From positions 434,001 through 498,000 of the forward strand of contig NZ_CP016379.1 in NCBI RefSeq assembly GCF_003991135.1: 64,000 bases of DNA, read 5' to 3'. The notes beneath the pieces are model-generated. The model saw only the letters and a program-made list of their open reading frames with translations. It had not been told where the DNA came from and did no database searches. Within the stretch, counting starts at the first letter, position 1; each line of letters starts with the position of its first letter. Source of the stretch: Anoxybacter fermentans. GTDB taxonomy: Bacteria; Bacillota; Halanaerobiia; DY22613. Shown here one piece after another: positions 1-64,000 of the stretch. Made by a program: the position numbers and the translations under genes.

Positions 1-3000
1 CCCCTTCGGGGTTGGTACTACCTTCAGTGGTAGAAGTGGAAAATCCTGAAAATATATTGTCCTTTGAAGCTCTTTTTGATCAAGATGTGCTTACACAACC
101 CATTTTATTGAACGGAAATGTGGAATATATTTACTTTAAATTTGATCAGGGAATAAACCCTGATGTAGTTAAATTTTATATTATTGAAAATTCAAACTGT
201 AGTTTTAGTCTGGAGTATTTGACTGAAGATGGTGGATGGAGTTCTGTTGCAGAGCTAAATTTAATTAATGGAAACCAGATGAATTCAGGTTGGAACCGTT
301 ATCCTATCAGTCTGGATCATCTAGTTAATCAGTTTCGTTTAAGAATCGAAAGATACAGTAAGACTGATCAAATTGGGATTGGTGAGATTGAGTTTTGGGG
401 CCAGACTTCTCAAGGGATTCCACTCAAAACTAAAGAGTATAAGATGGTAGAAGATGAGATTTTGGAGTTTCACGGTGGAAGTGGACCACAGGGGACTCCG
501 GAGCCAAAGAGTGTTCATGTTAAAATAGATGTTCCCATTCGCTATGTAGAAAAAGCAGAACTCATTTATGATATCTATGATTTAGAGTCCTATGTGGAAG
601 GTTTCTGGCAGATTAATGAAGGAGGATATCATTATTTAACTCCTTTAGGGGCACTTAATACATGGACAACAGCCATTGAAGAAATCGACCCTACTTTACT
701 GATTCAGGGAGAAAATAAGATTACATTTAAAGTAGGGAATAACAAAAAGAATGGATTTAAGATAACCAACGTCCGGTTGAAATTGTATTATGACAATGGT
801 GAGAGAACAATAAAACAGGTAGAAGGTTCTGGAAATAATGAACAGTTATTGTCTAACCTGATTGATGGAGATTTGAGTACCTATTGGGAGACAGATTGGC
901 AGGTTTATGATCAGGTTGTTTTAACCTTCCATTTGCCTGAGAAAACCGGGGTAGAGTATGTCACCTGGTTACAGGAATGTGAATTTGTTGACTCTATCAG
1001 GATTGAATATTTATCTTCTGGGGGTTGGGAGCTCTTTGCTCCAGAATTGACAGAAAAGGATCTTATAGAAGGGTGGAATGTGATTCAGACCAATCAAGCT
1101 GTAGAAACTGACCAGATTCGATTTGTTTTGCTTAATCCCAGGAAAAAACACTTGATTGGACCAATTTATGAAGTTATAGTCTGGGGAAGTAAGATCAAAT
1201 CCCGGAAGTTAAAACCTGATCTTATAATCAGTTATCCAGGGAATGGGGATGTTGTCAAAATTCAATCTTTAGTGAAAGGATTTGTTAGAGGGGATTATGA
1301 TCGAATAGAAATCAATGGCGAGCAGGTTACAGTAGAAAATAATTATTTTGAGACAGAAGTTAAATTGGACAAAGAGAGTACAGAAGAGAACTTTAGACGA
1401 ACCATTGTAGTAGAAGCTATCCGCGATGAAAGTGTGGTCAATGTGGATCAGGTTGATGTATATTTACAACCGACTCCTTTAGTAACCATTACTTCTCCTG
1501 AAGATGGATATCTGACAAATGCTGAAGAAGCGCTAATTGAAGGAGAAACAGATTTGCCTTCCCATGATTTATATATCAATGGAAACTGGTTTTCAACTGG
1601 CAGTCGGAATTTTCAGGCATATTATGCACTGGAGGAAGGAATAAATCAAATAACAATAGAAGCAGTTGCACAAAGGGGTCTTTCTGATTCTGAGACTATT
1701 TATGTACGGCGGGATAGCCAACCACCAATTATCTATTTTAATGAGGATTACAATAGTCTGGTATTAAATGAGAGTTTAAATTATTATCCAATTGAAGGAT
1801 ATATTGAAGATTATTCCCAATGTAGATTGTATGTTAATGGTATAGAAGTTGATTTACAGGATGAGTATTTTTCCTATTCAGCACAATTGCACCCAGGCTA
1901 TAATTATTTTACCTTTAGAGTTGTTGATGAATTAAATCAGGAGATAAGTACTGAAATTTGTCTTGTACAGGATTCAACTCCTCCTAATCCGTTTGTACCT
2001 GAAGCTGACCCGGCCGGATGGAGTCAGGTAACCCAGCCGGTAATAAGTTTCTTTACAACAGATGACCAGTCGGGAATGAATCACTATGAGATCAGCATTG
2101 ATGGAGGAGAATATGTAGAGGCTGAAAGCCCATATACTTTGCCCGTTCTTTCTGATGGAATACATACTATCCGGGTTAAGGCAGTTGACAATGTGGGATT
2201 AAGTACTGCTGGAACTGTTAAGGTATATGTGGATACTACTCCACCAGAACAGTTTATTCCAACAGCAGAGCCAGCAGATTGGAGTCAGGTAACTCAACCT
2301 GTAATAAGTTTTACTACCACTGATAAACATTCGGGAATTAACCATTATGAACTGAAAGTGGATGATGGTGAGTATATTACAGTAGAAAGTCCTTATACTC
2401 TGCCGGAGTTGGAAGATGGAGTGCATACAGTTTATGTAAAAGCTGTAGATAACGTAGGATTGGAAACAGTTACTACTGTTCAAGTATTTGTTGACACTAC
2501 TCCTCCGGAACCATTTACACCGGTAGCAGATCCGGCAGGCTGGAGTCAAAATACTCAACCTGTAATAACCTTTGCTACTACAGATAAAGCCTCTGGTATT
2601 AACCATTATGAACTTCAGATTGATGATGGTGAATTTATAACTGTAGAAAGTCCCTATAAATTGCCTGTATTATCTGATGGTATTCATGAAATTACAGTCA
2701 AAGCCATAGACAATGTAGGGCTTGAAACTATTGGGAAGACAAAGGTTTATGTTGATACAACATCCCCTGCAGTTCCTAAAGATTTTGAAGTCAATCCCGG
2801 TGATGGGGAGATAGTGGTTAAGTGGGCGGCAAATACCGAATGGGACCTGGTAGAATACCGTTTATATAGAGAACCTGCATGGAATGATGGAAATGTCCGG
2901 ATCATTGAACCTCTAGAGGAACCAGACTATATTGATCAGGAAGTAGTAAATGGTAATGAATATACCTATTATTTGGTTGCTGTTGACCATGTGGAAAATA

Positions 3001-5333
3001 TCAGTGATGCTACTGAAGCTTTGACTGAAAAAGCCGGTATTGCTAAAGTTGAGATAAATCCAGCAGAGGGCGGAGAAGTTGAATATGGCCGTGAAGTTGC
3101 TATAAATATTCCTGCTGAAGCCATGGAAGAGGAAGGGATTATACAGGTTACTGTAGCTGAGGATGAAGAAATACCTGAAACGACAAAAACGGTTGTAAGT
3201 AAGACTTATAAATTAGAAGTGATAGATGAAAATGGAGAGATAAAGGAGACAGATTTTAAGAAAGAAATTTCCATTGCAGTAAGTTATAATGAGGAGCAGA
3301 TTCCAGAAGGTTATACAGAATTTGACCTGGATGTCTATTACTACAATGAAGCTGATGGACTCTGGGTTGTGATGCCAAAGGTAGAAGTAGATATTGTCAG
3401 TAATAAAGTTATAATTACAAGTACCCATTTTTCGATGTATAATGTCCAGGTTACTGAAAATTACTCACCAGCAGCTGATGAATATAAAGATCTGGGGATA
3501 GCGCCTTATGGTACTTACTTTAAGAACAATCAGGAATATGTATCACCTTCTTCTGGAGCATTAAATGTCAATACGGTGGATGTGAATTTACCCGGGCGTA
3601 ATGGATTTGATTTGAAATTAGGTCGTATTTATAATTCCAATCAGGCAGTCTGGGATGTATTGGTAAAGAAGACTTCCCTTTATGCAGGTTTTGGTAATGG
3701 TTGGAGATGGAATATAGCAAGAATAGAGGATAACGATCATGGTCAGTATATCTATCTGGAAGATGGTACTGCGATAAAATGTGAGTGGAAAAAAGGAAAA
3801 TCAAATCACGGCTATCGTAAAAATACTTTTGAATATCATAAAGGACATCATTTTATTGCGATAAAGAAACAGCAAAAGGGGCTCTTTTTCTGGAATGATG
3901 TTGGTTATGAAATATACTTTAAAGATGGTACAAAATATGAATTTGATGAGTCCGGGCGTTTAGTAAGGATGATAGACCGTACTGGTCAAAATGAGATTAA
4001 TTTTGTTTATTCTGGTAATGAGCTTAAGTCAATTACAGATACCCTGCAGCGAAAAATTACCTTTCAATATTATAATGGTCGAGTTACTGCGATTTTTGTA
4101 AATGGGAAAGAATTTGTTACATATGGTTATACTGACGGTAGATTAACTTCAGTAAAAGATCGGATGAACCGCATTACTTCCTATGATTATGATGAATATA
4201 CCTTTAAAACAGGTTATTATGCAGAATATACGGTAAGGGTAGATTATGTAGATGAAAATAGAAAAGATGTAAGTGAAAAAATAGTTGAAGATAAAGTAAA
4301 AGTAATAAAAATTCCGCTACTTACTGAAATCAATTATCCAACAGGGGGAATTAGTAAATATAGTTATTCTATTTCAAGTGGGGTCAGAGTGAACTCTATA
4401 GATGATGTGATAAGTGGTGTAGATAATGAAGGATATAAATACGAAATAAAATATGATGGATATGTAAGAAGATATTATCTCAGTAGAAAATTGCAGGTAA
4501 AGAATCAGGTGCAATATCTTTCTGCTACAGATATTGAAGGGATTAATCCGATGAATTACAGTTTTGTGTATGAGGGTGACAGAATCATTAAAGCGATCGT
4601 AGAACAATTATATCAGCGAATAGAGATGGAATTTAATGAAGATGGTTTAAATACTGAAAAGAGAATTTATGATATAAAAGGGAATACAGATGGGGTATTG
4701 GTAGTTAAAGAACAGTATGACTATAATGACCAGAAAGCTATAATTGAAGAGAGAGTTTATCATGGGTATCAGACAATACCTTCATATATTCAAAAATTTG
4801 ATTATGACAATTGGGGAAATAAAATCTATCACTACAATAGTGAGAGTGGAGCAGAATTTTATTACCACTACCTCAATACAGATTCAAAAGGAATAACAGA
4901 TGTAGAATTTATGAAATATGATGAAAGCCAGGTAGCTGTAAATGGAAGAATTCACAACCTTTTAGCAGATCAGTTTGTATTGAATTATGATAGTGTGAGT
5001 AATAGATTTGTACCCCAGCAGACCCACTATCATTATGACAGTAAAGGCAATCTTATTACAGTGGCCAGACGTCATGGTAATAAATGGGTTAAGACCAGAT
5101 ATGAATATGACATCTATGGAAATGTGACCAGAATCATTGATCCATTGAATAATGTCACAGATAAGATTTATGATAGTGTTCATAATGCATTTCTGGTTAA
5201 AGTTATAAAAGATGCTGGAAAAGATGCAGATGGTATTTTACAGGAGCGGATTGTTACCCAGTATGGCTATGATGCTTGGTTTGAAGATATGGGAAATAGG
5301 CCCGGATGGTGCTTTAACAGAATATGGCTATGA
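1..5333 (+). CDS. Giant secreted RHS/YD-repeat protein, N-terminal part (5' end outside window, frameshifted at 3' end)
   Basis: The frame is already open at base 3, so the true start lies to the left of the window; the TTG at 12 is only the first possible start inside it. Visible in order: beta-rich discoidin-like regions, Ig-like segments, three near-identical Ig-like units (about residues 653-916), a fibronectin-III-like domain (917-1007), then from about residue 1175 the beginning of an RHS shell with YD repeats (for example YDEYTF and YEYDIYGN). RHS proteins form large extracellular cocoons carrying a C-terminal effector. The frame ends at a TGA soon after 5282, while the neighbouring frame continues the YD repeats without a break, so this and the next entry are one interrupted gene. 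A sequencing indel cannot be excluded. Confidence 0.85.
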   Translation, partial: PSGLVLPSVVEVENPENILSFEALFDQDVLTQPILLNGNVEYIYFKFDQGINPDVVKFYIIENSNCSFSLEYLTEDGGWSSVAELNLINGNQMNSGWNRYPISLDHLVNQFRLRIERYSKTDQIGIGEIEFWGQTSQGIPLKTKEYKMVEDEILEFHGGSGPQGTPEPKSVHVKIDVPIRYVEKAELIYDIYDLESYVEGFWQINEGGYHYLTPLGALNTWTTAIEEIDPTLLIQGENKITFKVGNNKKNGFKITNVRLKLYYDNGERTIKQVEGSGNNEQLLSNLIDGDLSTYWETDWQVYDQVVLTFHLPEKTGVEYVTWLQECEFVDSIRIEYLSSGGWELFAPELTEKDLIEGWNVIQTNQAVETDQIRFVLLNPRKKHLIGPIYEVIVWGSKIKSRKLKPDLIISYPGNGDVVKIQSLVKGFVRGDYDRIEINGEQVTVENNYFETEVKLDKESTEENFRRTIVVEAIRDESVVNVDQVDVYLQPTPLVTITSPEDGYLTNAEEALIEGETDLPSHDLYINGNWFSTGSRNFQAYYALEEGINQITIEAVAQRGLSDSETIYVRRDSQPPIIYFNEDYNSLVLNESLNYYPIEGYIEDYSQCRLYVNGIEVDLQDEYFSYSAQLHPGYNYFTFRVVDELNQEISTEICLVQDSTPPNPFVPEADPAGWSQVTQPVISFFTTDDQSGMNHYEISIDGGEYVEAESPYTLPVLSDGIHTIRVKAVDNVGLSTAGTVKVYVDTTPPEQFIPTAEPADWSQVTQPVISFTTTDKHSGINHYELKVDDGEYITVESPYTLPELEDGVHTVYVKAVDNVGLETVTTVQVFVDTTPPEPFTPVADPAGWSQNTQPVITFATTDKASGINHYELQIDDGEFITVESPYKLPVLSDGIHEITVKAIDNVGLETIGKTKVYVDTTSPAVPKDFEVNPGDGEIVVKWAANTEWDLVEYRLYREPAWNDGNVRIIEPLEEPDYIDQEVVNGNEYTYYLVAVDHVENISDATEALTEKAGIAKVEINPAEGGEVEYGREVAINIPAEAMEEEGIIQVTVAEDEEIPETTKTVVSKTYKLEVIDENGEIKETDFKKEISIAVSYNEEQIPEGYTEFDLDVYYYNEADGLWVVMPKVEVDIVSNKVIITSTHFSMYNVQVTENYSPAADEYKDLGIAPYGTYFKNNQEYVSPSSGALNVNTVDVNLPGRNGFDLKLGRIYNSNQAVWDVLVKKTSLYAGFGNGWRWNIARIEDNDHGQYIYLEDGTAIKCEWKKGKSNHGYRKNTFEYHKGHHFIAIKKQQKGLFFWNDVGYEIYFKDGTKYEFDESGRLVRMIDRTGQNEINFVYSGNELKSITDTLQRKITFQYYNGRVTAIFVNGKEFVTYGYTDGRLTSVKDRMNRITSYDYDEYTFKTGYYAEYTVRVDYVDENRKDVSEKIVEDKVKVIKIPLLTEINYPTGGISKYSYSISSGVRVNSIDDVISGVDNEGYKYEIKYDGYVRRYYLSRKLQVKNQVQYLSATDIEGINPMNYSFVYEGDRIIKAIVEQLYQRIEMEFNEDGLNTEKRIYDIKGNTDGVLVVKEQYDYNDQKAIIEERVYHGYQTIPSYIQKFDYDNWGNKIYHYNSESGAEFYYHYLNTDSKGITDVEFMKYDESQVAVNGRIHNLLADQFVLNYDSVSNRFVPQQTHYHYDSKGNLITVARRHGNKWVKTRYEYDIYGNVTRIIDPLNNVTDKIYDSVHNAFLVKVIKDAGKDADGILQERIVTQYGYDAWFEDMGNRPGWCFNRIWL
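1969..2757 (+). repeat. Three tandem 87-residue Ig-like units in the RHS protein
   Basis: Three consecutive units of about 261 bp. Each opens with D(S/T)TPP-P-F-P-A(D/E)PA-WSQ-TQPVI and ends with VKA-DNVGL. They are similar at DNA level but diverged in wobble positions, so the duplication is not recent. Such units usually act as stalk or spacer domains in surface proteins; that role is inferred. Confidence 0.85.
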
Positions 5334-8300
5334 TGATATTGGCCGTCTTGTCTGGATCAAATATCCGGATGATACAGATACCTTTACAGGAACTATTGGA
5401 AATTTAAACCCATCATATTATAGCAACCGGGATGACAATCTGGTCGAATTGCAGATTTATGATGATATTAATAATGTGACAACAGTTGCCAATGTAGTTC
5501 TGGGGATAAATACAATCGAATCTGCCATTGGTAAGATAAACAGTATTGTTGCTGACATACCTGAAGATAGTAATTTAACTATTTACAACTTAAATCGCTA
5601 TGTCTATGATGGGTTAAATAGATGGATAGAGTTGAGACAATATCTTAAGCATAGTGAACTGAGAGAGATAGATGGCAATATTCAAAGTTCACCATTTATC
5701 ACGAAGTTTGAGTATGATAGAGTTGGCAACAGGATAAAGGAGATTGATGCAGAAGGATATGTAACCTTTAAAGAGTATGATGGGTTAAATCGTCTGACAG
5801 ATATTTATTATCCAGATGATGTGAAATACAAGGCTGAACCTACAGCTGCAAACTATCATTTAGAGATTATATATGACCACAGAGAAAACAAAAGAACCAT
5901 TATTGATCCAGAAGGCAATATAACAGAGGAGATCAAGGATTGGAATGGCAATGTAGTGGAAGTTGCCAAATATGATAGTGAAACAAGGTATTCTTCTCAG
6001 GCAGTTTATGACAGGTTGGGTAATCAGGTAAGAATAGTAGATGCAAAAGGCCAGTGTTATGACTTTGTCTATGATGATTGGAATCAGCTGATAGAAAAGA
6101 TACTGCCTGAGACTGAGGTAATTCTGCCAGGTAGTAGTTCAATTACTTTTTATCGTCCAGTTATTCGTTATGAGTATGATGAGTTGGGCAGGAAGACAGC
6201 AGAGATTATGCCCAACGGAAATGCAACATCTACCCTGGGCGATTTCAGGACAGATTATATTTACGATGCTACTGGCCGTGTAATTAAGACTGTTGTAAAT
6301 AAATATAATGAGAATATGGTAACAAAGAACTATTATGATCCAGTAGGCAATTTGATTAAAACAGTTGATCCAGAAGGAAGGACAGTTAAGAAGGTCTATA
6401 ATCCACGGGGCTGGGTATTAGCTGAAATTGATCCACTGAACCGGATTACTTATCATCAGTATGATCAGCTTGGAAATGAGATAGCAGTAACAGACCCCAG
6501 AGGGGTAGTGGAATCTTTTAAAGCAAATTTTGATGGAATAGATGTTAAAATTCTCGGGACAAGTTACCGTTTAAATCCTGACTATACAACCAGATTTGAA
6601 TATGACAGTCTTTCCCGTCAGATAAAAACCATTGATGTAATGGGCAATACAACAGAGATCTGGTATGACAGGGTAGGCAACAAGAGAGTGGAGATTAATA
6701 AACCTGGTTCATATGATTCAAATTCCAGACCACGAATCACCCGTTATACCTATACTTCACAGTATTGGTTAAAGTCTGTTATTCGCGGGGATGATCTTAA
6801 GTATAAGGTAGAATATGAGTATGATAAGGCGGGGAATAAGATAAAAGAAATCTACCCTGACATTCAGGGTATGCCATCAGGAAGTAATTATTATAAATAT
6901 GAATATGATGGACTGGGCAGATTAGTGAAGGTTATAAGACCTGATGGAAGTTATGAGAGATATGGTTATGATGAGATAGGTAATCGTACATCAGTAACCA
7001 ATGGTAGAGGTTATACCACATATTATTATTACAATGGATTGAATAAACTGTCAGAAGTAATTGAACCAACAGGTTATAGCACCAGGTATTGGTATGACCC
7101 CAATGGCAATCTAGTTCGTAAATTGATGGCAAATGGCCTTTCTACTGATTACATTTACAATGATCTAAATCTATTGGTAGAAGAGGTAAAAGTAAGAGCT
7201 GGAGATGTAATGAGCTATAAGATGGCATATGATAAGACAGGAAATGTCATAGCCGCATCTGATCCACGCGGAAATATAACAGCCATAAGTTATTATGCTG
7301 ATGGACAGATTAAAGAACAGGTTTACTATAAACCTCTATGTGAAAATTATCAACTACCTGATTTAAGTCGGATAACAACAGATAGTGTACCAGCTGGATA
7401 TGTAGAAGAAGAGAGGATTATTTATAACTATGATAGAGCAGGTAACTTAATAAAAGTAGTGGATGGATTGGGTAGTTTGAGTTATACTTATGACAGATTA
7501 AACCAGATTATTGCAGAAACCCGTACAATTGACAGCAATTCATATACTACCCAATATGAATATGATTTTGTAGGAAATATTAGAAAGATAAAATATCCGG
7601 AGAGCAGTAAATGGATTACCTATGATTATAATGAGCTGAACCAGCTTATCAGTATCGGTGATATAGCAGATGATTTTGCCTATGACCCGGCAGGGAATTT
7701 AATTCAGATGAGATTTAACAATGGTGTAATTACTGCAATAACACCTGAGATAATGAGCAGACCAGAACAGATTGCAGTAAAGATACCAGGAGAAAATGGT
7801 ACATTAGAAGTGGCATTGGAGTTAAACTATGCCTATGATGCCAATGGAAACGTAATTCGCCGCAATAACAATATTTATACTTATGACGAACTTGATCGTT
7901 TAAAGACAGCAGAAATAGATGGAACTTTCCTGGTAGATACTCCGGCAAGGATGGGATATGCCCAGGATGATTATTTCATCAATGCAGTATTGGATTATGA
8001 ACTGAAAGATATAGAAGTAGATTTTGACTACGCAGCAAGTACAATAGGTTTGAAATTGAGTAATTTACAGAAGATTGGCCGGATAGAGTTAATCCCTGGG
8101 CAAATAGTAGATCACAGGATAAGTAAAGAAGGAATAAGGATCTTCTATAGGCAACATGCAGGTGAAGAGTATGAAGAATTATTGCCAGATCAATGGGTAT
8201 TTGACAAGGATGCCACAGGTAAGATAATCATTACTTTAAAATCCACTATCACAGCAGGGGAGATAAAGATTCACTCTAACTATGATGATAGGGATATTGT

Positions 8301-10155
8301 AACAGGAGAAGCAGTAAATAGAGTAGAGTTTAAAGGTTTATTGAAGGAAATGGTAAGGGTTTATGGCCGGTATGATCGAACAAAGATTACGTATGACTAT
8401 GATGCAGTAGGCAATCGAATTACAGAAACCTATACAGATGTTAATAACCATTACAATGTAACCTACTCTTATGAATATTATTCAGGTAGTAACCGTTTAA
8501 AGACCAGAGAAAGTCAGGATGTAGAAGGTTTTGCAGGATTGAATGGAAGTTATCTGGATGGGTTGATTAGAGTTGGGCCAGGCGAAAGGATGGCTTATAA
8601 GTATGACAAAGCTGGCAATTTAATTGCGAAAGGTAATACCTATACTTTAAGTGGTGATGATGTAACTTATACAGCTACATCAGGTAAAAGAACAGTATAT
8701 TGGGAGTATAAATATAATTCCCGGAATCGTTTGAGTGAAGTATGGAAGAATGAAGAAGAGATTGCCAGCTATGGATATGATTATTCGGGTAAGCGGTTAA
8801 AGGTAGTAGAAGGAGATAAAGTAACATATTACGTTTACAATTATTTAGACCAGGTAATTTTTGAGGATCACCGTACAGAAGGTAAGAAGATTTCATATAT
8901 TTATGCATTTGGCCAGCTAATAGCGAAAGTAGAAGGAATAGTAGGAAGTGATGCCGAAGTTCACTATTACCATCATGATAATCTTGGTTCTACGATGTTG
9001 ATGACAGACAAGGAAGGGAAGATAGTATTTGAGCAGGATTATGCACCATTTGGTCAAGATTTGTATAAGCCTGGGACAATAAAGCGACCAACCCAGAAAG
9101 TAGAACCAGGGTTTAAGTACACAGGCCAGAGAGAAGAAGTAAATATTGGGCTGTATTACTATAATGCAAGATATTATGACCCTGAGACCGGACGGTTTAT
9201 TACAGAAGATACTTATTCAGGTAATGTAATTAATCCACAGAGCCAGAATCTTTATATCTATGTATTACAGAATCCGTTAAAATATGTGGATCCTACAGGG
9301 TATATGGCGAATTTGACAGCTGGCACTGGAGGAATAACTTCAGAGTTAACTGATAAAGATATTGAACGGTTAAGAAAGATTGTTAATGATGATGATAGAT
9401 TAACTGCAGAAGAAAAACTGGATTTAAATGATACATTTAGCAATATTAATAGAAATTTAAAGAAATCAAATGCACAAATTATAGACCATCCAGATCTAGC
9501 GCGATTAACGAGTTTATATTTAGAGGGTAAAATTTCTTATGATGCATATCTTATCGCTTATGAAAGAGTTGCAGGAGAATTAAAGGACAAAAATATAGAA
9601 TGGAATGCAGATATAAATTGGTCAGCTTTGGCTGAAGGAACTGTAATTTTATTTTCTGGAGTTGGTCAAATGGTTACTGGAGGTGGTTTGATTCTAACTC
9701 CTGATGCTACTTTAATTACAAAAGGTATTGGAGGGTATATTTTGGTTCATGGTGCTTTTAATTTTGGGCAAGGTTTATCAACAATGGGTAAAGCTTTTTC
9801 AGGTGGTGGGGAGGGATTTAATCTATTACGTGAAAGATATGAGAAAATATTTGGTTTGAAAGGTGAAATTATTTATTTAACTATCGACATTGGTATAAGT
9901 CTTTATGGAACGGTGTCAGCAATTTCTGAAATAAGGGAATATTATCGACTTAAAAAAGGTGGTGTGCTAATCAAGAACGTACGGTATGGATTTAGTGAAA
10001 AGATATTACCATTTCCAGGTAGCTTGATAAGTAAAGGAAAACTTATATTTAATTTTGCAGGGCTTACCAATGATATTCCTGCATATAGGGGAGCTATAGG
10101 AGATTTGAGTTATAGTCTTAAAAATTATTTAAAAGAAGAGGAGGAAGATTATTGA
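5212..10155 (+). CDS. RHS repeat protein, C-terminal part with RHS core and variable tip
   Basis: Continuation of the upstream RHS gene; RHS similarity starts at about 5283, so the ATG at 5212 is nominal. More than twenty YD repeats (YDxxGNxxxxxD) run to about residue 1320, followed by the RHS core end signature: YYNARYYDPETGRFITED, Y-Y-NPL-Y-DPTGY (about 1316-1361). After DPTG the sequence changes to a unique tip of about 285 residues with glycine-rich hydrophobic stretches (GVGQMVTGGG, IGGYILVHGAFNFGQG). The tip resembles the DUF4225 type seen at ends of RHS/polymorphic toxins; that assignment is by impression only. The last four bases overlap the next gene, as in toxin-immunity pairs. Confidence 0.85.
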   Translation: MLEKMQMVFYRSGLLPSMAMMLGLKIWEIGPDGALTEYGYDDIGRLVWIKYPDDTDTFTGTIGNLNPSYYSNRDDNLVELQIYDDINNVTTVANVVLGINTIESAIGKINSIVADIPEDSNLTIYNLNRYVYDGLNRWIELRQYLKHSELREIDGNIQSSPFITKFEYDRVGNRIKEIDAEGYVTFKEYDGLNRLTDIYYPDDVKYKAEPTAANYHLEIIYDHRENKRTIIDPEGNITEEIKDWNGNVVEVAKYDSETRYSSQAVYDRLGNQVRIVDAKGQCYDFVYDDWNQLIEKILPETEVILPGSSSITFYRPVIRYEYDELGRKTAEIMPNGNATSTLGDFRTDYIYDATGRVIKTVVNKYNENMVTKNYYDPVGNLIKTVDPEGRTVKKVYNPRGWVLAEIDPLNRITYHQYDQLGNEIAVTDPRGVVESFKANFDGIDVKILGTSYRLNPDYTTRFEYDSLSRQIKTIDVMGNTTEIWYDRVGNKRVEINKPGSYDSNSRPRITRYTYTSQYWLKSVIRGDDLKYKVEYEYDKAGNKIKEIYPDIQGMPSGSNYYKYEYDGLGRLVKVIRPDGSYERYGYDEIGNRTSVTNGRGYTTYYYYNGLNKLSEVIEPTGYSTRYWYDPNGNLVRKLMANGLSTDYIYNDLNLLVEEVKVRAGDVMSYKMAYDKTGNVIAASDPRGNITAISYYADGQIKEQVYYKPLCENYQLPDLSRITTDSVPAGYVEEERIIYNYDRAGNLIKVVDGLGSLSYTYDRLNQIIAETRTIDSNSYTTQYEYDFVGNIRKIKYPESSKWITYDYNELNQLISIGDIADDFAYDPAGNLIQMRFNNGVITAITPEIMSRPEQIAVKIPGENGTLEVALELNYAYDANGNVIRRNNNIYTYDELDRLKTAEIDGTFLVDTPARMGYAQDDYFINAVLDYELKDIEVDFDYAASTIGLKLSNLQKIGRIELIPGQIVDHRISKEGIRIFYRQHAGEEYEELLPDQWVFDKDATGKIIITLKSTITAGEIKIHSNYDDRDIVTGEAVNRVEFKGLLKEMVRVYGRYDRTKITYDYDAVGNRITETYTDVNNHYNVTYSYEYYSGSNRLKTRESQDVEGFAGLNGSYLDGLIRVGPGERMAYKYDKAGNLIAKGNTYTLSGDDVTYTATSGKRTVYWEYKYNSRNRLSEVWKNEEEIASYGYDYSGKRLKVVEGDKVTYYVYNYLDQVIFEDHRTEGKKISYIYAFGQLIAKVEGIVGSDAEVHYYHHDNLGSTMLMTDKEGKIVFEQDYAPFGQDLYKPGTIKRPTQKVEPGFKYTGQREEVNIGLYYYNARYYDPETGRFITEDTYSGNVINPQSQNLYIYVLQNPLKYVDPTGYMANLTAGTGGITSELTDKDIERLRKIVNDDDRLTAEEKLDLNDTFSNINRNLKKSNAQIIDHPDLARLTSLYLEGKISYDAYLIAYERVAGELKDKNIEWNADINWSALAEGTVILFSGVGQMVTGGGLILTPDATLITKGIGGYILVHGAFNFGQGLSTMGKAFSGGGEGFNLLRERYEKIFGLKGEIIYLTIDIGISLYGTVSAISEIREYYRLKKGGVLIKNVRYGFSEKILPFPGSLISKGKLIFNFAGLTNDIPAYRGAIGDLSYSLKNYLKEEEEDY
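5280..5282 (+). other. One-base frameshift in the RHS gene
   Basis: Upstream reading gives YGYDAW and then loses RHS similarity (FEDMGNRPGW, stop). Dropping one T from the TTT at 5280-5282 restores AWLKIWEIGPDGALTEYGYD. The shift is therefore a +1 base. It may be a real mutation, a phase-variable T tract (only three Ts, so unlikely) or a sequencing error. Confidence 0.75.
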
Positions 10156-10508
10156 GAAAGATTAGGAGAAAATTTACCTGGAGACTTTTACTTAAAAGTT
10201 TCATTATTTCTATATTAATAATTGCTGGTATGGTTATTTGGGGCTGGAAATTGGGATTAGAAGATTATTATTTACTATCAGTAGTAGTATATATAAGTAT
10301 GATAATAGGTTTAACAATTGTTTTAACAATTATCCAAACTTTAACACCAAATTATTTTGTTGGACAGTTTTTTGGGTTAGTTTTAGCTATAGTATTTATA
10401 ATTGTATGGTTAATTGCTTATATTATATGTTTTAAAATCTTTGGGATAAATATATTTGAAATATATTTTGATTTAAACAGGATGAAATTTATAATAAAAC
10501 CCCATTAA
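10152..10508 (+). CDS. Small three-helix membrane protein, candidate immunity protein for the RHS tip
   Basis: A 118-residue protein starting at a TTG that overlaps the RHS stop (ATTGA), which implies translational coupling. A basic N-terminus (RKIRRKFTWR) is followed by about three hydrophobic helices (residues 15-32, 41-60, 72-95). No family is recognised. Its position directly after the variable RHS tip and its membrane nature suggest a cognate immunity protein against a membrane-acting tip; this is inference. Base composition is even more AT-rich than its neighbours. An ORF in another frame inside it (10238-10435) is a shadow. Confidence 0.7.
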   Translation: MRKIRRKFTWRLLLKSFIISILIIAGMVIWGWKLGLEDYYLLSVVVYISMIIGLTIVLTIIQTLTPNYFVGQFFGLVLAIVFIIVWLIAYIICFKIFGINIFEIYFDLNRMKFIIKPH

Positions 10509-10588
10509 GATATAAAATGTTTTTAAATTAGATAAGAGGATTAAGAAAACAAGGACAAGTTATTTGATAATGTGAAAAAGATTTTAAC

Positions 10589-10625
10589 GGCTGTTGACAG
10601 AAATCTAAAGGTCAACAGCCCTTTT
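10589..10625 (+). terminator. Rho-independent terminator after the RHS/immunity pair
   Basis: Perfect 10-bp stem GGCTGTTGAC (10589-10598) and GTCAACAGCC (10611-10620), followed by CTTTTT. The same stem sequence recurs in the terminator at 34788. Confidence 0.85.
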
Positions 10626-10757
10626 TGTATTCGCCCGGCATGTTTGCTGAGCCGATGGGCTAAAAGAAGTCCTGTCTTTTGACCAGCGGGAAGATAACCA
10701 GTGAGCAAGTGCGTTACTGATAATAGTGGGGTCTAAAGGATTATATAGCGATATAAT
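10626..10757. other. Unassigned segment, GC-richer than its surroundings, with hairpin potential
   Basis: About 110 bp, clearly less AT-rich than the flanking DNA, with short inverted repeats such as AAAAGA (10662) / TCTTTT (10675). No ORF is convincing. It could be a remnant of a mobile-element end or of a structured RNA; I cannot assign it. Confidence 0.4.
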
Positions 10758-10980
10758 GATTAAACTGCAAAAAGCTAATTTTGAGCGACATAGAAATTTT
10801 TCGTTAAACCATCTTAGTGAGATTTCAGTCGAAAATAAGGTCTCATCACAGGAGGTGATGAGCTAATCAAGGGCCAGGAGGGCCCTTTGATTATTGTGCC
10901 TTATTTCGACTAAAATCGAACTTTAGATGGTTCGAAAAATTTTTCTTGAAGTTAAGAATTAGCTTTTTGCAGTAAAATCA
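10758..10980. repeat. Palindromic intergenic element, copy 1 (A to B)
   Basis: Full-length copy (about 223 bp). Ends are GATTAAACTGCAAAAAGC and GCTTTTTGCAGTAAAATC. The A arm (GAGCGACATAGAAA, CCATCTTAGTGAG) comes first and the B arm (CGAACTTTAGATGG, TTCGAAAAATTT) last. Between them are two small hairpins: one of CATCAC/GTGATG and one of CTAATCAAGGGCC/GGGCCCTTTGATTA. No coding content. Confidence 0.9.
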
Positions 10981-11028
10981 GTAAATTATATGAATTTCGA
11001 TCTATACTTTTTGACATTTGTCCCTCCA

Positions 11029-11169
11029 ATAGCAAAAGTAGAAGGAATAGTAAGAAGTGAAGCAGAAATTTACTATTATCACCAGGATAATATTGGTTCT
11101 ACTATGATATGTTTAAATTTTTTAAAAAAGAGCATAAATAGATTTTTAGATGAAGAACTTTTTACTTAG
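11029..11169 (+). pseudogene. Decayed RHS core fragment
   Basis: Reads IAKVEGIV-S-AE-YYYH-DN(I)GSTM, closely matching the core of the upstream RHS protein encoded at about 8920-8995, then leaves the RHS sequence and stops at 11169. It has no start or RBS. A further short piece (VELPDETEMIF) follows in another frame. It is a typical leftover of a displaced RHS C-terminal cassette. Confidence 0.7.
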
Positions 11170-11324
11170 TAGAATTACCTGATGAAACAGAAATGATATT
11201 TTAAAAAACCTTTAATTAATAGAAATCTTAAATCACGAAATCAATTTTTAATTGTTCAACCACCTTTAAAGGAAACTTTTAAAGCTATCTTTTCAAAAAT
11301 AAATTAGAATAGGAGATGGTTTTT

Positions 11325-12509
11325 TTGAAGGCAGGTCAATTCTTCCTTCTTATAAGAACCCTTTTTAATTGTGGTGCGGCTTGTACAACGTCTGTTGCTA
11401 CTGTTTTTTTATTATCAAAAGGTATAAGTTATGTTGAATTGGGAACAATTTGGGGTGTATATCTTTTTGTAATCAGTGTAACTGATTTTCCAACTGGAGG
11501 TTTAGCTGACATTATAGGTAGAAAAAAAACATTTGCCTTAGGTTCATTATTTAACGGAGTTTCCCAGATAGTATATGGTTTGGCTCCTAACTATCCCTTG
11601 TTAATTTTGGCAGCTATTTTGTCAGGACTTGGGTCTGCACAAGTAAGTGGATCACTTCAAGCATGGTTAGTTGATGAATTGCAAAAAGAAAATAGAAGAA
11701 AACAAGTAGGCTTATATTTTGGGAAAGCCAGAGCATATGGTTCTGTAGGAAAATTTATTATAGGTTTACTAATAGGTCTGCTAATGAAAAATAATTTAAA
11801 AATTTTATTTTTAATATCTGGTTTTATTTATGTTTGTACAGCAGTAGTTTCAGTCTTATTTTTTAATGATAATTATGGGGATACAAGTAAAGGGATATCT
11901 ATTAGTAAAAAAGCAATTTTACATTTTATTAAATCTAGACCGTTAATAATGTTCAGTTTAATAATGACAATTTATTATTTGATATATACAGTTTTTATAT
12001 TTATTTACCAACCTCGGGCGATTGAATTAGGTTTAAAGGTTAATTTTTTAGGATATCTTCAATCACTAAATGCAATTTTTATGGGATTAGGGAGTTATTA
12101 TGCTGGTGAATTGAGTCTTAAAATTAAACCTAAGATATTGCTGATTTCGTCTTACTGTATTTTCTTTATAAGTTTAGTTTTTATATCAGCTACTAATTTA
12201 CAACTATTTCTAGGGGGGCTTGTGAGTTTTTATCTCGCCACTGGAATGTATTTTCCCATATATAAGAGTTGGTGTAATGAATACATAAGCTCCAGTGTCA
12301 GGGCCAGCGTTATGTCATTATTATCCACGATTGCAAGTGGTTTTAATGTTTTATTCCAGGTACTAGTTGGTTGGGCTATAAAAATGTTTGGATCTAAAAC
12401 TGTTTTATTAATAACTTCATTAACATGTCTTATTTCCATAATGCTTATTTATGTTATAGCTTTGGAAGATTCTAAAAATAAACCTTTTTTACTACAAATT
12501 AAAAAATAA
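11325..12509 (+). CDS. Major facilitator superfamily transporter
   Basis: About 394 residues with about 12 hydrophobic helices and the MFS loop 2-3 motif GGLADIIGRKKTF (GxLaDrxGRK/R). Substrate is unknown; the general shape resembles drug/sugar efflux MFS proteins. The TTG at 11325 is preferred because AGGAG (11311-11315) lies nine bases ahead, whereas the ATG at 11316 touches it. Very AT-rich (long A/T runs), unlike the glycolytic genes, which hints at recent acquisition. Its neighbours on both sides are repeat elements and gene debris, so it appears monocistronic. Confidence 0.85.
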   Translation: MKAGQFFLLIRTLFNCGAACTTSVATVFLLSKGISYVELGTIWGVYLFVISVTDFPTGGLADIIGRKKTFALGSLFNGVSQIVYGLAPNYPLLILAAILSGLGSAQVSGSLQAWLVDELQKENRRKQVGLYFGKARAYGSVGKFIIGLLIGLLMKNNLKILFLISGFIYVCTAVVSVLFFNDNYGDTSKGISISKKAILHFIKSRPLIMFSLIMTIYYLIYTVFIFIYQPRAIELGLKVNFLGYLQSLNAIFMGLGSYYAGELSLKIKPKILLISSYCIFFISLVFISATNLQLFLGGLVSFYLATGMYFPIYKSWCNEYISSSVRASVMSLLSTIASGFNVLFQVLVGWAIKMFGSKTVLLITSLTCLISIMLIYVIALEDSKNKPFLLQIKK

Positions 12510-12569
12510 GTACATCAGTTGTTTGTTGTTAAAAAAGATAGCTTGAATTTAATATATAATCAAATATTT

Positions 12570-12665
12570 GATTAAACTGCAAAAAGCTAATTTTATAAAT
12601 CGAACTTTAGATGGTTCGAAAAATTTCTTTATGAAGCAAAAAATTAGCTTTTTGCAGTAAGATCA
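12570..12665. repeat. Palindromic intergenic element, copy 2 (internal deletion, 96 bp)
   Basis: Left end GATTAAACTGCAAAAAGC joins directly to the B arm (CGAACTTTAGATGG, TTCGAAAAATTT) and right end GCTTTTTGCAGTAAGATC. The A arm and the central hairpins are missing, leaving a compact hairpin. Confidence 0.85.
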
Positions 12666-12902
12666 TAAATGAAAAAATGATAAATTTTGCAGTTCGTCAA
12701 ACTGGTTATTTTACCAGAATGGAGAATGAATTATTCATTTTTGTTGAACATTATCTATTCATCTTATTGTACCATTTGCAGAAGATAACGCAACTGCCCG
12801 AAGATTTAGTAGATTAGAATTTATTAATGTATAGTTAACTTTGCTAATAGGCTTGAAATTAGTAGTTTAAAAAAATTGACTGGATTAAGCTGATAAACGA
12901 AA
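12666..12902. other. Gap without a supported gene
   Basis: AT-rich. One frame near 12770-12835 reads IVPFAEDNATARRFSRLEF before a stop, which could be the tail of a decayed gene, but there is no start and no RBS. Nothing else seen. Confidence 0.4.
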
Positions 12903-12931
12903 TTGACAATCATTATCATTAATAATATAAT
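12903..12931 (+). promoter_or_regulatory. Sigma-A promoter overlapped by a Fur-family box, upstream of the HD-GYP gene
   Basis: TTGACA (12903-12908), 17-bp spacer, TATAAT (12926-12931): a consensus promoter. Bases 12904-12918 read TGACAATCATTATCA, a 7-1-7 inverted repeat differing by one base from the Fur-family core TGATAATNATTATCA and covering the -35 box. Repression by a Fur/PerR/Zur protein is inferred. Confidence 0.65.
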
Positions 12932-13055
12932 AAAAATATAAGCAGTAATTTCCAATAAATTATTGGATATAGTTAGAAAAAGATCGGTTTTTCCTTTTTG
13001 GATTGGTTTTCATAAAGTTTGCATGATAATTGGATTTTACAAAGGAGGACTGAGT

Positions 13056-13736
13056 ATGGTTTCTGGAACGTACCTCATTTCTTGTGTTGATTTTCATGAA
13101 TTTGTGGAAAGCCTGGCTAAAGCATTAGATACCAAAGATCACTACACTTATGGGCATTCTGAAAGAGTATCCCAATTAGTTGAAAGGATTGCTCTGGAAA
13201 TGGGTATGAAAGAGGAACAGATGTTTATGGCTCATATTGCCGCTCATCTCCATGATATTGGTAAAATTGGAATCCCAGACTCTATTTTAAATAAACCAGG
13301 AAGATTGACAGAGGATGAATTTAAGATAGTTCAGCAGCATCCGTTAAAAGGGTTTGAAATTTTAAACAAAGTAAAAAGCTTTCGTAAAATTGCTGAAATT
13401 GTGAAGTATCATCATGAAAGATATGATGGTAAAGGATATCCAGATGGTCTTAAAGGAGAAAGAATTCCTTTAGAAGCTCGAATTATAGCAGTTGCTGATG
13501 CTTTTGATGCGATGACCAGTTATCGACCATATCGGAAAAAGATGAAAATATCTGAGGCTATTCAGGAGTTAAAAGAGCATATCTATGATCAGTTTGATCC
13601 TGAAGTGGTTGAGGTAATAGAAAATATATATAGAGAGGACCAATCATTTTTAGAAGAGTTAGTTGTTAGTGGTACTGAGGATTATCATTATCTAGAGGTA
13701 AAGCATGAAAATATATATCACTCGCGTAAGTCATAG
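13056..13736 (+). CDS. HD-GYP domain cyclic-di-GMP phosphodiesterase
   Basis: 226 residues consisting almost only of an HD-GYP domain. The metal-binding HD pair lies in HLHDIGKIGIPD, the GYP signature in HHERYDGKGYPDGLKGE, then IPLEARIIAVADAFDAM. The family hydrolyses cyclic di-GMP (or cGAMP) to linear products. No receiver or sensor domain is present, so control is probably transcriptional; the promoter at 12903 with a Fur-like box supports that. Start chosen at ATG 13056 because AAAGGAGG (13041-13048) precedes it; an upstream in-frame TTG at 12963 has no RBS. Confidence 0.88.
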   Translation: MVSGTYLISCVDFHEFVESLAKALDTKDHYTYGHSERVSQLVERIALEMGMKEEQMFMAHIAAHLHDIGKIGIPDSILNKPGRLTEDEFKIVQQHPLKGFEILNKVKSFRKIAEIVKYHHERYDGKGYPDGLKGERIPLEARIIAVADAFDAMTSYRPYRKKMKISEAIQELKEHIYDQFDPEVVEVIENIYREDQSFLEELVVSGTEDYHYLEVKHENIYHSRKS

Positions 13737-13855
13737 TTAAAGGTATCTATTCACGTTTAATTGATCTTCTAACTCAAAGAATTTAATGTAGATTGGGTGG
13801 GAGATACAGATGGTTTTGAACAGTAAAGCTAATGTAACTTTTTAAAAAATTAAAT

Positions 13856-13982
13856 GATTTTACTATAAAAAGCTAATTTTTCGCTTTATAAAGGAATTTT
13901 TCGAACTATTTAAAGTTCAATTTTTAGTTAAAATAAGGCATACTAATTAATGGGTAAAAATTTGCTTTTTGTAGTTTAATCA
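13856..13982. repeat. Palindromic intergenic element, copy 3 (B arm with truncated A side)
   Basis: Left end GATTTTACTATAAAAAGC with B arm (TTCGAACTATTTAAAGTTC), then AAATAAGGCATACTAATTAATGGG and directly a degenerate right end TTGCTTTTTGTAGTTTAATC. The central hairpins and the A arm are lost. It is the most diverged copy. Confidence 0.75.
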
Positions 13983-14046
13983 TTAAATTTTTTTATGATA
14001 AATTTTTATTATAAAAAGATTTATAATATAAAAGGGGGTAAACTTA

Positions 14047-14982
14047 ATGAGAAAAGAGGAATTAAAACATCTCTGGCATGGATTTTGGCAGCTGGCTGAC
14101 CCTAAAATCTGGATTGCATCTACAGTTCCAATGGTTGTGGGAGCAGCGATGGCTTTTAATATTACAGGTCAATTTAATCTTTACTGGTTTTTATGGTGTT
14201 TAATTGGCATTTATTTTATTGAGATTGGTAAAAATGCTGTTAATGAAGTAGTTGATTATGTATCAGGAGTAGATAGATTTGTAGCTCCCGGGAATAGGAC
14301 TCCTTTTAGTGGAGGCAAAAAGACAATCATTGATGGTAAACTAACTGTAACTGAAGCTGCAATAATTGCTGTTTTGACGCTGACAGCAGGAGGAGCAGTT
14401 GGCCTTTATATTACTATTTCGGCAGAACCAAAAGTTTTTTTGGTTGGAGTAGTAGGATTTTTCCTGGCTATCTTTTATAGTCTGCCTCCACTAAAGCTAG
14501 CTTATCGCGGTTTGGGTGAATTAACTGTAGGTCTATCTTTTGGTCCATTGATTGTAATAGGAACATATCTGGTTCAGGCTCATACAATTTCCTTACCTGT
14601 AATTTTAATCTCATTACCTATTGGATTTTTGATTGCAAATGTACTCTGGATCAATCAATATCCTGATTATGAAGCTGATAAAAAAGGAAATAAAAGGAAC
14701 TGGGTAGTACGTTTAGGTCGACGTCGTGGGGTTAAGATTTATACCATATTGTTTATTGCAAGTTATACACTTTTTCTGGTAGTTATGGTTGTGTTTAAAA
14801 GCCTTATCTGGTTACTACCATTAGTTAGCTTACCTATTGCATATCAGGCCATTATTATAGCAAGAAAACATTATAACAATATTCCTCAATTATTACAGGC
14901 CAATGCAAAAACCATTCAAGTTTATCAACTGACCGGATTGACTATGACTTTAGCAGCCATTCTGGATCGATTGTTTACTTAA
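14047..14982 (+). CDS. UbiA-family prenyltransferase (MenA-like)
   Basis: 311 residues with about 8-9 transmembrane helices and the two Asp-rich motifs of the UbiA superfamily: NEVVDYVSGVD (about residue 66, NxxxD type) and DYEADKKGNKRN (about residue 209). Such enzymes move a polyprenyl chain onto an aromatic acceptor such as dihydroxynaphthoate. No other quinone-pathway genes are in the window, so the acceptor is uncertain. RBS AAAGGGGG precedes the ATG. It is followed by its own terminator. Confidence 0.8.
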   Translation: MRKEELKHLWHGFWQLADPKIWIASTVPMVVGAAMAFNITGQFNLYWFLWCLIGIYFIEIGKNAVNEVVDYVSGVDRFVAPGNRTPFSGGKKTIIDGKLTVTEAAIIAVLTLTAGGAVGLYITISAEPKVFLVGVVGFFLAIFYSLPPLKLAYRGLGELTVGLSFGPLIVIGTYLVQAHTISLPVILISLPIGFLIANVLWINQYPDYEADKKGNKRNWVVRLGRRRGVKIYTILFIASYTLFLVVMVVFKSLIWLLPLVSLPIAYQAIIIARKHYNNIPQLLQANAKTIQVYQLTGLTMTLAAILDRLFT

Positions 14983-15003
14983 TGCAGTTCAATTTATTTT
15001 TAC

Positions 15004-15046
15004 AATAATGCCTCCTGTTATTTATTTAACGGGGCATTATTTTTTT
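15004..15046 (+). terminator. Terminator after the UbiA gene
   Basis: AATAATGCC (15004-15012) pairs with GGCATTAT (15033-15040), followed by a T run. Confidence 0.75.
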
Positions 15047-15067
15047 GAAAAACTTTGTTAAAGAAAT

Positions 15068-15288
15068 GATTATACTGCAAAAAGCTAATTTTGAGCGACA
15101 TAGAAATTTTTCGTCAAACTATCTTAGCGAGATTTCCGACGAAATAAGGCTTCATCACAGGATGTGATGAGCTAATTAAGGGCTAAGAGGGCCCTTTGAT
15201 TAGGGAGCTTTATTTCGATTGAGATCGAATTTTAGATGGTTCGAAAGATTTCTTTTGAAGCGAAAAATTAGCTTTTTGCAGTAAAATC
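15068..15288. repeat. Palindromic intergenic element, copy 4 (A to B)
   Basis: Full length. Ends GATTATACTGCAAAAAGC and GCTTTTTGCAGTAAAATC; A arm first; central hairpins TCATCAC/GTGATGA and CTAATTAAGGGC/GGGCCCTTTGATTAG. Confidence 0.9.
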
Positions 15289-15506
15289 TTTTAATAAAAA
15301 AGTTAAAGATCATCCAATTTTTTAAGAGTTGCTTGATTTTATTAGATTTTTTGGAACTGAGCTATGATTATTAAATATTATGAGGATGCTAAAGTACTCG
15401 CAGAGTGGTATAATGATAATAAGCTTAATGTTCTCTCACCTGTCAGAAACCAAACAGTTATAAAAAATGCAGAGGGACTAACAAAGACCGGTTAAAACAT
15501 ATTTAT
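15289..15506. other. Gap between two repeat copies with a short ORF
   Basis: A 43-codon ORF (15364-15495, beginning MIIKYYEDAKVLAEWY) has no good RBS and matches nothing I recognise. It may be a gene relic left between elements 4 and 5. Confidence 0.3.
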
Positions 15507-15710
15507 GATGAAACTGCAAAAAGCTTATTTTGAGCGATATAGAAATTTTTCGTTAAACCACCTTAGTAAGATTGAAAAGAATGTTTTCATATGAGGATGT
15601 GGTGAGCTAATCAAGGGTCATAATGATCCATTGATTAGTGTGTCTTATTTTGTTAGATAGTTCAAGAAATTTCTTTATGAAGCGAAAAATTAGCTTTTTG
15701 CAGAAAATCA
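15507..15710. repeat. Palindromic intergenic element, copy 5 (A to B, degenerate centre)
   Basis: Ends GATGAAACTGCAAAAAGC and GCTTTTTGCAGAAAATC. Its second central hairpin reads GGGTC/GATCC where other copies have GGGCC/GGCCC, so one pair changed on both strands (C-G to T-A) and pairing was kept. Ends 41 bp before the next gene. Confidence 0.85.
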
Positions 15711-15751
15711 TGTCATGTTATTTTAAAGAAAACTATTTAGGAGGAATGGCA

Positions 15752-17905
15752 ATGTCAAATTTTTTTAAGAAGTTTAGTTTGTATATCGGTTTGTCATTAG
15801 TAGCATTTCTGGGGTTAACTTTCATAGTACAGGCAAGTGATCAACTTATGCATCCTTTTTTTGATGAAGTAGAGGCCTTAATTGCTCTCAAAGTTTTACC
15901 TGGAACGGATTGGAAACCTGAAGATCCAGTAACATACCGGGATTATGTTTCTTTTGGTGAAAAATTGATTAATGGCAGGGCTAAAGATGTTATTTTATCG
16001 AATCTTACCGATAAATTAGTTAATCCTGAAGCGGTGATTACCTATCAGGATGCATTAAAATATGCTAGTTTATTTCTTGGTTTAAGTGATGAGACAGGAA
16101 TTGCGAAGATCAAAGAGATCACTGGCGAGCTGAAAAAAACTGATACAGATAGAATTAATGGTTATGAGATGGCCTATATTTTTTATAATCTTCTTTATTC
16201 CAAAAGAAAAGGAGAGTCCCGCACAGTACTCGAAGAAAGATATATTTTAGGTGAAAGAGAAATAATAGCCTCCAAAATTATGCAAATTACCAATGATCAA
16301 ATAATTTTAGAAGATGAAGGAGCTTTGCCTTTAGCAAAAGATGTTCAGGCTTTTCTAATAAAGGACAATATTGTTACACCTTTAGGCTTTTCGAGAGTTT
16401 CAGTTGGGATGTCCGATTTGAAGTTTTTATTTAATAAAGAGGGCCAGGTTAAGACTATTATTCTACCAGATCTTGATTTTCCTGAAAATATCCGTGTGCT
16501 TATAAGTCAGGAATTAAGTGAGTGGGGTAGTAGCAAATCCTATGATTTTGCAGAAATTAAAATTAAAGCTGAACAACCATTCAAAATTATTACCCACAAA
16601 AAGGGAGAAGATATTATTAATTTTGTAACAGAACAGGATGAGATTATTACTTTCACAAATCAAGATGGACAGATTCAAGTTACAGTAGGTAACTATAATG
16701 AACTTATTAATGATCGCGTATATATTAAATCTTTCTATCCCCACAACCTTCAATTTGAAGTATTAAGCACCATAAGAAAAGGGAAGAATCCTGTTTATGC
16801 CGGACATATGGAAATTATCCCATCTGAAAAAGCAGGTTACCTATATTTAATCAATGAATTACCAATTGAAATGTATCTAAGAAAGGTAGTACCAAGTGAG
16901 ATTCCTTTTAGTTGGGGAAAAGAAGCATTTAAGGTTCAGGCTATTGCTGCCCGTTCTTATGCTATTTCCCAGATCCAAATGGGTAGATTTGAGAGTAAAT
17001 CTGCAAATGTAGATGATAGTACTGCTTCCCAGGTGTATAATAATTGTGATGAAAGCACTTTGGTCAATGAAGCTATTGATGAAACCCGTGGTATTGTACC
17101 TATGTATGATGGTGAAGTAATAGACGCAGTATTCTTTTCTACTTCTGCTGGTTATACTGCTAATAACGAAGACGTATGGCATTATTACAGGACCAAAGAG
17201 TTTCCCGGCAAACCAATTCCATATTTACGGGCTAGATCTCAGATTATAAATAAAAATGTACCTGATTTAACCAAAGAAGAAAATGCCCTTGCTTTCTTTA
17301 AAGACCAGACTTTAGAAAGCTTTGATGCTGTATCACCATATTACCGCTGGAGAATTGAGTTGACCCGTGAAGAGTTGGAAAATACAATTAATAAAAATCT
17401 GCCGGCTAGAGAGAGAGCGGATGGAATTTTAAAAACAGATTTTATCCAGACCCTGACGGGTATTCCCGTTGACCCAGAAAACCCTGACTTTTCCATTGGA
17501 ACGCTAAAAGATCTAAAAGTTGTTCGTCGGGGTGAAGGCGGTAATATTATGGTTCTGGATATTATAGGAACTAACGGAACCTACCGGGTAATGAAAGAAT
17601 ACAATATCCGCTTTGTGATTCGTCCACAGAAAGATATGACTGGTTCTAAGGAAGACGTAATCTTACATCGTTATGATGGTAGTGTCTATAGAAATTATTC
17701 TATTCTCCCCAGTGCTTTTGCTGCTTTTGAGATTGAGCGGGATGAACAGGGTGAAATTACGAAAGTTACAATTTATGGTGGTGGAAACGGTCACGGTGTT
17801 GGTATGAGCCAATGGGGTGTAAAAGGCATGGTTGATATGGGTTATACTTATGATCAGATCTTAAAAAATTATTATACCGGTATTGAGCTTAAGAAAATTT
17901 ATTAA
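15752..17905 (+). CDS. Secreted SpoIID/LytB-domain protein
   Basis: 717 residues. N-terminal signal peptide (basic FFKK then hydrophobic to about residue 30, cut near VQASDQ), an SLH-like region (about 35-150), a central beta-rich region, and a C-terminal SpoIID domain: EMYLRKVVPSEIP, KVQAIAARSYAI, NGHGVGMSQWG near the C-terminus. SpoIID enzymes are lytic transglycosylases acting on peptidoglycan; LytB-type relatives modify amidase activity. This long form with an N-terminal wall-binding region suggests a surface role rather than the engulfment enzyme. Start ATG 15752 has AGGAGG seven bases ahead; an upstream frame extension to 15638 runs inside repeat copy 5 and is not real. Confidence 0.85.
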   Translation: MSNFFKKFSLYIGLSLVAFLGLTFIVQASDQLMHPFFDEVEALIALKVLPGTDWKPEDPVTYRDYVSFGEKLINGRAKDVILSNLTDKLVNPEAVITYQDALKYASLFLGLSDETGIAKIKEITGELKKTDTDRINGYEMAYIFYNLLYSKRKGESRTVLEERYILGEREIIASKIMQITNDQIILEDEGALPLAKDVQAFLIKDNIVTPLGFSRVSVGMSDLKFLFNKEGQVKTIILPDLDFPENIRVLISQELSEWGSSKSYDFAEIKIKAEQPFKIITHKKGEDIINFVTEQDEIITFTNQDGQIQVTVGNYNELINDRVYIKSFYPHNLQFEVLSTIRKGKNPVYAGHMEIIPSEKAGYLYLINELPIEMYLRKVVPSEIPFSWGKEAFKVQAIAARSYAISQIQMGRFESKSANVDDSTASQVYNNCDESTLVNEAIDETRGIVPMYDGEVIDAVFFSTSAGYTANNEDVWHYYRTKEFPGKPIPYLRARSQIINKNVPDLTKEENALAFFKDQTLESFDAVSPYYRWRIELTREELENTINKNLPARERADGILKTDFIQTLTGIPVDPENPDFSIGTLKDLKVVRRGEGGNIMVLDIIGTNGTYRVMKEYNIRFVIRPQKDMTGSKEDVILHRYDGSVYRNYSILPSAFAAFEIERDEQGEITKVTIYGGGNGHGVGMSQWGVKGMVDMGYTYDQILKNYYTGIELKKIY

Positions 17906-17916
17906 TGATTTTACTG

Positions 17917-18134
17917 GTTAAACTGCAAAAAGCTAATTTTTCGCTTCTTGAGAAATTTTTCGAATCATCTAAAGCTCGATTTCCGCCGAAATAAGGCTTC
18001 CTAATAAGGGTCCTCCTGGTCCTTGATTAGCTCATCACGTCCTGTGATGAGGCCTTATTTCGTCGAAAATCTCACTAAGATGATTTGGCGAAAAATTTCT
18101 ATGTCGCTCAAAATTAGCTTTTTGCAGTATAATC
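17917..18134. repeat. Palindromic intergenic element, copy 6 (B to A)
   Basis: Full length, inverted relative to copy 1: B arm first, then GGTCC hairpin, CATCACGTCCTGTGATGAG hairpin, A arm. A second partial left end (GATTTTACTG) sits immediately upstream at 17907-17916, suggesting an end-to-end insertion or slippage. Confidence 0.9.
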
Positions 18135-18218
18135 TTTTACTGCATTTTATAGATTAAAAGGCACCTAATTCTTAAGATGAAGGAATTAAAAATATTCTAG
18201 TGAAGAGATAAAGTTTAG

Positions 18219-18246
18219 AAGGAGGAGAAGCTCCTCCTTTTTTTTG
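18219..18246 (+). terminator. Strong terminator upstream of the ABC transporter
   Basis: AAGGAGGAG (18219-18227), three-base loop, CTCCTCCTT (18231-18239), then a long T run. It ends transcription from the SpoIID gene through repeat copy 6. Confidence 0.85.
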
Positions 18247-18308
18247 TTGTATCTGAAGAAAAATGTTGATATATAAAAAAGGTTTTTTTGGGTTTAAGAA
18301 TAAATATA

Positions 18309-18336
18309 TTAACAATTAAGAAATACAGGATATAAT
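18309..18336 (+). promoter_or_regulatory. Sigma-A promoter of the ABC exporter operon
   Basis: TTAACA (18309-18314), 16-bp spacer, TATAAT (18331-18336), 31 bp before the chosen start codon. Confidence 0.55.
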
Positions 18337-18367
18337 TTAGACTCAAAATGAATAAAGGAGGATGAAT

Positions 18368-19300
18368 ATGGGGACTCCCAGTATAGAAGTTACTGATTTA
18401 AAAAAATATTTTGGATCAGTAAAAGCTGTTGACGGTATCAGTTTTCAGGTTGAAGCAGGTACTATCTTCGGAATGCTAGGGCCCAATGGTGCGGGGAAAA
18501 GTACAACTGTTGAGACAATGGTTGGTCTTAATAAAAGGGATGGTGGAAAAATAAGCATTTTGGGACTTGATCCTGAAAAAAATCCTGAGGAGTTAAAATC
18601 AAAAATAGGTGTGCAGCTTCAATCACCTTCTCTATTTCCTAGATTAACGGTAAAAGAGATAGTTAATCTCTTTGCCAGTTTCTATTCTGACCCGCTCTCA
18701 GCTGATGAGGTTATAGCCAGGGTTGGGTTGGAAGCCAAGGTTAATGAGCAGATAAAAAATCTTTCTGGAGGACAGCGTCACCGTTTGGCAATTGCTCTTG
18801 CTATGGTGGGTAATGGGAAGGTTATTTTTCTTGATGAACCAACAACAGGTCTTGATCCACAGGCCAGAAGGCAATTATGGGATGTAATTTTGCAGTTAAA
18901 AGAAGAGGGAGTTACGGTTTTTTTGACAACTCATTATATGGACGAAGCAGAAAAATTATGTGATCATCTTGTAATAATTGACCATGGAAAAATAATTGCT
19001 CAGGGGTCACCCCGGGAGTTGATTAATCAATACTTCAAGGAACGTGCTGTTGAATTTGTTGATCCTGGATTCAGTAAAGAAGAGAGGGATGAATTAAAAA
19101 GACTTGATATAGCTAATAGGATTAGCTATGAACAGGAAGAGAAACATATTATTTTATATACTGATGAGATTTCACGAACAATAACCAGATTGATGGAATA
19201 TGCTGCGGGAATTGATAAACCGATTGATGACATTATTGTCAGACATGCTACTTTGGAAGATGTATTTTTAAAACTTACCGGGAGGGGAATTAGAGAATGA
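18368..19300 (+). CDS. ABC transporter ATP-binding protein (ABC-2 exporter)
   Basis: 310 residues. Walker A GPNGAGKST, Q-loop, signature LSGGQRHRLAIA, Walker B VIFLDEP, H-loop TTHYMDEAE. The C-terminal extension of about 90 residues is typical of drug/antibiotic exporters (DrrA-like). The second ATG (18368) is preferred over 18362 because the AGGAGG abuts 18362. The permease gene follows with an ATGA overlap, so the two form one exporter; the substrate is unknown. Confidence 0.9.
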   Translation: MGTPSIEVTDLKKYFGSVKAVDGISFQVEAGTIFGMLGPNGAGKSTTVETMVGLNKRDGGKISILGLDPEKNPEELKSKIGVQLQSPSLFPRLTVKEIVNLFASFYSDPLSADEVIARVGLEAKVNEQIKNLSGGQRHRLAIALAMVGNGKVIFLDEPTTGLDPQARRQLWDVILQLKEEGVTVFLTTHYMDEAEKLCDHLVIIDHGKIIAQGSPRELINQYFKERAVEFVDPGFSKEERDELKRLDIANRISYEQEEKHIILYTDEISRTITRLMEYAAGIDKPIDDIIVRHATLEDVFLKLTGRGIRE

Positions 19301-20379
19301 GGATATTTAAGGAGATGTTTATTGCAAGTTTTAAAGATCTGGTTCGTGATCGGTCTGCTCTTTTCTGGTTTTTTGCCTTTCCTATAATTTTTACATTTAT
19401 TTTTGGAATCGTATTTTCAAATGAGGGTGAGATGACTTTTAAGATAGGTATTGTAACCAAATCCAACAACCCAATGGTTCAGAAAATGGTAGAAGGGATT
19501 AGTTCTATTCCGACCTTTAATGTTAATACGGGTAGTCAGGAAGAAGAACTTGCGGCTCTTAAGAAAGGCCAACGAAATATAGTTCTTGTTATGCCTGATA
19601 TTGATTATAATGATATTTTTACGGGAAAAGGGTTTGATGTTCTCCTTTATTATGATGCCAGTAAGAAAACTACTAATCAGATATTAATCTCTGCCATTGG
19701 TCAAGTTTTTACTGGTATAGAAAGTAAAATTACAGGAAGGTCTAAACTTTTTAATCTTAAGCCCCAACCTATTCAGGCTAAAAAGTTAACCGATTTTGAT
19801 TACGTATTACCGGGGATTTTGGCAATGGGTTTAATGCAGTTGGGGCTTTTTGGTTCTTTAAAGTTTTTAAGTTTAAGAGAGCAAAAGATTATCAGGGGGT
19901 TGGGGGTAACTCCATTACCCAGAAGTGTTATTTTAGGAAGTGAGTTTTGTCTCAGATTGTTAATGAGTCTTGTCCAGACCTTTTTGATTATATTTATAGG
20001 GCAAAGTGTTTTTGGAGTAACAATTGTTAGCAATCTTTTTAAATTGACTGGCATTATCATTCTTGGGGCTTTGACATTTATTAGTTTAGGATATATGTTG
20101 ATCTCTTTTACAAAAACCATCGAGAGCGGGAGAGGGATTATACAGGTTGTTCAGTTTCCAATGATGTTTTTATCAGGCATATTTTTCCCAATTAGTTTTA
20201 TGCCAGATTATATTAAACCTATAGTTAAGGCAATTCCGCTGACATACTTAGGGGATGCATTACGCCAGGTAATGGTTGGTGTTTCAGGTGTATATAGTTT
20301 AAAAACTGATCTACTGGTTCTCTTTTCCTGGTTGGTGGTAACCGTAGTTTTAGCTATTAAGTTCTGGAAGTGGGAGTAA
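19297..20379 (+). CDS. ABC-2 type transporter permease
   Basis: 360 residues. First membrane helix at about 22-42, a large extracytoplasmic loop (about 45-165), then five helices towards the C-terminus, including FPMMFLSGIFFPISFMPD, which is characteristic of ABC-2 permeases. Partner of the preceding ATPase (four-base overlap). Confidence 0.88.
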   Translation: MRIFKEMFIASFKDLVRDRSALFWFFAFPIIFTFIFGIVFSNEGEMTFKIGIVTKSNNPMVQKMVEGISSIPTFNVNTGSQEEELAALKKGQRNIVLVMPDIDYNDIFTGKGFDVLLYYDASKKTTNQILISAIGQVFTGIESKITGRSKLFNLKPQPIQAKKLTDFDYVLPGILAMGLMQLGLFGSLKFLSLREQKIIRGLGVTPLPRSVILGSEFCLRLLMSLVQTFLIIFIGQSVFGVTIVSNLFKLTGIIILGALTFISLGYMLISFTKTIESGRGIIQVVQFPMMFLSGIFFPISFMPDYIKPIVKAIPLTYLGDALRQVMVGVSGVYSLKTDLLVLFSWLVVTVVLAIKFWKWE

Positions 20380-20390
20380 AGGAGTAATAG

Positions 20391-21371
20391 TTAAGTATTT
20401 AGTTCAACTATATCACGGTCTTTAAGTTGGTAATCCTGTGGAACTGCCTGGCCATCAAAACGGGCTGAACCCCAGACACGGGCGTTTTTTAAATTTTCAG
20501 CGAAATCTTTGTGGATCTGTCTTGCGAAATCCAGGACGGTAGAACCCTCTTTCAGGATAAAAGGTCGATCCATATCAGGGTTTTTACCTGGTACTTTACT
20601 GTAGATTCTGATAATTTTAAGTTTTTTAAAAATCAGTTCTTTCAATTTATCCAGATTTAAACCTGTTTCAGTTGATATTGGTAATATGTCTGGGCTGTCG
20701 GGAATAAGTTCTTTTATAATCTCAAGACGCTCCTGACTTTTTTCATCATCTGCTTTGGAACCGATGACAATACATTCGTCTATTGTAAAAGCTGAAACTC
20801 CTTCTATGAGTTCTTTCCGCAATATTCGTTTTTCTTTAAGAAATTTTAAGATCATCTGCAATTGATCAATACATTCATCAGTACTCAGATCAGTTAAGAG
20901 TAATAAAAGATCACCATTTCTGATGGTTGTGGTAAATGGCCCTGGAATGCCTTCTTCTGTAATTGGTGGAGTATCAATTAATTGGATGAGGATATCTTCA
21001 TAAGGCATCATTCCTGGTTGGGGTAAAGGTGTAGTAAAGGGGTAAGGTGCAACTTTAACTTTGGCATTGGTAAGGGATTTTACCAGTGAAGATTTTCCGC
21101 TGTTTGGAAATCCGACCAGTACTACCTGGCCTGCTCCCTGTTTTTCTACCAGATACGGATCATACTGCCTACTACCACCCTTTTTGTTATCCCCTGCTTT
21201 GCGGAGTTTAGAAAGCCTTCTTTTAATATCGGCCTGCATTTTGTCAGTACCTTTGTGTTTGGGAATGGTAGCCAGCATTTCTTCCAGGGCAGCTATTTTT
21301 TCTTCTACCGTTTTAGCATTACGATAAGCTTCTTCAGCAGCAAGATATTCCGGGGTTAAATTTGCGGGCAT
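20391..21371 (-). CDS. OBG/DRG-type GTPase with C-terminal TGS domain
   Basis: 326 residues. A coiled N-terminal region is followed by G1 GFPNSGKSS, G3 DTPP, G4 GSKAD (a variant of NKxD), and a TGS domain at about 255-326 (FILKEGSTVLDFARQIH to DRDIVELNT). The family binds ribosomes or RNA; the exact role is unknown. It resembles archaeal/eukaryotic DRG proteins more than Obg (no glycine-rich Obg domain). It is convergent with the ABC operon (11-bp gap). RBS GAGAGGTG precedes the start on the minus strand. Confidence 0.85.
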   Translation of the reverse strand: MPANLTPEYLAAEEAYRNAKTVEEKIAALEEMLATIPKHKGTDKMQADIKRRLSKLRKAGDNKKGGSRQYDPYLVEKQGAGQVVLVGFPNSGKSSLVKSLTNAKVKVAPYPFTTPLPQPGMMPYEDILIQLIDTPPITEEGIPGPFTTTIRNGDLLLLLTDLSTDECIDQLQMILKFLKEKRILRKELIEGVSAFTIDECIVIGSKADDEKSQERLEIIKELIPDSPDILPISTETGLNLDKLKELIFKKLKIIRIYSKVPGKNPDMDRPFILKEGSTVLDFARQIHKDFAENLKNARVWGSARFDGQAVPQDYQLKDRDIVELNT

Positions 21372-21826
21372 CTAAATTCACCTCTCTTTACTTTATTTTA
21401 CCATAGGAAAATTGGGTGAGCAAATTATTTGATGAAGGTCTAGAAGAGCTTAATAGAAATTGGTTAAAACTTGAATATTAAAAAGTTAATATAAGTAAGG
21501 GAACTAAAAAGAAAATTCATGTTTTATGTCAGATGATGGGAATGGTCTTCTAGAGTTATAGCCTATTCAGGAATAAGCTAAATGGAGGTAGAATTATCAA
21601 ATCAAAAGATATTTACAAACCCAATTCAAAACTTTTTATCTGAGGTAGGTGTTGATCAGGGGTAGATTTAATGCTACCCCTGTTTTTTTGTTTACTCGGA
21701 TTTCCGGATTTTTATTTTGAAAAATAATTATTATTTGAATAAAATTTCAAAAATTAAAGGGGTAATGTTGTCTAATGGTGAATTATCTAAATATTGCCTG
21801 GAATCAATTATTCATTGGGAGGTGGT
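21372..21826. other. Intergenic region with a terminator and small gene debris
   Basis: Holds the minus-strand start region of the GTPase gene and a hairpin terminator (21657). A 21-codon frame near 21418-21483 ends EELNRNWLKLEY but lacks context. No gene supported. Confidence 0.4.
21657..21689 (+). terminator. Orphan rho-independent terminator
   Basis: CAGGGGTAG (21657-21665) and CTACCCCTG (21674-21682), then TTTTTTT. No intact plus-strand gene precedes it, so a lost gene or a short untranslated RNA may once have used it. Confidence 0.8.
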
Positions 21827-22699
21827 ATGTTGAAGAAGTTATTACCGGGAGATATTCTATATTTTGAGGAATTTAAAAAATATCATAAAAATATTCGGGT
21901 TGGTATTTATATAAAAAAGGGGCATGTTTACTCTATAAGATTTGATACTTCAGAACATGGAGAATATCCAGATCGATGGATTCGGAAGGGAGAATTATTG
22001 GATTATTCAGGGCAGGGCAAAAAAGGAGATCAAACTTGGAATTTATATAATTCGGCAATGCGGAAAGCCCAGTATGAAGAATATCCTATTAAACTTTTCG
22101 AAACTTTACATGGTAATCCTATGCGTTATAAATACTATGGTGAATGGTATGTAATAAATTCTTATGAAAAAATATTTCCTTCTGGGCAAAAATTAATTCG
22201 ATTTACGATATCAAAATTTCCAAAAGAAGATTTAAAAAAATGTGAGAATGAAAAAGAAGTAATTCTTAAATTGAGTGATGATCTTAAAAATGTTAGTTAT
22301 GATATTATAGAACCACCAAATAGATATAAAGCGACTATAAATCGGGTTATTCGAGATACACAAAAGGCCAATCAATTAAAAGAAGTTTATAACTGGACAT
22401 GTCAAATTTGTAATCAAAGATTACCACGTAATAGTAATGAGTATTATGTAGAAGTACATCATATTCAACCTTTAGGAGGTAAACATAATGGTGTTGATGA
22501 ATTTTCCAATATGTTGGTTTTATGTCCCAATCATCATGCACTTTTTGATTATGGAGTAATTGGAATTGGATCTAATTTAGAGGTTATTAGTTATTTTGAT
22601 GTTGATTGTAAAGGTAAAAAAATATATTTCCGTGAAGATCATAAACTTGACCCAGCAGTGATAGACTATCACAACCATGTAATTTTACAAACTTCATAA
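21827..22699 (+). CDS. HNH endonuclease with N-terminal SRA/YDG-like domain (candidate modification-dependent nuclease)
   Basis: 290 residues. The N-terminal part (about 1-125) shows an SRA/YDG-like pattern (YSGQGKKGDQTWN, then a YYGEWYV beta-rich stretch). The C-terminal part is a zinc-containing HNH nuclease: CQIC at the start, EVHHIQPLGG, FSNMLVLCPNHHALFD. Proteins combining SRA and HNH cut DNA carrying modified cytosine (McrA-type IV restriction); the activity here is inferred. No methyltransferase or partner gene is adjacent. Start ATG 21827 follows GGGAGG; the earlier in-frame ATG at 21794 has no RBS. Confidence 0.75.
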   Translation: MLKKLLPGDILYFEEFKKYHKNIRVGIYIKKGHVYSIRFDTSEHGEYPDRWIRKGELLDYSGQGKKGDQTWNLYNSAMRKAQYEEYPIKLFETLHGNPMRYKYYGEWYVINSYEKIFPSGQKLIRFTISKFPKEDLKKCENEKEVILKLSDDLKNVSYDIIEPPNRYKATINRVIRDTQKANQLKEVYNWTCQICNQRLPRNSNEYYVEVHHIQPLGGKHNGVDEFSNMLVLCPNHHALFDYGVIGIGSNLEVISYFDVDCKGKKIYFREDHKLDPAVIDYHNHVILQTS

Positions 22700-23063
22700 C
22701 CTTAACTTAAATATTTTTATGTATAAACCAAAAACAACTTAACTGAAGAAATGAACATGCAAGAAAAAGATTTCATTGTCAGTCCTCGGTAATAATGTAC
22801 ATCCTTAGAGACTTTTTTGACAACAAAATTAAGCAAATTATATTTAATAATAAAAAGGTAAAATATCTATTCTTTGGTGATTTATCATAGAATTAGTGGA
22901 CAAGCTAATTCTACTAGCCGGAAACAAAAATGGAAGGAAAAGACCCAGAAAATAGATTTAGGACTGGGAGAATATTATTTTGTTTTTAAATTTTACTGTC
23001 TAGAAAATAGAGTAGGAAATGAAATTTATAAGAAAATTTATTAAAAATAACACAAATAAAATA
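22700..23063. other. Gap with probable gene debris
   Basis: AT-rich. A 55-codon frame (22877-23044, ending FKFYCLENRVGNEIYKKIY) has protein-like composition but only a GTG without RBS, and it abuts the truncated left side of repeat copy 7. Likely a relic. Nothing else seen. Confidence 0.3.
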
Positions 23064-23194
23064 TTAGTGAGATTGAAAGAGAAATAAGGCCATAGAACCC
23101 ATTGATTAGTGTGCCTTATTTCGGTTAAAATCGAACATTAGATGGTTCGAAAAATTTCTTTTAAAGCAAAAAATTAGCTTTTTGCAGTAAAATC
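23064..23194. repeat. Palindromic intergenic element, copy 7 (A to B, left end missing)
   Basis: Begins inside the A arm (TTAGTGAGATTGAAAGAGAA), lacks the first hairpin, retains CATTGATTAGTGTGCC, the full B arm and right end GCTTTTTGCAGTAAAATC. Confidence 0.85.
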
Positions 23195-23263
23195 TTTTCA
23201 TTTACTTTTTGATGAGTGAAATGCATTAGAGAGATATTTTATGACTGTAAGATTTTAAATGAT

Positions 23264-23308
23264 AAAAAATAGCCCAATATCTTTTAAAGAGATAAAGGGC
23301 TATTTTTT
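23264..23308. terminator. Terminator at the 3' side of the SASP gene, possibly bidirectional
   Basis: AAAAAATAGCCC (23264-23275) pairs with GGGCTATTTTTT (23297-23308). It has A and T tracts on both sides, so it can end transcription in either direction. Confidence 0.8.
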
Positions 23309-23365
23309 GTTCTATTTGAAGCTTTCAAGTTCAATGCTGTGTCCATAGATGTTTTTTTATAAAAC

Positions 23366-23596
23366 CTATAATTCCTGATTTTGAGCTACCAGATTCATTT
23401 GATACTGGGCCACCATTCTTCTTACCATTTCACCACCAACAGCACCGCAGTCGCGGGAAGTAAGATGACCCCAATAGTCCTCAGACCCTTGCTGAACAGG
23501 AAGTCCCATTTCACGGGCTATTTCATACTTAAAATCATCCATAGCTTTATGGGCAAGAGGATTCACTAAAGTATTTCTTTTTTGACCACCAGCCAT
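23366..23596 (-). CDS. Alpha/beta-type small acid-soluble spore protein
   Basis: 76 residues. Two conserved SASP blocks are seen: FKYEIAREMGL, which contains the Gpr protease cleavage site region, and GAVGGEMVRRMV. These proteins coat and protect spore DNA and are degraded during germination. RBS GGAGGTG lies seven bases upstream on the minus strand. A sigma-G promoter is expected but I see no clear match upstream. Strong evidence that the host forms endospores. Confidence 0.92.
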   Translation of the reverse strand: MAGGQKRNTLVNPLAHKAMDDFKYEIAREMGLPVQQGSEDYWGHLTSRDCGAVGGEMVRRMVAQYQMNLVAQNQEL

Positions 23597-23761
23597 TAAT
23601 ATTTCACCTCCCTTCTTTAACTTTATTATTTAGAGATAGGTTAGCAATAATTCTGGTACTTATAGTGCCTGATGTTTTATCTTGATTTTGATACGAGAAC
23701 CTTCTAATTAAAAAAGAAGTTGGTTAAACTAAAAGAAGAAAAAGAAAGGAGGAATGGTTTA

Positions 23762-24505
23762 ATGAAAGTTTTTGCCGATTATCATACCCATACACGTTAT
23801 AGTCATGGTAAAGGAACAATTGAAGATAATGTTAAAGCAGCTATTGCCAGAGGTTTGACCCAGATTGGCATAACAGATCACGGGCCAGCTAGCTATAGTT
23901 TACACCGATTAGGTGTAAAAAATCCTGAAAAACTGTTGGATATTAAAGCAGAAATCAACAGACTTCAGCGTCATTACCCACAAATTGAGATTCTTGCTGG
24001 AGTAGAGGCTAATGTGATCAGTATTGACGGAACTATTGATGTTCCCTATAAAATTTTACAAAAGTTGGACAAAATTTTGGTTGGACTACATCTAATGATT
24101 ATCCCAAAATCTTTTTCAGATGGGAAAAGGTTGATCTATGATAATATTATTCGCTATAAATTTCATAAACATGATAGAGAAGAGATTCGTTATTATAATA
24201 CCCTGGCACTTCTCAATGCTCTTAAACGTTATCCAATTGATATTATCACCCATCCAGGTTATCGTTTGGATATTGATACAGTTGAATTGGCCAGAGCCTG
24301 CAAAAAAGCAAAAACTGCATTAGAGATAAATGTAAGTCATGGTTATCTTACAGAAGAATTTGTTAAAACAGCTGCCAAAGAGGGAGTCAAATTTGTCATA
24401 AGCAGTGATGCTCACCGCCCTGAAGATGTAGGAAGACTTTCGGTAGGGATTGATCTGGTCAAAAGAATTGGGTTGCCAAAAGAGCAGGTTTTAAATTTGC
24501 AGTGA
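23762..24505 (+). CDS. PHP-domain phosphoesterase
   Basis: 247 residues. Metal-binding motifs of the PHP family: DYHTHTRYSHG at the N-terminus, ITDHG, GVEANV, DIITHPG, and ISSDAHRPEDVG near the end. Relatives include histidinol phosphatase and YcdX-type phosphatases; the substrate is not determined. ATG 23762 follows AAAGGAGG (23746-23752) with good spacing. It lies just upstream of rapZ, in the same direction, an arrangement common in Clostridia. Confidence 0.85.
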   Translation: MKVFADYHTHTRYSHGKGTIEDNVKAAIARGLTQIGITDHGPASYSLHRLGVKNPEKLLDIKAEINRLQRHYPQIEILAGVEANVISIDGTIDVPYKILQKLDKILVGLHLMIIPKSFSDGKRLIYDNIIRYKFHKHDREEIRYYNTLALLNALKRYPIDIITHPGYRLDIDTVELARACKKAKTALEINVSHGYLTEEFVKTAAKEGVKFVISSDAHRPEDVGRLSVGIDLVKRIGLPKEQVLNLQ

Positions 24506-24576
24506 TTTTAATTAGCAGGATTCATGCCAAAGTTGGTCCGTATTATAAATTTTTAATCTATTTTAGCAGGATAATC

Positions 24577-24621
24577 CCCAATCTGTGACGAAATAAATAA
24601 AAGAATATTCGACAGATTGGG
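24577..24621 (+). promoter_or_regulatory. Leader hairpin overlapping the rapZ ribosome binding site
   Basis: Perfect 10-nt inverted repeat CCCAATCTGT (24577-24586) and ACAGATTGGG (24612-24621), extended inside by CGAA/TTCG. The 3' strand contains the GGG of the only SD-like sequence (GGGTGAT) before the rapZ ATG, so folding would hide it. No U run follows, so it is not a terminator. Confidence 0.5.
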
Positions 24622-24631
24622 TGATAAAACG

Positions 24632-25504
24632 ATGAATTCAAGGCCAAAATTTGTAATCGTTACAGGAATGTCAGGTGCAGGTAAAACACAGGCTATTCGG
24701 ATATTTGAAGATTTTGGGTATTTTTGTATTGACAATCTGCCATCTGCTCTCATCTCTAAATTTGTCGAACTCTGTATTTATAATCAGCAAATTAATAATG
24801 TAGCTCTGGTAATGGATATTCGAGGTGGAGAATTTTTTGAGGATCTTATAGAAGAGTTAGCCAATTTAGATGATCTGGGTGTTAATTATGAAATTCTTTT
24901 CCTGGAAGCTACTACCGATGTTTTGGTCCGCCGTTATAAAGAGACCAGGCGACGACATCCACTAGCGGCCCAGTGTGGTGGGCGAATTATTGATGCAATT
25001 GAAAAGGAAAGGACTATGTTGGAAGAACTGCGGGGTATGGCCAACAAGATCATTGATACTTCAGATATTTCCACTAAAGATTTGAGAGAAGAGATTCTGG
25101 CTAACTTCGGGGTTAATGCGATAAATGAGTTCATTACTATTACTGCAATGTCTTTTGGCTTTAAATACGGAATTCCTTTAGATGCAGATCTAGTCATTGA
25201 TGTTCGTTTTTTACCAAATCCCTACTATGTACCCTCACTTAAGAAATTAACAGGCCTACAAACTGAAGTACAGGAATATGTACTCAAATGGCCTATAGCT
25301 GAGAAATTTATGGATAAATTTCTGGATTTGATTAAATTTTTGATTCCCCATTATATTAAAGAGGGTAAAACCCATTTGACCATAGCCATTGGTTGTACTG
25401 GCGGGAAACATCGTTCTGTTACTTTAACAGAGAAGTTAGCGGAATTTTTAGAAAGCTTAGATTATAAAGTAATTGTAGATCATCGTGATATTGAAAAAAA
25501 ATAA
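24632..25504 (+). CDS. rapZ: RNase adapter/nucleotide-binding protein RapZ (YvcJ)
   Basis: 290 residues. N-terminal P-loop GMSGAGKT, Walker-B-like region, ETRRRHPLA, and the C-terminal conserved [12 protein letters not shown] with DHRDIEKK. In E. coli RapZ controls glmS through small RNAs; in Bacillus YvcJ is a GTPase linked to competence. Gene order rapZ-yvcK-whiA is the standard Firmicute cluster. ATG 24632 is chosen; the upstream TTG (24617) lies within the leader hairpin. Confidence 0.93.
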
Positions 25505-25537
25505 GTGAAGTAGATTGTTTTATAAGGAGAGGGAATA

Positions 25538-26899
25538 ATGAATAAGCTCAAATGGTTATACCCAGGTATGCGGGTAAAGCGATGGTTACTCTTATCAGTA
25601 ACGGGTATTTTTTTAATAGCTTTTGGTTTTGCTATAATTCTTGGATTTAAGTTGATAGGTAATATCGAAGGTATTATAATTCGATTGGCATATGATTTAA
25701 CAGGGCATATTACTCCTTCGATTAATATATTTGTAGGAATTGGCTTGATTGCCATAGGACTTTTTATTTTCGCCAAAGGAATTCAAAGTACTATCATATC
25801 ATTGATTAAAACTATTCTTCCGGATAGTGAAGAAAAGTTGGTAGAGATTGTCTATCAAAAGCGCCAGTTGAGGCGAGGCCCTAAGATTGTTGCATTAGGT
25901 GGAGGAACAGGACTTTCTACTCTTCTAAGGGGTTTGAAAGAATATACATCTAATATTACAGCAGTTGTTACCGTTTCAGATGATGGGGGGAGTTCAGGAG
26001 TATTACGAGATGAAATGGGAATACTACCGCCGGGAGATATTCGTAACTGCCTGGTAGCACTTGCTGATATCGAACCTTTAATGGAAAGTCTTTTTCAATA
26101 TCGTTTTACTGAAGGGGATCTTAAGGGACATTCTTTCGGAAATCTTTATATTGCCGCTATGACGGAGATTACAGGAGATTTTGATCGGGCCATCCAGGAA
26201 TCCAGTAAAGTCCTGGCAGTCCGTGGCCGGGTATTGCCCTCCACTTTGACAGATATTGTTCTATGTGCTGAACATGAAGATGGTCAGATAACCAGAGGGG
26301 AATCCAGGATTCCACAGCATCTTACACCAATTCGTCGGGTCTATTTAGAACCTGAAGATGCAGAGCCTTTAGATGAGACTATAAAGGCTATCAAAGAGGC
26401 AGATGCGATTATTCTGGGTCCTGGAAGTCTTTTTACCAGTGTTATTCCCAACCTTTTGATAAAAGGTGTAGCTGAAGCGATTAGAGATAGTAGAGCATTG
26501 AAAATATATGTTTGTAATGTAATGACCCAACCCGGTGAAACTACAGGTTATACAGCTGCCGATCATGTTCAAAAGATTTTTGATCATGTGGGATTTAAGC
26601 TTTTCGATTATATAGTAGTTAATGATGAGCCTATTCCTGATAAACTGGCTCAAAAATATGCTGAACAGGGAGCATATCCAGTAGAAGTAGATTATGATAG
26701 GTTAAAGGAATTAGGAGTAAATGTAATAAAAAGCTCATTGATTAGTAAGAAAAATCTAGTCCGTCACAATCCCCGCCTATTATCTGAATTGATAATAAAA
26801 CTTATTATTCGGTTAGATGTGGGAAGCAGGCGTTTTAAATTTATGGATTGGTATTTTACTTCACGAAAAAAAGATTTTTTAAAATTAGGTGATGAGTAA
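25538..26899 (+). CDS. yvcK: YvcK/CofD-family gluconeogenesis factor with N-terminal membrane anchor
   Basis: 453 residues. Two hydrophobic helices (about 17-43 and 62-86) precede the CofD-like domain: ALGGGTGLSTLLRGL, VTVSDDGGSSG, PPGDIRNCL, GHSFGNLYIAA. YvcK proteins bind UDP-sugars and are needed for growth on gluconeogenic substrates. The N-terminal anchor is an extension compared with the B. subtilis protein (about 317 residues). Its stop overlaps the whiA ATG by one base. Confidence 0.92.
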   Translation: MNKLKWLYPGMRVKRWLLLSVTGIFLIAFGFAIILGFKLIGNIEGIIIRLAYDLTGHITPSINIFVGIGLIAIGLFIFAKGIQSTIISLIKTILPDSEEKLVEIVYQKRQLRRGPKIVALGGGTGLSTLLRGLKEYTSNITAVVTVSDDGGSSGVLRDEMGILPPGDIRNCLVALADIEPLMESLFQYRFTEGDLKGHSFGNLYIAAMTEITGDFDRAIQESSKVLAVRGRVLPSTLTDIVLCAEHEDGQITRGESRIPQHLTPIRRVYLEPEDAEPLDETIKAIKEADAIILGPGSLFTSVIPNLLIKGVAEAIRDSRALKIYVCNVMTQPGETTGYTAADHVQKIFDHVGFKLFDYIVVNDEPIPDKLAQKYAEQGAYPVEVDYDRLKELGVNVIKSSLISKKNLVRHNPRLLSELIIKLIIRLDVGSRRFKFMDWYFTSRKKDFLKLGDE

Positions 26900-27858
26900 T
26901 GTCTATTTCTTTTGCAGATGAAGTAAGAAATGAATTGGCCAGAATTATTCCTGAAAGGCGTTGCTGCCAGCGTTCTGAGCTGACAGCTCTAATCCGTAGC
27001 AATGGTACTTTATCTATTACTCAACGACAGATTGGGTTGATATTGAAGACTGATAATGCGGCAGTTGCTCGCAAGATTTTTAAATTAATTAAAGCTAACT
27101 ATAACCTCTTTACTGAGATTATGGTCAGAAAAAAGATGCGTTTTCATAGACATAATAGTTACCAGGTCAAAATACCACCTCAAAAAGGTACCCGGGAGAT
27201 GCTGATTGAAGCAGGAGTACTTGACTCAATGTATCGTTTTAATTATAAGCTAGATCATGACCTGGTGGCCCGGGAGTGCTGTTCCAGGAGTTATCTTAGA
27301 GGTACCTTTTTAGGGGCAGGTTCGGTGAATCATCCTGATCGGGGTTATCATTTAGAATTTAGTTTTGACCATGAAGAATATGCCAGAGAACTGTTGGATT
27401 TTTTCAATTCTTTTCAACTTAATGGAAATATGACATTTCGGAAGAATAGCCACGTCATTTATTTTAAAAATTCTGATGATATTGCTACTTTTTTAAATTT
27501 AATCGGTGCCCATTCTGCTTTACTCAAATATGAAGATTATAGGGTGATGAAAAATATAAAAAATGATGTCAATCGTAGGGTTAACTGTGAGACGGCCAAT
27601 CTGGAAAAAACTATTACTGCTTCTATGCAGCAATTGGAAGATATTCAATTGATTGCTGATAAATATGGGATAGACTCACTTCCTGCCAGTTTGCAGGAAA
27701 TTGCTCGGTTGAGAATAGCTCACCCTTATGTAAGTTTAAAGGAATTGGGTCAGTTATTAAATCCACCTTTAAGTAAATCAGGAGTAAATGGACGCTTGAG
27801 GAGAATAACTAAGATTGCTAATAAAATTCGTCAAAACCAGAAGATAAAGGGTGGTTAA
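26899..27858 (+). CDS. whiA: DNA-binding protein WhiA
   Basis: 319 residues. N-terminal LAGLIDADG-homing-endonuclease-like fold (SYLRGTFLGAGSV, YHLEFSF) lacking catalytic residues, and a C-terminal helix-turn-helix (SLKELGQLLNPPLSKSGVNGRLRRI). Acts in cell division or sporulation control. Overlaps yvcK, and its end is very close to rpoN. Confidence 0.95.
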   Translation: MSISFADEVRNELARIIPERRCCQRSELTALIRSNGTLSITQRQIGLILKTDNAAVARKIFKLIKANYNLFTEIMVRKKMRFHRHNSYQVKIPPQKGTREMLIEAGVLDSMYRFNYKLDHDLVARECCSRSYLRGTFLGAGSVNHPDRGYHLEFSFDHEEYARELLDFFNSFQLNGNMTFRKNSHVIYFKNSDDIATFLNLIGAHSALLKYEDYRVMKNIKNDVNRRVNCETANLEKTITASMQQLEDIQLIADKYGIDSLPASLQEIARLRIAHPYVSLKELGQLLNPPLSKSGVNGRLRRITKIANKIRQNQKIKGG

Positions 27859-27862
27859 TGCC

Positions 27863-29239
27863 ATGATTTTATCACAACATCTTGCTATTGAACAAAAACA
27901 GACATTAATTATGACCCCACGTCTTCAACAGGCCATACAATTACTTCAATTTTCTACTCTTGAATTAAATCAGTATATTCAAGAAGAACTTAAATCCAAT
28001 CCAATTCTAGAAGTAGAAATAGATGAACCCATGGAGGAAGAGCTTGAGCTTGATGAAGCAGACTTTTTAGAAGACTATCTGGCATATATAGATTATTCAT
28101 TTGAGCTTAAACAAAGTCTAGAGCGTGATCCGGAAGAATATAATTATGAAAATTATATCACAATTAAACCTACCCTTACTGAATATCTATTATCTCAGTT
28201 CAATTTATTGATCCATGATCCGGTTGAACTGGAAATTGGTGAATATTTGATTGGTTCTCTTGATGAGAGAGGGTTTTTGAGTATTCCGATAGAGGCAGTA
28301 TCAGAGGCCCTGGGTGTAGAAGTTCCCAGAGTAATGGCAGTTTTAAAGAAGATTCAAACTCTGGATCCTATTGGAGTGGGAGCAAGGAATCTGGTCGAAT
28401 CTCTGATTATACAGTGCAGGTATTTATATGGTGACTTACCTCTGGTAGAACAAATCATAAAGGACTTTCTCTATGACCTGGGCGAGAATCGGATAAAGCA
28501 GATTGCCAATAAACTTAAAGTTTCGCCGACTGAGGTTCAAAAAGCAGCGGATTTGATTAAAACCTTAAATCCTAGACCTGCAGCTAATTTTTCGACTAAT
28601 TATACAACTGGATATTTAGAGCCTGATGTTTTTATTCAAAAAGTAGGAAATGATTATATTGTAGTTATGAACGAACAGACTCAGCCACATTTAAAGATTA
28701 ATTCTTATTATCAAAAAATTTTAAAAAATTCAAAATCAGATAAAAATGTCAGAGAATTTTTAACAAAAAAGTTGAATTCGGCTTTATGGCTAATTAAGTG
28801 TATTGAACAGCGAAGGATGACTATCTATCGGATAGTAGAAACACTGGTGGAACTGCAACGACCTTTTTTAGATTATGGAATAAAATATCTCCAACCTATG
28901 ACATTAAATGAAGTTGCAGAAAGGATTCAAGTTCATGAATCCACTGTGAGTAGAGCTACGGCTAATAAATATGTCCAGACTCCCCATGGAATCTTTGAAC
29001 TTAAATTTTTCTTTAACAGCGGTATTTCTGGTGGCAATGGAGACGGACTTGCTTCAGTCAGTGTAAAAGAGATTATCCAGGAATTGATCCAAGGCGAAGA
29101 TCCAACTAAACCTTTAAGTGATAGAAAAATTGCAGAATTAATCAAAGAAAGGGGTTATTCTATCTCCCGCAGAACAGTTGCCAAATATCGGGATGAATTG
29201 GGTATTCCTCCTTCTAACAAACGACGGAGATATGATTAA
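27863..29239 (+). CDS. rpoN: RNA polymerase sigma-54 factor
   Basis: 458 residues. Region I is glutamine/leucine rich (QKQTLIMTPRLQQAIQLLQ), followed by an acidic linker, the core-binding domain, the HTH (VAERIQVHESTVSRA) and the RpoN box SRRTVAKYRDELGIP, then SNKRRR. Recognises -24/-12 promoters and needs an AAA+ activator; none is encoded in this window. ATG 27863 has GGGTGG eight bases ahead. Two hairpins follow. Confidence 0.95.
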   Translation: MILSQHLAIEQKQTLIMTPRLQQAIQLLQFSTLELNQYIQEELKSNPILEVEIDEPMEEELELDEADFLEDYLAYIDYSFELKQSLERDPEEYNYENYITIKPTLTEYLLSQFNLLIHDPVELEIGEYLIGSLDERGFLSIPIEAVSEALGVEVPRVMAVLKKIQTLDPIGVGARNLVESLIIQCRYLYGDLPLVEQIIKDFLYDLGENRIKQIANKLKVSPTEVQKAADLIKTLNPRPAANFSTNYTTGYLEPDVFIQKVGNDYIVVMNEQTQPHLKINSYYQKILKNSKSDKNVREFLTKKLNSALWLIKCIEQRRMTIYRIVETLVELQRPFLDYGIKYLQPMTLNEVAERIQVHESTVSRATANKYVQTPHGIFELKFFFNSGISGGNGDGLASVSVKEIIQELIQGEDPTKPLSDRKIAELIKERGYSISRRTVAKYRDELGIPPSNKRRRYD

Positions 29240-29246
29240 ATTGTTT

Positions 29247-29327
29247 AAAAGGCGAAGGTAAATTTGACCTTCGCCTTTTAAAGTTATTATCCCTTTCGGT
29301 GTTTTGGGCCGTAAAGGGATTTTTTTC
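29247..29327 (+). terminator. Two consecutive terminator hairpins after rpoN
   Basis: First: AAAAGGCGAAGGT (29247) with ACCTTCGCCTTTT (29267), no long U run. Second: ATCCCTTT (29289) with AAAGGGAT (29313), followed by a T run. Confidence 0.75.
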
Positions 29328-29415
29328 TGGCATAGGAAAATTTGGTGGTATAAAATTTAGCTAATAGTCAAAAAATAAAAAAGTTGTTAAAAAGTTGATA
29401 AATTTATTTTTTCAA

Positions 29416-29442
29416 ACAGGAATATGGCAACAAACGTCGAAT
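29416..29442 (+). promoter_or_regulatory. Sigma-H-type promoter of the LTD/metallo-beta-lactamase gene
   Basis: ACAGGAATA (29416-29424), 11-bp spacer, GTCGAAT (29436-29442). This fits the sigma-H consensus RNAGGAWWW-N11-12-RNNGAAT at every specified position. Confidence 0.6.
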
Positions 29443-29574
29443 TATAACTATACCACTTATTAAGGAAAAAAGTGGAATTTAAGAAAGAAGGGGGGTTTTG
29501 GAGAATTTAATATTAGGCGGATGTAGGGATTAAATTGTAGGAGGACTAACAAATAAAAAATAGGAGGGATTTAA

Positions 29575-31044
29575 ATGAAAAGAATGAGACTGACCTGGCT
29601 GGCTATAATGTTGATGGTTTTAGGATTGGTAATGACAGGATGTTTTAGTCTAGAGGAAAAGCAAAGTTTAAATAGGGATATTGAGAAAATTGTTACGCTG
29701 GCTTCAAATACTGTAGTAATATCAGAAGTATATTATGATACTCCTGGTACTGATAGCAAAGAAGAATACATTGAACTTTACAACATGAGTTCTTCAGCTA
29801 TTGATTTGAGCAATTGGACTCTCACTGATAATTATTCAACATATACTTTACCTGGTGGAACAGTTATTCAGAGTCAATCTACACTGATTATTGCTAAAGA
29901 TAGCAATGGATTTAATTCTTTATTTGGATTTAATCCGGACATTTCCGGTTTATCTCTGGCTTTAAGCAATTCAGGAGATCAGTTGATTTTAAAGGACAGT
30001 AGTGGTAATGCAGTAGACTATGTTGCCTGGGAAGGTTATGTGACTGGTTGGAACATTTATGCTAAGACCGGTAACTCTATTGAGCGGAACCCTGCAGATG
30101 TTGATACTGATACTGAATCTGACTGGGTGAGTAATGTTGCACCAACTCCTGGAACAGTAAATGGCGGTAGCAGTGGTAGCAGTGGTAGCAATACTGGTGG
30201 AGATACTGGTGGTTCTTCTGGTGGTTCTACCGGTACTGGTGAAAACCCAGCGCCAGGAGTTTTAAAAGTTCACTTCATTGATGTTGGTCAGGGAGATGCA
30301 ATCTTAATTCAGGCTCCTACTGGTGAAGCTATGATGATCGATGCTGGTAGCTGGGAGAGCGAAATTGAAAACAAGGTTATAAGTTATCTGACTAATCTGG
30401 GTCTTGATCACATTGATGTTACTGTTGCTACTCATCCACATTCTGACCATATTGGTAGTCTTGATGCAGTTATCAATAACTGGCCAGTATATAAGGCTTA
30501 TGATAGCGGTTTAGTTTATACTTCTCAAAGCTATGATGATTATATGAACGCTATTGAAACTAACAATGTACCACTTTACCTGGCACGGAGAGGAGATAGT
30601 TTCTATTTAAGTCCTGACGTATATGTTGAAATTTTAAGTCCAACTGATGCTATTGTAAACAATCCACAATATACTAATGACGTATCAGTTGTACTTCGTC
30701 TAACTTATGGAAATACCAGCTTTATCTTTACTGGTGATGCTGGTCAGAATATTGAGACTGAGATTATGGCAGAAGGTTATAATGTTGATGCAGATGTGTT
30801 AAAAGTTGGTCACCATGGTAGCTATACCGCTACAGCTCCGGAATTTGTTGATGCTGTAACTCCAACCGTTGGTGCGGTAATCATGTGCGGTGAAAATAAT
30901 CCTTATGGACATCCACATCAAGAAACTTTAGATACATTGAATAGCAGAAATATTACAATTTATCGTACTGACCTGGATGGAGCTTTAAATGGAGATATTG
31001 TCATGACATCTGATGGAAATACAATTACAGTAACAACTTATTAA
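29575..31044 (+). CDS. Secreted lipoprotein: lamin-tail domain plus ComEC-like metallo-beta-lactamase domain
   Basis: 489 residues. Lipoprotein signal with lipobox VMTGC at about residue 23. A lamin-tail domain (about 47-185: ISEVYYDTPGTDSKEEYIELYN, IDLSNWTL) is followed by a Gly/Ser linker and an MBL domain (about 227-489: VHFIDVGQGDAILIQ, THPHSDHIGSLDAV, FTGDAG, VGHHGS, HPHQETL). The metal ligands HxHxDH are intact. The MBL domain resembles the ComEC C-terminal nuclease, but no ComEC membrane channel is attached. An extracellular, membrane-tethered nuclease is inferred. Promoter is sigma-H-like; DUF3006 follows. Confidence 0.85.
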   Translation: MKRMRLTWLAIMLMVLGLVMTGCFSLEEKQSLNRDIEKIVTLASNTVVISEVYYDTPGTDSKEEYIELYNMSSSAIDLSNWTLTDNYSTYTLPGGTVIQSQSTLIIAKDSNGFNSLFGFNPDISGLSLALSNSGDQLILKDSSGNAVDYVAWEGYVTGWNIYAKTGNSIERNPADVDTDTESDWVSNVAPTPGTVNGGSSGSSGSNTGGDTGGSSGGSTGTGENPAPGVLKVHFIDVGQGDAILIQAPTGEAMMIDAGSWESEIENKVISYLTNLGLDHIDVTVATHPHSDHIGSLDAVINNWPVYKAYDSGLVYTSQSYDDYMNAIETNNVPLYLARRGDSFYLSPDVYVEILSPTDAIVNNPQYTNDVSVVLRLTYGNTSFIFTGDAGQNIETEIMAEGYNVDADVLKVGHHGSYTATAPEFVDAVTPTVGAVIMCGENNPYGHPHQETLDTLNSRNITIYRTDLDGALNGDIVMTSDGNTITVTTY

Positions 31045-31119
31045 TATACTAAAAAAGGACAAAACAGATGTTTCAGTGGAAATATACCAGTAAATTCAAC
31101 TATAGTGGGAGGGATTTTT

Positions 31120-31365
31120 TTGCGGATTAGAGCGGTCGTTGACCAGATTGAAGCAGGAAAAGCATTACTTCTCATTTCATCAAATGAGAGAGGTAAGATT
31201 ATCTGGCCTGTGAAGCATTTACCAGAAGAGATTAAAGAGGGAGATATTGTCTATATCAATATCGAAATTGACCATGAAGAGACCAAAAAGATTAAAGAAA
31301 AGGCCCAAGATCGACTTGCTAGACTACTAAAACGTACCCAGGAAATGGAGAAGAAAAAAGATTAG
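31120..31365 (+). CDS. DUF3006 family protein
   Basis: 81 residues: RIRAVVDQIEAGKALLLIS, WPVKHLPEEIKEGDIVYINIEID, then a charged coiled tail (EETKKIKEKAQDRLARLLKR). DUF3006 proteins are commonly next to ComEC-like MBL proteins; the function is unknown. Cytoplasmic (no signal). The TTG at 31120 is preferred because GGGAGGG lies just ahead; the ATG-like frame extension begins at 31105 on a GTG. Confidence 0.8.
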   Translation: MRIRAVVDQIEAGKALLLISSNERGKIIWPVKHLPEEIKEGDIVYINIEIDHEETKKIKEKAQDRLARLLKRTQEMEKKKD

Positions 31366-31391
31366 GCTTCCCTCTTTGAGGGAAGCCTTTT
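31365..31391 (+). terminator. Terminator overlapping the DUF3006 stop codon
   Basis: GGCTTCCCTC (31365-31374), TTT loop, GAGGGAAGCC (31378-31387), then TTTT. The last base of the TAG stop is the first base of the stem. Confidence 0.85.
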
Positions 31392-31430
31392 GGTAGATAT
31401 AAAAAATATAATATAGTAAGAAAAATTCAG

Positions 31431-31457
31431 ACAGGAATATGGAAATATATGTCAAAT
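31431..31457 (+). promoter_or_regulatory. Sigma-H-type promoter of the LTD/phospholipase-D gene
   Basis: ACAGGAATA (31431-31439), 11-bp spacer, GTCAAAT (31451-31457); one mismatch to RNNGAAT. The 12 bases ACAGGAATATGG are identical to those upstream of the LTD/MBL gene. About 250 bp of AT-rich leader separates it from the start codon. Confidence 0.55.
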
Positions 31458-31708
31458 AGTTATATTAATATTTCAGATAGCTAACAGTAAATAAGCCAGG
31501 ATTATATGAAATTAATCATATTTGCTAATATATAGTAAAATTTAACAAGAATTAAATAGGAAATTGTATGGAAAATGCTTAATTATAAAGAGAAATTTTA
31601 TGGTAAAGGGGGAGATATCAAAGATATAAAAATTATAATTAGGTAAGGGGAAAAGGTAAGGAGAAGTTTAAGGGATTTAAAAAAATTTTAAATTAAGGGG
31701 TGAAAAAG

Positions 31709-34700
31709 ATGTTAGCTTCAAAAAGAGTCTCTATTCTGGTATTAATGATTAGTTTGGTGTGGGTTTTTATTGTCTCTGGACAATATATACAGGCGGCGAA
31801 TATTGGTTCAGTTGTGATCAATGAAGTAGCCTGGGTGGGGACAACATATAGCACCTATGATGAATGGATTGAGTTATATAACACTACAAACTCAGATATA
31901 GATTTATCAGGTTGGACTTTAAATGCTGTAGATGGGACTCCAAGTATAAATTTATCAGGAATTATCCCAGCTAAAGGATATTTTCTTCTGGAAAGAACAG
32001 ATGATAATTCTGTTCCAGGTATATCTGCTGATCTGATATATACCGGGAGTTTAGGAAATACTGGAGAGACTCTTGAGTTAAGAGATGCGTCAGGGACATT
32101 GATAGACAGTGTTGATGCCTGGTATGCAGGAGATAATGATACTAAAGCTACTATGGAAAGAACTGATCCCCTGGTAAGCGGTACTGATTCATCTAACTGG
32201 AACACATCAACTGTTGGGTATGATGGAGGCTATGGTACCCCGAAAGCATTAAATTCCAATACCAGCTCTTCTGGTAGTTCTGGAGGAAGTATAGGTGGTG
32301 GTACTTCTGATTTATGGTATGATGTCTATTTTTCTGATAACCTCAATACTGTAATGCCTGATTATGGGCCAAAAAATATGGCTAATGCTCTGGTAAATGC
32401 CATTAATAGTGCCACTACTTCTATTGATTTTGCTATTTACGGAATGAGAGAAACAGAAGAGATACTGGCTGCTTTAATAGATGCTGTAAATCGCGGTGTT
32501 CAGGTCCGCGGTGTAGTCGATTCAGATTCTTCAGGTTATTATTACTATAAGGATACACAGAAATTAATTGATTCATTGCCAGCAGGTGCAGTAATTGCTG
32601 ACAATGATGATAGAATTATGCACAACAAGTTCTTTATTTTCGATGATAGTTCTGTCTGGACAGGTTCTACTAACATCTCAGATACAGGTATTAACGCCGA
32701 ATATAATTCTAACTGGTCGATACTTATCAGACATACCGATTTGGCCCTTGCCTATAAACAAGAATTTGAAGAAATGTACTCCGGAAAGTTCCATGATGCC
32801 AAAACTGATAATACCCAACATATTTTTCCGCCATTAGAAGATGGATCTATCATAGAATGTTATTTCTCACCAACGGATGATGCCACCCATAATGCCATTA
32901 TTCGTGCTATTAATGCTGCTCAAAGTACATTATACATTAAAATTTTCTATCTGACTGATCAGGAAATTGCTGATGCGATTATTGCTGCATATAATCGTGG
33001 AGTTGATGTCAAAGTTATTATAGATGCATCGGGAGCTGCTAATGAGTTCAGTAAACATGAACAACTCCGAAATGTAGGTATTCCTGTTAAAGTAGAAAAT
33101 TGGGGCGGAAAAGAACATATGAAAGCTCTGGTGGCTGATGGGTATATAGTTATAATTGGATCACAGAATTGGACGGGTTCTGGAAATACTGAGAATGATG
33201 AAAATACCTTATACATTGAAAATCAGCCATTAGCTGCTGCATTTACTGATTACTTTAATCTGCACTGGAATTGGATTCCTGATACATGGTTAGCAGGTAA
33301 TCCAGGTGCAGAATCACCAAATTCTGTAGGTTCATTGTCAGATTTTATTGACAATGATCATGATGGACTGACTGATGAAGGGGCACCAGAGAGCATAAAT
33401 ACAGTTGAAACCGGGCCAGGTGCGATAAATGTTTACTTTAACAAAGGTGCGTTAACAAGATATGCAACAACCAATAACCTGGCAAATCATCATGTTAATT
33501 TAGAGGATCGTTTGATAGAAAGAATTAATAACGCAACTACATCTATTGATATGGCAATTTATGAAATTAATTTGCCCCGAGTTGTTGATGCTCTTATAAA
33601 GAAAGCACAGGCAGGTGTGAATATAAGATTAATTGTCGATGCAAAACAACCATCAGATGCTACTTATGAAGAACGTTATCAAATTATGAGGCTTTATCTA
33701 GAAAAAATGGCACGTGGTGGAGATGGTATAATTGGTACTTCTGATGATATAATCATCTTCTCTGATTCTCCAATTTTTGCAGTAGAAGATAGTATTTTAA
33801 GAGGGCAATATGGACTTCCTTCTACTCCGGATGGAATTAATTATGTCACAGTAACTGTTGCAGGAAATCAAGTTTCCGGTTACCTTTTTGTAGATGCGGA
33901 ACAAAAATCTGATGGAACATATTATTCTCCTTCCGATCAGATGCACAATAAGTTTGTAATTTTTGACAACACCTGGGTATGGACAGGAAGTTGGAACTTT
34001 ACCGAAACCGGATTATATGGTTCAGAAGAAAATAGACTTGCTGGTATTCTTGGTGGGAATACTCAACATGTGGTAGAAATTAACTCAGTTGAATTGGCTG
34101 ATATTTTCAAGAGGGAATTTGATGAAATGTGGGGCAGCAGTACTATGCAACCAGATCCTCAGGTATCTAACTTCCATTCCAGAAAGGTTGATAATACTGC
34201 CCATGTAGTTGATGTAGGTGGACGCATAGTAGAAGTCTATTTCTCTCCAGGAGATGATGCAATAGGTCATATAACCAATTATGTACGGAATAATGCTGAT
34301 TTTAATGCTTATTTTACCATTTTTGCATGGTCTAACCAGACGTTATTAGATGAATTAAAATATTTATGGGAAGGTTCAAAAGAAGATTTGATTGGAACCC
34401 TTACCGGTTTTGATGTCAAAGGTGTTTTTGATTCATCATACTGGAATAGCTGGTGGTCGGCATCAGTAGATATGACAGGACGCACAGCTTCATATGAAAG
34501 TCTAGATAATCCAAATACTCGTTGGGCTAACCCGGCACCAGTTTATAAGGACGGAGAGGATAGAAAACTACACAGTAAGACTATGTTAATCGATGCTGAT
34601 ACAAACAGTGATCCAGTAGTTATTGTTGGTTCGGCCAATTGGAGTGCTAACGGAAATGACGTAAATGATGAAAATATTTTGATCATCCATGATGCAAATA

Positions 34701-34774
34701 TCGTCAACCAGTTCTTACAGGAATTCTACGCTAGATACTATATGGCTGGAGGAAGAATTCCAATGGGACAATAA
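31709..34774 (+). CDS. Secreted lamin-tail protein with four phospholipase-D HKD motifs
   Basis: About 1021 residues. Signal peptide ending near QYIQAA; lamin-tail domain (about 35-185: VINEVAWVGTTYSTYDEWIELYN); first PLD enzyme with motifs MHNKFFIFDDSSVWTGSTN (about 308) and EHMKALVADGYIVIIGSQNW (about 470); a calcium-loop-like DNDHDGLTDEG (about 550); second PLD enzyme with MHNKFVIFDNTWVWTGSWNF (about 749) and LHSKTMLIDA to VGSANWS (about 955). Two HKD motifs normally make one active site, so this is a tandem of two enzymes. Secreted phospholipase or nuclease activity is inferred from the family. GTG 31700 is an alternative start. Confidence 0.85.
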   Translation: MLASKRVSILVLMISLVWVFIVSGQYIQAANIGSVVINEVAWVGTTYSTYDEWIELYNTTNSDIDLSGWTLNAVDGTPSINLSGIIPAKGYFLLERTDDNSVPGISADLIYTGSLGNTGETLELRDASGTLIDSVDAWYAGDNDTKATMERTDPLVSGTDSSNWNTSTVGYDGGYGTPKALNSNTSSSGSSGGSIGGGTSDLWYDVYFSDNLNTVMPDYGPKNMANALVNAINSATTSIDFAIYGMRETEEILAALIDAVNRGVQVRGVVDSDSSGYYYYKDTQKLIDSLPAGAVIADNDDRIMHNKFFIFDDSSVWTGSTNISDTGINAEYNSNWSILIRHTDLALAYKQEFEEMYSGKFHDAKTDNTQHIFPPLEDGSIIECYFSPTDDATHNAIIRAINAAQSTLYIKIFYLTDQEIADAIIAAYNRGVDVKVIIDASGAANEFSKHEQLRNVGIPVKVENWGGKEHMKALVADGYIVIIGSQNWTGSGNTENDENTLYIENQPLAAAFTDYFNLHWNWIPDTWLAGNPGAESPNSVGSLSDFIDNDHDGLTDEGAPESINTVETGPGAINVYFNKGALTRYATTNNLANHHVNLEDRLIERINNATTSIDMAIYEINLPRVVDALIKKAQAGVNIRLIVDAKQPSDATYEERYQIMRLYLEKMARGGDGIIGTSDDIIIFSDSPIFAVEDSILRGQYGLPSTPDGINYVTVTVAGNQVSGYLFVDAEQKSDGTYYSPSDQMHNKFVIFDNTWVWTGSWNFTETGLYGSEENRLAGILGGNTQHVVEINSVELADIFKREFDEMWGSSTMQPDPQVSNFHSRKVDNTAHVVDVGGRIVEVYFSPGDDAIGHITNYVRNNADFNAYFTIFAWSNQTLLDELKYLWEGSKEDLIGTLTGFDVKGVFDSSYWNSWWSASVDMTGRTASYESLDNPNTRWANPAPVYKDGEDRKLHSKTMLIDADTNSDPVVIVGSANWSANGNDVNDENILIIHDANIVNQFLQEFYARYYMAGGRIPMGQ

Positions 34775-34787
34775 ACTAATTACCCTT

Positions 34788-34822
34788 GGCTGTTGACATT
34801 TTGCATGTCAACAGCCTTTTTT
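34788..34822 (+). terminator. Terminator after the LTD/PLD gene
   Basis: GGCTGTTGACA (34788-34798) and TGTCAACAGCC (34806-34816) followed by TTTTTT. The stem has the same sequence as the one at 10589. Confidence 0.9.
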
Positions 34823-34931
34823 AATGAAAAATTATCTGGGAAAAATTTTTTTAGAATTTTTTTCTCTGGAGCAGGAATTATTCACATTATGTAGAATAGA
34901 CTGAATAGAAAAAAGTTTGTTTTTTTCTTCT

Positions 34932-34992
34932 GTGGGTCAAAAAACGCACCCGCGGGACAGATAACATCCCGTTGGCTGATTGAATATATAAT
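34932..34992 (+). promoter_or_regulatory. Candidate CggR operator and promoter region
   Basis: On the minus strand bases 34971-34956 read CGGGATGTTATCTGTC, one base from the B. subtilis CggR half-site CGGGACN6TGTC; a weaker second half-site follows (CGGGTG, TGAC). A TATAAT at 34987-34992 may be the -10, placing the operator over the -35 region. The -35 itself is poor, so the promoter is tentative. Confidence 0.45.
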
Positions 34993-35038
34993 AACGGAGT
35001 GGTAACACTAGTTGATGTAAATATATTTTTTGATAATA

Positions 35039-35077
35039 GCGGGTTAAATTTGTTCCAGTGGGTCAAATTTATCCCGC
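35039..35077 (+). promoter_or_regulatory. Inverted repeat in the cggR leader
   Basis: GCGGGTTAAATTTG (35039-35052) and CAAATTTATCCCGC (35064-35077) form a 13/14 inverted repeat just upstream of the RBS (35091). Its spacer and right arm include GTGGGTCAAA, which also occurs at 34932, so it may be a second operator or a leader hairpin. Confidence 0.5.
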
Positions 35078-35105
35078 TCAATACGTCCCCAAAGGAGGTG
35101 AAAGA

Positions 35106-36149
35106 TTGGAGCGGCTTTTCAGGATACAGCGCAAACTTTTGCCGGATTTAATAATGGTTGTAGAGAAAAGATATAATATATTAAAAGAAATTCAGCATCT
35201 ACAACCTATAGGGCGACGCATTCTGGCAGAAAAACTGGACGAAAGTGAGCGAAGTGTTCGTAATGAACTGGATTTTTTGAAAGATATAGGGTTAATTCAT
35301 ATCACCTCTGCTGGGGCTGTTTTAACCGATGAAGGGAAGGAACTTTTAAATGAACTTGTAGATTATATTAAGGTGATTAAGGGAATTAGTGATCTGGAAG
35401 CTGAAGTTCAAAAGATCCTCGGTATTTCACAGGTTCTTATTGTACCGGGGGCTTATAATCCCGAATACAATAAAACCGAATTGGGGCGTTTTGCTGCTGG
35501 AGAATTGAAGAAGATTCTTGCCAACAGAAAAGATGAACTAACAATTCTGGCTGTAACTGGTGGTACTACTATGGCGGAAGTGGCAAATACTATGACCTGG
35601 GATGGTGAGAATCGTCAGATTATAGTAATTCCAGGTCGGGGTGGTCTTGGAGAAGACGTGGAGATTCAAGCCAATACTATAGCGGCCACGATAGCAAAAA
35701 AATTAGGTGGTACATATCGTATGCTCCATGTTCCCGATAATTTGCAGGAAACCACCCTAAACAGCCTCTGTCAGGAACCTCAGATTAAAGAAGTTTTGGA
35801 TTTGCTGGCCAGGGCTAATATTCTGGTTCATGGTGTGGGTACTGCTGAAGAGATGGCAAAAAGGCGGGGATTGTCTCTTTCAGAAATCAATTATCTTAAA
35901 GAAGTAGGAGCTGTAGGTGAAGCTTTTGGGTTCTATTTTAGTGAAGATGGAAAGATTGTTTATACGACTACCAGTGTTGGTTTAAAACTTGATGATTTGA
36001 AAAGAGATGATCTTTTGGTGATTGCTATTGCAGAAGGAGAAGAAAAAGCTAGAGCCATTCTCTCTGTCGTCTCGCCAGAATATCATGATATTCTGATTAC
36101 TGATGAAAAGACAGCCAGAGAGATGTTAGAAATTTTTCATAAACGGTAG
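35106..36149 (+). CDS. cggR: Central glycolytic genes regulator CggR (SorC/DeoR family)
   Basis: 347 residues, close to B. subtilis CggR (340). N-terminal winged HTH (RRILAEKLDESERSVRNELDFLKDIGLI) and a C-terminal sugar-phosphate-binding domain (AVTGGTTMAEVANTM, VIPGRGGLGEDVEIQAN, GVGTAEEMAKRRGL). In Bacillus it represses gapA operons and is released by fructose-1,6-bisphosphate. It heads the glycolytic gene set here. The start is TTG 35106, with GGAGG seven bases ahead; a longer frame to 35058 would translate the leader inverted repeat. Confidence 0.92.
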   Translation: MERLFRIQRKLLPDLIMVVEKRYNILKEIQHLQPIGRRILAEKLDESERSVRNELDFLKDIGLIHITSAGAVLTDEGKELLNELVDYIKVIKGISDLEAEVQKILGISQVLIVPGAYNPEYNKTELGRFAAGELKKILANRKDELTILAVTGGTTMAEVANTMTWDGENRQIIVIPGRGGLGEDVEIQANTIAATIAKKLGGTYRMLHVPDNLQETTLNSLCQEPQIKEVLDLLARANILVHGVGTAEEMAKRRGLSLSEINYLKEVGAVGEAFGFYFSEDGKIVYTTTSVGLKLDDLKRDDLLVIAIAEGEEKARAILSVVSPEYHDILITDEKTAREMLEIFHKR

Positions 36150-36171
36150 TTTAACTTAAATTTAGATATAA

Positions 36172-36413
36172 GGTTAAACTGCAAAAGTAAGGTTAAACTG
36201 CAAAAAGCTAATTTTTCGTTCCTTGAGAAATTTTTCGAACCATCTAAAGCTCGATTTCAGTCGAAATAAGGCTACCTGATCAAATAGCTCTCCTGGCCCT
36301 TAGAACTAGCTCATCACATCCTGTGATGAGGCCTTATTTCGACTTCAATCTTGCTAAGATGGTTTAGCGAAAAATTTTTATGTCGCTCAAAATTAGCTTT
36401 TTGCAGTACAATC
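36172..36413. repeat. Palindromic intergenic element, copy 8 (B to A), between cggR and gapA
   Basis: Full element 36191-36413, B arm first, hairpins and A arm following, right end GCTTTTTGCAGTACAATC. The left tip is duplicated: GGTTAAACTGCAAAAGTAA (36172) then GGTTAAACTGCAAAAAGC (36191). Located inside an otherwise continuous operon; the gapA RBS starts 17 bp downstream. Confidence 0.92.
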
Positions 36414-36419
36414 ATATAA

Positions 36420-37460
<1,041 letters not shown>

Positions 37461-37489
37461 TAACTTAAAAAGGATAAAATGAAAAATGG

Positions 37490-37516
37490 GGGTGGAGTAC
37501 TATTTCTCCACCCTTT
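37490..37516 (+). promoter_or_regulatory. Intergenic hairpin between gapA and pgk
   Basis: GGGTGGAG (37490-37497) and CTCCACCC (37506-37513), followed by only TTT. Too weak for full termination; could attenuate or protect the gapA mRNA 3' end. Confidence 0.5.
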
Positions 37517-37543
37517 ACTGAGAAATAAAGGAGGTATAATGTG

Positions 37544-38731
37544 ATGTTGCGGAAAAAGACTTTAAAAGATATGGACTTTGAAAAAAAACGGGTTTTAGTC
37601 CGTGTGGATTTTAATGTTCCCATGAAGGATGGAAAAATCACTGATGATACCAGAATTAGAGCTGCCCTTCCTACTATTCAATATCTGATAAACTGCAATG
37701 CTAAAGTGATTCTGGCAAGTCATCTGGGTCGTCCGAAAGGCCAGGTTAAAGAGGAATTCCGTTTGGATCCTGTTGCCCATCGTTTATCTGAGTTGTTAGA
37801 AAAAGAAGTTTATAAAGTAGATGATTGTATTGGTGATGAGCCAAAGAAAGCCATTGAACAGATGAAATTTGGCGATGTGTTGGTTTTGGAAAATACCCGT
37901 TTTTATAAGGGCGAAAAAGAAAATGACCCGGAATTTGCTAAAGCATTAGCTGAACTTGCAGACGTTTTTGTTAACGATGCCTTTGGTGCTGCTCATCGTG
38001 CTCATGCTTCTACAGCTGGAGTTGCAGAATATCTGCCATCCTGTGCTGGTTTTTTGATGCAGCGTGAAATTGAAGCATTGAGTAAAGCTATCCATAACCC
38101 GGAACGGCCATTTACTGCTATTATTGGTGGAGCTAAGGTTTCTGATAAGATTGGTGTAATTGAGAATTTGTTAGATAAAGTAGATTCTCTTATTATTGGT
38201 GGTGGTATGGCTAATACCTTCATACGTGCTCAGGGCTATGAAACAGGTAAATCTCTGGTAGAAGAAGATAAGGTGGACCTTGCTAAAGAGTTAATTAAAA
38301 AAGCCGATGATAAAGGAATTAAGTTAGTTTTACCTGTAGATGTGGTTGTTGCATCTGAATTCAGTGCAGATGCTGATATCAAAGTAGTTCCGATAAGTGC
38401 TATTCCTGCTGATTGGCAAGCATTAGATATTGGTCCTGAGTCTATTGATGTATTCTCTGCTGTTATCCGTGATAGCAAAACTGTTGTCTGGAATGGACCG
38501 ATGGGTGTATTTGAGATGGAGCCATTTGCTAAAGGTACATTTGCTATAGCTAAAGCATTGGCTGAAGCAGATGTAACTTCTATTATTGGTGGCGGTGATT
38601 CTGCAGCAGCAGTTGCTAAAGCCGGTTTAAAAGATAAGATGACCCATGTATCTACCGGCGGTGGTGCATCACTAGAGTTTCTGGAAGGAAAGGAATTGCC
38701 AGGAATTGCTGCATTAAGTGATTTGGAGTAA
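37544..38731 (+). CDS. pgk: Phosphoglycerate kinase
   Basis: About 395 residues. [61 protein letters not shown] and the C-terminal GGGDSAAAV are all present. Produces ATP from 1,3-bisphosphoglycerate. Start ATG 37544 (or GTG 37541) follows AAAGGAGG. Same operon as gapA and tpiA. Confidence 0.97.
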
Positions 38732-38765
38732 GTTGATTTAAATGTTCGGAAGGGGGGAGAGGAAG

Positions 38766-39512
38766 GTGCGTAAGCCTTTTATCGCTGGAAATTGGAAGAT
38801 GAATAAGACAGTTTCAGAAGGTGCTGAGCTTGCCAAAGCTCTGATTTCCCTGGTTGAGGATGTCAATGATGTAGAGATTGTTGTCTGTCCACCTGCTGTT
38901 GATCTTTATTTGGTTAAAATGGTTTTAGAAGGAACCAATATTGGTCTTGGGGCACAAAATATGCATTGGGAAGATTCAGGAGCATTTACTGGCGAAATTT
39001 CTCCTGTGATGTTGAAGGAACTCTGTCAATATGTGATTATCGGTCACTCTGAACGTCGCCAATATTTTGCTGAGACCGATGAGACTGTAAATAAAAAAGT
39101 TAAAGCAGCTTTTGCTCATGAATTGATTCCCATTATATGTGTTGGTGAAAGTTTAGAAGAAAGAGAAAGCGGGCAAACTGAGAAGGTCTGTGAGCGTCAG
39201 GTTTTAGCTGCATTGGATGGTTTAACTGAAGAACAGGTTGCCAGGGCTATTATCGCTTATGAGCCAATCTGGGCCATTGGTACCGGTCGTTCAGCTACTT
39301 CTTCTGATGCCAATGAGACTATCGGTTTTATACGTAATGTAGTACGCAATAAATTTGGAGATTCTGCCGATAAGATGCGGATTTTATATGGCGGAAGTGT
39401 AAAACCTAACAATATCTCTGAATATATGAAAGAACCAGAGATTGATGGTGCTCTGGTAGGTGGTGCCAGTCTAGATGCTGAGTCTTTTGCAGCAATTGTC
39501 AAGTTCGAATAA
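38766..39512 (+). CDS. tpiA: Triosephosphate isomerase
   Basis: 248 residues from the GTG at 38766, the family's usual length. GNWKMN substrate lysine motif, IGHSERR, catalytic glutamate in YEPIWAIGTG, and GGSVKPNN phosphate loop. The RBS GGGGGAG lies before the GTG; the ATG at 38742 would add eight residues containing the RBS itself. Confidence 0.96.
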   Translation: MRKPFIAGNWKMNKTVSEGAELAKALISLVEDVNDVEIVVCPPAVDLYLVKMVLEGTNIGLGAQNMHWEDSGAFTGEISPVMLKELCQYVIIGHSERRQYFAETDETVNKKVKAAFAHELIPIICVGESLEERESGQTEKVCERQVLAALDGLTEEQVARAIIAYEPIWAIGTGRSATSSDANETIGFIRNVVRNKFGDSADKMRILYGGSVKPNNISEYMKEPEIDGALVGGASLDAESFAAIVKFE

Positions 39513-39533
39513 TATGCAGTAAGGGGGGAGTTT

Positions 39534-41066
39534 ATGAGACCAAAACCATTGGCCCTGATCATCATGGATGGTTGGGGAGAAAATCCTGAAAAAAAAGGTA
39601 ATGCAATTAAACTAGCTGATACTCCCTATATCGATTCTCTTTTTCAGAAATATCCCCATACTTTAATTGAAGCCTCAGGTAAAGCTGTAGGTTTACCTGA
39701 GGGTCAGATGGGGAACTCGGAAGTAGGTCATCTTAATATTGGAAGTGGTCGAATTGTCTATCAGGATTTCACCCGCATTTCGATGGCTATAGAAAGCGGT
39801 GAAATTTTTAAAAATCCCGTTCTGAAATCTGGGATGGAACATGCCAAAGCTAAAGGTAAGGCTCTTCATTTAATGGGACTTCTCTCAGATGGTGGAGTAC
39901 ACAGCCATATTGACCATCTTTTTGGTCTTCTTAAGATGGCAAAAGAATTAGAAGTAGAAGAAGTTTATATTCACGCCATTTTAGATGGTAGAGATACACC
40001 GCCAAAGAGTGCTAAAAAATATGTTCAGGCATTAGAGGAAAAGATTAATGAGTTGAATGTGGGAACCATTGCAACAGTTAGCGGCCGTTATTATACCATG
40101 GACCGGGATCAGCGCTGGGATAGAATTGAAAAAAGTTATCGGGCTATGGTTTTCGGTGAAGGTAAAACTACTTCTTCTGCAATAGAAGCCGTTGAGCAGG
40201 CTTATGCATCTGGTGAGACAGATGAATTTGTAACACCAACGGTTGTGGTTGATGAAAAAGGAAGTCCGCGCGGAACTATTAAAGAAGGAGATACAGTAAT
40301 TTTCTATAATTTCCGGGCTGATCGTGCACGGCAGATTACCCGCGCTCTGGCTTTGCCGGAGTTTGATGCCTTTGATCGTGGCAAATATCTTAATCTCCAC
40401 TATATCTGTATGACTGAATATGATGAAACTTTTAATTTACCAATTGCATTCCCACCTGAAGAGATTAAAGGAACTTTAGCTGAGGTTTTGAGTACAGCCG
40501 GGCTCAAACAGTTACGGATTGCTGAAACTGAGAAATATGCTCATGTAACATTCTTCTTTAATGGTGGTAAAGAAGAACCGGTAGAAGGGGAAGAACGTCG
40601 TTTAATACCTTCACCAAAAGTGGCTACTTATGATCAAAAGCCGTCTATGAGTGCATTTGAAGTTACAGATGCTTTGATAGAAGAGATTAATAAAGATATA
40701 TATGATGTTATTATCTTAAATTATGCTAACTGTGATATGGTGGGTCATACAGGAGATCTTGATGCAGCTATTAAGGCTGCTGAGGCTGTTGATCAATGTC
40801 TGGCAAAGTTGATTCCAATTATCCTGGATAAAGGCGGTCAGGTTCTTTTAACAGCGGATCATGGTAATGCCGAAAAGATGTTGGAAGGCGATAATCCTCA
40901 TACTGCTCATACCACATATCCTGTACCTATGATCTATATTGGTGGTCCTGAGGGTGTAAAACTTCGGGAAGGTGGAATCCTTGCCGATATCGCACCGACA
41001 ATGTTAGAAATTCTTGGTATTGGACAACCTGAGGAGATGACAGGTAAATCTCTTCTGGTTAAATAA
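39534..41066 (+). CDS. gpmI: 2,3-bisphosphoglycerate-independent phosphoglycerate mutase
   Basis: 510 residues. Alkaline-phosphatase superfamily metal sites: IMDGWG at the N-terminus, catalytic serine in [39 protein letters not shown] and TADHGNAE. Interconverts 3- and 2-phosphoglycerate with Mn2+. Twenty-one bases downstream of tpiA. Confidence 0.97.
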
Positions 41067-41071
41067 TTGAT

Positions 41072-41293
41072 GATTTTACTGCAAAAAGCTAAATTTTCGC
41101 TTTATAAAGAAATTTTTCGAACCATCTAAAGTTCGATTTTAGTCGAAATAAGGCACACTAATCAATGGGTCCTCCTGGCCTTTGATTAGCTCATCACATC
41201 CTGTGATGAGGCTTTATTTCGACTGAAATTTTACTAAGATGGTTAAACGAAAAATTTCTATGTCGCTCAAAATTAGCTTTTTGCAGTTTAATC
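41072..41293. repeat. Palindromic intergenic element, copy 9 (B to A), between gpmI and eno
   Basis: Full length, starting five bases after the gpmI stop: GATTTTACTGCAAAAAGC, B arm, CTAATCAATGGG/CCTTTGATTAG and CTCATCAC/GTGATGAG hairpins, A arm, GCTTTTTGCAGTTTAATC. It splits the glycolytic gene set a second time. Confidence 0.92.
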
Positions 41294-41304
41294 GTAGATT
41301 TTAA

Positions 41305-42618
<1,314 letters not shown>

Positions 42619-42647
42619 ACTATCCTCCCCGTGTTTATATATATATA

Positions 42648-42679
42648 GAGGCCTGTTTAATAGAACAGGCCTCATTTTC
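42648..42679 (+). terminator. Terminator after eno
   Basis: GAGGCCTGTT (42648-42657) and AACAGGCCTC (42664-42673), then ATTTTCT. Confidence 0.85.
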
Positions 42680-42719
42680 TCTATAATTCGGGATAGAGTG
42701 GTAAAAGTAGCTGTAAGTA

Positions 42720-42748
42720 TTGTAATTTTAGAGGTCTTGTGTTAAAAT
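42720..42748 (+). promoter_or_regulatory. Sigma-A promoter of secG
   Basis: TTGTAA (42720-42725), 17-bp spacer, TAAAAT (42743-42748), 39 bp before the secG ATG. Confidence 0.5.
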
Positions 42749-42786
42749 AAAGATTGGCGAATTTAATCGGGGGAGGTGTGAGGGGA

Positions 42787-43011
42787 ATGGTATTGGCTCT
42801 AAAAATTTTATTGATCATTGTATCTTTTATTCTGATTGCTGGTGTACTTCTACAGTCCGGAAAAAGTGCTGGTTTATCCGGTACTATTGATGGAGGAGCC
42901 ACTGCTTTTTTTGGCAAGAAGAAAGGGCTGGATGAATTTTTTGCGAAACTGACAACTGCTGCAGCTATTATTTTTATGATTTTGGCACTGGCAGTAGCCG
43001 CATTGGTCTAG
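42787..43011 (+). CDS. secG: Preprotein translocase subunit SecG
   Basis: 74 residues. Two transmembrane helices with the SecG loop between them: LLQSGKSAGLSGTIDGGATAFFGKKKG. Stabilises the SecYEG channel. ATG 42787 follows GGAGG; earlier in-frame codons contain the RBS. In many Firmicutes secG lies upstream of rnr-smpB-ssrA, as here, but five other genes are inserted between. Confidence 0.92.
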   Translation: MVLALKILLIIVSFILIAGVLLQSGKSAGLSGTIDGGATAFFGKKKGLDEFFAKLTTAAAIIFMILALAVAALV

Positions 43012-43086
43012 GACCGTAGGTTCTTTAAAAGAGTCCTTATTTGGGTTCTTTCTTATACTAAAAACAGAATAAGGAGGATGATTGTT

Positions 43087-45042
43087 GTGTTGTTTGCGGC
43101 GCCTGTTGCAGGTATATTAGCTCTGCTATTCGCGTTCTACCTAGCTAGTAAAATAGAAAAAGCTGATTTTGTCAATGATCGTGTTAGAGAATTGAGCAAA
43201 GCGATCCATGAGGGTGCTATGGCCTTTTTGAATCGTGAATATCGAATTCTGGTAATCTTTGTAATTGTTGTTGCTACTATTATGTTTTTAACTCCATCTT
43301 TAGGATATAAAACTGCTATTTCTTTTATTACCGGTGCTTTATTTTCCGCCCTTGCCGGCTTTTTAGGAATGAACATTGCTACCAGTGCTAATGGCCGGAC
43401 TGCTTCTGCTGCCAAAAAAGGTATGAATTCCGCTTTAGAGATTGCTTTCTCTGGCGGTGCTGTTATGGGTATGGCAGTAGTAGGACTGGGTCTTTTGGGA
43501 ATTGGAATTTTGGGCTATATATTTGGCCTGGAAAATATTCAAGGATTTGCTTTTGGTGCTTCCTCTATTGCACTGTTTGCACGTGTAGGTGGTGGTATTT
43601 ATACCAAAGCTGCTGATGTTGGAGCTGACCTGGTGGGTAAAGTAGAAGCCGGTATTCCTGAAGATGACCCACGGAACCCAGCGGTAATTGCTGATAATGT
43701 TGGTGATAATGTTGGTGACGTTGCAGGTATGGGTGCTGACCTTTTTGAATCTTATGTCGGTTCTATTATTGCTGCTATTACATTAGGTGCTATTAAAGGT
43801 CCTAACTATCTTATGTTGCCGATTTATATTGCTGCAGTAGGTATTATTGCGTCTATCATTGGTACCCGTTTTGTTCGTGCTAAAGAAGGTCGTAATTTAG
43901 GACAATCTCTTGAAATGGGAACCATCTGGAGTGGTATTATTACTCTGGTAGCTACTTTCTTTTTAGTGAAGTATACCATTGGTGATATGGGGGTATTTGG
44001 TGCTACTATTTCCGGTTTGATTGCTGGTATTTTGATTGGTCGAATTACTGAATACTATACTTCTGCGGATTATAAACCTGTACAAACCATAGCAGACCAA
44101 TCCCAGACCGGTACTGCAACAAATATCATTGGTGGTTTAGCTGTTGGTATGAAGAGTACAGCATATCCAATTATCATTATCGCAATTGCTATCTTCTTTG
44201 CATTCAAATTGGGTGGTCTGTACGGAATTGCTCTTTCCGCTGTTGGTATGCTTTCCATTGTTGGTATGACTGTAGCAGTAGACGCTTATGGTCCTATTGC
44301 TGATAATGCTGGTGGTATTGCTGAGATGGCTGAATTGGGTAAAGATGTTCGTAAGATTACTGATACTTTAGATGCAGTTGGTAATACCACTGCTGCAATC
44401 GGTAAAGGTTTTGCTATCGGTTCTGCTGCTCTGACAGCTCTTGCATTATTCTCTGCATATTCTGATGCTACTGGTCTGACTGGAACCGGTATTAGCTTAA
44501 CGGATGCTAATGTAATTATTGGTCTTTTGATTGGTGGTATGCTACCATTCCTCTTCTCTGCAATTACCATGCAAGCTGTAGGTAGAGCTGCTTTCCGTAT
44601 GATCGATGAAGTACGTCGTCAGTTTAGAGAAATTCCCGGTATTATGGAAGGTAAAGGACGTCCTGACTATGCACGTTGTGTAGATATCAGTACCAGTGCT
44701 GCTTTACGTGAAATGATTGTTCCAGGTCTAATGGCTGTAGTCGTACCCGTTGTAGTAGGTCTGATACTGGGTGCCGAAGCTTTAGGTGGTCTTTTAGCCG
44801 GGGCTCTGGTAACCGGAGTACTGATGGCTATAATGATGGCCAATGCCGGTGGTGCCTGGGATAATGCTAAGAAATACATCGAGGGCGGTAAATATGGTGG
44901 TAAAGGTAGCGATGCTCATAAAGCTGCCGTTGTTGGTGATACTGTTGGTGACCCATTTAAAGATACTTCCGGTCCGTCCTTGAATATCTTAATTAAGCTG
45001 ATGACTATAGTTTCCTTAGTATTTGCTCCACTCTTTATGTAA
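43087..45042 (+). CDS. hppA: Membrane ion-pumping pyrophosphatase, K+-dependent type
   Basis: About 651 residues and about 16 transmembrane helices. Pyrophosphate-binding [32 protein letters not shown], and [15 protein letters not shown]. The motif [10 protein letters not shown] carries alanine where K+-independent enzymes have lysine, marking the K+-dependent class. Pumps H+ or Na+ (not decidable by eye) using PPi, useful in an energy-limited anaerobe. GTG 43087 has better spacing to AGGAGG than the abutting ATG 43078. Confidence 0.95.
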
Positions 45043-45059
45043 TCTGGACAAGTATATCA

Positions 45060-45095
45060 CCCCATGAGTTCCTAAGTGGATTCATGGGGTTTTTA
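45060..45095 (+). terminator. Terminator after hppA
   Basis: CCCCATGA (45060-45067) and TCATGGGG (45082-45089), followed by TTTTTAT. Confidence 0.8.
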
Positions 45096-45206
45096 TTTGT
45101 TTTCAGGCAGGGATAAAGCAATTTTTACCGAATTCATTATAAATGTACATCTAAAATGGGTTAAAACTACTCTTTTTGGGTTAGTTTAATTATGGAGGGA
45201 AAAAAT

Positions 45207-45593
45207 ATGGAAGATTTGAACATGTGTTTTGCTTGCGGAAAGGATAACCCTATCGGATTCAAGTTAGTTTTTAGAGAGGTAGGAGAAAACAAAGTTATGG
45301 CCATTTTTACGCCGGAAGAATTCCATCAGGGTTATCCTGAGGTTATGCATGGTGGTCTGATAACAACTCTTTTAGATGAAGCAATGGCAAAAGTGATCAA
45401 TTTTCGCGGTATTCAAGCAGTAACTGCTACTTTAGAAGTTAAGTTTCGTAATCCGGTACCCATTGGTAGGGAGTTAAAGATATTTGGTGAACTGGTTGAA
45501 GAGAAAAAGCGTCGTTGTGGTATGAAAGCCTGGGTAGAGGATGAAGAAGGTAATATTTTGGCCGAAGCTAGTGCGGTATTTATCAAATTATAA
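45207..45593 (+). CDS. Hotdog-fold thioesterase (PaaI-like)
   Basis: 128 residues. Begins with a CFACGKDNPIG cysteine motif common in a PaaI subfamily, then HGGLITTLLDEAMA, which contains the hotdog catalytic helix, and VKFRNPVPIG. Cleaves acyl-CoA or similar thioesters; the substrate is unknown. ATG 45207 follows GGAGGG (45194); the ATG at 45192 overlaps that RBS. Followed after 25 bp by an HD-domain gene, likely co-transcribed. Confidence 0.85.
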   Translation: MEDLNMCFACGKDNPIGFKLVFREVGENKVMAIFTPEEFHQGYPEVMHGGLITTLLDEAMAKVINFRGIQAVTATLEVKFRNPVPIGRELKIFGELVEEKKRRCGMKAWVEDEEGNILAEASAVFIKL

Positions 45594-45618
45594 AAAATTA
45601 TATTAGGAGGTATGGATA

Positions 45619-46182
45619 ATGGCAAAAATAATGAGTAGAGAAGAAGCATTAAATCTGGTAAAACAGGAGATTAAACAGAAAAATTTGATTAAACATTGCC
45701 TGGCTGTAGAGGCGGTAATGAGACGGCTTGCCAATCATTTTGGAAAAAATGAAGAGAAATGGGCTTTAGCCGGATTGCTCCATGATATTGATTATGATAA
45801 GACAGCTAATGACCCTGAGCGGCACAGTATCGTGGGAGCAGATTTTTTAGCAGAAAAGGGATTAGATGAAGATATTGTGTATGCAATAAGGGTACATAAT
45901 GATGTACACGGGCTTCCACGGAAAAGTTTGATGGACAAAGCTCTCTATGCCAGTGATCCATTGACCGGTTTGATTGTAGCGGCTGCTTTAATCCATCCGG
46001 AGAAAAAGTTAAATGCCATCGATACCGGTTTTGTGCTCAATAGATTTAAAGAGAAAAATTTCGCTAGAGGTGCATCAAGAGAGCAGATTTCATCCTGTGA
46101 AGAGATGGGATTGAGTCTTGAAGAGTTTATTACTCTTGGACTTGAAGCTATGCAGTCAATTCATGAAGAACTGGGATTATAA
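45619..46182 (+). CDS. HDIG-domain metal-dependent hydrolase
   Basis: 187 residues. HCLAVEAVM (first His), GLLHDIDYDK (HD pair) and RVHND form the HD fold. Short soluble HD proteins of this kind hydrolyse phosphate esters or nucleotides; the exact substrate is unknown. RBS TAGGAGG. Lies between the thioesterase and nitroreductase genes with short gaps. Confidence 0.85.
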   Translation: MAKIMSREEALNLVKQEIKQKNLIKHCLAVEAVMRRLANHFGKNEEKWALAGLLHDIDYDKTANDPERHSIVGADFLAEKGLDEDIVYAIRVHNDVHGLPRKSLMDKALYASDPLTGLIVAAALIHPEKKLNAIDTGFVLNRFKEKNFARGASREQISSCEEMGLSLEEFITLGLEAMQSIHEELGL

Positions 46183-46205
46183 AAACTTAAAGAGGGGGAA
46201 TCAGG

Positions 46206-46727
46206 ATGGATTTTTATCAACTGATTAAAACACGCCGGAGTGTCAGGAAATATGAGAGTAGACCTGTAGAAGAAGAAAAATTAATGCGGATATTAAATGC
46301 GGCCAGACTGGCTCCATCGGGCAAAAATGCTCAGGCCTGGAAATTTATTGTGGTTAAAGATCAGGAGTTAAAGGAGAAGATTGTTAAAGCAGCCAAAGGC
46401 CAGAAATTTTTAGCTGAAGCTGATTGTATCATTGTCTGCTGTGTCAATGAAGAGGAAGTTTATCAGGGCCATGGTAACTATATGACTTCTTTTGCAGTGG
46501 ATGGGGCCATTGCTATGGACCATTTGATTCTGGCAGCCCATTATGAAGGTTTAGGAACCTGCTGGATTGGTGCATTTTTTGAAGATCAGATAAAAGAAAT
46601 TCTCAATATTCCAGATCCATATCGGGTAGTAGCAATGACACCATTGGGTTATCCTGCTGGAGAGCAGAAAGATCGTGGTCGTAAACCTTTAGAGGAGATT
46701 ATAGCTTTTGATGGGTGGAAATGGTGA
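46206..46727 (+). CDS. Nitroreductase-family flavoprotein
   Basis: 173 residues. RRSVRKYESRPVEEEKL at the N-terminus and APSGKNAQAWKFIVV (FMN binding), AAHYEGLGTCWIGAF, LGYPAGE. NAD(P)H-dependent FMN reductase family; physiological substrate unknown. Followed by a hairpin-rich element instead of a gene. Confidence 0.88.
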   Translation: MDFYQLIKTRRSVRKYESRPVEEEKLMRILNAARLAPSGKNAQAWKFIVVKDQELKEKIVKAAKGQKFLAEADCIIVCCVNEEEVYQGHGNYMTSFAVDGAIAMDHLILAAHYEGLGTCWIGAFFEDQIKEILNIPDPYRVVAMTPLGYPAGEQKDRGRKPLEEIIAFDGWKW

Positions 46728-46739
46728 GAGATTATTGGT

Positions 46740-47015
46740 CAAAAATTTTCCTTTCCCTACTTAAAAGGGGAGAGGTTCAGGCTGTTGAAAAAGGGGAGGC
46801 GCACATAACTTGCTCCCACAGAGGCTCAGAAAAACTAAATATAATTTCTTCTGCTACTGGACGCTCCGCCATCCTGGCTTTAGCCTTGACTTATACACTT
46901 CAGAAATTATGTTTAGTTTTTCTGACAGTGCACGGGCATGTCTCTAAAAAAGAGAGGTTTGCAACAAGCTCTACCTCTCCCCACTTAAAAGAGGAGAGGT
47001 TCTTAAAAAGGTAGC
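46740..47015. repeat. Hairpin-rich intergenic element of a second type
   Basis: Two direct copies of a CTTAAAAGRGGAGAGGTTC-like unit bound the region (about 46758 and 46984). Inside, CAGAAAAACTAAATATAATT (46827) pairs with AATTATGTTTAGTTTTTCTG (46905) as a long inverted repeat of about 23 bp; the third-arm sequence between them is GC-richer. A 99-codon frame across it (46715-47014) is not credible. Unrelated in sequence to the ACTGCAAAAAGC family. Confidence 0.6.
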
Positions 47016-47073
47016 TTTCAGTTCAAGGATAGATTATAGTAAATAAAATGTAACGTAAAAGAGGGAGATAAAA

Positions 47074-49191
47074 ATGAGTGCTAGACAGACAATTTTAGAC
47101 TTTATGCGGGAAAAAGCATATAAACCTATGTCTGCAGAAGAATTGCTAAAGGTCTTTGAAATTCCGAAAAAAGAATCCAAAGCATTTTTAAAACTACTAA
47201 AACAGATGGAGAAAGATGGGGAGATTGTTAAGACCAGGGCCAACCTTTATGGGGTACCTGAACGGATGAATCTGGTAGTGGGGCGTTTATATGGACATCC
47301 ACGGGGATATGGCTTTGTGATTCCTGATGATCCAGATATGGAGGATCTTTTTATTGGCCCTGAGGATTTAAATGGTGCTATGCATAATGACCGGGTTATT
47401 GCCAGAATTAATAAGCAGACCAGAGGGAAGCGAAAAGAAGGAGAGATAATCCGGATATTGAACAGAGCCAACAGGCGAATCGTAGGAAATTTTGAAAAGA
47501 GTAGGCATTTTGGTTTTGTGGTTCCCGATGATAAACGAATAACTAATGATGTTTTTGTTCCTAAAGAAGAATTTAATGGCGCAAAAGAAGGTCAAAAGGT
47601 GGTTGTTGAAATTACCCGCTGGCCTGAAAAACGGCGAAATCCTGAGGGAAGAATTGTTGAGATTTTAGGATATGTGGGTGATCCTGGAGTTGATATTGCT
47701 GGTATTATCCATCAGCTTGATCTTCCTCTGGACTTTCCAAAGGATGTTTTAAAAGAAGCTAATGCAATAAGTGAAGAAATTCCGGAAAGTGAGATCAAAC
47801 GGCGGCAGGATTTAAGAAATCTCATTACCTTTACCATTGATGGTGAGGATGCAAAAGATTTTGATGATGCTGTATCTATTGAACAGCTGGATGAAAATAC
47901 AGTCCGGTTGGGAGTACATATCGCTGATGTAACCCATTATGTTAAAGAGGGTTCGGCCCTGGATCAGGAAGCGTTAAAACGGGGAACCAGTATCTATCTG
48001 GTGGATAGGGTAATTCCCATGCTCCCTAAACGGCTCTCCAATGGAATTTGTTCATTGAATCCTTATGAAGATCGATTGACCATGACCTGTATGATGGATA
48101 TTGACCTTAGGGATGGACGGGTTATAAAATATGATATTTTTGAAAGTGTGATTAGAAGTAGTGAAAGGTTGACCTATAATCAAGTCAATAAAATGTTAGT
48201 TGATAATGATCAAGAACTGAGGGAACGGTATAGCCGATTAGTACCCTATCTGGAATTGATGGAAAAACTCTGTCTGGTATTACGCAAAAGGCGGATGGAG
48301 CGGGGAAGTATTGATTTTAATTTTCCAGAAACCAAAGTGAAGTTAGACGAAAACGGCAAACCTATTGATATTATAAAAGTAGAGCGAGATATTGCTGAAA
48401 AGATTATTGAAGAGTTTATGATTAAAGCCAATGAAGTAGTAGCCGAAGATATGTATTGGCGGCAGGTTCCATTTATTTATCGTGTCCATGAGGAACCGGA
48501 TCAGCAAAAATTAGCTGATTTTAACGAGTTTATTCATAATTTTGGTTACCATATTAAAGGAATTCAAAATGAAGTACACCCACGTCAACTCCAGGAGATT
48601 CTAAAAAAAGTTGAAGGAACTGTAGAAGAGCATATGATCAATACAGTACTTTTGCGGTCAATGAAGCAAGCCAAATATACCACAGTTCCTATTGGCCATT
48701 TTGGATTGGCTACCGAATATTATACCCATTTTACTTCACCTATCCGGCGTTATCCTGACCTGCAAATTCACAGGATTATTAAAGAGGTTTTAAAGAAGGG
48801 TTCACTTACAAATAAACGGATTCAGGAATTAGAGGAGTTATTACCTGAGGTTGCTGAACATTCATCCCTTCAAGAGCGAAAAGCTATGGATGCTGAACGG
48901 GATAGTATTGATCTAAAGAAAGTTGAATATATGTTGGATAAAATTGGTCACCAATTTGAAGGGATAATCAATGGTGTTGCTTCTTTTGGATTCTTTGTTG
49001 AACTCGAGAATTCTGTAGAAGGTATGGTACGGGTTAGCCGCATGACCGATGATTATTATCATTATCATGAAGATCAATATGCTTTAATTGGAGAACGGAC
49101 GGGCAAAGTATATCGGTTAGGAGACCGGGTGAAAGTTGAAGTCTATCGGGTTAATTTAGAGGAACGTGAAATTGATCTGATTCTGGTATGA
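47074..49191 (+). CDS. rnr: Ribonuclease R
   Basis: 705 residues. N-terminal winged helix (about 1-70), two cold-shock/OB domains (YGHPRGYGFVIPD, ARINKQTRGK), RNB catalytic domain with the aspartates of TIDGEDAKDFDDAVSIE and HFTSPIRRYPDLQIHR, and a C-terminal S1 domain (FEGIINGVASFGFFVELEN). A 3'-5' exonuclease that degrades structured RNA and works with tmRNA. It precedes smpB and ssrA, the usual Firmicute order. Confidence 0.96.
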   Translation: MSARQTILDFMREKAYKPMSAEELLKVFEIPKKESKAFLKLLKQMEKDGEIVKTRANLYGVPERMNLVVGRLYGHPRGYGFVIPDDPDMEDLFIGPEDLNGAMHNDRVIARINKQTRGKRKEGEIIRILNRANRRIVGNFEKSRHFGFVVPDDKRITNDVFVPKEEFNGAKEGQKVVVEITRWPEKRRNPEGRIVEILGYVGDPGVDIAGIIHQLDLPLDFPKDVLKEANAISEEIPESEIKRRQDLRNLITFTIDGEDAKDFDDAVSIEQLDENTVRLGVHIADVTHYVKEGSALDQEALKRGTSIYLVDRVIPMLPKRLSNGICSLNPYEDRLTMTCMMDIDLRDGRVIKYDIFESVIRSSERLTYNQVNKMLVDNDQELRERYSRLVPYLELMEKLCLVLRKRRMERGSIDFNFPETKVKLDENGKPIDIIKVERDIAEKIIEEFMIKANEVVAEDMYWRQVPFIYRVHEEPDQQKLADFNEFIHNFGYHIKGIQNEVHPRQLQEILKKVEGTVEEHMINTVLLRSMKQAKYTTVPIGHFGLATEYYTHFTSPIRRYPDLQIHRIIKEVLKKGSLTNKRIQELEELLPEVAEHSSLQERKAMDAERDSIDLKKVEYMLDKIGHQFEGIINGVASFGFFVELENSVEGMVRVSRMTDDYYHYHEDQYALIGERTGKVYRLGDRVKVEVYRVNLEEREIDLILV

Positions 49192-49258
49192 AATTCGGAA
49201 ATAAACCATTAGAAGTCAGGGTTAGAGTTAAGTTATTATCTAACTTCTGACTTCTAAC

Positions 49259-49286
49259 TTGACAGTAAGAATAAAATTGTTATAAT
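49259..49286 (+). promoter_or_regulatory. Promoter of smpB
   Basis: TTGACA (49259-49264), 16-bp spacer, TATAAT (49281-49286). A hairpin AGAAGTCAG (49211) / CTGACTTCT (49247) without a U run lies just upstream, between rnr and this promoter. Confidence 0.65.
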
Positions 49287-49323
49287 AAAGAAAGTAAGTT
49301 TTTAGCTGTGGGAGGGTTAAGGG

Positions 49324-49782
49324 ATGGCTGAGGATATTAAAGTTGTTGCTACAAATAGAAAAGCCCGTCATGATTTTCATATCATAGAAACCTATGAAGC
49401 CGGGATAAAGCTTCAAGGTACAGAGGTTAAGTCAGTCAGGTTAGGACGGGTTAATATAAAAGATAGTTTTGCCAAGATAGAAGACGGCGAGATCTTTCTT
49501 TATAATATGCACATTAGTCCTTATGAATTTGGCAATCGTTTTAATCATGACCCTGAACGGAAACGAAAGCTTTTAATGCATAAACATGAGATTCGTCGTC
49601 TTTATGGAAAAGTTAGAGAAAGAGGGTTTAGTCTGGTTCCATTACGTCTTTATTTTCGCCGTAATTGGTTGAAAGTTGAATTGGCTTTAGTCAAAGGTAA
49701 AAAGCTTTATGATAAACGTGAAGATATTGCTAAAAGAACCGCACAGCGCCAGATTGACCGGGCTTTAAGAGGACGGTATTAA
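49324..49782 (+). CDS. smpB: SsrA-binding protein SmpB
   Basis: 152 residues. [45 protein letters not shown], and the basic tail [19 protein letters not shown]. Binds tmRNA and brings it to stalled ribosomes. The tmRNA gene follows directly. Confidence 0.97.
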
Positions 49783-49795
49783 TTAAAATTTAATC

Positions 49796-49824
49796 TTGAA
49801 AGGTATTAAATTTTATGTTATAAT
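49796..49824 (+). promoter_or_regulatory. Promoter of ssrA
   Basis: TTGAAA (49796-49801), 17-bp spacer, TATAAT (49819-49824). Downstream, bases 49846-49859 form the perfect palindrome ATAGTGTACACTAT immediately before the mature tmRNA 5' end. Confidence 0.7.
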
Positions 49825-49859
49825 AACAACTGTAATGTATGCCCTATAGTGTACACTAT

Positions 49860-50216
49860 GGGGGTGATTTGGCTTCGCTCTGGTAGTGGATGTCGAAGAA
49901 GCGTGCCGAGGTCTCCAGTTCCTCGTAAAACACTGGAACTTAAAATTATCTGCAAACGATAACTACGCACTGGCTGCCTAAGAAGAGAACGGCAGTCTGC
50001 TCCTTCAACTCTTGTTAGCGGAGTTGAATGGAGTATCATAATCAGCTAACTACTCTATCACTGAAGCCTGTAGGTGATAGGGGAATCTTAACAGGCTAGG
50101 GGCTCATGGGCGTGTCTGTAGGCGAGTGGGTCCCGAAAGATGACTACAGACTACGCACGTAGAAACTTCGGCTGAAGCTGCTGGACACGCGGGTTCGACT
50201 CCCGCCACCTCCACCA
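49860..50216 (+). ncRNA. ssrA: Transfer-messenger RNA (tmRNA)
   Basis: The 5' end GGGGGTG pairs with 3' CACCTCC followed by ACCA, forming the tRNA-like acceptor stem; the T-arm GGGTTCGACTCCC is present. The tag reading frame at 49952-49981 encodes ANDNYALAA and ends in TAA; with the tRNA-donated alanine the tag is AANDNYALAA. Rescues stalled ribosomes with SmpB. Confidence 0.96.
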
Positions 50217-50236
50217 AAATAGATATTTTTAAACGC

Positions 50237-50313
50237 ACGGGTGTAGCTCAGCCTGGTAGAGCAGTGGACTCCAAATCCACGTGTCGCGGGTTCGAATCCT
50301 GCCACCCGTGCCA
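50237..50313 (+). tRNA. tRNA-Trp (anticodon CCA)
   Basis: Acceptor ACGGGTG / CACCCGT, D arm GCTC...GAGC, anticodon stem GTGGA-CTCCAAA-TCCAC with anticodon CCA, T arm GCGGGTTCGAATCCTGC, discriminator G and an encoded CCA end. Twenty bases after tmRNA and before one terminator, so probably co-transcribed with it. Confidence 0.95.
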
Positions 50314-50330
50314 TTTTTGTATTAAAAACT

Positions 50331-50364
50331 AAGCCTGTTAGCATTATCTAACAGGCTTGTTTTT
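50331..50364 (+). terminator. Terminator of the ssrA-tRNA-Trp unit
   Basis: AAGCCTGTTAG (50331-50341) and CTAACAGGCTT (50348-50358), then GTTTTTG. It also lies at the 3' end of the convergent chemotaxis gene. Confidence 0.85.
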
Positions 50365-50368
50365 GTAC

Positions 50369-52099
50369 CTAAATCTTGAATTGGCCAATTTCTTTCATCA
50401 TTTTTTCAGCTTGTTCTGCCAGTTTTTGGGCTATTACTGCAAGATGTTCTGCAGTTGATGCGCTCTCTTCACTGGCAGTGGAGATGCTATTGCTGGCTTT
50501 AAGAGTGGAGTTAGAGATTTCTGCAATACCTTTCAGGAGTGTTGTAAACTGATTTTGAATCTGGTGCAGTTCCTGTACTCTCTGATTAACGGATTGAATT
50601 TGGGTATTATATTCCTCAATAGCGGATTCGATTTGCTGAAAAGCTTCAGTGGTTTCATCAGCAAGTTGGCGCTGCCTATTGAGAATATTTTGTACTTTGA
50701 CCATAACCTGTACTGCATCAACTGTACCTTGACGCAGTTGATTAACGATGTCAGTTATCTGTTGGGCCGAATTAGCAGATTGATAGGCCAGATTACGAAT
50801 TTCTTCAGCTACAATCATAAAACCGCGACCATTTTCACCAGCTCTTGCCGCCTCAATGGCTGCATTCAGGGCCAGCAGATTGGTTTGATCAGCGATGGAT
50901 TGAATGGTTTCAATAATTGTGTTAATTTCACTGGATTTTTTTTCTAGTGTTTGAACTGTGTTTAATACCTGGTTGGCAAAATTAGCGTTTCCGATTGAGG
51001 TGTTTTTAAGATGATTAATTTTTTTCATACCATTTTTGGTCAATTGTATTGTCTCTTTAGAAGTACTTTCCATCTTATGGGTATTATCCGAAACCTGGGT
51101 GATGATTTCCGTTAACTGATTGGCCTCTTCTACGGCTTGAGTAATTTTCTGATCCTGGGTTTTATAATTATTGGTGATTTCAATAATAGAACTTGAAATT
51201 TCTTCCATTGAAGCTGAGGTTTCTTCTGTGCTGGTAGAAATATTTTGAATGGATTCCAGAACAGAATTGCTGCTTTGATAAATCTGCTGTATAATTTTTT
51301 GTAGATTGTCGATCATTTGGTTTATGGTATTGGCCAGTAGACCAAATTCGTCCCGGGATTTGAGTTCAATTTTCTCTTTAAGATTTCCCATTGCCACCTG
51401 ATTTAATTTATTGACAAGAAGTTTGATTTTTTTGATCATAGGATTAGTTAATAAAAGGCTGATAGTTACCGAAGAGACGACACTAATCAGTGTAAGGAGG
51501 AGCATAAAAGAGATTAGCTGACGCTGACGTACCAGGGTTTTAGTTGCATCAAAATCCAGAACCAGTAGCCCTGCTAACTCGTTACTCTTTGTATAGAGAG
51601 GCGTCAGGATAGTTAGCAAGGGTTGGCCCTCTTTATTACGGTATATTTTGTCAGTTATAACTGTTTCTCCTTGAAAAGCAGTATGAACCAGTGTACGGAG
51701 GTTTTCAGGATATGTAAAAGGGGTATCAATAGGTGATTTATAATCATTTTCTCCAAAAGCTATTTTTATTATACCGGAGTTTTGGTTTGCGGGACTAATG
51801 ATATAAAGTTTGGATGCCCCAACTTGTTTACGAACAGTATTTAACGTATAATATAAGTTTTTATAGATAGATTTTCCTTCATCTCCTGCTTTTAGAAAGA
51901 AAACTTGATCAACATTGACGGCTCCTTTAGCAACCTGGATTGCGAATTGAGCATGGCGTTTTAAAAGGTTGACTTCATTTTTAGCTGAGGAGAAGTAGTT
52001 GGTTAAGCCAACAATAAGAGAGGATGTTAAACTAATAATTACAAAAATAATAAGTAATTTTACACGAAAACTAATAATTTTTTGTTTTTTTGAGTCCAT
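50369..52099 (-). CDS. Methyl-accepting chemotaxis protein
   Basis: 576 residues. First membrane helix at about 10-30, extracellular sensor (about 35-190, Cache-like: [20 protein letters not shown]), second helix at about 195-215, HAMP, then a long coiled coil with the conserved signalling tip [20 protein letters not shown] and [15 protein letters not shown]. Transmits ligand signals to CheA/CheW. Ligand unknown. RBS AAAGGAGG on the minus strand; a sigma-D-like promoter lies upstream. Confidence 0.93.
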
Positions 52100-52198
52100 T
52101 ACTGCTATTCCTCCTTTTGTATGATTGAATACAATAATGTTCTATTTCGACATTACTTAACAATATTCCTACTTAAAATGAAGTAAAAGAAGCATTAA

Positions 52199-52226
52199 TT
52201 ATCGCTATGGCAAAAATCAGGTTTTA
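52199..52226 (-). promoter_or_regulatory. Candidate sigma-D (motility) promoter of the chemotaxis gene
   Basis: On the minus strand: TAAA (52226-52223), 16-bp spacer, AGCGATAA (52206-52199), six of eight bases of GCCGATAA. About 100 bp before the start codon. The remaining gap up to 52359 shows nothing else. Confidence 0.35.
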
Positions 52227-52359
52227 TAGTTTATTGAAACAAAGACTGCGGGTATTATTATAAAGTGCAAGATTTTTAAAAGAAAGGGAAAGAATAAGGA
52301 CATCAAAGTATTATGAAAGGATGATTTGATGTTCAGGTAAATTAATTTTGAATTAAGTA

Positions 52360-52579
52360 ATTAAACTGTAAAAAGCTAATTTTGAGCGTTATAGAAATTT
52401 TTCATTTAACCATCTTAGTGAGATTGAGGGAGAAATAAAGCATCATCACAGGATGTGATGAGCTAATCAAGGGCCAGGAGGGCCCATTGATTAGTGTGCC
52501 TTATTTCGGCAGAAATCGAACTTTAGATGATTCGAAAAAGTTCTCTTGAAGCGAAAAATTAGCTTTTTGCAGTAAAATT
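52360..52579. repeat. Palindromic intergenic element, copy 10 (A to B)
   Basis: Full length; left end ATTAAACTGTAAAAAGC, A arm, CATCATCACAGGATGTGATGAG hairpin, CTAATCAAGGGCC/GGGCCCATTGATTAG hairpin, B arm, GCTTTTTGCAGTAAAATTG. Confidence 0.9.
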
Positions 52580-52754
52580 GTGTATAAAAAACTCCAACTT
52601 GAATATAGAATTACTGGGGAATCAGGTTAAAATAAGCCTGTCTAAAGAACTAATCGAAGAGATTAATAAATGCGGTAATGCATTAGGAGTCAATTACATA
52701 TTACCACGGGATGAAGAACGGCCTTCAAATATGAGATGGATGTTGGATTTATAA
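52578..52754 (+). pseudogene. C-terminal gene fragment abutting repeat copy 10
   Basis: A 58-codon frame reading KISLSKELIEEINKCGNALG and ending PRDEERPSNMRWMLDL; it has protein-like composition but no RBS, and its 5' part is cut by the repeat. Parent family not recognised. Confidence 0.4.
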
Positions 52755-52903
52755 TTATATTAAAATTAACTGAAACACATTAAATTTTATTAAAAAAAAT
52801 TGCACAAAAAAGTTTATACAGGAATATAATAATAGTGTGCACAGATTTTCGACCTTCTGCATATGCTATAGCAAACCAAAGGCATTGAGGAGGTCGTTTT
52901 ATT

Positions 52904-54025
52904 ATGACAAAAGTTCAAAAAGGTAGAATTAAACATGTTTTTCCAGGTGGAAATACTTCAAAAGGATTTTATTCATTTTATGATTATATTATTCCACCAG
53001 ATACAACTCGAATTTTTATTATAAAAGGCGGTCCGGGAGTAGGTAAATCTACATTTATGCGTAAGATTGGTGAAGCAATGTTAGAACGCGGTTATGACAT
53101 TGAGTTTCACCACTGTTCTTCAGATAATGCATCTTTAGATGGGGTTGTTATTCCGGCTATTGGTGTTGCTTTGATTGATGGTACCGCACCACATATTGTA
53201 GATCCCAAAAACCCGGGTTGTGTTGATGAGATTATTCATCTGGGTGACTTCTGGGATGAAGAAGGGATGCGTTCTCATAAAAAAGATATCATTGAGGCTA
53301 ATCAGGAAGTTAGTAGACTTTTTGAGAGAGCCTATCGCTTTTTGAAGGCAGCCCAGGTAGTATATGATGATTGGGAGAAGGCTAATCAGGAAGCTATGGA
53401 TTATGGTAAAGCAAACAAGATTGCTGCTAATTTAATTGAAAAGGTTTTTACCCGGGATGTAAGTACGAGGATTGGTGAAGAAAGACACCTATTTGCCAGT
53501 GCCATTACTCCTGATGGAATGGTAAATTATCTGGAGACCATTGTTGGACCATGTAAAAAGCGCTATATTATCGAAGGACGGCCGGGTACCGGAAAATCTA
53601 CTTTACTTAGAAAAATTGCTACTGCTGCAGTTGAGCGTGGGTATAAAGTGGAGATGTATCACTGTGCCCTGAATCCAGAGAAGATTGAGCATGTAGTTGT
53701 TCCTGAATTGAGTATTGCTTTTACTAAGTCTATAGAACCTCATCTCTATTCTCCTCAAAATGGGGATGAGAAGATTAACATGGATTATTGTCTCAATGCT
53801 GAGATTTTAGAGAAATATGAAAAATTGGTAGAGGAGAATGAGAAAATCTTTAATAAACTCTTCAATAGAGCCATTAAATTTATCAGTCAGGCCAAAAAAA
53901 CCCATGATCATATGGAGACTTTCTACATTCCCAATATGGATTTTGATGCTATCTCTCGTCTCTGGGAGCATACTTTAGATCGGATTATAGGGTATGCAGA
54001 AGAGATTGATAAGAAAGTAGGTTAA
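52904..54025 (+). CDS. Duplicated P-loop ATPase (PRK06851-like)
   Basis: 373 residues made of two homologous halves, each with a P-loop: KGGPGVGKSTFMRKIGEAM (about 40) and EGRPGTGKSTLLRKIATAA (about 225), followed in each by a VEFHHCSSDN / VEMYHCALNP stretch and a conserved VVVPE/IPA segment. This is a conserved Firmicute family of unknown function. A TTGCAC...TATAAT pair at 52800-52830 (19-bp spacer) may be its promoter. It has its own RBS (GGAGG) and terminator, so it is probably monocistronic. Confidence 0.85.
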   Translation: MTKVQKGRIKHVFPGGNTSKGFYSFYDYIIPPDTTRIFIIKGGPGVGKSTFMRKIGEAMLERGYDIEFHHCSSDNASLDGVVIPAIGVALIDGTAPHIVDPKNPGCVDEIIHLGDFWDEEGMRSHKKDIIEANQEVSRLFERAYRFLKAAQVVYDDWEKANQEAMDYGKANKIAANLIEKVFTRDVSTRIGEERHLFASAITPDGMVNYLETIVGPCKKRYIIEGRPGTGKSTLLRKIATAAVERGYKVEMYHCALNPEKIEHVVVPELSIAFTKSIEPHLYSPQNGDEKINMDYCLNAEILEKYEKLVEENEKIFNKLFNRAIKFISQAKKTHDHMETFYIPNMDFDAISRLWEHTLDRIIGYAEEIDKKVG

Positions 54026-54038
54026 AGGTTGATGATTA

Positions 54039-54067
54039 ATCCTCCTGCAACATGCAGGAGGATTTTT
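54039..54067 (+). terminator. Terminator after the P-loop ATPase gene
   Basis: ATCCTCCTGCA (54039-54049) and TGCAGGAGGAT (54053-54063), then TTTT. Confidence 0.85.
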
Positions 54068-54128
54068 ATATGTGAAGCAAATGTTTCTTCATTTCAAAAG
54101 ATTTATAAAATTACCCAAATTATTATAT

Positions 54129-54300
54129 GATTTTACTGCAAAGAGCTAATTTTTCGAACTATCTAACGAAATAAGGCATACTAATCAATGGAGCCCTCCT
54201 ACCCTTGATTAGCTTATCACCTGTTCATATGAGGTCATTCTTTAAGATGGTAAACGAAAAATTTCAATGGTGCTCAAAATTAGCTTTTTGCAGTTTAAAC
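54129..54300. repeat. Palindromic intergenic element, copy 11 (B to A, shortened)
   Basis: GATTTTACTGCAAAGAGC, reduced B arm (TTCGAACTATCTAACGAAAT), ACTAATCAATGG/CCTTGATTAG hairpin, degenerate second hairpin, A arm (CATTCTTTAAGATGG) and GCTTTTTGCAGTTTAAAC; about 172 bp. Confidence 0.85.
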
Positions 54301-54540
54301 TTGTATATGAAGTATTGACTAAGTAGTTTTAAAAGAAGGAAGAAATTATCATTTGACGAAATTATAAAAAATGCCTGGTTTTTTTAGAGGAGTGAGAAAA
54401 AAGTGAAGCAAAAAAGGGTTATTGCTCTTGTTTCTGGTAGGGCCAATCTAGTTATTTACCTTAGACTTCCACCTTTGCAGGTGTCGAAATTATAACAATT
54501 TGATTGGTATAGACATGTTCAGAATTGAAAGATATCATTA
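54301..54540. other. Gap between repeat copies 11 and 12
   Basis: A 30-codon frame (from the GTG near 54403, MKQKRVIALVSGRANLV) follows a weak RBS and ends after a CACCTTTGCAGGTG hairpin. It is too short and isolated to call a gene. Confidence 0.3.
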
Positions 54541-54762
54541 ATAATTTTACTGCAAAAAGCTAATTTTTCGCTTCAAAAGAAATTTTTCGAACCATCTAAA
54601 GTTCGATTTTGGTCGAAATACGGCACACTAGTCAATGGCCCTCCTGGCCCTTGATTAGCTCATCAATCTTCATATTAGACCTTATTTCGACCGAAATCTT
54701 ACTAAGATGGTTTAACGGAAAATTTTTATGTTGCTCAAAATTAGTTTTTTGCAGCTTAATCA
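54541..54762. repeat. Palindromic intergenic element, copy 12 (B to A)
   Basis: Full length. ATTTTACTGCAAAAAGC, B arm, CTAGTCAATGGCC/GGCCCTTGATTAG hairpin, A arm, TTTTTTGCAGCTTAATC. Flanks read TCATTAATAAT on the left and TCATTAATTAT on the right, a possible target duplication. The 42-codon frame after it (54771-54899) is probably debris. Confidence 0.9.
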
Positions 54763-54927
54763 TTAATTATATGTTGACGGTTGCAGAAGATAATCGAATT
54801 AGTGTCAGTGACCTACATAATGATAGTTTCTTTCAATATCAGGGCTTAATTGTAAATAACCCTTCCTTTGTTTTTATAAAAAGGAGTAGGGATTTATAAA
54901 CAATTTGAGTTGAAAGGAGTTAATACT

Positions 54928-56115
54928 ATGATTAAAGTCATTTATAATGGTCAAGTATATGCACCAACTTATTTAGGAAAAAAGGATATTCTTATTGTTG
55001 ATGATAAAATTGCCCAAATTATGGATCAAATTCCTCCTCTTCCGGACTGGATGGAAGTGGAGGAGATTGATGCAGATGGGGCATTAGTTGTACCGGGATT
55101 TATTGATTCCCATGTTCATATTTGCGGTGGCGGTGGTGAGGGTGGATTTCACACCCGGACACCGGAGATTCAGTTGACAGATTTGACCACTGCTGGAGTA
55201 ACTACAGTAGTTGGATGCCTGGGTACTGATGGTACAACCCGTAGTTTACCTGGACTTCTGGCAAAGGCCAGGGCTCTTGAAATAGAAGGAATTACAACAT
55301 ATATCTACACAGGTTCTTATGAGTTCCCCGTTCGTACAATTACTGATCGTCCGCGGGATGATATTATTCTCATTGACAAAGTAATTGGTATAGGAGAATT
55401 GGCTATTTCTGATCATCGTTCATCTCAGCCCCAGTTTAATGAACTATTGAAGATTGTATCTGAAGCAAGGGTTGGTGGGATTTTATCCGGTAAAGCCGGT
55501 ATTGTCAATTTTCATTTGGGAGATGGGGAAGTAATGTTCAATGACCTGCTCAAGATAGCCAGAACTACTGAGATTCCTATCACTCAGTTTCTTCCTACCC
55601 ATGTCAATCGAAACCAGAGAATTTTTAAGGAGGGAATTAAATATGCTAGAGAGGGGGGGTATCTAGATTTAACTACCAGCTCAGATCCGCGGTGGATAAC
55701 TAATGATGAGGTTAAGGCAAGCACAGGGCTTAGGAAATATCTAGAGGCTGGAGTACCTGTAGAACAGATTACTTTTAGTTCTGATGGTCAGGGAAGTTTA
55801 CCTGTCTTTAATGAGCATGGCCAGTTTGAAAGATTGGGTATTGGTAAAGTTAGTTCTCTTCATCGGGAATTTCGTGATGCAGTATTAGAAGATGGAGTAG
55901 AGTTAGAAGATGCATTGCGGGTAATCACTTCAAATCCAGCCAGGATTTTAAAATTGAAACAAAAAGGGTGTCTTGAACCGGGTAAAGATGCTGATCTGGT
56001 CATTTTAGATTCTGAGACATTAATGATTTTAAGTGTGATGGCAAAGGGTAAGATGATGATCCATAATAAAGAAATTCTTGTTAGAGGTACTTTTGAACTA
56101 ACTCAAGGTAATTAG
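54928..56115 (+). CDS. iadA: Isoaspartyl dipeptidase (beta-aspartyl-peptidase)
   Basis: 395 residues. Amidohydrolase fold with metal-binding HVH in GFIDSHVHICGGGGEGGFHTR, TGSYEFP, FLPTHVNR and FSSDGQGSLP, all typical of IadA. Removes isoaspartyl residues from dipeptides produced by protein ageing. ATG 54928 follows AAAGGAG at nine bases. Lies between repeat copies 12 and 13 and next to an aminopeptidase gene, suggesting peptide scavenging. Confidence 0.93.
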   Translation: MIKVIYNGQVYAPTYLGKKDILIVDDKIAQIMDQIPPLPDWMEVEEIDADGALVVPGFIDSHVHICGGGGEGGFHTRTPEIQLTDLTTAGVTTVVGCLGTDGTTRSLPGLLAKARALEIEGITTYIYTGSYEFPVRTITDRPRDDIILIDKVIGIGELAISDHRSSQPQFNELLKIVSEARVGGILSGKAGIVNFHLGDGEVMFNDLLKIARTTEIPITQFLPTHVNRNQRIFKEGIKYAREGGYLDLTTSSDPRWITNDEVKASTGLRKYLEAGVPVEQITFSSDGQGSLPVFNEHGQFERLGIGKVSSLHREFRDAVLEDGVELEDALRVITSNPARILKLKQKGCLEPGKDADLVILDSETLMILSVMAKGKMMIHNKEILVRGTFELTQGN

Positions 56116-56202
56116 TAGATTGATGGAAGCTGATCGGGTAGGATATTTATATGAGAATTTAATATTCCAGAGAGATTGAAAGGAAAATGGGTTAAAGGTG
56201 GT

Positions 56203-56232
56203 AAACCTCCTGCAGGATGTGGGAGGTTTTTT
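56203..56232 (+). terminator. Terminator after iadA
   Basis: AAACCTCC (56203-56210) and GGAGGTTT (56222-56229), then TTT. Confidence 0.7.
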
Positions 56233-56293
56233 AATATTTAGGAAATTATACGTTTCGCAGATTATAGATAACATTTGGTGTAGATAATTTATA

Positions 56294-56424
56294 AAAAACT
56301 GCAAAAAGTTAATTTTGAGCGATATAGAAATTTTTTGTTAAACCATCTTATTTCGACTGAAATCGAACTTTAGATGGTTCGAAAAATTTTTTTATTAAGC
56401 GAAAAATTAGCTTTTTGCAGTAAA
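56294..56424. repeat. Palindromic intergenic element, copy 13 (A to B, centre deleted)
   Basis: AAAAACTGCAAAAAGTTAATTT, A arm start (GAGCGATATAGAAA, AAACCATCTTATTTCGACTG) fused to the B arm; the two central hairpins are absent; GCTTTTTGCAGTAAAC at the right. Confidence 0.85.
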
Positions 56425-56525
56425 CTAAGGCAAATTCGAAGAGCAGGAAGAAAAAAGGAATGTTCAAAGATATGTAGAATGTATAAATTATAAAGATAAA
56501 TTTTAAAAAATAGGAGGTAAAATTG

Positions 56526-57602
56526 ATGGGTGATCCACGTATTGAAAAGTTGGCTGATATTCTGGTAAATTATTCTGTTGAAGTAAAAGAGGGGGAAAGG
56601 GTTCTGATTTCCGGTAGTATTCTGGCCAGGCCTTTAATTGAAGAGATTGTAAAAAAGGTTGCTCAGGCCGGTGCAGAACCTGTAACCCGCATTACTTTAG
56701 AAACAGCTGGTTATTTATTTATGAAGTATGGTTCGGAAGAGATTATCGGTAGAACCAATGAAGTTTTTCTGGATATGATTAAGAAATGTGATGCTTTAAT
56801 AAGTATCAATGCGCCTGAGAATACTAAATATATGAGTACTATTGATCCAAAGCGGCTTTCACTACATCAGAAGGCTTTAATGCCGATTTCTGAATATGTA
56901 ATGGGTGGCAATGTGCGTTGGGTTGGCTGTAACTTCCCGGTTCCAGCTCTGGCTCAGGAAGCGGAGATGTCTTTAGAGGAGTATGAAAATTTTGTTTATA
57001 GTGCTACAAATATTGACTGGGTTGAAAATTCAAAATATCAAGATAAAATTAAGGCTATTTTTGATGCTGGCAAAGAGGTACGAATTGTTGGCCCAGGTAC
57101 AGATTTGACTTTTAGCATTGAAGGTAGAGAAGGTATCAAATGTGATGGTCGTAATAATATGCCTGACGGAGAAATTTTCTATGCACCTATTGAAAATTCT
57201 GCTAATGGTTATATTACTTATGACTTTCCTGCCATGCGGATGGGTAAAGAAGTTAGTGGTATCCGCTTAGAGTTCAAAGATGGTAAAGTTGTTAAAGCTT
57301 CTGCCACTAAAAATGAAGATTTTCTCTTATCTAGCTTGGATACTGATGAAGGCGCCAGATACATAGGTGAATTTGGAATTGGAGTCAACTACGGAATTCA
57401 GCGTTTTACTAAAGATATTCTCTTTGATGAAAAGATTGGTGGAACCATCCATCTGGCTTTGGGCCGGGCTTACCCTGAGTCTGGCGGTAAAAATGTTTCT
57501 GCAATCCATTGGGATATGATTAAAGACTTAAGGAAAGATGGAAAGATTATATTAGATGGTAAGGTTGTAGCTGAGAATGGTAAGTTTTTGATTGAAGATT
57601 AA
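56526..57602 (+). CDS. M29-family metallo-aminopeptidase (AmpS/PepS-like)
   Basis: 358 residues. DPRIEKLADILVNYSVEVKEGERVLI-type N-terminus and the M29 active-site region DGRNNMPDGEIFYAP, NGYITYDFPA, GEFGIGVNYGI, and HLALGRAYPESGG with metal-binding Glu/His. Releases N-terminal residues from peptides; cytoplasmic. ATG 56526 follows AGGAGG by eight bases. Confidence 0.92.
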   Translation: MGDPRIEKLADILVNYSVEVKEGERVLISGSILARPLIEEIVKKVAQAGAEPVTRITLETAGYLFMKYGSEEIIGRTNEVFLDMIKKCDALISINAPENTKYMSTIDPKRLSLHQKALMPISEYVMGGNVRWVGCNFPVPALAQEAEMSLEEYENFVYSATNIDWVENSKYQDKIKAIFDAGKEVRIVGPGTDLTFSIEGREGIKCDGRNNMPDGEIFYAPIENSANGYITYDFPAMRMGKEVSGIRLEFKDGKVVKASATKNEDFLLSSLDTDEGARYIGEFGIGVNYGIQRFTKDILFDEKIGGTIHLALGRAYPESGGKNVSAIHWDMIKDLRKDGKIILDGKVVAENGKFLIED

Positions 57603-57613
57603 TCATAATTTTG

Positions 57614-57648
57614 GGTTTTTGAAGGAATAACTTCAAAAACCTTTTTTT
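57614..57648 (+). terminator. Terminator after the M29 aminopeptidase gene
   Basis: GGTTTTTGAAG (57614-57624) and CTTCAAAAACC (57631-57641), then TTTTTTT. Confidence 0.9.
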
Positions 57649-57676
57649 AATGTTTAGGAAATTATAATTTATATAT

Positions 57677-57766
57677 GATCTTACTGCAAAAAGCTAATTT
57701 TTCGTTTCAAGAGAAATTTTTCGAACCATCTAAAGTTCGATTTCAGTTGAAATAAGGCCTCATCAT
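57677..57766. repeat. Palindromic intergenic element, copy 14 (left half only, B arm)
   Basis: GATCTTACTGCAAAAAGC, B arm (TTCGAACCATCTAAAGTTCG), AAATAAGGCCTCATCAT, then unrelated sequence. The right half is missing: a broken copy. Confidence 0.85.
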
Positions 57767-57851
57767 AATTGTAAGTAAAAGATATAATAATGGGGTGATA
57801 ATAAGTACCTATAGATGTTTTTCGAAATCCCTAAAAAAATGCTAAGAAATT

Positions 57852-57879
57852 GAAGGAATTTTTTCTTTCATCGAGAAAT
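57852..57879 (+). promoter_or_regulatory. Sigma-H-type promoter of the spoIIA operon
   Basis: GAAGGAATT (57852-57860), 12-bp spacer, GAGAAAT (57873-57879); one mismatch to RNNGAAT. spoIIA is a known sigma-H operon in Bacillus, which supports the call. Confidence 0.6.
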
Positions 57880-57930
57880 TAAGTAATAACGAAAAGTGGC
57901 AAAAAATAGAAAGTTATTAGGAGGGGGAAT

Positions 57931-58278
57931 ATGGAACTACATATTAAGAAGAAAAAAGATACTTTAATCGTGCAGATTAAAGGAGAGCTGGATCTGCATA
58001 CCGCTGATGATCTGCGCCAGGGAATTGATCAGTATTTACAAAAATATCCTTCTTTAAAAAATCTGATCCTGGATTTAAAAGGAATTGAGTTCATAGATAG
58101 TTCTGGATTGGGAGTTATTTTGGGTCGATATAAAACGATAAAACAGCGAGGTGGCAATTTAGCAGCTGTTGCAGTGAGTCCACGGGTAAGAAGGATTTTT
58201 GAACTTTCGGGAATGTTAAAAATCATTAGGATTTATGAAAATAAAGCTGAGGCTGAAACTGCTTTTGATCTTTTATGA
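57931..58278 (+). CDS. spoIIAA: Anti-sigma-F factor antagonist SpoIIAA
   Basis: 115 residues, STAS domain. The phosphorylated serine lies in EFIDSSGLGVILGRYK (about residue 58). Unphosphorylated SpoIIAA binds SpoIIAB and frees sigma-F in the forespore. RBS AGGAGGGGG. First gene of the spoIIA operon. Confidence 0.96.
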   Translation: MELHIKKKKDTLIVQIKGELDLHTADDLRQGIDQYLQKYPSLKNLILDLKGIEFIDSSGLGVILGRYKTIKQRGGNLAAVAVSPRVRRIFELSGMLKIIRIYENKAEAETAFDLL

Positions 58279-58300
58279 TTTAAAAAAGGGGGATATGGAG

Positions 58301-58726
58301 ATGATTAAAAATAGAGCAAGAATAGAAATGTCCAGTATGAGTGAAAATATTGGTTTTGCACGGATAGCCGCCGCTACTTTTGCTGCTCAACTGAATTTTA
58401 CTTTGGCGGAAATTGAGGAGATTAAAGTAGCTGTTTCTGAAGCTGTCTCTAATTGTATTATCCATGGATATGAGAACAGACCGGACGGAACTATTGTGTT
58501 AAATATGACTATTGAAGATGGAAAACTTAAGATTGAAGTTGAAGATTTTGGTGTTGGGATTGAAGATATTGAAGCTGCTATGCAGCCTTCTTTTACTACC
58601 AGTGAAGAGCGTATGGGGTTGGGGCTTGTCTTTATAAATTCGTTTATGAATGAAATGGAGATTATTTCAACACCCGGTGAGGGAACACTGGTTCGAATGG
58701 TCAAAATACCGGAAAAAAGTGAATAA
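58301..58726 (+). CDS. spoIIAB: Anti-sigma-F factor SpoIIAB
   Basis: 141 residues, GHKL kinase fold: N box EAVSNCIIHGY, G1 EDFGVGIED, G2 GLGLVFINSFM. Binds and inhibits sigma-F and phosphorylates SpoIIAA. ATG 58301 is preferred because AAAGGGGG lies eight bases ahead; the ATG at 58295 is too close, and the long frame from 58235 runs inside spoIIAA. Confidence 0.96.
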   Translation: MIKNRARIEMSSMSENIGFARIAAATFAAQLNFTLAEIEEIKVAVSEAVSNCIIHGYENRPDGTIVLNMTIEDGKLKIEVEDFGVGIEDIEAAMQPSFTTSEERMGLGLVFINSFMNEMEIISTPGEGTLVRMVKIPEKSE

Positions 58727-58744
58727 GTGGGGGGGGGATGGTAA

Positions 58745-59518
58745 ATGGCTAATTATCGCCAGGAGTTTGGACATATTCCCCATCACGAAATTTTAAGTGA
58801 TGCTGAGACCAGAAAATTGATTGCTCTGGCCCAGGAAGGTGATGACCAGGCTAAAGAACGTCTGGTTCAGCATAATTTACGATTGGTGATGAAGATTACT
58901 CACCGTTTTAAAAATTCCGGTTATGAGATGGAAGATCTCTTCCAGGTTGGGACTATCGGACTGATTAAAGCCATTCGCGATTTTGATTTGAGTCGAAATT
59001 TAAAATTCTCAACCTATGCAGTTCCCCGGGTTATTGGTGAAATCCGCCGTTTTATCAGGGATGATGGTCTGGTGAAAGTTAGCAGGACGTTGAAAGAATC
59101 GGCGAGTCGAATACGTAAATTTAAAGAAAGTTTTATCAAAGAAGAAGGTCGAGAACCTACTGTACAGGAGATTAGCCAAAAAACAGGTCTTACTCCTGAG
59201 GATATTATTAATGCTATGGAAGCAGTCCAGGAGCCCACTTCACTTTTTAGTCCAATTTTTGAAAAAGAAGGGGAAGAAATTTTACTTATAGATCAGATTT
59301 ATGATGATCAAATGGGTTTTGTAGAAGGAGAAATTAATAAGATTGCTTTACGACAGGTACTTTCTAGACTGGATGAACGTTCGCGGCGTATTGTTTTTTT
59401 ACGTTACTTTCAGGAGAGGACCCAGACTGAGATTGCAGAGATTCTCGGGATTTCACAGGTTCATGTTAGTCGTTTAGAAAAAAAGGTGTTAGAAGAGATT
59501 AAACATATGTTGGCTTGA
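58745..59518 (+). CDS. sigF: RNA polymerase sigma-F factor
   Basis: 257 residues. Region 2 HNLRLVMKITHRFKNSGYE, DLFQVGTIGLIKAIRDFD and KFSTYAVPRVIGEIRRFIRD; region 3; region 4 HTH RTQTEIAEILGISQVHVSRLEKK. First forespore-specific sigma factor. Third gene of the spoIIA operon; repeat copy 15 follows the stop after about 50 bp. Confidence 0.96.
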   Translation: MANYRQEFGHIPHHEILSDAETRKLIALAQEGDDQAKERLVQHNLRLVMKITHRFKNSGYEMEDLFQVGTIGLIKAIRDFDLSRNLKFSTYAVPRVIGEIRRFIRDDGLVKVSRTLKESASRIRKFKESFIKEEGREPTVQEISQKTGLTPEDIINAMEAVQEPTSLFSPIFEKEGEEILLIDQIYDDQMGFVEGEINKIALRQVLSRLDERSRRIVFLRYFQERTQTEIAEILGISQVHVSRLEKKVLEEIKHMLA

Positions 59519-59568
59519 TTTTTTTAAATTACATATTTTTTGATAAAGATACCGATAATAAATATAAA

Positions 59569-59788
59569 GATTATACTGCAAAAAGCTAATTTTGAGCGAA
59601 ATAGAAATTTTTCGCCAAATTATCTTAGTAAGATTTCCGACGAAGTAAGGCCTCATCACAGGAGGTGATGAGCTAATCAATGGCCAGGAGGGTCCTTTGA
59701 TTAGAAAGCCTTATTTCGGCGGAAATCGAACTTTAGATGATTCGAAAAATTTCTCAAGAAGCGAAAAATTAGCTTTTTGCAGTTTAAC
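59569..59788. repeat. Palindromic intergenic element, copy 15 (A to B)
   Basis: Full length. GATTATACTGCAAAAAGC, A arm, CATCACAGGAGGTGATGAG and CTAATCAATGGCC/GGTCCTTTGATTAG hairpins, B arm, GCTTTTTGCAGTTTAAC. It ends 34 bp before the next small gene. Confidence 0.9.
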
Positions 59789-59821
59789 AATATAAGTTAT
59801 TTTGTGGAGGTATCTTTATTT

Positions 59822-59980
59822 ATGTTATCTAAATTATTGAAATCCCTGTTGATACTGATCTTTATTTTCAGCCTGGCTGGATTCTGTACCTGGCTTATTT
59901 CTCAGTGGTTTATGTTTAATAAACAGATTCCTGAAGGTGTTATTAAGGTTTTGGGATGGGTTAAAGAAATTACTGGCTAA
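59822..59980 (+). CDS. Small single-helix membrane protein of unknown function
   Basis: 52 residues starting MLSKLLKSLLILIFIFSLAG: a short basic N-terminus, one hydrophobic helix (about 5-30), then a soluble C-terminal tail (NKQIPEGVIKVLGWVKEITG). TGGAGG lies 11 bases ahead of the ATG. Not a recognised family. Its position after sigF suggests a possible forespore link, but repeat copy 15 separates them. Confidence 0.6.
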   Translation: MLSKLLKSLLILIFIFSLAGFCTWLISQWFMFNKQIPEGVIKVLGWVKEITG

Positions 59981-60240
59981 GAATGAACGGCAGAGCCAAT
60001 ATACAAAGGTTATGGATTTTTTCCTTCAATAATTAAAGAAAAGGCGGGATTAAAAAGCCCCGCCTTCTAAATTATCATAAGCTATGAACCGGTGATAACT
60101 CAATATTTTTTATTTTTTATATAAAAATCCAAAAAAAATTTGTAAATCTAACAGGAAAAATAGCGTCGATGTAGAATATGATAATATAAACTTTTGTAAA
60201 ATAAAGATGAACAAATGTAAAAAGCAAATCAGGTGAGAGT
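59981..60240. other. Leader region of the microcompartment regulator gene
   Basis: Contains a hairpin AAGGCGGG (60041) / CCCGCCTT (60059) without a clear U run, probably the end of the preceding unit, and a sigma-H-like promoter at 60151. Confidence 0.5.
60151..60177 (+). promoter_or_regulatory. Sigma-H-type promoter upstream of the SorC regulator gene
   Basis: ACAGGAAAA (60151-60159), 11-bp spacer, GTAGAAT (60171-60177): all specified positions of RNAGGAWWW-N11-RNNGAAT match. The start codon is 64 bp downstream of the -10. Confidence 0.5.
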
Positions 60241-61197
60241 ATGGAAAGTATTGAAAGATTAAAATTGATAGTTCAGGTTGCTCAGATGTACTATGAATAT
60301 GGACAAACTCAGCAGGCTATTGCTAATAAATTAGGTATTTCTCGACCAACTGTTTCTCGTTTACTTGCTCAGGCCCGGGAAAAGGGTATTGTTCAGATTA
60401 TTATTCATAATCCCCTTGGTTACTGTTCTAAGTTGGAAGAAATTTTCAGGACAGAATTTGATTTAAAGGAAGTAATAATTACTCCGCTGGTTGGAGAAAA
60501 TCCAATATTGACTCTGGCAGAGATTGCTGCCAATTATTTATATCGGATTTTGAAAGATGGAGATACCATTGGAGTAGCCTGGGGAAATACTCTTCATCAC
60601 GTCTCTCAGTTTTTAAAACCTAAAAATCTTTCCAATATTCGAGTAGTGCAGATGAAAGGCGGCATGGGCCTTTCTGGAACTAATATCCATGCCAGTCAGA
60701 TTATCGAAAAATTTTCTACTGCCTATAGAGGCAAAGCATATTTTTTGCCTGTCCCGGCTATTGTAGATACTGTGAGTGTAAAGAAAGCCTTTATGTCAGA
60801 TAGCAGTTTGAGGAGGACCATTCAGGTGGGGGCAGAGATTAATGTAGCTATTTATAGTATTGGTGCCCTTGATTCATCTGCAGCCCAAATAGAGGCAGGT
60901 TATCTTACTGCTCAGGAAATTTATGCTCTTCAAGCTAAAGGTGCTGTTGGAGATATTTGTTCCCGTTTTTTTACTATAGATGGTGAGGTTGCTGATCCGG
61001 CTCTGGATGAACGGACTATTGGTATTGAATTGAATGATCTGAAAGATAAAGAATATGCTATTGCCGTGGCTGGCGGAAAAGAAAAAGCAGCTGGTATTTT
61101 GGGAGCAATGAGAGGTGGCTTTCTTAATGTATTGATTACTGATGAAGAGACTGCTACTCTGGTTCTGGAAAAAGCAGGTATTAAGTATCCTGCTTAA
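60241..61197 (+). CDS. SorC/DeoR-family transcriptional regulator, microcompartment locus
   Basis: 318 residues. N-terminal HTH (YGQTQQAIANKLGISRPTVSRLL) and a sugar-phosphate-binding domain (GVAWGNTLHHVSQFL, QMKGGMGLSGTN, AVAGGKEKAAGILGAM). SorC proteins respond to phosphorylated sugars or polyols; it heads a microcompartment operon, so the inducer may be the compartment substrate or its kinase product. Same superfamily as the CggR protein in this window, but clearly a different branch. Confidence 0.88.
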   Translation: MESIERLKLIVQVAQMYYEYGQTQQAIANKLGISRPTVSRLLAQAREKGIVQIIIHNPLGYCSKLEEIFRTEFDLKEVIITPLVGENPILTLAEIAANYLYRILKDGDTIGVAWGNTLHHVSQFLKPKNLSNIRVVQMKGGMGLSGTNIHASQIIEKFSTAYRGKAYFLPVPAIVDTVSVKKAFMSDSSLRRTIQVGAEINVAIYSIGALDSSAAQIEAGYLTAQEIYALQAKGAVGDICSRFFTIDGEVADPALDERTIGIELNDLKDKEYAIAVAGGKEKAAGILGAMRGGFLNVLITDEETATLVLEKAGIKYPA

Positions 61198-61245
61198 ATA
61201 TAAATTTTCTTTTTGTAATTTAGGATAAAAGGAGGGATGAATTTA

Positions 61246-61890
61246 TTGAAAGAAGAGGAATTAATACGTTTGATTACTGCTGAAGTGGTTAAGGAGTTGT
61301 GTAAAAGGAATAATAGTATGGCTATTCCCGTTGCTCTTTCAAATCGACATATTCACCTCAGTCAAAAAGATTTAGACTGTCTCTTTGGCCCGGGCTATAC
61401 CCTGACCAAATTGAGAGACTTATCTCAGCCCGGTCAGTTTGCCGCAAAGGAAAAAGTTAAATTAATTGGTCCCAAAGGTATCCTGGAAGATGTACGAATT
61501 TTGGGCCCGGTTCGTAACCAGACTCAGGTTGAAATTTCTATTGGAGATGGATACCAATTGGGAATTATGCCTCCTGTCAGACCTTCAGGTGATCTGGCAG
61601 ACACACCCGGTTGTATAGTGGTAGGGCCGAAGGGTGTGGTTGAATTAAAAAATGGAGTCATTTGTGCCCAGCGTCATATTCATATGTCAACTGAGGATGG
61701 GGCACGCTTCAAGGTTCGGGACAAAGAGATTGTGAAAGTCAGATGTGGTGGTTTGCGTGCATTGGTCTTTGACCAGGTTTTAGTAAGAGTAAGTCCAAAT
61801 TTCCGGCTAGAAATGCATCTGGATATTGAAGAAGGAAATGCTGCTGGACTGAAAAATGGTAATTTTGTAGAAATATTAAAGGAGGGTTAA
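61246..61890 (+). CDS. pduL: Phosphate propanoyltransferase PduL
   Basis: About 214 residues. Starts with an amphipathic helix ([18 protein letters not shown]), typical of encapsulation peptides, then two PduL repeats with zinc-binding histidines: [15 protein letters not shown] and [15 protein letters not shown]. Transfers acyl groups from acyl-CoA to phosphate inside microcompartments. TTG 61246 has better spacing to GGAGG than the abutting ATG 61237. Confidence 0.93.
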
Positions 61891-61894
61891 TAGA

Positions 61895-62191
61895 ATGGAA
61901 TATCAAGCATTAGGTATGGTAGAAACTAGAGGACTGGTAGGGATGATTGAGGCTGCTGATGCTATGGCTAAAGCTGCTAATGTAAAAGTTGTTGGTTTTG
62001 AGAAGATTGGTGGAGGTTTTACAACTGTACTGGTTCGCGGTGATGTAGCGGCTGTTAAAGCTTCTGTTGATGCTGGTGCTGAAGCTGCTAATCGGGTAGG
62101 CGAACTGGTTTCAGCCCATGTGATCCCACGTCCCCATAGTGATTTAGAAAAAATCTTTCCCATTAAGGTAGAGAAAACTAAAACCAAGTAA
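61895..62191 (+). CDS. BMC-domain hexameric shell protein
   Basis: 98 residues, single BMC domain: [20 protein letters not shown], pore region [21 protein letters not shown], and [14 protein letters not shown]. PduA/PduJ/EutM-like; it forms the facets of the shell. The pore triple is GGG rather than the common GSG. Five bases after pduL; RBS GGAGG. Confidence 0.95.
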
Positions 62192-62210
62192 TTTTTAGGA
62201 GGAACTGTTA

Positions 62211-62954
62211 TTGGAAATGGAAGAACGGCAATTGATTGAACTGGTTGTACGGGAAGTTCTAAAACAGATTAAGTTGGCGGGGGTAGAGATAAATACCAGA
62301 AAACTTGAGCCACTTCCATTGGTAGTTTTAAGTGGTAGTTGTAGTGGACTTTCTTATGTACAAGATATACTTGATTTTCTGCAAAGTTTGAATCAGGAAT
62401 TTCGTATTTTTTTGGGTGAAACAGATTTACAGGAATCAGAACTTCCGGCTGCTTTACGTTATCGGGTGGTAAAAGGGGAAGGGGAAGCAGAATTGGATCA
62501 GATTTTAAGTGAGAGTTCAATAATCTGCTTACCCTGGATCCCCCTTGCTGTGCTTTCACGCATGGTTCATTTAGAACCTGAATGTAGTGTCAGTCTCCTT
62601 TTGACTAAAGCACTTATTAAAGGAGTTTCTGTCCGTGCGCGAAAGATTTTTGTTCAACCCGTATTGGATTTTTATCAATCTCAAGATCTTTCTCCTATTA
62701 TTCGGAGAATACAGAGTCTTATCAGAGAAGGTAAGATAATGGGAATGGAGTGGATGACTGATAGGGGTTTGAAACATCTTTTTGCTTCAATACCATTTAA
62801 ACCCAATGGGCCAGTGAAAAAAGGAGTTTTAACAGCTGTAGATGTTAGGAAGATGAAGGATCAAAGGGAAATTGTGGTGCCAGAAGGTACAATTATCACT
62901 CCACTGGCTCGTGATGAAATGAAGCGCTACGGATTGCAACTGCGTATGGTCTGA
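62211..62954 (+). CDS. Microcompartment-associated protein: flavoprotein-like domain with EutQ-type C-terminus
   Basis: 247 residues. An N-terminal encapsulation-like helix (EERQLIELVVREVLKQIK) is followed by an alpha/beta region of flavoprotein type (LPLVVLSGSCSGLSYVQ, SSIICLPWIPLAVLSRMVHL) and a C-terminal block KKGVLTAVDVRKMK...VVPEGTIITPLARDEMK, which resembles the ITAxDIR...IITPxAR motif of EutQ. Similar proteins occur in several BMC loci; enzymatic role is unknown. The TTG at 62211 has AGGAGG eight bases ahead. Confidence 0.7.
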   Translation: MEMEERQLIELVVREVLKQIKLAGVEINTRKLEPLPLVVLSGSCSGLSYVQDILDFLQSLNQEFRIFLGETDLQESELPAALRYRVVKGEGEAELDQILSESSIICLPWIPLAVLSRMVHLEPECSVSLLLTKALIKGVSVRARKIFVQPVLDFYQSQDLSPIIRRIQSLIREGKIMGMEWMTDRGLKHLFASIPFKPNGPVKKGVLTAVDVRKMKDQREIVVPEGTIITPLARDEMKRYGLQLRMV

Positions 62955-62972
62955 TGTGAAAGAGGTGAGAAA

Positions 62973-63266
62973 ATGGTTCTAGGGAGAGTAATTGGTACAG
63001 TGGTCGCAACATGCAAAGATAAACGACTTGTTGGAAAAAAACTGCTAATAGTCCAACCCCTGAAAATTAAAGATTTGACTCCAAAAGGAGATCCAGTAGT
63101 TGCTGTGGATACAGTAGGTGCAGGTGAGTCAGAAGTGGTTTTGATGGTGGCCGGTAGTTCAGCCCGTCAGACAGATAAAACTGATAAAACCCCTGTCGAT
63201 GCGGCGATTATGGCAATCGTTGATTCAATTGAATTGGAGGGTAAATTAATCTTTTCCAAAAGTTAG
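62973..63266 (+). CDS. EutN/CcmL-type vertex protein (BMC-P)
   Basis: 97 residues. LGRVIGTVVATCKDKRLVGKKLLIVQP, VAVDTVGAGESEVVLMVAGSSAR, and a C-terminal VDAAIMAIVDSIE. Pentamers of this family cap the vertices of the shell. It precedes the aldehyde dehydrogenase gene by 12 bp. Confidence 0.95.
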   Translation: MVLGRVIGTVVATCKDKRLVGKKLLIVQPLKIKDLTPKGDPVVAVDTVGAGESEVVLMVAGSSARQTDKTDKTPVDAAIMAIVDSIELEGKLIFSKS

Positions 63267-63278
63267 GGGGTGTAAGTT

Positions 63279-64000
63279 TTGGCGGTTGATGATTTGAGAA
63301 TTGATCAAATTGTAAAACAGGTATTGGAAAGATTAGAGAAGGAAGGAATTACCGCCGGGAGTTTGGGTCAGATCTCTATGCAGTCAAAAGTGGTAACAGG
63401 CCGTAATGGGATCCATAAAACAGTAGATGAAGCTGTAGCAGCAGCCCGGAAGGCTCAGGTAAGGTTAATGGAAATGAGTTTGGAAGATAGGAAAAAGATA
63501 ATTCAGGCTATGCGTGAAGCAGCCATCTCCCATGCCCAGGAGTTAGGTAGAATGGCTGTTGAGGAAACTGGTCTTGGACGTGTTCCTCACAAGATCGCGA
63601 AAATAGTTCTTGCAGCAGAAAAAACTCCAGGAGTTGAGGATATAGAGCCCAGAGCTTTCAGTGGTGACCACGGTTTAACTCTGGTAGAAAAAGCCCCTTA
63701 TGGAGTGGTGGGTTCAATTACACCTTCAACAAATCCCCCTTCCACCATTGTTAATAATGGAATCAGTATGGTGGCAGCGGGTAATGCTGTGGTGTTCAAT
63801 CCTCATCCCGGTGCAAAAAGGGTATCCAATCGGGCTGTTGAGATTTTAAATCAGGCTATTGTAAGTGTTGGCGGACCTGAAAATCTTTTGAATTCAATAG
63901 AATCACCTACATTAGAGACCAGTGAACAGTTAATGAGTCATAAAGGTGTTGATCTTTTAGTAGTTACTGGTGGCGGAGTGGTGGTTCGTAAAGCCATGAG
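63279..64000 (+). CDS. Acylating aldehyde dehydrogenase, PduP/EutE type (cut by window edge)
   Basis: First 240 residues. The N-terminus DDLRIDQIVKQVLERLEKEG looks like an encapsulation peptide. Then VDEAVAAARKAQ, EETGLGRVPHKIAK, EKAPYGVVGSITPSTNPP, and FNPHPGAKR, all typical of CoA-acylating aldehyde dehydrogenases in microcompartments. The catalytic cysteine lies beyond the window. Start is TTG 63279 with GGGGGTG seven bases ahead; the ATG at 63378 would remove the peptide. Confidence 0.9.
   Translation, partial: MAVDDLRIDQIVKQVLERLEKEGITAGSLGQISMQSKVVTGRNGIHKTVDEAVAAARKAQVRLMEMSLEDRKKIIQAMREAAISHAQELGRMAVEETGLGRVPHKIAKIVLAAEKTPGVEDIEPRAFSGDHGLTLVEKAPYGVVGSITPSTNPPSTIVNNGISMVAAGNAVVFNPHPGAKRVSNRAVEILNQAIVSVGGPENLLNSIESPTLETSEQLMSHKGVDLLVVTGGGVVVRKAM

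Follow-up and report, generated by a model that had tools for sequence, protein, structure and literature searches.

A predicted ComEC-type surface DNase and a DUF3006 protein are encoded by a gene pair conserved in bacteria and haloarchaea

Introduction

Three adjacent genes on the same strand in Anoxybacter fermentans raise the question of whether neighbours with similar domains and similar promoter words necessarily work together. A first-pass annotation of the window (64,000 nucleotides, positions 434,001 to 498,000 of contig NZ_CP016379.1, with coordinates below counted from its first letter) recognized a lipoprotein with a lamin-tail domain (LTD) and a ComEC-like MBL domain, a DUF3006 protein, and a second LTD protein with four PLD modules, and proposed that they form one coordinated system. 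Open reading frames and Pfam place all three genes and their domains where they had been described. The functional unit that we favor, with some reserve, is smaller, namely an operon of LTD-MBL and DUF3006 that would supply a surface DNase and a cytoplasmic partner, with the LTD-PLD gene as a separate neighbor.

Results and Discussion

Genes and domains at the locus

The features of the locus, all on the plus strand, are as follows.

29244..29282, plus strand: terminator-like hairpin after rpoN, with a 16-pair stem, forming the upstream border
29416..29442, plus strand: P1, sigma-H-like promoter, exact AGGAWWW-N11-RNNGAAT, 133 bp before the LTD-MBL start
29575..31044, plus strand: lipoprotein LTD-MBL, with a lipobox, an N-terminal LTD (residues 43-153), a Gly/Ser linker and a ComEC-type MBL domain (residues 230-485)
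31120..31365, plus strand: DUF3006 protein (Pfam), with no signal peptide seen and a predicted small beta-barrel and C-terminal helix
31364..31388, plus strand: terminator-like hairpin at the DUF3006/LTD-PLD boundary, -19.9 kcal/mol, z=-4.4
31431..31457, plus strand: P2, sigma-H-like site with one mismatch, GTCAAAT against the consensus RNNGAAT
31700..34774, plus strand: LTD-PLD, secreted LTD protein with four PLD/HKD modules (Pfam, NCBIfam and motif reading)
34788..34816, plus strand: terminator-like hairpin after LTD-PLD, from a hairpin scan
34871..34897, plus strand: third exact sigma-H-like site, just past LTD-PLD and upstream of cggR-gapA-pgk, outside the pair

The LTD-MBL protein is 489 amino acids long, carries the lipobox-like sequence MTGC at residues 20-23, and matches Pfam LTD (E=4.4e-23) and Lactamase_B (E=7.4e-18). 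Lipobox, LTD and MBL therefore lie in a single chain, as in the MBL-LTD lipoproteins of haloarchaea. Against the NCBIfam model ComEC_Rec2 (TIGR00361) the protein scores 137 bits (E=7.1e-40), below the cut-off of 190 bits, with the MBL part alone aligning, and it is therefore best described as ComEC-like rather than ComEC. For the DUF3006 gene (Pfam E=2.4e-15), the TTG at 31120 is a more likely start than the GTG at 31105 chosen by the ORF finder, because at that GTG GTGGGAGGG overlaps the ribosome-binding site and because the homolog in the nearest relative, genome G001, starts at about the equivalent place. In LTD-PLD, Pfam recognizes an LTD (E=5.1e-15) and four stretches of PLDc_2 (E=7.4e-85). 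The HKD motif is present four times, at residues 308, 473, 749 and 958, and is intact each time.

Sigma-H-type sites and transcription units

The word ACAGGAATATGG occurs exactly at 29416 and at 31431, followed 8 bp later by GTCGAAT and GTCAAAT, respectively. These words had been taken as sigma-H promoters of both LTD genes; judged against the pattern RNAGGAWWW-N11/12-RNNGAAT, P1 fits exactly and P2 departs at one position, so that the reading holds strictly for the first gene. Under a Markov-1 model, the first intergenic region would hold an exact site by chance with a probability of 0.008, and the second with one of 0.023. We did not accept the 12-mer common to both intergenic regions as proof of co-regulation, its chance being 0.13 under the same model, which is weak alone. 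A ACAGGAATATGT word at 25270 was also set aside, as it lies inside a coding region.

Across the genome (3.56 Mb), the exact pattern is found 199 times compared with 33 for a reversed control, indicating that the motif class is real. An excess is present across most genomes of the class, being almost nine-fold in the nearest relative and weak in some others. The genome also encodes two SigH-type sigma factors (G000:C1:3516254-3516844 and 2408039-2408632, at 359 and 216 bits), one of which scores above the family cut-off, the second being SigH-like. With a six-fold enriched motif, two such factors and SpoVS among the downstream genes, the promoter logic of the first-pass annotation gains support, and sigma-H-type sites in this genome are credible; at the locus itself, sigma-H would be the factor used. 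We sampled 71 of the 199 sites, at 68 loci. Fifty-nine lie outside long ORFs and 48 are within 350 bp before an ORF start. Besides SpoVS, the products of the downstream genes include regulatory and sensory proteins (LacI- and CggR-type sugar regulators, a chemotaxis-type response regulator and a receptor), transport proteins, a type II/IV secretion ATPase, an M23 peptidase, an Asp23 protein and the product of an ispH-S1 gene. Because the 199 sites precede genes of many kinds, a common sigma-H-like site says little on joint function, and in this genome it is no evidence for it.

Conservation of the sites could be followed for P1, since the ortholog in the nearest relative has an exact, corresponding site 150 bp upstream; the two MBL genes of that genome have exact sites 150 and 94 bp upstream. 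P2 has no ortholog gene for comparison. In other families, 17 MBL genes were examined and all lack an exact site upstream; control of this type is therefore lineage-specific, so that a sigma-H-type promoter would drive the operon in this family only. In A. fermentans itself the second MBL gene has no exact site upstream, and exact sites are also absent from the 12 kb examined around this gene and its DUF3006 neighbor and from the 10 kb examined around comEC. The third exact site, at 34871-34897, suggests growth-phase control of the glycolysis genes that follow it; the equivalent place in the nearest relative is degenerate.

The hairpin at 31364-31388 separates DUF3006 from LTD-PLD. The scan calls it on the minus strand, and its plus-strand tail is a short T run, TTTTGG; on this sequence, plus-strand termination is likely. 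LTD-PLD is thus probably a separate transcription unit, outside the MBL-DUF3006 pair.

Distribution and origin of LTD-PLD

In the nearest relative, the gene order is rapZ-yvcK-whiA-rpoN, an MBL gene with three LTDs, DUF3006, one other gene, and cggR-gapA-pgk. The MBL-DUF3006 pair is therefore syntenic between rpoN and cggR, and LTD-PLD is absent from the locus. When LTD was sought in all 59 genomes of the class, PLD modules were found only on the LTD protein of the window. Full-length relatives with an LTD and four PLD modules, at 57-59% identity, come from two metagenome-assembled genomes (MAGs) labeled "Acidobacteria", and in both they adjoin genes resembling pyruvate:ferredoxin oxidoreductase. 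An LTD-MBL query against the two MAGs, which are small and possibly incomplete, gave LTD matches only and no MBL. Judging from this pattern of sequence matches, LTD-PLD was likely acquired by horizontal transfer.

The PLD modules are closer to Nuc and NucT than to phospholipases, both among solved structures and in NCBIfam, the best solved-structure match being Nuc (1byr, E=2e-16). The four intact motifs conform to the pattern HxKxxxxD...GSxN and mark LTD-PLD as a putative nuclease of the PLD superfamily. Nuc, NucT and mitochondrial cardiolipin hydrolase, the best solved-structure matches, have one HKD per chain, whereas LTD-PLD has four together with an LTD.

These observations bear on the proposal that LTD-MBL, DUF3006 and LTD-PLD make up one sigma-H-controlled system that degrades or imports external DNA or lipids. 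The genes are adjacent, on the same strand and preceded by similar promoter words, and with Nuc and NucT as the nearest nucleases of the PLD modules both enzymes may act on DNA. However, a terminator-like hairpin stands before the PLD gene, that gene was found in a single one of the 59 class genomes, the two MAGs that carry full-length relatives have no detected MBL partner, and sigma-H-like sites are common in the genome. A coordinated three-gene system is consequently not borne out, and we consider it improbable. Co-occurrence in relatives, which the proposal had predicted for all three genes, was found for MBL with DUF3006 and fails for the PLD gene. Under the reading we favor, LTD-PLD would be a separately acquired and separately transcribed secreted enzyme and a mere neighbor of the operon. 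A PLD match beside DUF3006 in another family (L161, L165) was considered as support for a three-gene arrangement and rejected, as its length and sequence point to an ordinary protein of the cardiolipin-synthase-like kind.

ComEC likeness of the MBL domain

The MBL domain of the window aligns over its full length with the solved beta-lactamase domain of Moorella glycerini ComEC (9ic4, E=1.5e-41) and matches the full ComEC structure 30bt across its whole length. In that ComEC, H598, D602, H603 and D700 are required for DNA cutting, and the residues studied for this activity also include H725 and S728 (PMC12455585). Counterparts of all six are conserved in the window protein, where the motifs HPHSDH, GD, HHGS and GHP align with 9ic4 and 30bt; ComEC D600 is replaced by histidine, giving the canonical MBL motif HxHxDH instead of HxDxDH. 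Unlike ComEC, with which it shares the MBL fold and catalytic residues (PMC12455585, 9ic4), the window protein has neither an OB fold nor a transmembrane channel and has an LTD instead. Homology to the ComEC nuclease and conservation of the ligands support the external-DNA role that had been suggested for this protein, which is probably a surface DNase. The lipoprotein would be anchored at the outer membrane face, where the MBL domain, an equivalent of the ComEC nuclease domain without the channel, would cut external DNA through two metal ions. Secreted proteins with an MBL domain of this type carry the annotation "ComEC/Rec2 family competence protein" despite having no channel.

The LTD would help the enzyme grip DNA, probably so that it can function at high salt. 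In sister MBL proteins the C-terminal accessory domain is either an LTD or an HhH, at the same place. The same alternation is reported for secreted DNases of halophiles of the DNaseI type, in which the HhH tail confers salt resistance and the LTD has been proposed as its analogue (PMC4486849). In these halotolerant enzymes, of which the Thioalkalivibrio DNase is an example (PMC4486849), LTD and duplicate HhH tails are exchangeable as they are here, although their catalytic domain is DNaseI-like and that of the window protein is MBL. The exchange thus occurs on a second, unrelated nuclease fold, which supports repeated gain of a DNA-holding tail by salt-exposed DNases. Shewanella ExeM is likewise an extracellular nuclease, for which a lamin tail domain is mentioned (PMC6085458); the likeness is by description only.

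The first-pass annotation had treated the LTD as a companion of secreted nucleases. As a marker it proved unreliable here, since 6 of the 8 non-MBL LTD matches examined in the class form the outer part of putative diguanylate cyclase membrane proteins (three confirmed by Pfam, the others read by eye). Since membrane signaling proteins, too, have the LTD as their outer part, its presence need not point to DNA.

The MBL-DUF3006 pair

In the window, DUF3006 lies directly downstream of the ComEC-type MBL gene on the same strand. DUF3006 is present in 42 of the 59 class genomes, and of the 30 DUF3006 loci examined in the class, 18 have an MBL gene as neighbor, one of these being divergent. All 16 genomes with an LTD-MBL fusion also have DUF3006, for which the chance is 0.0015 given 42/59, with shared ancestry ignored. 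The A. fermentans genome contains a second pair, MBL-HhH with DUF3006. Beyond the class, the two genes are adjacent on five of six plasmids examined (from haloarchaea, Priestia and Geobacillus), with DUF3006 downstream and an annotated gap of 2-26 bp on plasmids of Natronosalvus, Halococcus, Priestia, Geobacillus and Natronorubrum; no adjacent DUF3006 was found at the Monoglobus MBL homolog. Natronosalvus and Natronorubrum reproduce the order of the window, lipobox-LTD-MBL and then DUF3006, when their MBL genes are translated from an earlier start than annotated, the LTD being assigned by Pfam in Natronosalvus and by sequence reading in Natronorubrum. MBL-DUF3006 is thus a widely conserved pair in bacteria and haloarchaea. 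Three other genomes of the class have both MBL-LTD and DUF3006, but in unlinked positions.

The haloarchaeal ComA-type proteins (Halobacterium NRC-1 ComA and Hlac_1867; PMC5118699, PMC3929857) are likewise lipoproteins with a ComEC-like MBL and an LTD, and in the haloarchaeal homologs examined DUF3006 adjoins them as it does in the window. Their domain order varies, whereas the window protein has the LTD first. They have been linked to DNA metabolism and biofilm, the tie to external DNA and biofilm resting on homology and abundance (PMC5118699, PMC3929857); Hlac_1867 is more abundant in biofilms (PMC5118699), and the gene deleted in one haloarchaeal study has a thermonuclease domain in place of the MBL (PMC3929857). 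LTD-MBL is ordinary in kind, and it is DUF3006 that is the undocumented partner in the literature searched.

ComEC-type MBL domains also resemble the phosphorylcholine esterase Pce, and the substrate may therefore be something other than DNA. A relationship of the MBL domain to Pce/CbpE can be detected, and the ComEC domain has Pce as its nearest homolog in structure (PMC12455585), so that the enzyme could instead act on an envelope phosphodiester (teichoic acid, phosphorylcholine), with the LTD as a wall or membrane anchor. However, the match to ComEC is far stronger than that to Pce/CbpE (E 1e-41 compared with 1e-6), DNA-binding HhH replaces the LTD in sister proteins, and the pair is also found in haloarchaea, which to our knowledge have no teichoic acids. 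We give this alternative little credence. Similarly doubtful is an accessory role in natural transformation, in which the protein would supply the ComEC nuclease during uptake or assist it. In favor of such a role are the close homology to that nuclease, the ComEA-like HhH of some members and a sigma-H-like site that precedes a type II/IV secretion ATPase gene. Against it, the ComEC of this genome carries its own MBL domain, the 10-kb region examined around comEC has no exact sigma-H-like site, and members occur on plasmids and in haloarchaea.

A possible role for DUF3006

DUF3006 has no convincing sequence relative in the PDB, and no mention of it was found in the literature searched. The predicted structure, of good confidence, is a small barrel that carries a long helix at its C terminus. 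Its nearest fold match is the N-terminal domain of Chs5 of the yeast exomer, with weaker matches to EF-P/eIF5A and cold-shock barrels, and the model suggests a protein- or nucleic-acid-binding barrel. Lacking a signal peptide, the protein would stay inside the cell and act on the unexported enzyme or its synthesis. We infer a cytoplasmic partner of the enzyme, most likely an inhibitor or chaperone, and this is the weakest step of the reading that we favor. The secreted nuclease NucA of Bacillus subtilis has a small cytoplasmic inhibitor, Nin. The likeness to NucA-Nin, an exported nuclease beside a small protein without a signal peptide, is one of arrangement only and implies no homology. We regard it as a speculative and rather unlikely extension that DUF3006 is generally a cytoplasmic self-protection inhibitor of widespread secreted ComEC-type nucleases, in bacteria and haloarchaea and on chromosomes and plasmids, with the LTD/HhH tail as a DNA grip for salt tolerance. 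Nonetheless, a family without an assigned function is thereby given a specific partner and a role that can be tested.

A second genomic context for DUF3006 is possible. In another family (L195, L196 and L198) the gene immediately downstream of it is cardiolipin-synthase-like, and no MBL gene accompanies it.

Several variations in LTD architecture were also seen. In the counterpart of LTD-MBL in the nearest relative (L052:7812-10190), a tandem array of three LTDs precedes the MBL domain. An N-terminal, probably extracellular LTD is combined with PAS and GGDEF in L170:1402-2889, L171:19-1926 (minus strand) and L191:1-2073 (minus strand); L173, L178 and L193 also encode LTD membrane proteins with PAS/GGDEF, the sequence of L178 reaching only its start, and one LTD-GGDEF membrane protein has an HD domain as well. 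If the LTD binds DNA, these membrane proteins could sense external DNA.
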